Shown: positions 1 to 64,000 of the stretch, piece after piece | How positions within the stretch are numbered: the first letter of the stretch is position 1 | Layout of the letters: every line of letters starts with the position of its first letter | Origin: Branchiostoma floridae | Taxonomy: Eukaryota; Chordata; Leptocardii; Amphioxiformes; Branchiostomatidae | Direction: 5' to 3' | DNA length: 64,000 nucleotides | NCBI RefSeq assembly: GCF_000003815.2 | Contig: NC_049982.1 | Coordinates: 17,681,548-17,745,547 of the forward strand | Notes under the pieces: generated by a model | What the model was told of the DNA's origin: nothing | The model's database searches: none | The model's input: the letters and a program-made list of their open reading frames with translations, nothing else | Translations under genes and position numbers: made by a program

Positions 1-299
1 GCTTCATAGTGGGGTTGTTAAACTGTTTTTGTTTTTGTTTGTTTGTTTTGCATACTGCATCATGGCATATAACACACCAGGTTTGTACAAGCTGCAAATC
101 TGGACAGATTTTACTGCTGATCCACTCACACCAGGCAGGACCCCTACTCTTTTCAGTAAGTGTGATGGGTTCTTTAACATGCTTAAATTGTGACTCTCCT
201 CAGACACAGGGCATCTCTGACAGAAGCTAGATACTCATTTACCCGAGTAAAGTGAGAAAAGTTGTGTGAAGTTCCTTTCCTAAGGGAACGTGTTCGGTG

Positions 300-360
300 A
301 CAAATCAACAGATTTGAACCTCTGGGCTACAGGCCAAACTCCCTGCCGTTAAGCCAAATG
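300..360 (-). repeat. tRNA-derived SINE head
   Basis: Read on the minus strand, an A-box-like TGGCTTAACGG (346-356) is followed about 25 bases later by a B-box-like GGTTCAAATCT (310-320), the spacing of a tRNA promoter. Flanks do not form a tRNA cloverleaf, so a tRNA-derived SINE is more likely than a real tRNA gene. Confidence 0.5.
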
Positions 361-1814
361 ACTCCACATTTGGCTATGGTATAGTGAAATTGATAAAGCC
401 CTACACATGTACATTATAAATGACCACTGCAGGGTTTAATCTGCAACACAATCCATGTTGCTTGTCTTTTCTTGAACATGTACATTTACTTGTAGAGATC
501 TGGCAATCTTCTTGAGTAATTAAACAGTTATATCAATACATAGGGCATGCAAGAACCATACTTGTGTCACCTGTTAGCCAAGACAGAAGGACAATCATTC
601 TGATGAAATGACACAAACATACACAGTCAGTAGGAGGATCTCCCGGATACATTTTGTACATACATGCACACCCACACAAGTTGTTACAACAATGCATGCA
701 CATGTCCTACTCGTGGCCATGTTTACTGACAACAAGTTCCACATTTCAATAGCCAAAGCCTTTGATATGACTTTTATTTGACCTACATGAGCAAGTAACA
801 AAACTGTTGTTTATCAGCAAGTGCAATGACAAGAAATTAGACTTCCATGGCTTTTAGCCCCATCCTATCTCATAGTATATGCCGATATTTGGAATGATCC
901 ATTTAAAGTGTAACTGAAATGAAATCGTCTGTAGCATTTTCTACCAATAATGTAAAAAATTGATCTTTTCTGAAAAAGTCAATGCAAGTTTCAAATCAAT
1001 TGTCCGTCCGGAAGTCCCTCAAACAGCGACATAAAAATGTGTACTTTGAGCTCTTTGCTGGAACTAATTAGGAACACGCCGTGACGTCATTTTAGTTAGT
1101 CCCTACTAGCTGGTATGGTTGACTAGGGGAATAATGTACATTTGATAGACCCGTATCTTATAAAGGAAACATAATTCATTGACGAAACTCGGCACGACTA
1201 AAGAACACATACTTCACTTCACTTGAAGGGAATTTCGTTCGTATTCACGCCACTAAAATATATCTTAGAGGCACTTGAAGTTGATGCACGTACCAAGCGT
1301 GCGTAACGCAAGCGAAGCGGGGAGAAAGTTCATTATTGTAGCGTGTGGAATAAGCGGGGATAAACAGCCATCGCTTCTTCTATACACAAATGATAGCATG
1401 AGCTTACATTATCCTCAGTAAGGAGGCCATGCTGTACATTGATTTGAAGATGTTTTCTAGCGGAAGCGCAGAAGTTTGTGCCTCTTTGCGGTCTCCGCTT
1501 GTGCCTGCTAGCGAAACCGGGACTAAAGCTTCGGTCGCGTACAAATATACAACAGCTGAGCAACTAACTACGTACAGTTTGCCAGGATTTAAAATGAGAA
1601 GCAACCTCATTGCCACAAGAAATGCGACTCAAAATACATTCCCACTCAAAGTATGTGTTTGTTTACAAACCTGTAAGCTTTTATCGGATAGATAGTACGT
1701 CGTAGACTGACTATTTCTAGTCGTGAGCACGGCCGATAGCTAAACGCCTGCAGATTGTGACGAGTCCGTGAAACATTTTGAGAGTGACTGTTCTTTCTGT
1801 CTCATATTTGTCTG

Positions 1815-2489
1815 CACAACAGACAGATTTCGTAAGCTCCCAGTGATTCGAGGAAAACACACAGACTGGTGTTTCCGTGATAGAAAATTCGAAAAGTGTG
1901 GTTAAATAATAGCGCATGGCACGGGGCCGCCATTTTTTTGTGAGGAATTTTTCTTTGTTGTTGACGACGAAAAATCCAAGATTCACTCGTAACTAGGTTT
2001 TACGGAGACCATATCAGTACTACATATCAATGCTACAATATTCATGACAAAATCTAGCGACAAAAGTGCCAAGTTTGTAGCTACACGAGCAAAAAAAACG
2101 AGTTATCGATGACATAGTAACGAGTACGTACATGCTTGTGGTCCCGCAACCCAGATATATTTTCCTTTGTTTACATGCTCAGGTTACGCTAGAAGTTTTT
2201 ATACAAAACCAAACTATTTTAACTCACCTATCAACAACATGTCCACCGCTAAGACACTACACAACAGACAGATTTCGTAAGCTCCTAGTGATTCGAGGAA
2301 AAACATACAGACTGGTGTTTCCGTGAAAGAAAATTCGAAAAGTCTCAGGATTTTAGCGCACGGCCGCCATCTTTTTTGGGGCCATTTTTCTTAGAGTTGT
2401 TGTTGTTGACGACGAAAAATCCCAGATTCGCTCGTAACTTGGTTTTACTGAGACCAAGAACTACAATATTCATGACAAAATCTAGTGAC
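1815..2489. repeat. Imperfect tandem duplication, period about 445 bp
   Basis: Two related blocks, 1815-2061 and 2260-2489, share runs such as ACAACAGACAGATTTCGTAA, CTGGTGTTTCCGTGA, GTTGACGACGAAAAATCC and ATATTCATGACAAAATCTAG. Each copy also contains a YY1-like GCCGCCAT word (1926 and 2363). The copies differ by substitutions and small indels, so the event is not recent. Confidence 0.8.
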
Positions 2490-4045
2490 GATTTTTCCAA
2501 CGTATTTTGAATACGGTCAGCAAATTTTCGTGCTTGAAAATCTTGGGACAGCGTCGTTTGTTGTTACGAGTTCGGTATAAGCGGAATCACTTTGTTATGA
2601 AATCTATCCGGACGCCGACAAAGAATCCAATGTAAAATCCAAGAATCATTTGTGCTGTTTTGTGTCGGAGTCTAAGCGTACAAGTACTTCACAATAATGG
2701 CACCGCAGTTATGACCAGAATAGGCGAAATACAAGGTAAATTTACAGGGCGAATTACTACTAGTATGTGACAGATAAACGTCCTGCAGCTGTGATAAACT
2801 GTGGCGAATTCACCCTTCTCCGCGCGCGTTCCGTGACTGGAGTCGGCAGACCAGCGGTGTCAATAGTTGGAACTTTTCCTGCGATAATTCTTCTGGTCCT
2901 CCTACAGCTCTCCCCAATATAATCTCAAGGTTCATGTTGAAGTACGAGGGCTCGAAGTGTGCGGAGCTCGAAGTGTGCAGAGCCATAGATGTCGCGGAAG
3001 GAACCATGCCGATGCCTCTGAACAAACTTGATACATAATTTTGTACACTGTTTTCTAGCTCGCCGAGACTCTCAATTTGTCAGCCACAGTTCTGTCATTT
3101 CTAACTTTGGGGAATCTGTGCATAGATATCCCCTCGGTAGACTGACTATTCTTACAGCTAACGCCATGTGGGCCTCCTGCGACACAATAACTTCTACTGG
3201 ACTTTGTACTAACACGACCTGTAGTACAAGACGCCATTACAGCGGACGGGGGTAGAGCTACTAGAAGAACGCGACTCTCTAAAATGACGTCATGCATATC
3301 ATTTGAATTCGCCCTCGGATGCACCAAGTCGCACTTTTTGAAGACGTTTTAACATAACTTCCCGACCGAATTATCACATGAAAAATATTTCAATCTAATA
3401 GCGAGGAAATGATCCTCTAGATCGTTAGAAAATAAATTGTATTCAATTGTATTTCTGCAAGTCTTTAAGTTAACTGCTACATACATGTACATGCAATCAA
3501 TGACAGTGTTAACTTAGCCAACAACAGGGTGGGAGAAAAGTATTGTTGTCATTACTGGTGAATTGAAAAATAAAAAACTTCAAACAACCTACTGAATATA
3601 TCTATATATAAGTTTCAATGTTAATTTATAATTGTTAACAAATCTAACAAGAAATTTGATTGTGAAGGAAAGCTGCTATCAAAGACTCAAACAAATATCT
3701 ATTCTTGGACACACACACAACACAACAGCATATTATTTGTTGATTTACGTGCCTGATGATGTTTTGAAGTGACATAGACAAATCTCTCCAGCATTCACTT
3801 CAACATTTAGCCACATGAGCTTAAAGCAAAGTTGGGTATCAGCTCAGCAACATTCAGGTCAAAGGTCATTATGCCAGTGGTACAGAAACTCCAAGAAGAG
3901 AGATTTTGTCAAGTAAATGTTTTCCTAATCTTGTGCAAGGAGCACTGTCACCAGCATGGAAGTTGTGCTTGTATGACCGATCACCTCCTTGGAATATTGA
4001 TTATATTAGTACATGTATGTGAAACAGGCAATGTTGCGAGTCTAT

Positions 4046-4278
4046 GGCTCAGTTTACATGAGAAAAAAATGACTTGTTCAAAAATGTCCTACGACGTTCA
4101 ACAAGCGGCACGTGTCCTACAACGCTTTTTTTTTGTCCATGTAAAAATGAAAATGACACTGCGGCACACCACAGCACATCATTTTCACACAGGCAAAAAA
4201 TGTGTCCCAGGACACAGGCCACGTATTGAACATTGTAGGACATTTTTAAGTCATCTTTTTGCCTCCTGTAAACTAGCC
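4046..4278. mobile_element. Palindromic MITE
   Basis: The left arm begins GGCTCAGTTTACATG and the right arm ends GTAAACTAGCC. The arms pair imperfectly over about 100 bases, sharing ATGACTT, AAAATGTCCTAC and GTGTCCT words in opposite orientation. The flanks are CTAT on both sides (42-45 and 79-82 of their lines), a possible short target duplication. An open frame of 169 codons running through it is a by-product of this palindrome. Confidence 0.7.
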
Positions 4279-7200
4279 CTATATAAATCCCTAAGTTGCA
4301 CTGTTTTCAAGACCATCACAACAAATAACCTTTTTATTTAGTGAAGACAGCAAGATGTACATTGATCTGGAACATGGGCTTTATTGTGAATCCCCATTAG
4401 AAGAGAGTGCAGACCTGAAATTGACCAGAATGGCTTCAGGTATATGCAGAAAACTAAATCAAGCAAGAAATGAAGCCCCTTACATGTATGTACACATGCA
4501 TAGCAGAGATACAGTTCACTACATGTACCAAGCATGTATGTTGCGTTTGAAGGTGGTCATCTGTAATTTGTATTATATTGAATAATATACATCAAGCCCA
4601 TCAATGATAGAACACTAGCCAAACAAAATCCACTGATATTTTTGGCCATCATCAGGAATAATGACTGAACTCAAGTACAAGTTCTGGCACGTGAACATCT
4701 ACAAACTCTTCATCAGTATTGCATCTATTTTGGTTAAGTGAAGACTGATGGGCTGTGATAAATAGGTATATGTGTAGACATTCTCCTTCACATCATACAG
4801 TAATACTGTTTAGTGCTGGTATTTTCTCTTTATCTGTTGTTATCATCATCATAATCATACCTTGAAGCTTTTGTCTCCTCAAACAGAGATTTAATTGGGT
4901 ATGCTCTAAAAGCTTTCCTGGAAAGCACAACACCATGTTATTTTTGGTATGCCTGACTGGTCTTAGTCTTCAGCGGATAATTAGTGATATCATGTTCCTG
5001 AGTAGCTGGTGTGCTTTACCATGGATCCATTAATGATACAAAGATTCACATCAGAAGCTAGAAATCAAGATGTTGATGATTGAAAATGAGCCAACTGAGT
5101 CAATCCATCAGGATTTTCATTTCAGGAGGAGGGACTTTCAGGGAGATGGCAGGGCCACCTGCTGACAATCAGATTCAACCTGTTGTGTGCTGTTCTCCAT
5201 ACATGTACATGTACCAGGGTGATCGATAACTGTACCGCCTCTTCCAGAAATAAGATGCACAATACAAGTTTTGATGCATACAAATGTAGTTAATATTATT
5301 AGTTATTAGTATGAAGTCTTTAATGAATGTCTACCAAAGTCTTAAGGGTTATTTATGATGATTATTTTATAGGTGATGCCCAGTACTGTTTGGTGTCAGA
5401 GAAGGAAAAAATCACTCAGTGACTGTCAACTGAATTTATTGATCACCCCTCCTATGTAACTGCTAATAATAGTAATGTGTCAATTGAATCACATGCAAGT
5501 TTAAGAAAGCTACATCCTTACTTCCTTGCAACGAAATCACATTGCCCACATTATTTTTAAAAATGTCAGCACAATGACCTTTGTTTCTTTATTTTGGAAA
5601 AGATGTCATGCTGGAAGGATTACTGGGATCAGTCAGAAATCCTTGCAGAAAGGCCTTCATGTCCACTTACACCTGTGTCCAGCAACTATGTAATTGATGT
5701 AGCACGTGTCCAAGTGCTCTTGCTCACCAACTTTGAGTGAGAGACTGTTGCATAAGCGCGTGCACAAACACACATACATCATACAATGTACACATTATGT
5801 ATAGAAATCTATAACCTATTTCGTAGATATCTATACATACAATTTCATACATAATGCTGTAGTTGGTATAAATTTACATAACAGTAAATGTGTATTCTAA
5901 TCCTTCCTGTATACATTTTTGCATCTTGACAAATAAAATCAAGGATATACAAGGTGAATTGCAGCAATGACATCATGCTGCATTGCTGGGTACATTTTGC
6001 TGATAGCCTTCCTTTTAAAAAGTTTTATCACCTTTCATCAGATACAGCTGTTTACATGCTAGCTCACATGTCTGCATTTGCTACAAGGCTGGTGCACAAC
6101 ACAGTTCATTACACATTTGTCTTTTGGCTTTGGAAAGGTTCATCATAGTACAATAGTACAAGTAGCTGGATAAGAGTTTATGCATCAAAAGGAGAAATCT
6201 TATTACTAGTACTAGTACATTGTATATCATGCACTAGGGATGAAAATACACTGTGCACGATACAACATCTCTTTATTTATCATACAACATCGCTTTACTT
6301 ATCTCACGCAAGTCTGGTCAATAAAAAGATGGCAAAAATACCATCAGTGTTTTTACACACACAATCTACCACATCGATCACCTGCTGGATCCGGGCAAAT
6401 ATGCCCCAGGAGAAAGAAGAATTTTAAATCCTAACAAAAGATGGCTCATATCTAATTATGGATTATTCATTAGAGAAATGATGGTCTAAAATAAAAAGGG
6501 TAGGAACAGGTTAAGATTATAAAATTAAATCCACCTCAGTAAAGAAGTCACCAAACAGTATACAACTTCCATTTTGTGTTCCATTAAAGGTTAATTTTTA
6601 TGTAAAAATTACTGTACTTTGATGACACCATGTTTAACAGTTTACTTTTCTGTTGCCTTTAGGTCACCAAAGTCAAGCTTACAGGTGACACCTTATGGCT
6701 TTTAAAAAATATCTGTGACATAAATGACAACATGACATAAACCTATGAATACATGGAATTTAGACATAAACATCCTTGGACAAAAGAAAGGGTTTTTAAC
6801 AACATGGATGACGGGGATGCACAGATACCTGACAACAAGTCTCCACCTTATCAGATTCACACTGAGAGGTCAGGGTCAAAGAGAGGACCACAATCACCGC
6901 AGTGATTATGGGCTACATGATGATCAGATGTGTACATGTGTGTGGTACTTTTCAGCTATCATAGTGGCAGATGTCAGCTGAACCCATTGTTGTTTCAGAA
7001 GATGCACCAATATCTTGATGACCTTAGGACTAGATATGGTAGGAAATCGAAATCAAGTTTCAAGAGCTGATCAATCCAATGAAATCAACTCCTACTCCAA
7101 GAATGCATGTGTGTGTGCATTAAAACCTACATCTCTCAGGTATTTGTAGATACATTCTCCCATACATGTATGGACATGAACATTTCACCTATCACCATGG

Positions 7201-7843
7201 ACAAAGGAGGTTGCATCATGCATAATGTACACTGTCACATTGTCATATGGAGTACCTTAAAATACAAAATCTTGTAATCTTGACTTCCTTTTCTTGTTAC
7301 CTCACCATGTGAGTTTGCTAGTTTTATCTAGCCCAAATATTGTGATTAGGATCTAATAAACAGATCTGTGCACAGAGACAATGGGATTAAAACATTCTTG
7401 TCATGTTACTGAAATTCTTTATAATTCCATCAACATGGACAAATCCTGGTCAAGGGAACATGGTCCGTGCTGTGTGAGGTTCATCAAAACAAATAACAAA
7501 CAAAAGAGATTTTGCTTCATCCCAAGGAAGCGAAGTATTGTTTTGGGCTTGTCTGTCTGTCTGTAAGTGTGTGCACACAATGAAGCATTGCATAATGGGA
7601 TTTTTCTTTCTATTTCTATTTGCAATACTGACACAATACAGTAGTCTACATCGTCATTTCGTTCCTTTGCGTAGAGCCATAGTCTGTATGGACTGAATGA
7701 CTGACTGCACTATGCTGGGAGAGTGCTATAAAGGGTGTGGGTATGAGAACACAGTTGACAAGGCATGGCCCATAGAGCCCAAAGTATGGCATACTACATT
7801 TCTAAGATAGTTAGACTTGTAGAGAAACAATGTGAAAACTTAC

Positions 7844-15149
<7,306 letters not shown>

Positions 15150-15955
15150 AGACGTGGCACCTTCCTGCCTGGCCAATCGGGGATTATCGAAGGAGAACTG
15201 ACGAGGATCGGCAGGAAAACCCAAGGTAAAGTCCGTCTGTCAGGCGGTAGGTGCCGGGTGGGGGCTGTGATGCAGGCTGGACTAGCCGAATCCCGAACAA
15301 TCGAAAAATTATGTAGGACTCGTCCAATCACCGCTTCAGGAAGCATGAAATGGTCTATTCATTCTTTGTTTTTGCAGAATAATGTTATAATGTTCTTTAA
15401 TCACTATTTGTTTGATAAAAATACTATATTATTGTCCTTTCTTTAAATTCAATTTTTGAATTCTATTCTGTGGAAAATAAAACATTTGAACACCACACAT
15501 CAACAATGGACTCTTCCAGTGACCACGTAACATATCACGTCGCAGAAGTAGGTTCGATTGACCTCAATGAAAGAATGTACACAAGATGACATAAACAAAT
15601 AAACAAAAAGATCTAACGGGTGGGCGAATGAAATATTCTGTCAACTTATTAATGATAGATGATAGTAACCGAATATCAAAATCTATACATTCTTCTATAC
15701 TTGTGAGACTTTCGGTCAAAAATATTCCAAATTCAAACGACTCTACTCTACTCTACTCAAACAGCTCTTCCATGTCACTTTCATACCCAAGGGCAGGTGA
15801 TAAAAGCTCCCTTTCTGTTTTTGTTTTTTTAGACAGCGCACCTTCTCTGAATTGAACGACACACTCGATTGACGCAATAGACCTGGTACATATAACTTGT
15901 TACTAATAAAAGAAATGTACAGAAAAAAATAATGAAAGCAGGTAACTTGCACTTA

Positions 15956-16136
15956 CAGTCAAACCTGTATATTAGGGACCACCTCTACAGAGGGGCCACC
16001 TGTCCATAGTGGCCACTTTTTGTCGGTCCCTTGGGTATTTTATCTACAAGTTGCCACCTCTATACAGAGGGCCACTTGTCTATAGTGGCCAAATTTGTCC
16101 GGTCCCTTGAGTGGCCGCTATAGACAGGTTTGACTG
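15956..16136. mobile_element. Short element with CAGTCAAACCTG termini
   Basis: Ends are CAGTCAAACCTG on the left and CAGGTTTGACTG on the right, flanked by TA on both sides. The interior is a diverged repeat of GGCCACCTGTCCATAGTGGCC-type units. A larger member of the same family lies at 43848-44332. It is non-autonomous; the superfamily is not determined. Confidence 0.75.
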
Positions 16137-17149
16137 TACTTGAATTTTTAGTAGTAAGATAGAAAGTGTTCTCGGTAGTTATCAGGAGATCATCTTGAAC
16201 CAAAGCAACATGAAAGTCTGACCAAGGAAATGAACGATATATTAAACGACGAGCAGAAATAATATCGACAAAACTTTCAGATTATTTTCAATAGAACTAG
16301 TTCGTGTGCATAACAGGATTTTTGTGTCAATTTCGGTGTGTGTTTTTTATCAAAGGTTTTGAAGGAACCACACAGTCACTGACTGATGATGAATGACTTT
16401 CTTGATTGTTCGACAGTTTGGTTATTCGGTTTATTCGATCCCAGGCTGGGTGCAGCAACACGGACCCTCCGGCGGTTGGCGCGCTCCCATTGGTTAGTTT
16501 TCTCGTGACGTCTTTCTCGCCGAAATCTCAATGAACTGGCTCGGCTCGGGCCTAGGAGTAGGACTGCCGAGTAGTTATTCTCAATATGGCTCCTTTAGAA
16601 ACTTTTTGTCAGGAGGCCAGAACTTGGTTCGGTCGACGCAACGGCGACTGAAGTCAAGGTCCTCATCGACTTCGATGAACGAAAATCATCACAAAGTCTT
16701 CATATGCTGCAGCGCTGATAAACAAAACAATATTAACGTTATATCTAAAAGACTATGATGTTGCATGATGCATCACGCCGACTTCATTTAACGTTATAAC
16801 GTTATCAACGTCACTGAAAAAAAAACTTGCAAATGTATCACATTCTTGATCATTCTTGGACTGTAGCCAGGAGACTTTACGACTAGACACGTTAATAATT
16901 ACTAGTATCACGTTTCAAGCGAAATCTATTATTCCACCGTGCGTCATATGCACTCCTACTTACAAATAGTCGACGCAACAGCATGAAATATTTATATATT
17001 GGGAAGGCCATTAAAAAAGTCAATCACGAAAATGAATTAAAAACAATTGATTCCTCACGGTCTGTGTCATATTAGTACATGTAACGTTACTAGTTCTAGT
17101 TCTAGTTCAGTCTAGTACTACCATGTACCAGATTCCTTGGGATCTGTTT

Positions 17150-17749
17150 GTTCCCCACACAACGTTTGTCAAAGTGGCGTGTACACAAAAAGTGATAAGC
17201 GCTTCTAGAGATTATTAACAAGCTCCTACCACCAAACAACTTTACTCATACACAGGTAGACTTTTTACCGAACGTCATGTGAACAGGCACTCCACTGTTT
17301 CTCTGTATGTGCCCAACTCACGTAATTTCTGTACCCTCGACAAATCAGCCGGCTTACATATCATGAAATATCGACTGAGTGATAACATTACAGTGGGCAT
17401 TACATTTTGGTGGTGGGCAGTCATTTACCCTCGGAGCAAGATAGCCATATCCATGTTTACGCAGTTGCTCAGCATCTCAGTAGCATTTACAAACTTTCAC
17501 GAGTGATAGCACAACCTTCGGAGACAAACAGGTGCATCATGGCCGGTCTGAAACGCTAATGGTGCCACGGGCCGATACGGAGAAAAATGAATTTTGGCTA
17601 GGTGATTAACGTTACATCCTAACGTTTTACTCGGGGTCGAACAGAAGGATCTTGGATAGGAGGGCAAATGTTGAACTGGAATATGTTCGACCCCGAGCTC
17701 TTATCACTTTTTGTGTACACACCACTTTGCCAAGTATTGTGTGGGGAAC
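17150..17749. mobile_element. 600-bp inverted-repeat element
   Basis: The left arm starts GTTCCCCACACAA and continues with AAAGTGGCGTGTACACAAAA; the right arm is its imperfect reverse complement and ends TTGTGTGGGGAAC. A nested hairpin inside it pairs CTCGGGGTCGAACA (17630-17643) with TGTTCGACCCCGAG (17684-17697). No clear target duplication was seen. Confidence 0.6.
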
Positions 17750-18841
17750 ATATGTATGACAGTGTTTTTTCTTGATGCTTGATCCCCGCGAAGCTTTGGA
17801 GATCTCCGATTCATAATTGATGCGCTTTTACGTTCTGTGACTGGTTTGTTTCTGGTAGGTTACCAGATATAAGGGGAATTGGCTCATGTGGCTGCGACTT
17901 ACTTTGCGTTGTTTACCAACGCTTGAAAGGTGAGACTTTGACGTGAAAATGCAGAAAGCTAGTTACAAATATGAATATCTGCATTTTGGGCACCAAGACT
18001 CTACAATACATCACGTCACCTTAAAAACTTGCATTAATAATACATCTTAAATTACAAACCACTCATAAGGAGAAGATTAGAAACAGATACAAGCCCTAGT
18101 TTGCAATGTAAATGTTTTATTCAAATCGATATCAAAAGTCTCAGTTGTCATGATATATCGGATTGATTTTGTAGTGTAAATCATGCTTGTTTATAGTATC
18201 TGGTGCCACTGATCCCAGCTGTTCCACTAATTTCAATACATTTGCTACCCAAGTTGACAGTAAAACATGTCTCTAATGCATTAACATCGACTGGCCAAGG
18301 TGATTCGCTTTGTCTATTTGCCAGGCTGTTGACAGTCGGCATGTTGAACGTTAAAAAGCTGTGTGTGGAAACGAGTCCGGGTGTATTTACATTTGCATGT
18401 TGTGTTATACTTGTTGCATAGTTCGAATGCCCACAGCAGCGGTGGCATTCGTATTATTTCAAATAAGTGGTTTTCTTTTGTTCTTTATATTGGCCACGTG
18501 CTGGATTGCATTGATGAAAAATAGATATTGAACAAAATTACCGGTTGCCTGAATACTAAAAATACGACGTATATGTAGCTCTATCTATGCAATGATTGAA
18601 ACTGCGGCAAGCCTCTCTATGATCCTCTATCAATCTTCAGCTATCAGCTTATCTATGGTAACGTTAGTAATGCAGGCAAAAGTTCAATGGTTACTACGTT
18701 GTTTGATAATTTACTAGAGTCTTTAAAAGAGATTTATGGACAATGCAGTCGCTGTAACATTCGCTCCATTTTATGTATGAACTTTTTAAACTCAAGGCCT
18801 AGACATGATCGTTACAGCACAGGGGACAGATGGTTCTTCAG

Positions 18842-18929
18842 TACTCTCCAAGCAGAGGTCGAATCGCGCAGATATAGTAGTAGTCGAAAAAAACACTCGC
18901 GGCGTGCAACCCCGGACCGACTAGCGTAA
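18842..18929. mobile_element. Left end of a hairpin MITE, interrupted by an assembly gap
   Basis: Begins TACTCTCCAAGCAGAGGTCG immediately after the 9-mer GTTCTTCAG (18833-18841). Its matching right end is at 25771-25794 across both N gaps, followed by the same 9-mer. It is the same terminal type as the complete element at 50411-50620. Confidence 0.8.
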
Positions 18930-19029
18930 NNNNNNNNNNNNNNNNNNNNNNNNNNNNNNNNNNNNNNNNNNNNNNNNNNNNNNNNNNNNNNNNNNNNNNN
19001 NNNNNNNNNNNNNNNNNNNNNNNNNNNNN
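18930..19029. other. Assembly gap (100 N)
   Basis: Exactly 100 N, the usual placeholder for a gap of unknown size. It interrupts a palindromic transposon on the left and starts a new contig 10 bases before the end of a DNAAF9 exon-2 copy on the right. Confidence 0.99.
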
Positions 19030-22000
19030 TGGATGGCAGGTAAGGACACTTGACTGTCCTGGGACCAAGTCTGATGTACCATTCAAATTATGTATTGGTT
19101 CAAGGTCTGTGTTAAGTATTGTCATTGACGATTTCAACATTCTGTGTAATTCATATAGATATTTACCAATGCAACGGGTCAACCCAGATAAGAACTTGAA
19201 GAAGGAGCCAAGTTTGAAATGGTCTGATAGCTATATAGTATTAGTATTGTACTTTAAAGCAACTTCCCACATAGTATTATGTAGTTATGTCTTTTTGCCA
19301 TCATTGTGGGTTTACAATGGCCAGAAATCCTAAGTATCCTAATAATTGCATGTATCTCATCGTTCAAATTTCTTTCAACAAAGAAAACAAGTTCAAACCT
19401 TGGAGAAAGAGATACATGGCATGACAACTGATATTTTGCACTCACAGGCACAGCGATGGAGCCCGGGAGCTGGCCAACTATGTTCTCTTCGGTTTATATG
19501 ACTACAAGAACATCAAGAGGTATTAAAGTCCAAATCATTTTTTAAACTTTATTTCCTTTAATATTGATTGATTTGTCATTTTGTACAGAAGAAAGAATGT
19601 GCTGAATGAAATTCTTTCTTTTTTTCTCGTTTATTCTTAGGTCTAACCTTCCAGAAGACACTGTTGATGGTATGTTAAAAAGTATTCAATGATTGATAAC
19701 TTAAAGGTGATAAAGAAGGTTTCCTTGGAATTTTTCTTGGCACCTTGTAACAAGAAATCAAAGCTTGCAGTGTTTGTGTCAGGTCCTTAAATCTAGACTT
19801 GAGAGTGGAAGAATGGCTTCCTTTTGCATAGACACTGGCACACATTATTAGGTGTTTAACAAACATTGTTTTGAGGCTTTATAAAAATGCCTAGCAGCTA
19901 AAGTCATTAGTGTTGAAACTCTAGAGTGCTAGAAACTTGTAAATGGCCAATTTAGTACCCTAAACTTGCTGAAGAGTCTAGACTATACTGTATATAGATG
20001 GCTATAGCAAGTGACCATTACTGAAGCTGATGTATACTATGTATATGATGTCTTCAGTTCTTCTTTAATAATGACAATGGCCCATTCATTCATCCCTAGA
20101 CATGATGCTCCTGATCAGACAAGATGGTGTTCGCATATACTGTAACCCTGTCAACTACCCATACCTGCTGCCTTACATTGCACACTGGAAGAACCTACAG
20201 ATCTTCTGTATGGCGGAAGACAAGGTCTGTGTTCTTCACCTCCTCTTTGCTTGTGTATAGTCACCGTAGCAGTCAAGTATCTACAACACTTTGCCTAATG
20301 ATAGTTATACATTTGTATGTAGATGTAATACTTAACAATGTAATTTGTATATTCTTGTATTGAACATTTTGTATTGAAACATTTCATATCTGAATATGTC
20401 AAAGCTTCTGTCCAGGAATCTTTGTACATATTTCAAACAATACAAATTTGTTGTCAAAGGGCTATCTCAAAAGGAAAAGGTGTCCAAAAAAATTGTCACA
20501 TGCTTCTGAAAGCTACAAAAATGTGTGACGAGTATTAAAATTAATTTAGAAGCCTACAAGTGTTTAGTATGTGGATTTGAAGTATTGCTCTATTGATGGA
20601 TGATGGGTTAAGCTGTGTTAACTGATGTTCCTATAGTACCATGAGGATGAGGAGGAGGCTGAGGAGTACAAGATCAGGAGTTTTGTGGCCATGATGGAAG
20701 GGAGCAACAGAGTGGGGCTGCCTTACAGCTCTAGATGTAAGACTAGTATTCAGCTCATGCATCAAGAACAGCTGTCAATGTTTGAGGAACAGATGATAAT
20801 TCTTCATTTACTGTAATGTCACTTAATTGATTTTATTTATTATATCTGTATGATATAATACTGTACTCTGAGTACAATGTACTGTTTTCCTTGTTACCCC
20901 CTGTGGAATATGTCCTTAAGCTAACTTTTGGTAGCCTTTGTTGCATGTTGTGCTACAGCTACAGTCAATACTTTGAAGCTGCTACTGTCTCATTTAAGCA
21001 CACTACATGTAAGTTTTAACTTTTTCTGTCCAGTTAATCAGCAACAGTTCAGCCCAATGGTCATAGAGAAGTGGCCTATTATACAGGCATTTGCCCTGGA
21101 AGGGTTTGGAGGGTAAGTAAGCATTTTTCTTTTGACTTTGTGATATCAAAAAAGTGTGAGGCATTTCCAGTAAAGAGAAGTAAAGCCTTTTATCAGGTTG
21201 ATCAGTATGATAAGTATGCTCTGATGAGAGATTTCCCAGATGTGAAAGGTTGGCATAAAGACACATAAAGACAGTTTATGATTTTCACCTTTCAGTGGAG
21301 GATTTTTCACCATGAAGCATGAGGTGTTTGATGTCAGCAGTAGACTGGAGCACATCTACACCAGGCTGGACCCCATTGGACTGGAGAACCTGGTCACAGA
21401 GGTGTCTATCCTATCATTATCACTGACTCTGTGGAAGATTGTGTTGCTACTGTCATATTAACCTCCTAGTTTGGCTTGTACATTTCAAAATGGCATAGAT
21501 GCATCTATCCCACCTTACTTTTACATAGATCCGTGAAGGCCATATTTAATCTAATACTTGATGTAGGCTTTGGCAAACTACATGCACCTAGGGACCACAA
21601 TAAGAAACTAGCTTGTCTTGCAGTCAAGATCATGCTTAAGAATAGCCAAGGTGAATGTTAGATAGGTCAATACAATACAATGTTAGGTTAATAATTATCT
21701 TTAATAATTGTTGATTCTTATCTTTACTCAGCAACTGTCCCAGTTTGAACAGCAGTGGACTTCATTGATCAAGAATATTGATGTTGAAAGGTAGGAGATG
21801 ATGTTGTTTGGTATGGAGCAATCAGAGAAAGAACTAGCACTTACATGTATGTGTGCCAGTATTCATTACCAAATGATTAGTAAGATGTCATATGGAAAAT
21901 TCAGGAGCCAACCTTTGATACAGAAATAAGCTCCTGTCAAAATGGTTTATTAGCATTTATGTATTATCTGAGCATAATTGTCAAACACTGCCTTCTTTAA

Positions 22001-22259
22001 TATGTGACTGAACAATAGCTACTGAAACTTTATTTACAAACTTTATTTACAAACTTAGGCCACACCAATTTAATTTCTTGGTTCACGGATTTTTTCATAA
22101 AAAATATGGAGCGAGAGGGCGAAATAAAAATAAAAATTGTAAAATGGTTGGGACAAAGGTAACGGCTAATCCAAAACATAAAGAAAAAAAGGTTTCAGCT
22201 TGAAAAAAGTACAAAAACACTATTATTGTACAGTAACAGCACCTGTACCCACACTTTAA
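19030..22259 (+). repeat. Near-identical second copy of the 5' part of DNAAF9
   Basis: Matches 26511-29739 base for base except for about four differences: a one-base deletion near 19932, and substitutions near 21525, 22024 and 22086. None lies in an exon. It contains copies of the last 10 bases of exon 2 and of exons 3-9 at 19448-19519, 19641-19669, 20100-20224, 20637-20736, 21034-21112, 21296-21401 and 21732-21790. The match ends inside a Harbinger-like MITE. It has no exon 1, promoter or downstream exons of DNAAF9, so as placed it is a fragment. An assembly artefact is more likely than a functional copy. Confidence 0.95.
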
Positions 22260-22689
22260 AGGGGCATTCCACTCCAGAAGCGGGTATCATAATTCATCAG
22301 AGAATAAATTGTTATGCTTGAATCAAGTTTGTTTTGTCAAATGTACCATGAGTTGAAGCCTGAACGCAGGGCGTGCATTATAGCGATCGACTTCTTGAAT
22401 TCCCCGCTGGTCCCTTACCAACAATCCCAGAATTCAATGCGCATGGTGTGTTACGGACGAGCTGGATCGACGAAGCCGCCAAGGACTCTTCCAGTTGAAA
22501 AGGTTGGTACTGGCATAAATTTCGATGTTAGCTGCTCAGGATTGCTTTTTTGGCTAGACTAAATATGTGTGCACAACCTCTATCAGAACTGGTAGGCAAA
22601 CGCGTTCCAATCATTATTTGCGGGCCATTCTGTAGCGATCTGCCAATATGTAGATAGTCATTTTTAGATAGAAGAATGGTCCGTAAAAA

Positions 22690-23645
22690 GTTGCCAAATT
22701 TCTGTATTCCGAGGTACCCTGAGCATCAGACTTTTTGTGTACCTTCCTAAATGTCCGATAGTAATTTTACCGTTTTCGGTTTGTTCTCACTCACTCAGCG
22801 TACCGAGATATTGGGCCCGAAACTGACCATGAAAGTAGCGTGTTTACTGTGAGCGGCGTCATTTTTAGCCTCCACCAGGCCTTGCTACGGGGGTGCGTGG
22901 ATCGTACAATTCGGGAAAAAAATTCGGGAATTGGCCAAGGGAGCTCCGGAGTCAGTCCACGATTAGATTCACATTTCCCCTCCACGGCCGACCAACCTCT
23001 CTGGTAGCAAACCCTTGCCTTTGGCAAATTATTCTCCTTATGAAACCAGCGTAGTCAGTCTGGTATTGAGGCTATCCATTTTTTGTTTTGACATACGTCA
23101 CATTCACGTGTATGGCGACAAGCGACTACTTTCAGCTCTCACTACAGTGCTAAAATCTCTGCATACCGGAAAGCTAAGGTCTTCAAACGTTTTGTGTACA
23201 TTCCTTAACTGTTTGATAGTAACACGACTGCTTTCGTTAAATTTGTAGTTATACCGTTTACGAGAAATTGGGCCTGAAATTTACCTTGCATTCAGAGTGT
23301 TTTCGGCTAGCGACGCCATTTTTTGTTGACATGTGATGACCTAGTTTACTACAGTGCTAATATCTCTGCATCCTGAAAAGCTAAGGTCTTCAAACTTTTT
23401 ATGTGCATTCCTAAATGTTTGATAGTGAGTCGACTACTTTTGTTAAGCTCGTAGTTATACAGTTTACGAGAAATCGGGCCCCAAAATCGGCCTTGCATTC
23501 AGAAGTGTTCGCGGCCACGCCATTTTTGTTGACATACGATTACCAAACTTTTACATTGTATTCAAGTGCTAACATCTCTGTATCCCCAAAAACTACGGTC
23601 TTCAAACTTTTTGTGTACATTCCAAAATGTCTGGTAGTCACTCGA
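22690..23645. repeat. Diverged tandem repeat, period about 207-212 bp
   Basis: The word GTGCTAA(A/T/C)ATCTCTG recurs at 23147, 23354 and 23566. Each is followed by a TTCAAAC..TTTTTGTGTACATTCC segment and then CGAGAAAT(T/C)GGGCC. A more diverged unit starts near 22700 and is separated by about 200 bases of other sequence. CpG-richer than its surroundings; it probably belongs to a transposon. Confidence 0.75.
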
Positions 23646-23744
23646 CTATAGCATGCAATAATGTCATAGTACTCATAGAGTTCCATGTCTTTAAAATTCT
23701 GCATGAACTGGTGCATAACTGCCACTTCTGTTTTTGTTTGATAG

Positions 23745-24696
23745 AAAAGAGAAGGACGTGGTCGAGGAAAAGTCCAAGTCAAAAGGTAATTAATTTTTAA
23801 TTTCATTACTAGTAGAAAAGTGTCCTCATGTGCCTACTTACATGTATGTATATTTATTTCTTAAAATGACAACACTGGATTTGTCAAGGGACATGATATG
23901 TTTGGTAAGATTACTTGTTCTGGTAAAAAAGATTGACAGAAGTGTATGATTTGGGCTAATGGACTAGGCACTGGTATACCTCAAAGTCAAACCAAAATAT
24001 TTATTGCACTAACAGATTTTGTAGTGCATGCAAAATCTAATCATTATCATGACAAGCTTATAATTGCTTCTTTCCTGGGAGTGACTCTGAAATTAATATA
24101 AGAAATGTTCTCTGTTTTGGCATGTAAAAGAATATGTGGCTACTATACTGTATAGTAGCTAGTGTAAATCTATATTTAAAACATTCAAATATCCGATTTT
24201 AGAATTATAGTCAGTACAGTACTAATATATATTGGGTGCAGAAATGTGCTAAGCACTGTTAGAAGTAATATATTCTTTTGTAGGCAGCCCAGAAGCCATT
24301 CTTGCTTGCTTGTATGCTTGATGGATGTTATATTCAGAAAAGCCATCTTGGAGTTGGGTGATTTTGTAATACTAAGATCATACTAATAGTTCATGTATGG
24401 TCGATTTCAGCAAAAGGTTGACATGGAAGAGTCAGTTTTTGCATGGAAAGGGAGATGGAGTTTGTAAATTTCAGCCTCTCTTGTTATTCATGATTGTCAT
24501 TTTTAACATAGATGCAAATGTGGCCTAGTATTATTTTGTCATCAATGAATATCTTAATCACAAGAACATTGTTGACTTCAGAATATATTCTTTGCAGATG
24601 ACCTAAGGCAGCGGTTGGACTACAGTAAGAGGCTAGGAGACTATGTGGTCAAAAACATCTATGAGAAGAAACAGGACTACACTTTCAAAAAGAAAG
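23745..24696 (+). CDS. Two candidate exons of an unidentified gene
   Basis: Segment 23745-23785 (after ...TTGATAG, before GTAATT) and segment 24598-24696 (after TTTGCAG, before GTGTTG) have plausible splice borders and join in frame. Together they encode a Lys/Glu-rich stretch (EKDVVEEKSKSK) followed by DDLRQRLDYSKRLGDYVVKN and YEKKQDYTFKKK. The phase also continues from the duplicated DNAAF9 exon 9 upstream, but no corresponding segment exists in the intact gene. I do not recognise the protein. It may be the tail of a different locus brought in by a chimeric contig. Confidence 0.4.
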
Positions 24697-25670
24697 GTGT
24701 TGAAGGCTGTCATACACAGGCGTCGGGAGTTTTGTGGTGGCTAGGTGCTCCAAAAGCCTGACTTTCCAGGCCAGACAATAAAACTGCAATTGCACAGTAC
24801 CGTTCAAGGTTTACAGGCTAGTAAACGAGTCTCGTTTGGAACTCTACTGTTTTCATGGTCATGTTTTCTCATTTTTGTTATGTTTTTTTTAGCATACATG
24901 CTTTATATGACAAAACTACATGTAGTTTCTGTTTTGAACGTTTCAAAACTGCTGCTCCTATTTCTCTTAGACACAAGAAATGTGAAAATTTAAATATTAA
25001 TTCATGAACATGCAACTTGAACATGTTGGCAGTAGCCCATATACTTCAGGTTAAATCCAGGTAGATCCTGATATACTGATTTTATAAGACAGGCTATATT
25101 ATTATGTTAATAAGGACAAGTTCCCATTGTATATCCAGTGGATCATTTTATTCATAAATATCCTGCCTACATATGTCAGAAACAAATGCTGTTTTACAAC
25201 AATATATGTGTGTCCACCAAAGTTTTCCCTGCCTATTTTTGAAAATTACACAGAAATGTAATTGTATATTGATATAATATACATGTCTTTCTTGCTGTAT
25301 ATCTAGTTCAAAGGAATATGAAAATAAGGATACTTAATATGTTCAAGGTTTCTATTTGGCCTGTTGTATAAACCATGAATAGGTAGATAAATTTATACAG
25401 GTGAGGTAGATAGATGTCCGCATTTGGTTGAATGCACCTGTTATAGTGGAAATAATGTGGAAACTGTGTAACACTGTTGTCAAGATTGTTTTTGTTTTAG
25501 CAGTAAAGCCTCACCCTAATTCTAATTCTAACCCCAAGCTTCACAAGAATGGATAACCCTAACAGTAAAAAGTTAGTAGAATACAGATTTATAGATCACT
25601 CTCTGGTTTAACGTCAGATCAATTTAGCAATTGAACATGTGGTGGCGAAATATCTTAACAGGAAAATGTC

Positions 25671-25770
25671 NNNNNNNNNNNNNNNNNNNNNNNNNNNNNN
25701 NNNNNNNNNNNNNNNNNNNNNNNNNNNNNNNNNNNNNNNNNNNNNNNNNNNNNNNNNNNNNNNNNNNNNN
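25671..25770. other. Assembly gap (100 N)
   Basis: Exactly 100 N. The sequence resumes inside the right terminal repeat of the same MITE that is cut by the first gap. Confidence 0.99.
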
Positions 25771-25794
25771 GATTCGACCTCTGCTTGGAGAGTA
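25771..25794. mobile_element. Right end of the gap-split hairpin MITE
   Basis: GATTCGACCTCTGCTTGGAG and AGTA form the reverse complement of the first 24 bases at 18842. They are followed by GTTCTTCAG (25795-25803), identical to the 9-mer that precedes the left end. Confidence 0.85.
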
Positions 25795-25881
25795 GTTCTT
25801 CAGCACAGCGGAGCGGACAGTTCGAATTACCCGCTCAACACTGGTGACCAACCAGATCATGATCACATGACCTCTGAACAT

Positions 25882-25919
25882 CCAAAATGGCCGCCGTAGT
25901 TGCTAATGAAAACAAGTGA
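25882..25919 (+). promoter_or_regulatory. YY1-like motif and short upstream ORF in the DNAAF9 leader
   Basis: CCAAAATGGCCGCC (25882-25895) resembles the YY1/TISU motif that sits at many transcription starts. The ATG inside it opens a ten-codon frame ending at 25919, about 48 bases before the DNAAF9 start. It marks the likely transcription start and may act as an upstream ORF. Confidence 0.5.
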
Positions 25920-25966
25920 AGTTCGACTAAAAGTTTTCTTCCAATTAAACCTAATAGTCGAGACGA

Positions 25967-28900
25967 ATGGCTCAAAACAGCCCGTTCAGACCTTCTTCAG
26001 GTCGCCGTGCAGCTAGACAGGAAACCTTTTCCTCAGCTGTGAGGTGAGTTGTATTGATTTTGAAGTCTTCGGCAGGGAATCTGATGTTGTCAGTTTGCCG
26101 TGCCGTGTGTGTGGGCGGGTTCCAAATAAAGTCATGTCCTACAACATGTAGGTGTCAATAGATCACAGAGAGACAGTTTTGTTGACAAAAGACTATCATT
26201 GCAGTAAGTGTAAACTCAGTATATGTTCTAGCTGCAGAATCAAGAACAAAGTCTGGACCAATAGCTAGATTTTATACCTCCCCCTCCCCAATCCAATCCT
26301 CAGGCCAATTATAGATTGTAGAAAAGTGAAGAGATATAACAAGCAGTATTCAAGTGTAAAATGAGATATCACGAAGTAAAATGAAACACTGATAAACGCT
26401 ACAAATGTTCCCCTGCAGTAACTGCAGGTTACGACAGGTGCAGTCTTTACTCCAACCCAGCAAAGACCCCAGGCAGTCCCAGCTGGATGCTGTATTGTGT
26501 ATCCTTGGTGTGGATGGCAGGTAAGGACACTTGACTGTCCTGGGACCAAGTCTGATGTACCATTCAAATTATGTATTGGTTCAAGGTCTGTGTTAAGTAT
26601 TGTCATTGACGATTTCAACATTCTGTGTAATTCATATAGATATTTACCAATGCAACGGGTCAACCCAGATAAGAACTTGAAGAAGGAGCCAAGTTTGAAA
26701 TGGTCTGATAGCTATATAGTATTAGTATTGTACTTTAAAGCAACTTCCCACATAGTATTATGTAGTTATGTCTTTTTGCCATCATTGTGGGTTTACAATG
26801 GCCAGAAATCCTAAGTATCCTAATAATTGCATGTATCTCATCGTTCAAATTTCTTTCAACAAAGAAAACAAGTTCAAACCTTGGAGAAAGAGATACATGG
26901 CATGACAACTGATATTTTGCACTCACAGGCACAGCGATGGAGCCCGGGAGCTGGCCAACTATGTTCTCTTCGGTTTATATGACTACAAGAACATCAAGAG
27001 GTATTAAAGTCCAAATCATTTTTTAAACTTTATTTCCTTTAATATTGATTGATTTGTCATTTTGTACAGAAGAAAGAATGTGCTGAATGAAATTCTTTCT
27101 TTTTTTCTCGTTTATTCTTAGGTCTAACCTTCCAGAAGACACTGTTGATGGTATGTTAAAAAGTATTCAATGATTGATAACTTAAAGGTGATAAAGAAGG
27201 TTTCCTTGGAATTTTTCTTGGCACCTTGTAACAAGAAATCAAAGCTTGCAGTGTTTGTGTCAGGTCCTTAAATCTAGACTTGAGAGTGGAAGAATGGCTT
27301 CCTTTTGCATAGACACTGGCACACATTATTAGGTGTTTAACAAACATTGTTTTGAGGCTTTATAAAAATGCCTAGCAGCTAAAGTCATTAGTGTTGAAAC
27401 TCTAGAGTGCTAGAACTTGTAAATGGCCAATTTAGTACCCTAAACTTGCTGAAGAGTCTAGACTATACTGTATATAGATGGCTATAGCAAGTGACCATTA
27501 CTGAAGCTGATGTATACTATGTATATGATGTCTTCAGTTCTTCTTTAATAATGACAATGGCCCATTCATTCATCCCTAGACATGATGCTCCTGATCAGAC
27601 AAGATGGTGTTCGCATATACTGTAACCCTGTCAACTACCCATACCTGCTGCCTTACATTGCACACTGGAAGAACCTACAGATCTTCTGTATGGCGGAAGA
27701 CAAGGTCTGTGTTCTTCACCTCCTCTTTGCTTGTGTATAGTCACCGTAGCAGTCAAGTATCTACAACACTTTGCCTAATGATAGTTATACATTTGTATGT
27801 AGATGTAATACTTAACAATGTAATTTGTATATTCTTGTATTGAACATTTTGTATTGAAACATTTCATATCTGAATATGTCAAAGCTTCTGTCCAGGAATC
27901 TTTGTACATATTTCAAACAATACAAATTTGTTGTCAAAGGGCTATCTCAAAAGGAAAAGGTGTCCAAAAAAATTGTCACATGCTTCTGAAAGCTACAAAA
28001 ATGTGTGACGAGTATTAAAATTAATTTAGAAGCCTACAAGTGTTTAGTATGTGGATTTGAAGTATTGCTCTATTGATGGATGATGGGTTAAGCTGTGTTA
28101 ACTGATGTTCCTATAGTACCATGAGGATGAGGAGGAGGCTGAGGAGTACAAGATCAGGAGTTTTGTGGCCATGATGGAAGGGAGCAACAGAGTGGGGCTG
28201 CCTTACAGCTCTAGATGTAAGACTAGTATTCAGCTCATGCATCAAGAACAGCTGTCAATGTTTGAGGAACAGATGATAATTCTTCATTTACTGTAATGTC
28301 ACTTAATTGATTTTATTTATTATATCTGTATGATATAATACTGTACTCTGAGTACAATGTACTGTTTTCCTTGTTACCCCCTGTGGAATATGTCCTTAAG
28401 CTAACTTTTGGTAGCCTTTGTTGCATGTTGTGCTACAGCTACAGTCAATACTTTGAAGCTGCTACTGTCTCATTTAAGCACACTACATGTAAGTTTTAAC
28501 TTTTTCTGTCCAGTTAATCAGCAACAGTTCAGCCCAATGGTCATAGAGAAGTGGCCTATTATACAGGCATTTGCCCTGGAAGGGTTTGGAGGGTAAGTAA
28601 GCATTTTTCTTTTGACTTTGTGATATCAAAAAAGTGTGAGGCATTTCCAGTAAAGAGAAGTAAAGCCTTTTATCAGGTTGATCAGTATGATAAGTATGCT
28701 CTGATGAGAGATTTCCCAGATGTGAAAGGTTGGCATAAAGACACATAAAGACAGTTTATGATTTTCACCTTTCAGTGGAGGATTTTTCACCATGAAGCAT
28801 GAGGTGTTTGATGTCAGCAGTAGACTGGAGCACATCTACACCAGGCTGGACCCCATTGGACTGGAGAACCTGGTCACAGAGGTGTCTATCCTATCATTAT

Positions 28901-31900
28901 CACTGACTCTGTGGAAGATTGTGTTGCTACTGTCATATTAACCTCCTAGTTTGGCTTGTACATTTCAAAATGGCATAGATGCATCTATCCCACCTTACTT
29001 TTACATAAATCCGTGAAGGCCATATTTAATCTAATACTTGATGTAGGCTTTGGCAAACTACATGCACCTAGGGACCACAATAAGAAACTAGCTTGTCTTG
29101 CAGTCAAGATCATGCTTAAGAATAGCCAAGGTGAATGTTAGATAGGTCAATACAATACAATGTTAGGTTAATAATTATCTTTAATAATTGTTGATTCTTA
29201 TCTTTACTCAGCAACTGTCCCAGTTTGAACAGCAGTGGACTTCATTGATCAAGAATATTGATGTTGAAAGGTAGGAGATGATGTTGTTTGGTATGGAGCA
29301 ATCAGAGAAAGAACTAGCACTTACATGTATGTGTGCCAGTATTCATTACCAAATGATTAGTAAGATGTCATATGGAAAATTCAGGAGCCAACCTTTGATA
29401 CAGAAATAAGCTCCTGTCAAAATGGTTTATTAGCATTTATGTATTATCTGAGCATAATTGTCAAACACTGCCTTCTTTAATATGTGACTGAACAATAGCT
29501 ACTGAAACTTTCTTTACAAACTTTATTTACAAACTTAGGCCACACCAATTTAATTTCTTGGTTCACAGATTTTTTCATAAAAAATATGGAGCGAGAGGGC
29601 GAAATAAAAATAAAAATTGTAAAATGGTTGGGACAAAGGTAACGGCTAATCCAAAACATAAAGAAAAAAAGGTTTCAGCTTGAAAAAAGTACAAAAACAC
29701 TATTATTGTACAGTAACAGCACCTGTACCCACACTTTAAGGAGCTCATAAGATAAAGGCCAATTTGCTACACCAGAAAGTTGGTGAATGGTTTCATTAAT
29801 GGTGAAAATTTGCTGAGGCGTAATTTTTATTTTTATTTTTTTTCCAAAAAATAGGAGCGAGCGAATCCGTGAACCAAGAAATTAAATTGGTGTGGCCTTA
29901 TATCAGAGTGTAAACTTAGCCATTTAATTGTAATATCAACTTTATGTTCCACAGCCCTGCCCAGAGAGCAGTCTTGACAGAGAGCAAAGTTGGAGAGGTA
30001 CTTCTTGAGACTATACCTACTTTGAGATGATCAGAGAGAAGCATATCTTAAGTTTGCTTATTTTTTGTACATGCTTGAACAATTTTTTTTGGCAAATGCC
30101 TTTGGGAAATGAAATAGCTTCCAATATTTTCCGACCAGCCATTCCAGAGTTACTACACCCATGGCATGCAAGCAGGCGGTGCTGGAGGGCGGAGACGGGC
30201 CTTTGTGCTGTTTGGGACTCGTACGGGCGGAGCAGGGGCAGGTGGACAGGGCGCTGATGGGGTCATTGGCAGGGCAGGTGTCAGGGGAGGGCCATCTCTC
30301 CACATGGTGAGGAACATGTCTGGGGGAAGTTTTGGTGAAAAATTATATGGTAGAGAAATGTGATGATTGTGATACATGTGTTTCAAGGGTAATAGCATTG
30401 AACAGTATATGTTCTGCTCTGTGGTAAGTAGTATGCATAGTAGGCATGGTACCATTACTTTTTTTTGTTTACCAAAATGACAGCAATTGCTACATTAGTC
30501 TAGAATATCTCAAGTTGTAAGGACATACAATTTCATTTTAAGCAAGTTTTGGTGCGCACATGTTTCTTGGTATGCACATGCTTCTTGGCGCACATGCTTC
30601 TTGGCACGCACATGCTTCTTGGTGCGCACATGCTTCTTGGCGCGTACATGCTTTGTACTGCATTGGAATCAACATGACAGTATTAAGTAACTGTTATAGC
30701 TAAAAGTATCTGCACATGAGAGAAATGGAACATACTGTTGGCATGTCAGAGGTTTATTGTCAGGTGTGATAATTCTAACTTTCCCACTGCACGTAGGCTT
30801 GTCAGGCCATCTCACCTCGGGGTCCACTCAGCTGTGCTAGAACCTACTTCTTCAGCAGTGGACATTTCCCATACCCAGGTATGCTCTACACACAATACCA
30901 ACAATTGAAGGGAGTTACTCTTCTAATTTTCTATTGGTATTTTAATGTAAATTGTAAGAATGAAAAAAAAATTGGAAACAAAGCACACACATGCATCTCA
31001 GCCTGCACATAAATACATGCATCTACTCACAATACATGTACATGACCTTGTACATACTTTTTTCTCCAATGTCCAGTAAGCGGAGGAACTGGCATGCCTA
31101 GAACTGAGGAAAAGAACATGGATCTCAGGTAAGGTCATAAGTAATGGGCTCTCCCGAGTCTGTGCTGTGAGAAATACAAGTGAGGGTCCGAAAAAGTTCC
31201 GCACACAAAATTGAAATGGTCGTCTCTCCAAATCGTAAGTCAACAATTTGCAAAATATACACAGCTGATTTTAAATTGTCCTTTTTTGTGTTGAGTCTGT
31301 GAAATTTTGAGATTCACATACCATTTTAAAAATTCTTAGCTATTTCCAACTCATTTGCTCTCTGAAATACTGTTTCTGGGGAAAATCAAATAGCTTATCA
31401 AATTGATATTTCATCACAAGGGCATCAATTTATCTATAGAACCTGTGTATTGGAAGTTACTAGTTGACCTGTAGGAATAGTGTGCTGGGAGTTATTAGAG
31501 CTGTACTGAATTTCACGTTGACTTGTGTAATTCTGCAGGTTGCTGTCTACCATGTACCTGGTAGCAGTTGATGCTGTTCTGGCTGCCATTGACAAATACA
31601 GCAAGACTCTGAGTGTTGGAGCTGTGAGTTTGCTCGGACTTTGTCCTTATCCTGACTTGCTACTGTCTAGATGTCATACATTTATTACAGATCTACCAGT
31701 ATTCTCTTTCTCTCTTTTAATAGTACATAATGCTTCTGATTACAGATGATGATAGAAGTTTTGTTTCAACAAGTCTTGGTCTTTAATCTCATCAACATCA
31801 GATAGCCCTATTATGAGGTTTCTTGATTTTTATCAAATGTTTGTATGCATGTATGAAGAGACTGAATTCTTTGTAAAATAACTAGTGGCCATGGAAAATA

Positions 31901-34900
31901 CATTGGGCCACTTTAAAAGTTCAATCGGCTGACTATACTAACATATACATGTCTTTATTCGTGCTACTACTTGAGGGCATTTGTTTCAGAACATCTCAAA
32001 CTTTCCTCCACAGGCAAGGAAGACAGTTCTAGATGTGCTGAAAGATGCAGTGGACCGACACCAGCTGCCTCTCGGGAGTGCCTTTGCATCATCCAAGTGA
32101 GTGAAAGTGTTGAGTAGGGTAACTCTTGTGGTAGTCCTCCTTAATAAAATAGGACTGTCAGTGTACACATCAAGGGGTGCGTAACCTCATGTGGCCAATG
32201 AGATAACCGAAACCTGAAACTTTGTTTAACACTGGACCCAGCTGCCCCATAGTTATACTTATACGGTTACACCCCTTCTCTTTGGCTCTATCATTCAATC
32301 ATTGTGAACATTTTTTATTCAGAAAGAATATTAGCCATTATATATTGCCTTTCCATAATGCTAAACCCTTTGTTTTTTCAAGTGGTTATTCTTACATTTT
32401 TACATATTTTTCATTGAAGATACAGGTGATCTTCATTGTGTATCTAATGTTTTTTTCTACAGGAATCCTATTGATTTCACAATTGAGGAGGTAGACATGC
32501 ATGGGTGGTAAGTTATTATTGATGACATTTGTTTTGTATTATCAGACTGTTAGACTTCAAGGAAGGTTATGGTACAAACCTTGTGTCAATGATACAATCA
32601 ATTGTACAAATTCTTTTTTCAAAATCTGATCTCAGGGATAGCTTGATATTTACATGTACGTGACAGATTTATCAATTCTTCTTGCAGCTCCCAGGCAGCT
32701 GAACAGGGAGCATCATCTCACCTCGTTAAAACTGTAAGTTTTTACTAGTAATTTGGAGTGTAAGCATTTTGTACTGATTTTCACTGTCACAGCAGCAGCT
32801 GTTTACCTGACAGAGACATGATCTAACAAGTATAGCCATTCGTCTTGATCATAGAGCTTCCGGCTCATGGCTATTAATGCTAAATGAAATTTGTTCTCAA
32901 GGCATTCCTGAGGTATTGTTCTGGAGAAGCATTCTTATCAGTCTTAGCTGTCATCTGTATTGAATGTTCTTCATCTGTGTACATCCCAGGCATTCCTGTC
33001 CTTCAACGACATTCCCAGTGTAGAACACTCAGGAGAGTCCCTGGGCTCTGTCACCTTCGCTGAGTCCTTCCTGGTGTCCAGCCTTTCTGTCATCAACCAT
33101 GGTGGGCATTGTTGATGGCGATCAACCTCTTGTTTCATTGGTCAAGCAGGAGAAGGATGTTAAGTCTCTTTGTCATTACCAAATTGTTTTAAGATGTATC
33201 TATACATGCATATCTGTAGGAAACACTTTTGACAGAATAATGTTTTGATTTGTTAGTTTTTGAAACATTTAAGCTATAATTAAGACATATTACCAAATTA
33301 TCATAGCAAAAGACTTAGCTTAAGACCAAGGAAAAATAATTTTATTCTATACTGTATAGTACGAGGGGCGTGCAATAAGTAATGGTCCTGACCCACTTCC
33401 AGTTGTCTGATCTAAATGAAATTTTGTATGTGTAATAATTCATATCTCTATGGGTTATGTTGCAAAAGACAGCTCTGAACTAATTGTGGTTTCTGATTTA
33501 CTGGTGTTTGAACTTAGTCAGGTGCGAAATGGACCAGGTGTGAAATGGAACCAGTTGAGTGTCGCGCAGTGATCCGGTTTTTGTATTTGAAAGGACGCAC
33601 ACCAAAGAAGACTTTTGATGAAATAAATGAAACTTATGGTGATGATGCCCCATCATATGACCTTGTAAAACGCTGGCATCCTGAATTCAAACGTGGCTGG
33701 AAGTCTGTGGAAACAGCTCCCAGACCTGGTCGTCCCTCTTGTGCCATTGATGAGGCATCAGTTGGAGGACCAACCTGGGGTGTCCTACAAAATCGGTGTC
33801 CAGAGCTGCATCAAACGATGGGAGAAATGCATAACTCTGGGTGATTCCTATGAAGAGAAAGACTAATAACTGTGCCAAGTTTCATTAATCTCCTGCTATG
33901 GGAAATGGGTCAGGACCATTACTAATTGCACGCCCCTCGTATATTGTTATCATTGTAAACTAGATATTAGTTGGTTATTGATAGTTTGAGGTTTCCATCC
34001 TGTGTTTCCAGATGGCTCCAAAACAGTTGACAGTTGCTACACGGTGTTGACAGCAAACATTCCCCGTTACACCACCTGGATGGTAAGTGCAATGTAGATC
34101 CTATTAGATTCTGTAAATTTATTTATTCTTTCCAAGACTTAATTTTGTGGTTGACAGTTAATGTAAAGCAGTCCTGCAGTACAGTGGGAGTACAAAATAA
34201 GTATTTTGGCAGTGTCACCTCAAAAACCACAAAAATAACACCACTGCAAACATTTCAGTGTTTACGGTATATGACTTAGTGCAGTGGATAGTTGGGACCA
34301 TCATATTTATTTTCACTATGTAAGGCATCATGATTTGTGTCAAATGCCTGTTTTTGTTCAGACCAGTCAAGAGGAGACTAACCGGTCTGAAGCAGTAGAG
34401 ACTTTAGTGAAGGTAAGATGTCTTCAGTTTTCCTGGGTATATTTTTTTATCATCCGATGTAACAACCAGCCAAGCAACAAACTGAATGCTTTGCTTGGTA
34501 ACGATACTGTAACTTGGAGTTTCTGTGGTATCATGTACACTGAAGTGGAATTGATATGAATTACAGCTTGAGCAAAATGTGTCATGCTTGTTATGTCTTT
34601 GGGAAAAGAACTTCTGGACTAGCAAAAAGCAGCTGTCATGAGCCAGTAGTCATGGCCACCTCATGCAGGTTTTAACGGTACAGATCACTGTTTGTTCCAG
34701 ACACCATCTGTGGACGTTTTGGGGAAACCCCTCCTCCAGGGGGAGCAGGTGCAGCTGGTGGTGGCAACTAAATACTGCTTCTCACAAGAAGGTGGAGCAA
34801 TCATGTCTTATTGTTCAAGACTCTGATATTTCTTCATCTTAGAATAGAGTAAAGATCTAAGGAGTAAAGATCTTTTTGTGGCAATTATGAATAGGCAGGT

Positions 34901-37900
34901 TCTACTAGGAGCTGAGACAAGTGTACTGTTACCTTCCCCAGGTCAGCTGCACATTTTCGAGAGAGGTTTGGTGTTCCTTCAGCCACACTGGGGCGCCCTC
35001 ATCCTGCCCAGAACTGAACTGCAGAGTGTTCTCTTCTATGATGGGGTAAGACTTACAAAACTGATATGCTTTCTAATGTTACACAATTCCCGCACCTGAT
35101 GGCACATAGGGCAGCTCCCATCTCCGTTTCATAAGCCCTGGGCCACACAGCTTTGTGCAAGCACTACAGTCGGGGGCTAGTCCACTGGTAGTGGTGTGTG
35201 TTCAACTTCCATACTCTTTCCCAAATGCTGAGTGCTAAGCAGAGAAAGCAGCATGTACCATCTTAAAAGTCTTTGGTATGACTCGTGGGGGATCAAACTC
35301 ACGACCTACCAAATGCAAGGCGAACACTCTACCCACTCGGCCATTGGACCGGTCGGATATTGATGTAAGGACAGGACAATGCATTTAACCTCATATAAAT
35401 GGATGTTGTAAGCTTGTGGCATGTAATCATGGCAACTGTTTCCCTGTGTCCCCAGGACTCCCGTACCGTTGTGGCCATGTTGGTCCTGACCTACAGACCA
35501 GACATGCTGGGCTTCCTGCCTGCCCAGGTCCAGAACCCTGACAACAGGCTTGTCATCGTCTTCAACCCCAGCACTCGAGCTTACAAGACATTCATCACAG
35601 AGGTCAGTACTCTTTTCACTTGGGAATTAAGTACTTAAAAGCAATCTTTACAGTAAAATAAGTAGAATGGTGGAATGGTTTATATAGGTGCATGACAGCA
35701 TTATAATCTTTTACAGGTATTTCAATGCCTAAAAAAACTAATTTTTATTCAGTGTGAAATGTGTCCAGGAAAAGAACCACACATTATATGAGTATTACGC
35801 ATTTTATGCATTAAACCATACGCGTATACCAACTGCTGTCTCTTCTACTTATGGCTTCATTGGAAAATTGTTTTGTTAGACTTTTCACCCGGGACCAGTT
35901 GATCATGAATTTCACGCATTTGTTTTCCATTTACAATGTACAATGTAACGGAAGTATCAAAAGAGCCGGAAAGCACCTTTGTATAAATACTTAGTAACAT
36001 ATTCTTGTCTTTGTAGTTTTTACTAGTAACCAGTGTTTCCCTGAGTAGAACTCTATATTTGTTGTTCTATCTGTAGGTTCTGTCAGCTTGGCAGGAGAAG
36101 GAAGAGATGGGACAGGCCCACTTACAGGTGGTCAAGGAGCTACCAGCTGACCTGGCTTCTCTGTAAGCAGCTGTAGTCTTCCTTTGAGATGCTGTTAAAG
36201 AAGGCTATCTTTTGACTGAAGTTTTGCGTACATCATGAATCTATATGCATTGCGTGTATGCCCTATCATGCGTATATATGATACTTAATTATACGTATTT
36301 GCAATCCACAACACTAAACACAAACAGCAGTGTTTTGTACTTACTTTGTAACAACTCTTGTTGCCTGTTGTGAAATTTGTTACCCTCCCTCATTTTCCAA
36401 TTGACTATTAAACAGGTAGTGTTGATTTTGCAGCCACTCCCAGCTGCAGAAGAGACTGGAGATGATGCTGACTCAGCCCTCTGCTCTGAGGAAGGCCATG
36501 GTGAACCTGCCTGATCTAAAAAGGTAATACATGTTCTGTTAATGTGAAAAGGATGATGTCTTTCAATATATTTCAAGCACAATGAAAACAAACTGTTTTG
36601 CAGGATACAAAAGAATGGTAGATAGCTGTGTAGAGAAGTAAAAAGTGATTTAAAATGTCCACCATCTAATCATTGTCAGAACTTAAATTTTTCAACTTTT
36701 TATCCTACCAATCCTTACCTTAGTGCTTTTTGCAATACTGTACAGTACAGTTTCCCATGCTCATTATTACTCTTTCCATGTATGACGTATATTTTGTGTA
36801 TCCATTAGAATGTAAAGTTGACTGTGAGTGTTATGTGTACATGTATGTTGTCCTGTAGGTTCCTGCCCCACTCCTCAGCCAGCTGCTTGCTGCAGACCCC
36901 CGTCCCTGCCTCTGACCTGGCTGTGCTGCTGGACCAGGCTGAGGAGGAGCCCATGGACCTGGAGCCCAACATGGAGGAGGTGCGTATTCACGCCTTTCTG
37001 ACATGTACTTTCATAAGCTTAAAACTAGAAAGGCAGACATTTGCTTGAGAGCGAATACAGCATATTTTAGCCATCTCTCTCCAACAATAGACTGTTCCAA
37101 AATCGCCCATGTGCAAAAATGGAACACTTCTGCTTGAAAGGGCACAGTTAATCCCCCCCAAAAAAATCTTAACATGCAAGAGTGAACTCTTCCAGTACAC
37201 CACGTGTAAAAAGGTAAAATAGACCAAGGAGGTTGAAAGCTTTCAACCTCCTTGAATAGACCAGTCCAAAAACACTTCCGTTAAACAATGGAATTTTGAA
37301 TCATCGCAAAACATTCCCCCTCTATGCAAGAATGGACTCTTCCCTATGTAAAGTGGGGCAGTCCAAAAATACTTCCGCTAAAATATGACTTTGACATAAT
37401 CACCAAAGTCCAAAATACTCGCAGGGTTTTTAAGTCAAGTTCTGTATAATATACATGTGATACTGAAAACTGTAATCCTTATGTTTAACATATGAAACTG
37501 ACTTCCCCTAGATTATTGTGACCATCCTGACTGGAATCCCAGGGAGTCACAAGGACAACCTGTGTACAAGTCTGGTCAACATCAACAAGGAGCATGGCAG
37601 GTACTGTGTGGCATTTGCAGTTTCAGGACACTTATGACAAACTTGTTACAAATATGGTAAAAATCATTACAAGGCCATGTCTGAAGAAAATTTAGTTGCA
37701 GTGAAAAGTATTTCTAGCAGGTTAATTTAGCCTAGAGATATTGCCCATATTATTGGCTTTCACCTTGATTATCTTTGGCAAGAAGGTTATGTTTTGGGTA
37801 GCGTTTGTATGTATGTTTCAAGATGCTTTCATTTTGTTATAAGGTGCCAGTGTACAAATGTACATGAACTCATTCATCAAGACTGACACAAAAGTCCTTG

Positions 37901-40900
37901 TTGACTGGTCAGGCTGCACAATGTCAACAGCAAACACTGTTACAGCTGTATATGCCAGAATTGCTTTAGTGTTAGAGATGAAATAAAAAGACAGTTGCTT
38001 GTCTATTCATCAGGTGGGTAGTGTTGCGACAGCCCATTGAGATTACAGAAGGGTTTGATGCAGACAGCCTGCAGGCCTCACTCAGCGCAGCAGTCACAGC
38101 TCAGAGGAGACGGGCGGCCAAGGCCTCTGCTGCAGGGAAGAAGAAGATGAGAGCTGTCATCGTCACTCCAGGGTAGGACACAACTGGTGGCTGATGAGAA
38201 ATAGATTTATTAGACTTTATCAAGACACAAATACATGATCATTAGCAGGAGTTTGGATTTCAAACAAACAGCAAACTTCATTTCTATCATTTTTCACACT
38301 TGAAGTATAGTTTTCTATTCTCTATGTGACAATCACTTGGAGGATTGATTACAGAAACTCTTGCTGTCATAAAATGTGTAATAGAGAATCATTGAAAGGA
38401 AAATGCTGTTTGCAGATTAAAATCACTTTATTTTCCATACTGTCAGGTTTACAGATGTGCTGGATGTGGTGCTGGCCGTTCTGTGCCACCCTGACCCTGA
38501 GGTGCGCAGCAGGCTGAAGGTTGGAGCAGTCACCGCCTGTGTGGATCCCATGAACACTTTCCTGGAGGACAGGTAGCAATGGTTCTTAGCACCGTCAGAC
38601 ATGTGTGCCTAGTCCAGGAAGGAGATGTTGTGATTTGTCTGCTTCTTTCTTGATTGGTTTGTACTGTCTGTCTTCAGGATTTATAAAACTGTATCAGACC
38701 GTCTGTAGAATATGAATATAATGACTCTCCTTTCAGGTTTCTGTTTCCCAAAGTGCTGGATCAGTGTGCTCCAGGTGAGTAACAACCCATCCACTTAAAG
38801 ATTTTGGTGCATGTTGTCATATCTCTACAAAAAATAAAAGCCCTCAACATGGTAAATATTTATAGTGGTCTTGTTTCAATTTTCAACAAATGTTCTCATT
38901 TCACAACTATTATACTATGCTACTGGTGAGCTGATTTTAATGGTTAGAAAGATATAGTGTTAGACTGAAGGTTGTTTATGGTTTTTCACCGTTTTTTCCC
39001 CCGTCTCCAGGTTGGGTGAACAACATAGTCTTCACCAGTTGCACCGAGGTACAGGTAAGTCTAGTTCAAGAGGTCTGTTCCAAACTCTTCATCCCTATGA
39101 TGGAAGTGTTGTGTGAAAATGAAAGACTAATTCCACCAGAAAGATGATAAAAAAAGAAAGAAAACAGTATTACAAACATTTTGGCCACCTGGGTGATTCA
39201 AAAGAGTGTTTATCTTGCCACACCAGTAGTTTTCTTCCGTTATAGATGATGAATGCTTGGACCAGATTGTTCACTTCATCATCATCATCATTGGTCGACA
39301 TGCATACACATGACGGGGTTATAGTTATACCGCCCCTTAAGGGGTGATATACCCATTCGAATAGTTGAATACAAGATGGGGATGCGCCAGGTCTCCCATC
39401 TGGGCAAATGATGTTAATGTTCACTTGATACTGCTCACAAATTGCCATTGCTCTAGTTTTCTATTTGCCTTCAGATGATAATCCATGACCTTGACTTTTC
39501 CCTGTCAGAACCCCCAGCTGGAGGTCACACAGCACCTGATCCGAGCCGTCAATCCTGATGCTGCCTTTGTCCTGGCAGAGAGGGGAGAGGTCACTAGGTA
39601 TGCCATAGGTTATTGGCTCATAGCTTTTTCCCATGTTGATTATTACTAAACATTACAAGTACCACACCATAGAGCTTGAGCCTTGACAAGGTGGTGTCTG
39701 TTACATGTAGGTTTAAGAGTAGGCTTAATTCCAATGAATGTGTTCATTTCAGACAGTGTCAGAGCCAGTCATGGCTGGAGACCTTATCAGCCCATGACAA
39801 TGCATTGCTTAAATCACACCTGAGTAACTGAAGTTTTAGCTCATTTATGGTTCTGAGTGAGCTGACAAAAATGTCATGATTCACTCCATCAACAGAATTA
39901 AATGCCATTTTCATTTGTCCCTGAGATGGAAGTACAGTAACCGTTTTACCTTGTATGTTCCCAGGTCAGAAGATGTCGAGCTGATCCTGTCTGAGACCTT
40001 GTTCAGTCAGCCCAAGATGGCCCAGCTCAGGCACCTGGGTACATCAGGATGGTACGTACTGATGGAGGCAACAGGGAAGGATGGGGGATCTTGTGATTAT
40101 TGTTGTCATGAGTTTCTTTTATAGTAAAGAAATCTGGACGATATTATGATTCATTCGCATAAAACAGAAAGTTTTATATATACCTCTCCTACTGAGTTAA
40201 CTAACTTTGAGTTAACATGTATGTGATGTCACTGCAATTAAGAGATGAAAGTTACCCTTCAATGACACATTTGTTTTTTTAGCTTGTGCACAGACTGAAG
40301 CAAAAGATGTCATAGCTACAGTACCATTTTTACCCATTGCCCAGGTCCCAAGGCCAGGTGCAGTCTTTCCCACCCTCCCCCACCATGCAGGATGTCTGTA
40401 TCTACTTCTCACTGCCCCTGGACAGGGTCAAGTTCCAGGCCAAGTGCAAAGGTCAGGGATGTTCAGGAGTGGATACGAATACATTACCTTTGTGCAACAG
40501 TGTAGGGAGGCCATACATGTATGTGGTAAAATCTAGTCGTGAGAAAGGATAGGGCTGCATTCCATGTTTAACATTGTTTTCCTCAGATGGATAACTCACG
40601 ATGGAGAACATACATGTAAAGTGAGTAATAACTGTTTCTATCTTACATTGTACTGTAGCTCTGAAGTCAGCCCTATCACCCTACCCATTCCACGGTAACG
40701 TGTACTGCACCAAGGGGCATGTCCAGTTCCTGGACTCACCCAAGCAGTATGAGGTCATCCACGTGACCAAGAGTGGTTACCTGTCCATGGTTGCCTCGGA
40801 GACGGAACACGACACCGTGGACGGAGACTTCTGTATGGTGTTCACAGGCTGTGGGCTGCAGGAGGACGTGCTCAAGACCTGGCTCAGGGCTTGCACCAGA

Positions 40901-41810
40901 CAGGTACACTTATTTGGGACAAATTCAAGCTTCTTTTAACACAACATGAACAACCACATCTACTAGTATTGCCTTCATTTAACTGGAATCATTATCACCC
41001 ACTATCTGTGAGATCACACCTCATCTGAAGGTGTGGAGGTCAGAAGAACTGTTAATTACGATATACAACAACATAGCTTTCCTGCTGGAGAAAGTGGTGT
41101 ACAAAATATATAGAAATGCTCGTTGTCTGTAAGTACATGTAATATCTTATTACCATTGATTGACTCTTTCTTAATCATACAGAAACCAGAGAAGAAGGCT
41201 TACAGGACAGAAGACAGCCTGAGCAAGCAGGAGATAGCAAACATTCATGTAAGTTATGAAGAACTCAGTAGACTGCACAGTAGGTGCAATAGGATTTTTG
41301 TGTAAATGCATGTGATTTGTAGTGAGTAAACAAGCTGCTGGGGGTGTGTTTAAAATTTTGATTGAAAATTACAATTACTGCTTTGACTAGCTATGTACTG
41401 TAGACTTGGGACTTTCTGCTGTGAACAGCTCTTCTTGACTGCCCGTTTTTTTTTTTGCATGTGTACAGAGGAAGCACCACCTGGAGCCCCTGCCTGCAGG
41501 ATGGTACTACAATGGGACCAGCTACATCAGTATGGACGGGCAGAAGGCAGACAAGCACCCACGTCAGTACAACTTTCTTGTTACATTCCTTATGTAAAGA
41601 ATTTTTTGTTCACCTCCATTGTTTCATCACCTTTTTTTCTTACATTTTCAAAGAACCATGACTTGTTACTTTATTGCTCTCATACTTGACCTGATTACAG
41701 ACATGGACCAGTTTGTAGCAGACTACCTCCGTCAGGTTAACGCAGGCATTGACAACTACAACAAGAGGATCAACTCCAAGGAGTACACTGACTTATTCAC
41801 CAAGAAATGA
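25967..41810 (+). CDS. DNAAF9: Dynein axonemal assembly factor 9 (C20orf194 / Shulin family), complete
   Basis: Cytoplasmic factor that binds outer dynein arms before delivery to cilia (role known from Tetrahymena Shulin; the vertebrate protein was C20orf194). I traced 38 coding exons, all GT-AG and in phase, giving 1153 residues: 25967-26043, 26428-26520, 26929-27000, 27122-27150, 27580-27704, 28117-28216, 28514-28592, 28776-28881, 29212-29270, 29955-29997, 30148-30306, 30797-30878, 31077-31128, 31539-31623, 32014-32096, 32463-32507, 32688-32733, 32990-33101, 34012-34082, 34362-34412, 34701-34791, 34942-35045, 35456-35602, 36077-36162, 36434-36523, 36859-36979, 37512-37600, 38014-38172, 38447-38572, 38737-38774, 39011-39054, 39509-39597, 39965-40051, 40345-40451, 40659-40903, 41183-41248, 41469-41562, 41701-41810. 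Family-like blocks: DAVLCILGVD, RELANYVLFGLY, EKWPIIQAFALEG, GGGFFTMKHE, AFVLFG, ARTYFF and, near residue 743, TGIPGSHKD, a degenerate P-loop. Length is close to the vertebrate protein. Identification rests on remembered family sequence. Confidence 0.85.
29538..29897. mobile_element. Harbinger-like MITE in DNAAF9 intron 9
   Basis: Terminal inverted repeats GGCCACACCAATTTAATTTC (left) and its reverse complement (right) of about 35 bp, flanked on both sides by TTA. A TTA target duplication with GGCC-type ends fits PIF/Harbinger. No transposase is present. The left half of the same element is present at 22058-22259, where the duplicate copy breaks off. Confidence 0.7.
30549..30654. repeat. 18-bp minisatellite, six units
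   Basis: Units of the form TTGG(T/C)(G/A)(C/T)GCACATGCTTC occur six times in a row; one unit is 16 bp. It lies in DNAAF9 intron 11 and is rich in alternating purine-pyrimidine (TGCGCACATG). Confidence 0.9.
32172..32277. mobile_element. Small inverted-repeat element in DNAAF9 intron 15
   Basis: AAGGGGTGCGTAACC on the left pairs with GGTTACACCCCTT on the right across about 105 bp. Likely a tiny MITE; no clear target duplication. Confidence 0.45.
33362..33939 (+). mobile_element. Mariner element, internally deleted, in DNAAF9 intron 18
   Basis: Terminal repeats CGAGGGGCGTGCAATAAGTA and the inverse ending CACGCCCCTCG are flanked by TA target dinucleotides at 33360 and 33940. An open frame from 33545 encodes the N-terminal helix-turn-helix region of a mariner transposase (RAVIRFLYLKGRTPKKTFDE, YGDDAPSYDLVKRW, PRPGRPS) and then breaks. 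A separate frame near the end reads SCIKRWEKCITLGDSYEEKD, the usual mariner C-terminus. The catalytic DDD core is missing, so the copy is dead. Confidence 0.92.
35100..35356 (-). repeat. tRNA-derived SINE in DNAAF9 intron 22
   Basis: The minus strand starts with a tRNA-like head: AATGGCCGAGTGGGTAGAGT as A box, then GTGAGTTTGATCCCC as B box. About 190 bp of unrelated body follow. The head matches the fragment at 11355-11440. Confidence 0.75.
37060..37400. repeat. Diverged tandem repeats in DNAAF9 intron 26
   Basis: Words such as ATGCAAGAATGGACTCTTCC, AGTCCAAAAATACTTCCGCT and their variants recur about every 120-160 bp, giving roughly two to three degenerate units. The 30-bp hairpin element at 37225 is inserted among them. 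Confidence 0.6.
37225..37254. mobile_element. 30-bp perfect hairpin with 7-bp direct repeats
   Basis: A perfect palindrome starting CAAGGAGGTTGAAAG and ending CTTTCAACCTCCTTG. It is flanked by AATAGAC immediately on both sides (37218-37224 and 37255-37261). A 36-bp relative with the same ends lies at 45902-45937. Confidence 0.75.
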
Positions 41811-43301
41811 GTCTTGCTAGTGCTACTATTTTGTCAATGTATCATTTCATTCAGATCAACTGGATATAAACATTTCATCAGCTATGGATGTTCCTATCAA
41901 GCATGACATTGAATGGCTGTCCTTACATTGCTGTATTTTGTGCCTTCTTTCCTATGAATTGTTATGTGTTAATAGTACAGAACTTCTGACCAGCATAGTT
42001 ACTTGTTTACCTTAAATTCTTGCACTGTACTGGCCAGATTAACTTCGTTACATTCCAACCAGCAGTGCCTTTTGTGGGATTACTTAAAATGTATTTCATT
42101 GTTTAAAAAATAAGACTGTCAGTACAAGTGACGTAGCTGATATGTATCTGTGTGATGTTTTGAGCACAAGTGTGACACTCTATTATAGTACAGTACAATG
42201 TTGTGTTTTTGGGTGATGGTTGTTTTGTGCAGCAGAGGTGTTGCCACCTATTTTGGACAAATGTTGCTTAATCTTAGTTACAACTGCTAGATAGTAATAC
42301 ACCCATTCTTTAACAAATGTGACAAGGATGTTGTCTGTAACTTGCAGTTGGCACCACCAGAACAACGTTGTCAAGACTTCATTGGCAAAATAAGTTTAGT
42401 ATTTTGACTCCATTAGTTGAGCTGTTATCACTGTAAGATCTATTTGAGTGGAGAATTCTGATTTTGCAAAGTGGCTGAGGTTGTATATTTTTGTGTGACA
42501 CTGATTATATAGAATATATGGCACACTTTGAAGTTGAGTAGTTTTATATAAGGATGCATTAATTTCATGTTATAGGGAAATGTCATTTCCTACAAGTTTA
42601 TGACAATTTGTGTGAGTTTGCTGTTAGAGAGTTGGGCTATACAGTTGAGTATCTTGAGTAAAGAGTATTGGAATGTAGCCAAACTACTGCATGAATTCTT
42701 TGAATTGTAATTCACGTTGGAGTGCCTGGATGTTATTCCTATTTCCTGCAGTATGTATCTGTGGTCACTTCTCACCAAGGTTCTGAATGATTCTATACAT
42801 GTATAGGGTGCAGTGTGCATCTAATGGTTGTATCGAATACATTTACTGTGTGAAAGAAAGTCTTGTCCTTTCATTTTTTTCCTTTCCAACCAGGAAAGGA
42901 AACCAATACATGTACTGGTAATTACTGCCCAGTGATCTCTAACTTTAAGGAAAGGCATGCATGAGCAATAGAGACAAAGACACATATTCACTTTACATGA
43001 CACATTTTAATAGTGACTTGTCATCAATTGTCAATCTGTTCATCACAACTTTCAGAACAAAGTGTGTATACACACAGGCCTGTAGTACATTTTGTATGTT
43101 GAGGAGATGGAATTTCAATGACTATTGAGTTCTTGTCACAAGCATTATGGAACCATTTGGGTGAGTGAACATCTTAATACCAGGAACAAATCTTTAAGTT
43201 AGACCCAGCTTCTTTTGAAGTACACACTCTGCAAATAGTTAAATCTCTAGTGGAATCTTCTTCACAATGGTATTCAGGAAAGCTGCAAGACGTTGGCTGC
43301 A
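41811..43301. other. Convergent 3' ends of DNAAF9 and ATP5ME
   Basis: No coding sequence seen. It holds the untranslated 3' ends of two converging genes. On the minus strand ATTAAA (43006-43011), about 290 bases past the ATP5ME stop, is a possible poly(A) signal. No clear AATAAA was found for DNAAF9. Confidence 0.6.
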
Positions 43302-45451
43302 TTACTTCAAGATGGTGTCTTCATTGGCAGCTGTGGGGGAAAATTAAAGCTTGTCATTTCAACAGTTAATATGAAACTGCAATACATGAAGATATATGTA
43401 TCGGAAATTGATACATTTGTCAGTCCAAGCAAAGAGCAACTGAATTTTGTGCCTGTACACAATGACTGCTTCTTATTAGTATTACACCATGTTGGGAAAT
43501 TACATTTGATCTTCCTCAATTCTCATCACTTCTAATGCTAAAGAATCAATTTCTAATGCTCACAAATCACTGTAACCTTATATTAAACATACAAGAGAAC
43601 CTGCATGCCATGCAGGGCTCGTATAAGCCATGAGTACTAAGACTAAGAGGTTTGCGCATCTCACCTGCCAGCTCCTTGGCAATCCTCTCGCGTTCCTCTC
43701 TCTCCTTTTTCTGCTTCTCTTCAATTTTTCGGACCTCTGCCTCAGAGACTGTTAGTCTGGCTGGAAATCAAAGGAGAAAATTATCCTGCTGAGGACCCCT
43801 TCTATTTACTGAGTTTGAATGTTGGAGAGCTTACAAGTAAACACATACAGTCAAACCTGCCCGGGCGACCACCTCTTCTCAGCGACCACCTGGCCATTTC
43901 GACCGCTTTTTCTCGGTCCCGATTTATTTTCCCATTGACGTAAGCATTAAGCGACCTTTTCTCAACGACCACCTGGCCAACGCGACCGCGACCGGCCCAA
44001 ATTGGGACCCATAACGACCGCATTATTTTCAAAATTGAGGTTTTCATCGATTTTTTATGATAAATTGCGCAATTTTGTGCCGAAATCGGCCAGTTTGCGT
44101 CGGATTTTGGGGGTAAATTTACAGTTTTCAGTGTGCGTGCTGTATTTGACATTAAAGACCTCGCTTCTTTGCGTGCGTGCAGTGTGCTTTCTATTTGCCA
44201 TTAAACACAACGGAAACCATTTATACTTTGCATCGGGCATGTTTTGAGTCGATACTCTTCTCAGCGACCACCTGTCCAAATCGACCGCTTTTTTCCGGTC
44301 CCCCGGGTGGTCGTCTTGGGCAGGTTTGACTGTATGTTGCTTACTCAACTTTCTAGCCTCCTAGCCTATCCTATAGTCCTATGGTATCATGATGTAGGCA
44401 GCTAGCTAAGCTTCATGTACATTAAGTTACAAATTTTCAACACATGGGATAGATACTGTAAAAAAAATTAACTTTGTGGGATTTAATTTCGCGTTAGCGA
44501 GAAAGTTGGGTGTTTGTGGTGGTAGTTTGCGGTAATGCCATACAAGATGTAGTCACATGCTGTAATGGATAAATGTTTGCAGTGGCTTTAATTTCACGAT
44601 AAGACTGCCTTGCAAAAACCACTAACATTTCTGCATTTAGTTAGCCGGAATGAGAGAAGACTTCTCAGATGAAATCAACAAGCAGATGTACCTAGCCTTC
44701 TCCCAGTACACTGAGAGTACCTACAAACTCGATGTGCTCTCCAAGATGCACCAGCAACACTCAAGCACAAGTCACCAAGAGTTATACCAAGAGAGACAGT
44801 CGACTCATAACTGAACCAAGTGAAACCTAGCACAAGAGACCACAACACCAAGGACAGTTTAACTCAAACTGTCACAGTCTTATGACATTCAACATACCAT
44901 TTTTCCTTGAGCCATATGCGATTCCCACAAAGAGAGCAGCGTAGCGAGAGAACTGAAATAAACAACATATTCTGTAAACTCATACAAAAGCACATGTTTG
45001 TTTTGTAGTACACTTAGTTTTTATAACTTCTGGTCTCATATAATAATTTTCACCTCGTGTCAACTCAAGAAGTAGACCGTACATGGCTACATGCATAATG
45101 ATACATGTTGTGAGTTCAGCAATATATCCAACACAGAAGAAAACGACCAGACAGGGCACTATGTGTTAGTGTTGTATGTAAAATAGGGCAACGTAACAAA
45201 ATACCAACAGAAATTAGACTTCATGCCCTTACTTTTCCCTTGACCAAATTTCATGACCTTCATGGCGTCCAGGTTAGATGGACGTTAACATGGGATTACA
45301 GTCAGAAAGGGACAAGATAAACCATAAAATATATTCACAGCACATTCTGTAGAATATATGGATTAGTCACGTTGTAAAAATGATAACGGTTATGGCAAGA
45401 AAATGCAAATTTTACCTTGATAAGAGGCGAAACTGCGACCGGCGGCGCCAT
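43302..45451 (-). CDS. ATP5ME: ATP synthase subunit e, mitochondrial, complete
   Basis: Small inner-membrane subunit of the F1Fo ATP synthase that helps dimerise the enzyme and shape cristae. Four coding exons on the minus strand: 45416-45451, 44898-44952, 43665-43760 and 43302-43330, in phase, giving 71 residues (the human protein is about 69). The sequence starts MAPPVAVSPLIKFSRYAALF, followed by VGIAYGSRKNARL; this is the conserved membrane segment, including a GxxxG-like GIAYG region. A charged coiled-coil tail (KIEEKQKKEREERERIAKEL) follows, ending in DTILK. No cleavable presequence is expected in this family. Intron 2 contains a CAGTCAAACC-type transposon (43848-44332). The gene converges with DNAAF9. 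Confidence 0.95.
43848..44332. mobile_element. 485-bp CAGTCAAACC-type element in ATP5ME intron
   Basis: Ends CAGTCAAACCTGCCCGGGCG and the inverse ending GGGCAGGTTTGACTG, flanked by TA on each side. The termini contain repeated CTTCTCAGCGACCACCTG units. It is the same family as 15956-16136, with a longer and different core. Confidence 0.8.
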
Positions 45452-45456
45452 TTTGG
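45444..45456 (-). promoter_or_regulatory. TISU/YY1-like start-codon context of ATP5ME
   Basis: On the minus strand CCAAAATGGCGCC overlaps the ATP5ME initiation codon. This resembles the TISU element of short-leader housekeeping and mitochondrial genes, which also binds YY1, and supports the chosen start. Confidence 0.55.
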
Positions 45457-46774
45457 TTCAGGGATAGCTACAGCGGGAAAGACCCGGATGTTGCGTGATG
45501 GATGTTGTGATGCAACGCCACCTTGCGCCAAATAATCATACTGCAGCTACTTTCTCTAGTTCCCAACACAGGCGCCTTTGTAAGTTTGTTCACACAAAAA
45601 AATAATACCCCCAAATTCTCCTGTCTGGTAACTTAAACCCAATTACCCAACAGAACTTTTGCACCTTTTGACAAAACTAAAGCAATATCCCTTGTAAACT
45701 TGTATCCTTTGTGTGCTGTAGAGGTTCAGCCAGGTATCCAAACAGCCTTTAATTTTATTTGTTCTCCACTCAAACGTTTACATCCCAAGCTATAGGAGTG
45801 GTTCACATGAGTACATCATGTACTTTGTAGATTAATTTCATGAGTATAACAATGACTTCTAACAATGATGGACTACAATTATCACATGACAAGGGTGAGA
45901 CCAAGGAGGTTAAAAAATGTTTTTTTTAACCTCCTTGGTGAGACCAAGAAATGAGAAAATATTCCTGATTATGTTCTTCTGCTATTTATTTGACTTTAGT
46001 CATTTCTTCAATATACAAATTTTGGAATGAAAATATAAATAACTATAAAGATGTGTATCAATTATACAAATTTGCCCTAATCTGCGTAACAACAACAAAA
46101 TCATAGGCAAAAGTATGAGATATTGGAACTCTTATTCATTTGTTTGAAACATCAGCAAGATGATGGTGGCCACCTAAACACTAAGAAGAAGTAATTAACA
46201 AATAAATACATTAAACATTTCATTAACAAGTTGGAAATGGATATATCATATAACACATTGACTACACATACAAATTACAAATGCAACTTTGCACATTTAG
46301 CGTTATAGCAAAATAAATTTTGTTATGAATAAGTCTGGATTAATAAATTAATAACACTGTTTCATCTATGGTATATTGGATACCAAGACTATTCATGCCC
46401 AAATTGGCGGACCCTGTCAGACATAGCATTTATGATATTGCCAGGGATGCTGGAGTACAAGTCATGCACTTGATGGAAGACAGGACAAAGAATGAACCTT
46501 GCTTGGGCAAGATGCCCAAAATGGTGATGATCACATATTGTAACTTCACCATAAGTTCACGATTAGTGTTCTTTGTCTTTGGAATTCTCCTATCATACTA
46601 GACACATCATTCATTTGAAATGTACATGGCACATTTATTTATTTCACATGTACATTTACTTATGTAACAATTAAACATCTGCATTGTGTTGACCTATGAT
46701 TGTACTGTGGCAGTGACAAGACCTCTTGTTTACATCTATACATATATCACTAGACAACACTGCTAGCACCACTG
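45452..46774. other. Intergenic region ATP5ME to dehydrogenase
   Basis: No gene recognised. It is AT-rich and contains the 36-bp hairpin element at 45902-45937 and the 3' untranslated part of the dehydrogenase gene. Confidence 0.6.
45902..45937. mobile_element. 36-bp hairpin with 7-bp direct repeats
   Basis: Begins CAAGGAGGTTAAAAAA and ends TTTTTTAACCTCCTTG, with a small AT loop. It is flanked immediately by GTGAGAC on both sides (45895-45901 and 45938-45944). Its ends match the hairpin at 37225-37254. Confidence 0.75.
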
Positions 46775-49700
46775 TTATCTTTCTCTGAGCAGGGTTGGAG
46801 TGACATCTATTTGGAGCATTAGAAGTGGTAATATCATGTCCAGGATGCTGGTTGGTACTAGGTTGGATAGCCAGACTAGTGACCTGGTGCCCCGCCCACA
46901 TGGGTACCAGGCCCTGGGTCCTCTGGACGTCAGCGCATCTGTCATCACTCCTAATGGAGGCATACAGCATCACAACATTTATTAGGTCACATGGAAACTC
47001 AAAATATCTACAGGCAAGGGAGTTTCAATGAAGATTAGGAATTTCAAGCTACGAATGCCACAAATAATTGTGCAATGCTGTATCAATTATCTAAAACGTA
47101 CCTATAACTGGACCAAGATCTTCATTCAGAGACTCCTCATTCAATAAGTTGTGTTTGAAAGCATCCAGGTAGTCCAGACCATAGGTGTCCAGTGTGTCCT
47201 TGTCCAATGCCTGTCTGAGCTGGTTATAGTTCTTGAGCATGGACTCTGAACTTTGCCATTCTGGGAATTAGAATGAGAAATAAGTTAATAATCAATGCAA
47301 CATGGTTTCGAGCACAAGACATTAAAATATGAACCTATGGCTTAACGCTTCAATAGCCTCAGTAGCATAGCTCTACACTCCCACCTGTCTTGAAGGCAAA
47401 CGGCTGCACGATGGACACATGAACTCCCCATTTCTTGAGCTCCTGTCGCAGGATGTGTGATGCTGCCTCCACCCCTGCCTTGGCTGCTCCCTCCGCACAC
47501 ATAAACATCAGTGGAACACTTCCTGTGGACAGGCATGACAACGGAAGAACCACAATCACTCCAAGCTATACACCGGTAGAGGACAGGCCTCTTTAACAGG
47601 ATATCCACGATTGAATTGCATTCACATATTGCATTGCATCATGTTTGGATAAACAAATTACCACTATCATTTACAACAGTAACACAAATTGTAATTGTAA
47701 TGAACTACTGTATATTGTACTATAATGTACTGATCATGAATTACATGCATTACATTACTGTTTTGTTATGTCATGTTATATTCTGTTCAACTTCTGTTCT
47801 GCAGACTGTACATACCACCAGTGCTGAAAATGTCAAACCTGCAATACTGGACACGTTGATGACCCTGCCCTTTCCTTTCCTCAGTACAGGGAGGAAAGTC
47901 TTGGTCATTCGTAACATCCCGACCAGGTTCACATCTATGCTGTGTTGAACCATGGAGAAGGGGAGGAGGTCCAGCTCACCAAAGTACACCAGGCCAGCAT
48001 TGTTTACCAAACCCCACAAACCTGTAACAGACATCAACACTGCACATAAACCATTTTGCAGGGGTTGGGTCAGCCTTTTTACCGGAAAACAGAGGAAAAC
48101 ACAGTTAAACACCGGAAAACACATGAAGGAGTGTATAATCTACTGAAATACATGTTTTGACAAGGAGCTTTTATTTGGTTTTGATGAGTAAACATGACAG
48201 GTCGCTATGTTTTGCCACAGAATAATCTACATATGGTCCTGGAATGAAGAAACCGTCAGAAAATGCATGAGACGACGGGCCGGACCGCCGCCACCCGGTG
48301 GCCATGTTTGTTTTCATTGCAGAATACATGTTTGTTTAGCGGGGTCTGATACTTTCACAACAAGACAGCTGATACCTACCGAACTTCAGTGCAAAAATCT
48401 GTTATATATTGGCATAGATATAATATATATGAATCTACTCGGATTGTGATAAGAATCTGTTTTCTGTATTTCTTAATAAAGCTTGCTTCTTCTAGCCATC
48501 AACGTTACATAATTTTGCACAATCAGCACGTCCAGTCCGCCGGGTGGCGGCGGCGGTCCGGCCCGTAGTCTCATGCATTTTCTGACGATTTCTTCATTCC
48601 AGGGCCATATGTAGATTATTCTGTGGCAAAACATAGCGACCTGTCATGTTTACTCATCAAAACATACTGTATTTCAGTAGATTATACACTCCTTCATGTG
48701 TTTTCCGGTGTTTAACTGTGTTTTCCTCTGTTTTCCGGTAAAAAGGCTGACCGATTTTGCAGTAGCAAGATCAGATTTGGACATAATGTCAGCTGACCAT
48801 TTGAATTATGATTCATCACTAAATGTTGTATGTAACTGAGTTCAAGTTGACATAAAGACTGAAGTTGACACATCAGTTCTGAGATAATCATTCTATGTTG
48901 GACACTACATGTACATCCCAAATAAGGCCACATGGAGGTGCAGTAGGTTGTTACTGTGTGTGCAATAACAAGACAGCCTCCATAGCAGACCCTACAGCCT
49001 ACCCACCCCTGCTGATAGTGGAGGGGTCTCAGGAGATCACAGGAAGGAGGGCACCAACCTCTGTCAGGCCCCAGGTACTCCTGTACCACCTGTCTGGCCT
49101 GCTCCACCTGCTGGGCATCTGTGACGTCTAGCTGTAGAATTTTCAGCTGATCAGAGCAGCTGCTTTTGAGGCTGGTAGCTCCCTCGCCTTGGAGACAGCC
49201 AGCAAACACCACACAGCCCAGGCTGTCCAGATGCTGGGCTAGGGCACGGCCAAATCCACTATCACATCCTGAAATAACATAGAGATATAAGGTTAACATC
49301 ACCTGCCTTAAGTTGGTGACGAATGAACAGCTGCAGATGCCATCATCCCTAGAAGACAACATGAAATTTGGCATTATCATGTCTCCAACAATTTACACAT
49401 ACGAATGTAAGCATTGTGAGACACATACGGCAGAAGCCTCAATTCACTTTCTCTCAAATATCGTATGATGAGATCATTCCAATAAAGCATAAAATTGGAA
49501 AGCTGTCTGCCAGCAAAGTAAACATTGTCGTGGTTCACTAACTAAGAGAAGAAGGTCACCAGTAATAATGATGCTAATCAATGCTTATCATGCTAAAACT
49601 TATTAAGAAGTCATACTTGACATACATTGCTGGAATTCGAGAGGTGGTACCAAGGCTACTTCTAAAAGACAAAATGAACGTAAGACTAAGAACAACTTCT

Positions 49701-50013
49701 AAAATCTAGGTATAAACATAATTGTTATGCCCCGCCCCCTGTATATATTGTTACCTGTTATAAGCACGACCCTGTCCTTAAGTACCACCTCCCCTGCAGG
49801 CAGGAGTAGGTACATGACTACACAGGCCAGTCCATACAGCAGCAGCCCTTCCACCTCCCCAACTACATGGTGACAGAACGGCTCGCCAAGGAACAGCACC
49901 AGCAAACTCAGCGCCGAGCGGAACCCGAAATTCATGCCATCATTCACATAGCGGACAAACACGGAGACGCCGAAACATAGAGCAACAACAGAGTATAACA
50001 ACTGATAAATCAT
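46775..50013 (-). CDS. Membrane-anchored short-chain dehydrogenase, HSD17B2/BDH1/RDH (SDR9C) type
   Basis: Predicted NAD(P)-dependent dehydrogenase of steroids, retinoids or hydroxybutyrate. Six exons: 49755-50013, 49059-49268, 47839-48021, 47385-47522, 47102-47260 and 46775-46950, all in phase, 374 residues (human HSD17B2 is 387). The N-terminus has hydrophobic membrane segments (YQLLYSVVALCFGVSV, LLLYGLACVVMYLLL), then VLITG and cofactor motif TGCDSGFG (residues 86-93), NNAG (163-166), INVSSIAG (Ser 215) and Lys 232. The residue four before this lysine, normally the catalytic Tyr, is Glu 228 (AEGAAKAG). A family-like C-terminus DALTSRGPRAWYP follows. An in-frame ATG at 50142 would add 43 residues, but a YY1/TISU-like motif at 50096-50110 suggests transcription starts within that segment, so I chose 50013. 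Intron 2 carries a 692-bp foldback transposon. Confidence 0.85.
48062..48753. mobile_element. 692-bp foldback transposon (MULE-like) in dehydrogenase intron 2
   Basis: Two arms of about 230 bp are near-perfect reverse complements: the left has GGTCAGCCTTTTTACCGGAA and the right ends TTCCGGTAAAAAGGCTGACC. A central loop of about 230 bp separates them. Both ends are flanked by ATTTTGCAG (48053-48061 and 48754-48762), a 9-bp target duplication. Long arms and a 9-bp duplication fit Mutator-like elements. No transposase is encoded. Confidence 0.85.
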
Positions 50014-50074
50014 TGTGCTAAGTTCAGGGCTGTGGTTATATCGCCTTGTGGAATTATCAAGGAAAGAGTCCCAA

Positions 50075-50110
50075 TCAATGAATTTTACCACCTGTGTCCG
50101 CCATTTTGAG
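50075..50110 (-). promoter_or_regulatory. YY1/TISU-like motif and short upstream ORF of the dehydrogenase
   Basis: CTCAAAATGGCGGAC on the minus strand (50096-50110) fits the YY1/TISU pattern. Its ATG (50104) opens a nine-codon frame ending at 50075, out of frame with the dehydrogenase. It probably marks the transcription start. Confidence 0.45.
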
Positions 50111-50237
50111 TTTCCCTCAAAATCATGAGTAACGGAGGTCATTTGAGGTCAATATCTTTTATCCAGGTTCAGCAGCGCTCCTAGCGGGGTTACTGATAAT
50201 TACAGGCAAAGGGCAATCGCTCTTTCCTGAAGCTGAC

Positions 50238-50383
50238 TTATCTCCAAGCAGATCCTACGATAGCACAAGATAGTATCAAAAGTTTGGCTACTGTATGTCG
50301 CTAAACACACCCCTAGGCCAGTTTCACTCCTTTGCCACCTTCTGATATTATCTTATGCTACCGTCGGATCTGCTTGGAGATTA
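50238..50383. mobile_element. 146-bp hairpin MITE
   Basis: The left arm TTATCTCCAAGCAGATCCTA pairs with the right arm ending GGATCTGCTTGGAGATTA. The flanks GAAGCTGAC and GAAACTGAC form a 9-bp duplication with one mismatch. It is close kin to the element at 56825-56997 (shared TAGTATCAAA and CTTATGCTACCG words). Confidence 0.8.
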
Positions 50384-50410
50384 GAAACTGACCACATGTG
50401 TACTTCAGAA

Positions 50411-50620
50411 TACTCTCCAAGCAGAGGTTAGGCTCCGGCTGTTTTTTTAACGTTCTTTGTTAGACGTTTTTATCGGGCTTTCTATTTTGTATCTTATCTC
50501 GCTGTGTCAAAACCTGTTTGCCTGGCGTACTTCAAGAAAAATGACAAAATAGAAAGCCCGATAAAAACGACTAAAAAAACGTTAAAAAGCAGCCGGAGCC
50601 TAACCTCTGCTTGGAGAGTA
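50411..50620. mobile_element. 210-bp hairpin MITE with 9-bp target duplication
   Basis: Arms of about 78 bp start TACTCTCCAAGCAGAGGTTA and end with the reverse complement. The arms contain GGAGCCTAACC, ATCGGGCTTTCTATTTTG and other matching words. Flanks are ACTTCAGAA on both sides (50402-50410 and 50621-50629). It has the same termini as the gap-split element at 18842/25794. Confidence 0.9.
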
Positions 50621-51229
50621 ACTTCAGAATAGCCTGTTATCCAAACCTGTCATACAGTAGCTGCCACGAGAACGAAAGCTCTGCATGCACAGAGATAATA
50701 AGCTTGGGTACCGGGCTGGTCTGCTTTAGTTAATAGGCAATAATTTTGCCACGTTTGCAGAGATGCACAGAACGGGAGACGTATACCACTAGCTTTTAAC
50801 TCATTCCCCGCTAACTTGTCAAATATTTTAAATGGATATGCATTCACAGCTCGACAGGCTCTTCATTTTCTATCGTGGCGTCTACAGTTGTATACCATGT
50901 TCTAATACGGATCATGCCTACAACAGGCGGTCAGACTGCCATGGCAGACATGGACGTCGACATATCATATAAACAGTGTGCGACAATGTTATCTTATGCA
51001 ATCGGATAAGAAAAGATTGCAGAACCGATGGACTTCCCCTTTCATTCCCTTATTCTCGATTGATTACGCTGAAGCAGCAATAATGTTAAAACAAGGAAGT
51101 CTTCCTCCAAGCTTTTTTAAGTAACCCATTTGAAGGCAAGACGGAAGACTTCCCTAGAAAATTGATAAAAGATTGGTTCATAAGTTTTTCGGATTGAAGA
51201 GCTAAAACAGAACTCAGGGGCTGATCTGG

Positions 51230-51530
51230 GGTTTCCCGCGGACAGCACCCTTTGATTTTGTAACTTTGATTTGATATTGTTATTGAGTATGTTTTGTCAT
51301 TCGTTTGAGTTTGCCAAAGTCTTTGTATGATTTATTGGTCGGAAGGATGCTCACTATACTTTATGTTGTATTACTGTGAACTTACAGTGTGATGATTTAC
51401 TTCAATCCTGTGTATTTCTTGTATTTTGATTTGGTGTGGCTTTGTAAGGGCTCCCTTGGAAATCAGTTACGTTAACTGAAGGGACCACTCTGAAGATTCA
51501 TAAATAGAATAAGTAAATAAAGCACCCGGT
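51230..51530 (+). repeat. Probable 3' tail of a non-LTR retrotransposon
   Basis: A T-rich stretch leading to GGGCTCCCTTGGAAATCAGT, a GAAGGGACCACTCTGAA segment and the end TAAATAGAATAAGTAAATAA resembles the common 3' tails of invertebrate LINEs. No coding part remains. Confidence 0.4.
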
Positions 51531-52441
51531 CTCAGAAATGTAATACAGTTTTCTAGATTCATTCGCGACAGCTTCTGCTCAGTCATGGCAACCATAGTGG
51601 CATGGGCCCTTTTGCTTGTGTCATATTTGTGGCTGAATTAGTGGACACTAAATCATCCACACGTGCACGGACTATAAACCAGCTAACGTTAGGTTCATTC
51701 ATTGACGAAGAAACAAGTGCTGCGTAACTAAGTTGATTCAGGCATGACCGTTATTTATTGAATTAATGTCACTGCACCATAATATCTATCTTACTTAAAA
51801 AAGAAGATACAAGAAGAGAATGCAAAATGCACATCCGGACCATATATACAGCGTGATTTTGACTAAAAAGTAAAGTTAATTTTGGTGGTTGAAAATTCAG
51901 AAATGAACCATGCCAGCAAGGTTATTCTCACCGTGTTATATCTAAACAGTACACACAGAGCCTGCTCACTGTCTACTGGTTTCCCAAAACTTCTAAGTAC
52001 ATACAAAACAGTAACAAATAACTGTTTACGCAGATAGCGTTTTTCTTTCTTTACACTGTGACTTTCACATACATAAAATGCGCCAATGGCGGTACTAGTC
52101 GGGTCTTCCTCACACGAGAGTTTCATCTCCATTTATGGAGGTGGCTCGGCCTCACGATCGAGTCTCATCTAGTCATTGGTACAAGAATCCTTCAGACGTC
52201 ATGGCGCAGACAATACAACTTCACTGGCACCTGAACAAGAAGTATGCTTAGCAATCAAAGTATAATCAATTGATGATAATTGATTATAGTAATTAGCATG
52301 AAGACAGTAATTAACCACACAAATATAAAAAGAAAGAAAATTCCTCCAGCCTGAAAGAAGCATACTACGTACACGAGTTCTGTATCTAAAGTTTACGTAC
52401 ATTTGTATACAAAATAATATTTATATCTGATCGATTCCCCT

Positions 52442-55400
52442 CTAAGCCCTCGCCATGTGCTGGTCGGTGAGGAACTGGTACTGCAGTTTCCTCTTGACCT
52501 TGACCAGGTAGCGTTTCTGGTTGGAGTAGTTCCGCAGCGACCGCGCCATCTTCTGGTACGTCATCACACAGCGGTTCCCTTTCTTCTCACCCCACAGCCG
52601 GGCAATCTCCTCCTGGTCACAACGGAGAAACATTGTGAGTTGGACTTTAGGCATTATCCACTACAATAATCTTTGAAAATCGGACGTTAAAGTTGAGTGT
52701 GGCTAGATCGGCCAGTGCGGTCACAGCATCATTGAAAAACAGTGGTATGCATGAAGAAGTACCAGTAAAGAAACTCAGACTGACCTTGTGTTCTGAGGAG
52801 AACTTGAACATGCCCTTGCTCTGGTTGGTCCAGTAGATGTGCTTGCTGTACCGTGGGTCCATCAGCATCTCGTGCAGAAACTTCCACAGGATCGGCTGGC
52901 CGTGTCTTCTCTCTGGGAAGGAAAACAACATCTGTCAGTCCACATCTCAGATTTTATTTCATTTTCCAGGGGACACGAGAAATGTGTGAGTTAATATGTT
53001 ACTTGTGATCGAATTTGTTCAGAATATTTTCTTCTTGCTTTGTCTTCGTTGCTGCCCCTTTCTATCTGCCCATTACGCATACGTAGAACCATTTGCGGGC
53101 TGGCCTGAGTCACACAAATTAAAAGCATGTACATTGGTCTTAATTCTTGCAGAACGCCATCTGTAGCAGTCACTTACTTGAGACAGAGGGGGAGACTCTG
53201 GTGTGGAAGCCACTCGGGTTGTACCTGCAGGACCATTTGAGGGAGGGGTCGTCATCTTCCGCCTCCTGAAATAACGATTGACAATGAAACAAAACGATTA
53301 ACTAAATATACTAACCGAGATAAGAATTAATCACAAACAATCAACAGAATAGAATAGAATCAAATCAATTGAGTTATGTATCAATTAGTTCATAAATCAA
53401 ACTTATCAATTGTGTTCATAAAATGATATCTAGCATAAAAGTCTTGAGACAAAAAGTTAAATTCACTGAAGCGGTAACGTTTTTCAATATTTCTAAAGAC
53501 TGACGAACCTCTTCGTCGTCGGAGATCTCCAGGGGCACGTAGTCCTCGTCTTCGTCGGAGCTTGTGGAGCCGCTGCGGGAGGACGTGGGGGACTCGCTGC
53601 CGCTGGCGGTCATGCCGTCACTGTCGTACTCGTCTGGTCGGTAACCTCGGGACTAGAGAACAGAACAGTCGTTACCGGGGCTGTTTCATTTATCACAGGG
53701 GCAACAATGGACAGGGATCTAGACCACGTTCGAATTATTTCAGTGACTTGTGTATGATGACATTTTCCCTTTTGAATTACTTACACATGTTATTTCCGTA
53801 TACGGTAGAACAAAGTCGCCAAGAAAATGGTGTAAAAATTCCGCCTGTGCCCCAACATGGGCCATGAGGAAGTGCGGTGGGGAAGTCTCGGTTTTCTACC
53901 AATGATAAGTTTCCATACATAGGTATGAATGATCGAGAAAAAACATGATAAATTGACAGAAAAAAGGTGGGACAGTGGAAAGGAATTAAGTTCGCAGTTC
54001 AAACTGTTGGAAGAATGTGAAAAGGAAAGGGAAGAAAAAACGTGAAAATTGTAGCATTAAGAAACGAAAAGGAGTTTTGTGACTTCAGACTAAAGGGAAC
54101 TAAGTCAACATTTTGCAAGAAAACTTCCGGCACATCGTGAACGACCACTCAAGTTTCTGTTCCCAAAGTCCGGCAAGTGTACCGTACTAGATATCAACAA
54201 CAATGCGTGTGAAAATCTCCGCAGATTTAAAAAAAAACTGACCTGTGCTTCAAAAGTGTTCTCTGTCGGAATGCAGACGTCCTGATCCGAACTGTAGCCG
54301 TCAGGACTGTAGACTGGTCTGAACTGGGGAGGTTCCGCCTTGTTCTGACACCCCCACATGGGATTGCTGTCCGCTGACAAAACTGTTTGTGCCAAGACAA
54401 AGAGTTGTTAGTTTCGCCTGTGGTGTCGTCATGTTTGTTCTGCTTTGTTTAAGGCTTCTTATCTTATGACCTTGCGACCCGGGGAAAGCATGTGACCCGC
54501 CAACGCACATACCTGTCCGGTGGTCTAATGGACCATGCCATGTGATGGGTGGGCGTGGTGACTTCAGAAAGAATTCGTCATTCATTAGATGATAACAAGA
54601 CAAGTGGTGGATCCTGACCGGTTCACAAGTGCCTTTAACCCCAAACGGTGATAACACCAAACGGTGATAACAAATGGATGAACCTCATACATAACGTTAC
54701 TACAGTGTGAGTTAAGAGAAATAAAAAGACCCACACCGTGAAACTTTTTAAAACTATTCCTTGAAACCTAGGAGTGAAACCTGGAAGTGATAGCCACTTT
54801 CCCTTTTATTGCTTCATTTAGAAAGTATTTCAGACGGAGTGATCTTCCCACCTTGCAGCTCCACGAAGCTGTCCTGTTCTGATGACGTCACCACTTCTTC
54901 CTCAGTGTAAGGGAAGGTGAAGCCGTCCTGTTGCATCATGGGACTCAGATCGCGGATAATCTCGGACACTATAGTGCTGACAGGCTGGTAAACAATCTGA
55001 AAACAAGCAGTTAGGAATACTTTTAAATGTTACCTTAAACATGACATGCTTTTTAAAACTTGTGCTAATAGGTACAGGGTATGCGCAAAAATTAAATGGT
55101 TCAAAATTTCTCATAAACAGCGTGCCAACTCATATCTCGTGTCCCGCTCGTCGTAGCCTAGTGAAAAGAAATATCGATAGACCAGCTGAATTTAGCATAA
55201 TCCCATATGGCGTGTCTGGCTTATAAAAAAAATATATGCCAGCCCCCCCAACCGTTGTCGGCTTGAGGAACTGAAATGGGGAAATTCTCTTTCAATATTG
55301 ACAGTGGTAAATAACAGATCTGCTGAGAAAAGCGTTTTGCTTGCTTTTCATGGTTAAACACAGAGTAGAAAGGAAATCATTTTTAGTTGGCCGTCGGTTT

Positions 55401-55884
55401 TGTCTACGAGTTAGGGCAAGTTCTTAGAAACCGGTACCTACAGACATCGCATTGTCAGATTAAGTTTCATATTCTCCCATAGTACCTAGGCTCCGGTTTG
55501 CCTGCTTTTGAATCTGTACAAATGTAACAATCAGCCTTACCGGAGTAAAAGGGAAAGTCGCCCCAGCCACTGGTAGAGGTCGTTTTGACACACCTTGCCA
55601 ACGCGTCGCAAGCGTCAAAACAACCGCATTGGCTTCATAATAACCAGAAATGGAAAACGCCCCGCTTTCTGAGACCCAGTCTTCGTGCCCTACATTTGTT
55701 CGCTGTTTATCCTTCTTCATGTTTAATGGCCATCGCAGTGATCGCACTGAACTCAGAGGTGTTCGTGAGGCATACAAAGGTTGTCCTGAAGAAGGTTACA
55801 GTAAAACTATTATAAAGCTCAACTTACCCCGTCTTCAACTGCAAACTTATCCAGATCGGTGAGGCTGACAGGAAACCCGGCCAT
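52442..55884 (-). CDS. Spi: ETS-family transcription factor, Spi (PU.1/Spi-B/Spi-C) subfamily, complete
   Basis: DNA-binding regulator; vertebrate members direct myeloid and B-cell development. Seven coding exons on the minus strand: 55828-55884, 54852-54996, 54243-54382, 53509-53652, 53178-53265, 52785-52912 and 52442-52612. All are in phase, giving 290 residues (human PU.1 is about 270). The N-terminus is acidic (EEEVVTSSEQDSFVEL). The middle is Ser/Asp/Glu-rich (SGSTSSDEDEDYVPLEISDD), a PEST-like stretch. The C-terminal ETS domain (about residues 196-283) starts ILWKFLHEML and contains KGMFKFSSEHK and KGNRCVMTYQKMARSLRNY, with the recognition-helix arginines present. It ends VKVKRKLQYQF. 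KGxFxFSSxHK and the MTYQKMAR pattern place it with Spi rather than other ETS groups. The start at 55884 is the first Met of a short first coding exon. Confidence 0.92.
54637..54672. repeat. Short direct repeat in Spi intron
   Basis: CCAAACGGTGATAACA occurs twice in immediate succession. It is a simple local duplication. Confidence 0.8.
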
Positions 55885-56824
55885 ACCGACTGCTGAAAAG
55901 TTGGGCTTGAGTGACAGACGGGCAGACGGTCGAATTCAGTGGTCACGTGGTCACCTGAGGTAAAAGCAGATGTGAAAATCATGATGATGTGGTGTACCGG
56001 TAACGCTTCCGGAACTGACATATACACATCTGCATACAAGCAGCATCTTATATAAGAGTAGAGTAGAGTAGAGTTCTTCGGTTAGGTAGGAGTCTCTGCA
56101 CTCCCTGGAACCGCTCCTTAACCCCATGGTCAGTTGACTGTAGCACATGTAGCTGGTGCCTTTTCCTGCATGGTCATCTTCCCAAAAACGTTCTTTCCTA
56201 TAAGATGCAATCTTTGTTGTTTTAGGCATTTACTTCATTCATATCATAAGTTTTTGAATATGTTGTGAAGGGATTTAGTCTCTCTTATTTGTGGCGACGA
56301 CTGAGACCTTCAAATCTGCAAAAAAATACATATTTTGATCATCATTACATGGCACGACGGCAATACTTGTGTGTCGAAAAGGCCAAACATGGTAAAACTT
56401 TGTCTGTTTGATTGACTCAATAATATGCTCCCGCCCCCTCCACACAACCACGAGGTGGCCTTATTTGGAAGTGACAAGGGAAACCCCTGGCTCTTTGCAT
56501 AGTGACGTGGTATCGGCTTCTCGTCGGGCTCTTATTGGTCAGAAGGGCCAACCCGGAAGTAAGTTTAGAAAGCTTTGCTGGTCCTTCGCGCGCATGTATA
56601 CAAGTCGGAGCAGGACCTTTACTTACCACAAAAGCTCCTTGCTTACCACTCTTGTTATTTGCAATGATCAGACATAGGTAGCGAACTGTCTAATGTAAAC
56701 GGGCACACAGCACATGAAATGGATAGGTTCACTCAAAAGAATTACATTTAGCCTTTAACCGTTTTGCTGCTATGTACGAACATTACAGAACGTTAGCCAA
56801 CAACCCCTTGTCTGGCTACTTGCT

Positions 56825-56997
56825 TAATCTCCAAGCAGATCCTACAATGGCATAAGATAGTACCAAACTGGCTAAGAAGTTTAGTCAGCCAAGAGGTGTC
56901 CATTTCCCCGGTAGCAAAACTCACTCCTAAGCCGGCTTCACTCCTCTGGCAGCTTTTGATACTATCTTATGCTACCGTAGGATCTGTTTGGAGATTA
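56825..56997. mobile_element. 173-bp hairpin MITE
   Basis: TAATCTCCAAGCAGATCCTA on the left and its inverse ending GGAGATTA on the right. It is flanked by TACTTGCT on both sides (56817-56824 and 56998-57005), an 8-bp duplication. Same family as 50238-50383. Confidence 0.85.
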
Positions 56998-58693
56998 TAC
57001 TTGCTAAACATTTTACACTTTCTCACAAGCAGGTCAAATCGCTCACTTTAACCAGGAAGGCTCCATCCCTCATAACACGACACAAGGCCTGTACGCAGTC
57101 AACCCGTTGAACTAAAACCCCCATCGTCACTGTCTGCGCCTCTGCGGCGGGCAAAAAAGTCCCAAACTGAAAGTGGTGATGTCATAGTCACATGCGTTTT
57201 GCATCAGCTTGGAAAGTCCCGCGTCAGGGAAAACATGCCTAACCATGCCTCGACGACAACACCAACTATGATCATGGGATCCGGGACTTTGTGACTGTTG
57301 TGTATGAGAAAAACCATATCAGTCTAGAGCGCTGACGACGCAAGGAAAGTGCATAGTTGAGCTCGGCCAAAGTTTTGGCATGGGTTGTTGTCTCCAAGTG
57401 CGAAACACAACAACGTTGGTAAAATACCCGCAAGGTTCACATAACCTGTGGCGTTTCTGTCGCTAGAGGCCAAGCTCACTGAAATGCATAAGAGCTGTTC
57501 TAGCCGTAGCTTGGCGGGCGGTGTGACACTGACAGTGAGCTGTGGCTAAGCAAGCAACTTCCTTGGGCTAAGACGACTGTCTGCCAGAGCACCACTAAAA
57601 AGCAGTTACGACACGCGGGCAAGTTTCTTCTTGCATTGCAAATGCATTACAGGGAAATTGGAGCCGATTGCACAATCACCAACAGGCTAGTGAGCTAACA
57701 TCAGAAAAATCCATTTGGCGATGGTATCTTCACAAGTAACTGCTGAATCACTGTATTAAACTCACATGGGACCGCATGGCGTTAATTCTCTAGTCACGAC
57801 TAGCTCTGCTATAGGTCAGTGTGGTTAAGTTATATAGTTAGCTATAGCTTATAGCTTAGATATGTAACGTTACACGGTTACAGGTATGTCTCGTCAGGAG
57901 ACTTGTCCGCACAGATCAGTGCTGTGCCACGTCGGGTTTACCGTCGGCCGTCTAACCTGCAACAGCCGCCCAACTCCAGGACATTGCGCGCGATACCGGC
58001 TGGACAACAGGTTACCTACTGCACCACAAACAAGGGCAATAAACACCTGCGATTTGAAATCTGACGATACTAGCATGCACTTCTATGACTCATCGTATCT
58101 CATCGATCGGTGTTGATCTAAATAAGAAGGGAAGCAGAAATGCAAGTGGTGTGCTCACCTGACGTGGTCTGGAGCACACCTGTGTTCCTTCAGTTCTACA
58201 GGAGAGAGTGTTGTCAGCTCAGGACCGGAGTCAGACACAATGTCGTATGGGATTTTTCCACGCACGAGATGTTATTTATAAGTTTGAAATCCCCACGGAT
58301 GAGGTCATTCATTCTGAAAGTCCCGAGCTCGCACAGGACCATGGGACTGAAGGGGGAAAGCAACAGGGGATTCCCCCACCCTTGTTTAGACGCTACTTGC
58401 TCGGACGGTGCTATTGGTTGATCGATACCAACATGCCCATATCAGGAAATATCTCCGACACAAGGGCTATGTTGTTGATGCAGGTGGGTTTTTACCCAAA
58501 AGTTCCATTTTTCGATTTCAGGCGGAATACTTCCTGAACATGGACGATAACTTTATTGCAAATTCATGCCCGAGGGCTAATTGCATACAAAGTAAAGTAG
58601 TAGTGGTATACATAAACATAATTAACAAAGAAGGGAAATGATATTCATAGATAAATCAAAAGGGAATAACGTCTAAACTAAATCTATTTCCAC

Positions 58694-59066
58694 CTAAGCT
58701 ATTTGATGGGTTTGACTTCTTTTCCGTAAGCAGTGGAAGATGAATTGTCCAACATTTTCATATATAAAGGGGTTGGACGACTTAAGTAAGAAGATTGATT
58801 TTTGTTGGTCGGTAAGGTGATAAAAGCTTGGGTAAGTTTTACTGATTTTAAGGAAAAGTTTATTTCTTTCGTAACTGTAATGTGAACATTGACAAATGAA
58901 ATGTAGTTCATCTTCCACTGCTTTCCCTGAACAATGATTACACGTTCTCTCGTCAACGGACAGTTTTTTGTACCTGCCTCTCTCTATTTCTAATGAATAA
59001 TTATAATAACAGTGTCGGTGTCTCTTTTTATTGACAAATCTTTTGTGTTTGGAACAATCGATCTTT
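58694..59066 (-). pseudogene. LINE reverse-transcriptase ORF, C-terminal remnant
   Basis: An open minus-strand frame of about 124 codons reads RGRYKKLSVDERTCNHCSG, then VEDELHFICQCSHYS and ERNKLF, then a helical tail ending FHCLRKRSQTH. The CxxC...H...C zinc-knuckle-like arrangement followed by EDExHFxxxCxxY is the usual tail of LINE ORF2 proteins. Upstream it hits a stop, and the polymerase domain is absent, so this is a 5'-truncated copy. Confidence 0.8.
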
Positions 59067-62000
59067 TATATTCATTGTAACAAGGACTTGGACAATGAGG
59101 CAGGGGAAGGTGTGGGCGTATCCTTGGTTCCCTGCCTGCATCCCTCTGTCCTCTCTCTGTGGGAACGCGAACTGTGGCCCAGTCTAATCCAAATCTTTAC
59201 ATTTATCCTCCTTGTCTAAACACATTTCCTGTAGTCTGTGCAACTTTCACAATCCGGGCGCCTCCATTTGTAGCGCCGTTATAATTCAGTTTATCAAGCC
59301 ATACAACCACACACCATACATGTACATACTTCAGATCATAGACATTCATGGTGGACATAATATATTATATATTAGTTTCAAGCAAGATAGATTTCAACCA
59401 TTTTGGTGCAGGTCGTCCAGTGAAACAGGGGACGAATTTGACTTCATCACGCGCCACGCCTACTTTGGTGTCATGGCGGGAAGCGTCAATCATTTGGCGC
59501 AGACCCAGGACGTTATATAGAGATATAACCTCCTTGCTCAGACAGGCTCTTAAGGTGAGGGGATCATGTATCAATGATGAAAATCGACACTGACGACAGG
59601 CTAGGTGCGGTTGCTGAGGTATCGACTAAACGGAAACAAAGTTAATAGCCGTAGAAACAGAAGGAGCAACAGAAGAAACTGCCAGCGGGAATGTTTACCT
59701 TGCGGGGGCGTGGCATGGGCCGTGGGAAGAGTGAGAACAGCACAGGTGTGAAAACACCAGGTATGGGTCAAAAACGTTGGTCGTGTCTTACTTTCCCTTT
59801 CAGTCCGGCGTTCAGAAGACATCTTTTATGTCGCCTTAATTTGACCTGATGACAAAGTCCGGTGTCTTGACATCACAGGATGTTGGTTTATATTTAGTTT
59901 TCCAGTCGATTATTTTTGTCACGACTGAAAAGCTTAGTCATGATCGGCCTGCTACTTACATCAGGTTTTAAAACTTTGTCAGCATTTTTACCGAGTCCCG
60001 ACACCGCGTGCCTTAACCGCTAATCTATCAGCTTTCTGTGAGCGACAACTATTGTAATCTCCTTGGACCAATCTGTTCATGTTTGCACGGGCTACATCAC
60101 TATAGCCTCCTTGATGGAGGTGACACCCACGGTCAAACCGCCTCCCTTATGTAAAGGTAGCTAGGAAAACCTAACGCTGTGGCCTCCCAACATCTGCTTT
60201 GAGATACCAGACCATGGAGGCCATATGAACGCAGACCTGAGTGTGTTCAGGTCGATGTTCCAGATCTATAAATCCCTTCTTAGGTCAAGACCTGTCCACA
60301 ATCAAGCTAGGAAGAAAGAATCCATTCATGGATTTCGACATATCATGGTGACGAAACAAACAGACAAAAAATAACCATAAATTAGGGTCGAAAAATTGAG
60401 GAAATGTCCGCAGTGTTCAGTTGAAAAAGTTCGCTGAGCTGTGAGTAAGGAGTGCGGTGTGCGGTGTGATGATTTCGCGGTGTGATTGTACCGCAACCCG
60501 CCGCGAAAATTTAAAGGATAGGAATAGTTAAACCCCCACTAGTCACACACGACCCAGTGCCCTGTACTAAGGGAGGTTAAACGTCCTTGCCTGTACACAG
60601 TCCTTCAACGTCGCCAGTAATATATTCTTGCAATGCAAGCTGCGTCTTCCACGAGTCGACTCTCCAGTTAACAACAACTCTATTCAAGCACCTTGACCAG
60701 GTGACCTTTAGATTTACGGTGCGCGATCATGCAATGTCCCAGGCCCGAGGCGCCATTCAGTTACAAACCACGTGCTGCGGTGGTTTCCATGAGTCATCCG
60801 GTGATTTCCCCTCACGAGCCCATGACGCTGTTGAGCCGACACTTGTACACCTTGTATTGTTTGATTCTATCAAGGAGGTTATACATAAGTCTAAGATCTG
60901 ACCAGCGTTACTCAAGGGAAATTGTTCCAGGATACCATTGCTCCATAGAGTCCATATGACTCTTAACCTGGTATACAACCAACTGTATTTGCGAAGAAGA
61001 CAGAAGAGACTCGAGATACCAGGCTATATATATGTGACTCTTTGTTAACTAGTCCACTGGTATTAGGGATTTGCAACACTTGTGATCCACGCTCTTGTCT
61101 TCAGTCAGAATGACCTATAACCACATGCAGTACAGTGCGTTCATGTGATAGTCTCGATCAGACTCCTTGGGTTGCTGAAAAAACGGTAATTTGCCAGAGG
61201 AGCTAGCCGGCTAGCTACAGAGTTATACATTTGCACCCATGCGATGGGAACGTAAATGTCCAAGCAGATGTTACATAGGAAAATCGTAACATTTGATCAA
61301 TTTTGTCCATCTTTTCTCAAACACAAAAGCCATTTATGACATTGAATGTGATACATGGCGGCTGTACCCAGGTCGCAAACTGAGGGTTCAAACTGTACTC
61401 CTCGGCCAACCAACTCCTCTGGTGTGTTTCCAGTCCATTTGGCCAATTTCTACTATTTTTTCAGCGACATTGGGAGCCTGGTAGAGGCTACAAAAAAAAC
61501 GCTACATTATTTTGTAAGTGTAATACTAGTAACCCTACAGCAAGAGGGTTGGAAATGACAAATAAAGAACATCACAACGGACAAAAATTCCAGCACCGCC
61601 CCAAGAAAGGGACACACTTAAAACATATTGAGATATCAAAGAAATCTCAGTGAGGGTGTTGCACCTGGCAGACCCGCTTGTTTGAATAGTAAGTAATAGA
61701 AGGGTCTTGTTTACTGCGCAGGTATTGAGGAACATTTCCTGTTGCAATCGGAAGGAAATGAACATACTAATTAGCAGAACTGCTACCTTTCATTACCGTT
61801 TTTCTCACCAAGTGTGATAGCATGGATTGACAAAGCACTGATTGTAGTTTGAATGGGCTGTGATGATGACAACGTAATGGCATCACCCGAGGTTTTGACC
61901 CAAATTGTTGTGTACGTGGTTGGTCTTGAAATGGGTTATACTTTGCATTGATTTCATCCACGACTTAGCTAAACGTGAATTAGATAGAGCTCGTTGATAT

Positions 62001-62431
62001 TATTTGATTTAAAAAGACTGCCGCCCGGTACTGCCCTACAAGATCCTACAATGGCACCCTAGCAGACCAACCCATCCGCCCCTTTCATTTCCAACAGGGA
62101 AAGTACTATAAGTGCTTTACATGCTTTTGTGCCACATTTCATCATAGTATGAACTTCATAATTGATTAAAACCATTGATATAAATCTTCATCATTTGGGG
62201 CATGTAGGTAGCTTTGACAAAGATGTAAGACATTCTATGCAATCATTTCCAAACATAAATCATGCAAATGAGCAAGTAATTTGCATAAATCTAGTATTTC
62301 ATGGAGGTATGAGGTCACTGAACTCTAGTTGATTATGTCTTGGCTTAGCTATGTACGATTTTGGTGTCCTATACTGTCATTGTTTTCAGTCCAGGATTGC
62401 CTAAAAACATGTCTAAATGACCTGATCTTAC

Positions 62432-62585
62432 CTGTCTGATCTCCCTGGATAAACAAAGTGAAATGATCAAGTAACGATGACCTCAGCGAAAGGACAACCT
62501 GGTCGTTATGTCCACTTCTTTGGCAGTCCCATAAATCATCTTCCATCTTTCCCCAAGCAATAAGAATTCCGTCAGTAGCTGTCAT
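62432..62585 (-). CDS. Candidate coding exon of unknown gene
   Basis: A minus-strand frame bounded by an acceptor (TAGACAG) and a good donor (CAGACAG then GTAAGATC). It encodes GILIAWGKMEDDLWDCQ and a protein-like VVLSLRSSLLDHFTLFIQGD. Its composition looks coding compared with its AT-rich surroundings, but I do not recognise the family and found no partner exons. Confidence 0.35.
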
Positions 62586-63480
62586 CTGTCTACTGAGACA
62601 ATTTTCTAGTACACAATACTGTATTTAGTTACATGTTGCCCAAACTGAGGACACAGAATAGTTGCATTTGAATGTACTGCTTACGTGGTGCAAGTCAGGG
62701 AACTGCCATCCAAGGGAGTGTTCAACTTTTCAAAAACAAACTTTGTTTTAGGTAACAGTATGTAGGTTTTTCCTCCATAAATAGCAAAAGCATTGATGTG
62801 ATCACATGATATCTACATGTTCAGTTCATCTACATGTACATATAGCAAAAACATGGCATTCCTTCACAAGGGACAGGTAATAATTTATTTCTCATTTCAT
62901 ATGTGATCTTTACATAATTCAGCATGATGATAATAAGAGAGAAAAAAAGGTAACTCTCGTAAGCCTGCTAAGGAGGCTACACCACACCCTTTCAAAAGGC
63001 TACCATGAGCACATCTTTTGCTGTATTCCTGAGGAAGGTCTGTAGTCTGTACTTACACAGTATGGAAGGGAGACTAACATTACCTCCTATGCATAACTTT
63101 TGACACAAATCATGTGTAATGTGAGGGCAATATAAGTGGTAATTTTCTGCTAACCTCAAAGTATGTTTACATCTGATACCAATGTGCCTGGTTGTATACA
63201 ACATTGTCTACATGGGGTTATGTAAACCTGAAGCAGGTTTGGGGCTATATATACCTGGAACACTGCCTAGAATCTTTATTTAACGTGCCCAGAAGGTAAA
63301 CATATTGACTTTTCTGGTTGTCCTTTTCTGGAGTCCTTTTCTGGTAGAATGGAATAAAATCTCATAACTTTTAAACCTACCTTTTTTTCTAGTTGACTGG
63401 AATAAAATCAAGCTAGGGAAAGTTACTTGACATAAAGGGATCAAGCTACAAACTGCCCAAGAAGACCACAAGTGGACCAA

Positions 63481-64000
63481 TAAAATGTTTAACTTGCATA
63501 TTACACTATATCAATACGCCATTCATGTTCACATTCCTGTACTATACATGTATGTAGTTATAGACCTTAGACGAGTATCATTGTATTAATTGACTTATTA
63601 CTGTTGCCTTACAATTGTACCATGTACAAATGTCGTGCAATAAAGTTCATTCATTCATTCAATCTGGTCTATTGGCCAGGTGGTCCTCATGTTGAAATGG
63701 TCACCTGTAGTCCCGTTTGATAACATCCTTAAATGTTCAATAGATCATTTTTACATTCTTGTCCCAGTAGCCAGTTCACTGTACAATAAATCCTTTGGAA
63801 TCCTCCCATCTGGCATACGGCTGTAATATGCAAGTTAAATAAAATGTTTAACTTGCATATTACACTATGTCAATACGCCATTCATGTACACATTCCTGTA
63901 CTATACATGTATGTAGTTATAGACCTTAGACGAGTATCATTGTATTAATTGACTTATTACTGTTGCCTTACAATTGTACCATGTACAAATGTCGTGCAAT
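63481..64000 (+). repeat. Tandem duplication of a LINE-like 3' tail, period 359 bp
   Basis: The block starting TAAAATGTTTAACTTGCATA at 63481 recurs at 63840 with few differences and runs off the window. Each copy leads to CAAATGTCGTGCAATAAAG, and the first is followed by CATT repeats, the type of ending seen in CR1/L2-like LINEs. Confidence 0.8.

Follow-up and report, generated by a model that had tools for sequence, protein, structure and literature searches.

A probably misplaced, redundant contig upstream of DNAAF9 in the Branchiostoma floridae assembly

Haplotypic (heterotype) false duplications are described in the work on purge_dups (PMC7203741) and in that on false gene gains (PMC9516828), the latter of which states that gaps between copies on one scaffold are a mark of such errors. 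To the knowledge of the authors of PMC7203741, scaffolders using linked reads or Hi-C do not handle heterozygous overlaps. The locus analysed here, in a 64-kb window (the whole stretch of DNA that was analysed), resembles these cases in that a scaffold carries two near-identical copies separated by a gap, in the duplication of part of a gene's exons and in the small contig involved, but the copies differ by 0.12%, possibly too little for alleles in this species.

Two groups of mobile elements also offer comparisons. Pack-TIR and Pack-MULE elements, as treated in PMC8277862, resemble the locus in that non-element DNA lies between two TIRs with a target-site duplication (TSD), whereas the interior here is far above the median reported there and gaps occupy both junctions. 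The Kolobok superfamily of T2-MITE type, for which PMC6004289 gives an AGGRR terminus motif, is approached by a transposon of this locus in its TTAA target, its AGGGG terminus and its seven full, TTAA-flanked copies, but the transposon differs in its length of about 4.9 kb.

The split TIR element and its target duplication

Two gaps separate a left, a middle and a right contig, and the following features are found at the facing ends of the outer contigs, with one relative elsewhere in the window:

18833..18841, + strand: left 9-bp TSD GTTCTTCAG
18842..18929, + strand: left end (88 bases) of a TIR element with 9-bp TSD, truncated by gap 1
18930..19029: gap 1, 100 N
25671..25770: gap 2, 100 N
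25771..25794, + strand: right 24 bases of the TIR element, the reverse complement of 18842-18865
25795..25803, + strand: right 9-bp TSD GTTCTTCAG
50411..50620, + strand: complete relative of the split element, 210 bp, with TSD ACTTCAGAA

The left GTTCTTCAG stands immediately 5' of TACTCTCC, which begins at 18842, and the right one immediately 3' of GGAGAGTA, which ends at 25794. On the forward strand of the whole window GTTCTTCAG occurs twice, starting at 18833 and 25795, and on the reverse strand it does not occur, in agreement with the original prediction of a 9-bp target duplication across both gaps. The right contig was also correctly predicted to open with 24 bases of the inverse terminus, since 18842-18865 and 25771-25794 are perfect reverse complements. 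The left contig was said to end 88 bases into a hairpin MITE; the 88-base TIR end is there, but the hairpin form is putative in the split copy, whose right arm is visible for 24 bp only. The relative at 50411-50620 does, as had been claimed, measure 210 bp, have its terminal 18 bases in common with the split element at both ends and carry a perfect 9-bp duplication. Beyond these outer 18 bases, however, the left 88-base piece has no match to it, and therefore its length is not transferable to the split element.

The split element has TIRs and a TSD of about 9 bp, the latter of which we take to be the defining feature of the MULE type; with a fold-back relative of 210 bp, it is regarded here as a putative Mutator-like (MULE) MITE. 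Among the titles listed by a literature search with the TIR letters, none concerned transposons. Because CTTCAG is common to GTTCTTCAG and ACTTCAGAA, a weak target preference is possible.

How rare is such a pairing? Two unrelated 9-mers agree by chance with a probability of 5.3e-6 (from base composition) or 9.3e-6 (from the window's own 9-mers), and a chance origin of the TSD was rejected on these values. The TIR itself is common, its exact 18-mer being found 4374 times in the 513-Mb genome (2230 forward and 2144 reverse; 0 and 0 for the reversed control), so that finding it at two contig ends is in itself unremarkable; what is rare is that both ends also carry an identical 9-bp flank. We scanned 288 kb (the 264-kb region around the window and loci L001-L008), which held 17 exact copies of the 17-base terminus, for facing pairs at a distance of 40-8000 bp whose 9-bp flanks have no more than two mismatches; the split element and 50411-50620 were the only pairs found.

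Duplicated exons and an interrupted MITE in the middle contig

The original prediction had missed the stronger evidence, which is that the middle contig opens with 3,230 bases that duplicate 26511-29739 in the right contig:

19030..22259, + strand: first half of the middle contig, 99.88% identical to 26511-29739
26511..29739, + strand: stretch of the right contig duplicated in the middle contig
26396..26521, + strand: ORF, DNAAF9 exon, PF23281 19-48 (E=1.6e-6)
27555..27737, + strand: ORF, DNAAF9 exon, PF23281 84-125 (E=1.2e-19)
20075..20257, + strand: ORF, second copy of this exon, PF23281 84-125 (E=1.2e-19, score equal to that of 27555-27737)
28117..28293, + strand: ORF, DNAAF9 exon, PF23281 126-160 (E=1.4e-9)
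20637..20813, + strand: ORF, second copy of this exon, PF23281 126-160 (E=1.4e-9)
28405..28593, + strand: ORF, DNAAF9 exon, PF23281 145-186 (E=2.1e-9)
28762..28938, + strand: ORF, probable DNAAF9 exon, PF23281 187-208 (E=2.8e-5; 23.9 bits, below the cut-off of 27)
30797..31009, + strand: ORF, later DNAAF9 exon, PF25203 110-151 (E=2.3e-9), in the right contig outside the repeated stretch

The match lies on the same strand and includes DNAAF9 exons, and the two copies differ by three substitutions (21528, 22032 and 22087) and one 1-bp indel at about 19935. The right contig carries the exons in order, and some of them recur in the middle contig; in the present scaffold order the repeated exons lie upstream of the right contig's DNAAF9 5' exons. 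The start of the copied stretch, 26511, falls near the 3' end of the exon ORF 26396-26521.

The remaining 3,411 bases of the 6,641-bp middle contig are a transposon inserted relative to the right contig, at a site that can be compared in its empty and filled states:

22058..22259, + strand: initial 202 bp of a Harbinger-like MITE, broken off at TTAA 22256-22259
29538..29897, + strand: intact 360-bp Harbinger-like MITE, TTA on both sides, site uninterrupted
22260..25670, + strand: opening 3411 bases of a transposon with TTAA flanks (Kolobok/T2-type), truncated by gap 2

The duplicated stretch breaks off precisely at the TTAA inside the MITE, which is intact in the right contig, and the two contigs diverge exactly after these four bases. 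The 34-bp ends of the intact MITE are 97% complementary and it is flanked by a 3-bp TTA target duplication; inverted ends and such a duplication define PIF/Harbinger MITEs, of which 29538-29897 is a putative member.

At least 72 matches to the transposon tail lie in the genome, 40 of 1082 candidates having been scored. Among the matches listed, 27 of the 71 others share the exact start of the tail, and a further two set in at its base 3 or 4. The 5' end was included in 10 of 11 loci, with TTAA as the flank in nine and CTAA in one, and all ten copies read have the AGGGG terminus, which fits AGGRR. At seven of the 11 loci the 3' end could be found by pattern, and all seven copies measure 4,863-4,922 bp with TTAA on both sides. 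One whole copy (L031) has no stop-to-stop frame of at least 110 aa, a search that a spliced or decayed gene would escape; non-autonomous Kolobok/T2 members are without a transposase. When the middle contig was searched for the other end of the transposon, only chance matches of 9 and 8 bp came up.

The possibility that the middle contig supplies a missing part of DNAAF9 was ruled out, its halves being a copy of the right contig and a transposon. Its tail was likewise ruled out as further DNAAF9 or a diverged paralogue by blastn, tblastx and Pfam searches: blastn against the outer contigs (E up to 1) gave weak short matches only (best 65.6% over 96 bp, E=0.001), tblastx (E up to 0.01) one 28-residue match in the right contig (E=0.006), and ten tail ORFs no Pfam match below E=0.05.

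Misplacement, tandem duplication or capture

On the evidence of the letters, the middle contig is most probably a redundant version of the right contig that was wrongly set between neighbouring outer contigs. The latter would be separated by one TIR element with its 9-bp target duplication, the interior being unassembled. The 6,641-bp middle contig would represent a second version of the right-contig DNA from 26511 on, which differs by four small changes and by the insertion of the TTAA-flanked transposon, whose complete length is probably about 4.9 kb, into the Harbinger-like MITE within an apparent DNAAF9 intron. This contig stops 3,411 bases into that multicopy transposon, and the scaffolder would have put it into the nearby break between the outer contigs. 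We infer that the redundant copy comes from the second haplotype or from a false duplication of some other form, and that its placement is due to a scaffolding step, an ordinary assembly error being most likely rather than new biology. The adjacency of the outer contigs and the insertion of 19030-25670 by scaffolding, both proposed in the original prediction, are supported by the duplicate of the right contig and by the inserted transposon. That the target duplication by itself shows the misplacement, as had been argued, does not hold, because a tandem duplication breaking inside the element keeps the TSD on both sides; the misplacement is supported by the 99.88% second copy, which extends over 3,230 bp on the same scaffold with the gap 25671-25770 between the copies.

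Could the two copies be real? A recent tandem duplication of the 5' part of DNAAF9, one copy of which was later entered by the TTAA transposon, would have a unit whose start is within the TIR element and to which the TSD belongs, with all breakpoints within the two gaps. It accounts for the common TSD and TIR as well as a misplaced contig does, and it is compatible with the window's own sequence. Moreover, a divergence of 0.12% would be very low for alleles at amphioxus-level heterozygosity, lying far below the 3.2-4.2% given in PMC12862219 and PMC12500494, so that an allelic origin would require that the two copies share a recent ancestor or were homogenised during polishing. On the other hand, the 100 N of gap 1 must then hide the rest of the element and a copy of 25771-26510, and the 100 N of gap 2 some 1.5 kb at the transposon's 3' end, the remaining unit and a junction. 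No breakpoint is visible, and the middle part is one small contig between two gaps, where between-copy gaps mark false duplication according to PMC9516828. We consider a true tandem duplication unlikely.

In a Pack-TIR, a gap in the TIR element would have been repaired with neighbouring DNA, and the middle contig would be truly captured between the element's ends. This is in line with the TIRs and the perfect TSD on both sides and with a source on the same strand whose start lies some 0.7 kb away from the right TSD, since animal Pack-TIRs favour nearby sources (56.9% within 15 kb, most of these less than 5 kb, as reported in PMC8277862). However, the interior of at least 6.6 kb far exceeds the median of 224 bp reported in that source, in which 100 animal genomes were surveyed and no Pack-MULE was identified. 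Gaps conceal both junctions, and the second half represents an independent transposon insertion; PMC8277862 excludes later insertions by asking for an interior of 80-120% of the source length, compared with 6,641 bp and 3,229 bp here. We regard such a capture as highly improbable, and a giant animal Pack-MULE-like element, with more than 3 kb of neighbouring DNAAF9 and its exons copied by gap repair and a later Kolobok-type insertion, is hardly to be expected. If the scaffold order were right and two element copies lay at the contig ends by coincidence, the abundance of the TIR (4374 exact 18-mers) would help, but for any one pair a 9-bp match is expected by chance with a probability of about 5e-6 to 9e-6, the remaining target duplications that were read in the window (ACTTCAGAA; GAAGCTGAC/GAAACTGAC; TACTTGCT) differ from GTTCTTCAG, and the 3.2-kb duplication stays unexplained. 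Such a coincidence is very hard to credit.

The GRK-like neighbour and other gaps of the region

The left contig contributes the neighbouring gene candidate:

15081..15149, - strand: GRK5/6-like exon 1, 23 matched residues (E=0.0016 to GRK5); the gene would run leftwards

Other GRK exons were not found, and a regular-expression search of the window with kinase motifs gave nothing. An Rfam search gave no match. From the GRK-like exon 1 (about 15149) to the first detected DNAAF9 exon ORF (26396) the distance is 11.2 kb as assembled and 4.4 kb after subtraction of 18930-25770. If the middle contig is misplaced, the latter is probably the true spacing, in keeping with the predicted 4 kb instead of 11 kb, the GRK-like match being one of 23 residues. 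The partial second DNAAF9 and the 11-kb distance in the assembly are thus probably false, and the paired ends of a transposon, together with the comparison of an empty and a filled site, can reveal a misplaced contig without reads.

Nine of the 11 gaps in the 264-kb region around the window, and two more in loci L004/L005 and L007 (with short flanks), have no near-identical sides; gaps in this region are therefore not generally accompanied by such redundancy. The interest beyond the locus is small, though two of the 11 regional gaps, the present one included, have near-identical sequence on both sides, the other at 98.8% identity over 570 bp.

Contig ends and the split TIR element

The window consists of three contigs (left, middle and right), parted by 100-N gaps at 18930-19029 and 25671-25770. 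The left contig ends in GTTCTTCAG followed by 88 bases of a TIR element beginning TACTCTCCAAGCAGAGGTCGAATC, and the right contig starts with GATTCGACCTCTGCTTGGAGAGTA followed by GTTCTTCAG. The 24 terminal bases on the two sides of this split element are perfect reverse complements; copies of its 18-base terminus number 2230 in forward and 2144 in reverse orientation across the 513-Mb genome. As originally predicted, the 9-bp duplication lies on the outer sides of the gaps, and the 9-mer has no third occurrence on either strand of the window. For two random 9-mers, the probability of being identical is about 5e-6 to 9e-6. Related elements in the window are:

50411-50620: 210-bp relative of the split element, outer 18 bases common at both ends, own 9-bp duplication ACTTCAGAA
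50238-50383: element of a related MITE family with ends like TAATCTCCAAGCAGATCC, separated by 27 bp from the 210-bp relative
56825-56997: element of a related MITE family with ends like TAATCTCCAAGCAGATCC

The 210-bp relative was recovered with the length, duplication and termini that had been claimed for it. The two elements with related ends carry the duplications GAAGCTGAC/GAAACTGAC (9 bp, one mismatch) and TACTTGCT (8 bp), respectively. Because the duplications differ among related elements, no strict target sequence imposes a matching one; CTTCAG is common to GTTCTTCAG and ACTTCAGAA.

DNAAF9 sequence and a TTAA-flanked transposon in the middle contig

The middle contig measures 6,641 bp, and its first 3,230 bases, in a feature absent from the original prediction, repeat 26511-29739 of the right contig in the same orientation, differing from it by 3 substitutions and a single 1-bp indel. 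DNAAF9 exon ORFs of the right contig match, in order, PF23281 positions 19-48, 84-125, 126-160, 145-186 and 187-208 (the last at 23.9 bits, under the curated cut-off of 27) and, further right, PF25203 110-151. A match to PF25203 44-76 (E=0.06) is too weak to be counted, and PF23281 1-18 and 49-83 had no match among the tested ORFs. The two exon ORFs tested in the middle contig hit the same profile positions as those of the right contig with identical scores, and the middle contig starts near the 3' end of the right contig's PF23281 19-48 exon; therefore it is a repeat of part of DNAAF9 and contributes no new portion. Near the 5' exons, a plus-strand frame at 26152-26265 gave a weak FYVE_2 match (E=0.004, below cut-off), probably by chance. 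Between DNAAF9-matching ORFs, 30554-30653 forms a short direct repeat whose period is ~34 bp.

The match between the contigs stops exactly after a TTAA (22256-22259 in the middle, 29736-29739 in the right contig), at the following features:

29538-29897: 360-bp MITE holding the right contig's TTAA, 34-bp ends 97% complementary, TTA on both sides
22260-25670: TTAA-flanked transposon in the middle contig's tail, 3,411 bases, to the contig end

In the middle contig the MITE copy breaks off after 202 bp, where new sequence AGGGGCATTCCACTCC begins. Because the MITE is intact in the right contig and interrupted by a multicopy TTAA-flanked sequence in the middle one, these are the empty and the filled site of the transposon, respectively. 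A stop inside a multicopy repeat would explain the end of the middle contig.

The tail has at least 72 genome matches (40 of 1082 candidates scored). Among the 71 other matches listed, at least 27 start exactly at its first base and another two at its third or fourth, and the 20 longest 5' matches among those listed are 90-98% identical to the window copy. We compared copies at 11 loci elsewhere in the genome (L030-L040), ten of which include the 5' end, preceded by TTAA in nine and CTAA in one. The 3' end was recovered by pattern in 7/11 (not in L033, L034, L035 and L040), and all seven have the 5' end, measure 4,863-4,922 bp and carry TTAA on both sides. An internal array of ~207-bp repeats occupies 23141-23648. 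The family, TTAA-flanked and ~4.9 kb long, resembles the T2/Kolobok kind, marked by a TTAA target and an AGGRR terminus as described in PMC6004289; PMC9587614 describes a general RR/YY terminus rule. No transposase was found in the ORFs searched: ten tail ORFs gave no Pfam match below E=0.05, and L031, the sole whole copy examined, has no reading frame of at least 110 aa, searches that a spliced gene would escape.

Placement of the middle contig

The middle contig is best explained, on sequence comparison, as a redundant version of the right region with its proper place over 26511-29739, which the scaffolder would have set into the left/right break created by the TIR element. The predicted insertion between adjacent left and right contigs is thus favoured: half of the middle contig repeats the right one, half is transposon, and TIR and duplication are paired. 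The competing possibility of a true tandem duplication, with its unit starting within the TIR element, appears unlikely to us. Since both copies would then bear the same 9-bp duplication, this alone cannot discriminate; it is present as claimed, but does not prove misplacement. The strongest point for tandem duplication is the low divergence, 0.12% vs. the 3.2-4.2% heterozygosity expected for amphioxus according to PMC12862219 and PMC12500494, which polishing of both copies with the same reads, or a mosaic right contig, could cause. On the other hand, a tandem duplication would require two gaps to conceal what remains of the element, a second version of 25771-26510, the final 1.5 kb of the transposon and a junction. 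A Pack-TIR reading of the middle contig between the split element's ends is highly improbable in view of its size: for the animal cases reported in PMC8277862 the median is 224 bp, and no MULE is among them.

For the favoured redundant-contig reading, PMC9516828 describes, for false duplications, a gap separating the two copies within a scaffold as well as partial gene copies, and linked-read or Hi-C scaffolders do not handle heterozygous overlaps, to the knowledge of the authors of PMC7203741. Near-identical sequence flanks 2/11 gaps in the 264 kb around the window, the present one included, and neither the other nine nor two gaps within the 3-kb loci L004/L005 and L007. At the second such gap (G000:C4:17587967, 100 N, 93.6 kb left of the window), the two sides match over 570 bp (98.8% identity) and again over 95 bp (100%), the shorter match following an extra ~395-bp stretch on the right side; this is possibly another retained overlap.

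Gene spacing and the window end

To the left of DNAAF9 lies:

ATG near 15149, minus strand: GRK5/6-like exon 1, 23 residues, E=0.0016

No kinase-domain motif was found by regex. The assembly places 11.2 kb between this exon and the leftmost DNAAF9 exon ORF detected (26396), or 4.4 kb once 18930-25770 is taken out, in agreement with the predicted 4 kb instead of 11 kb if the middle contig is removed. A 163-bp sequence at 63479-63641 recurs in direct orientation at 63838-64000 with 98.8% identity; the two starts are 359 bp apart, and the latter copy reaches the window end.
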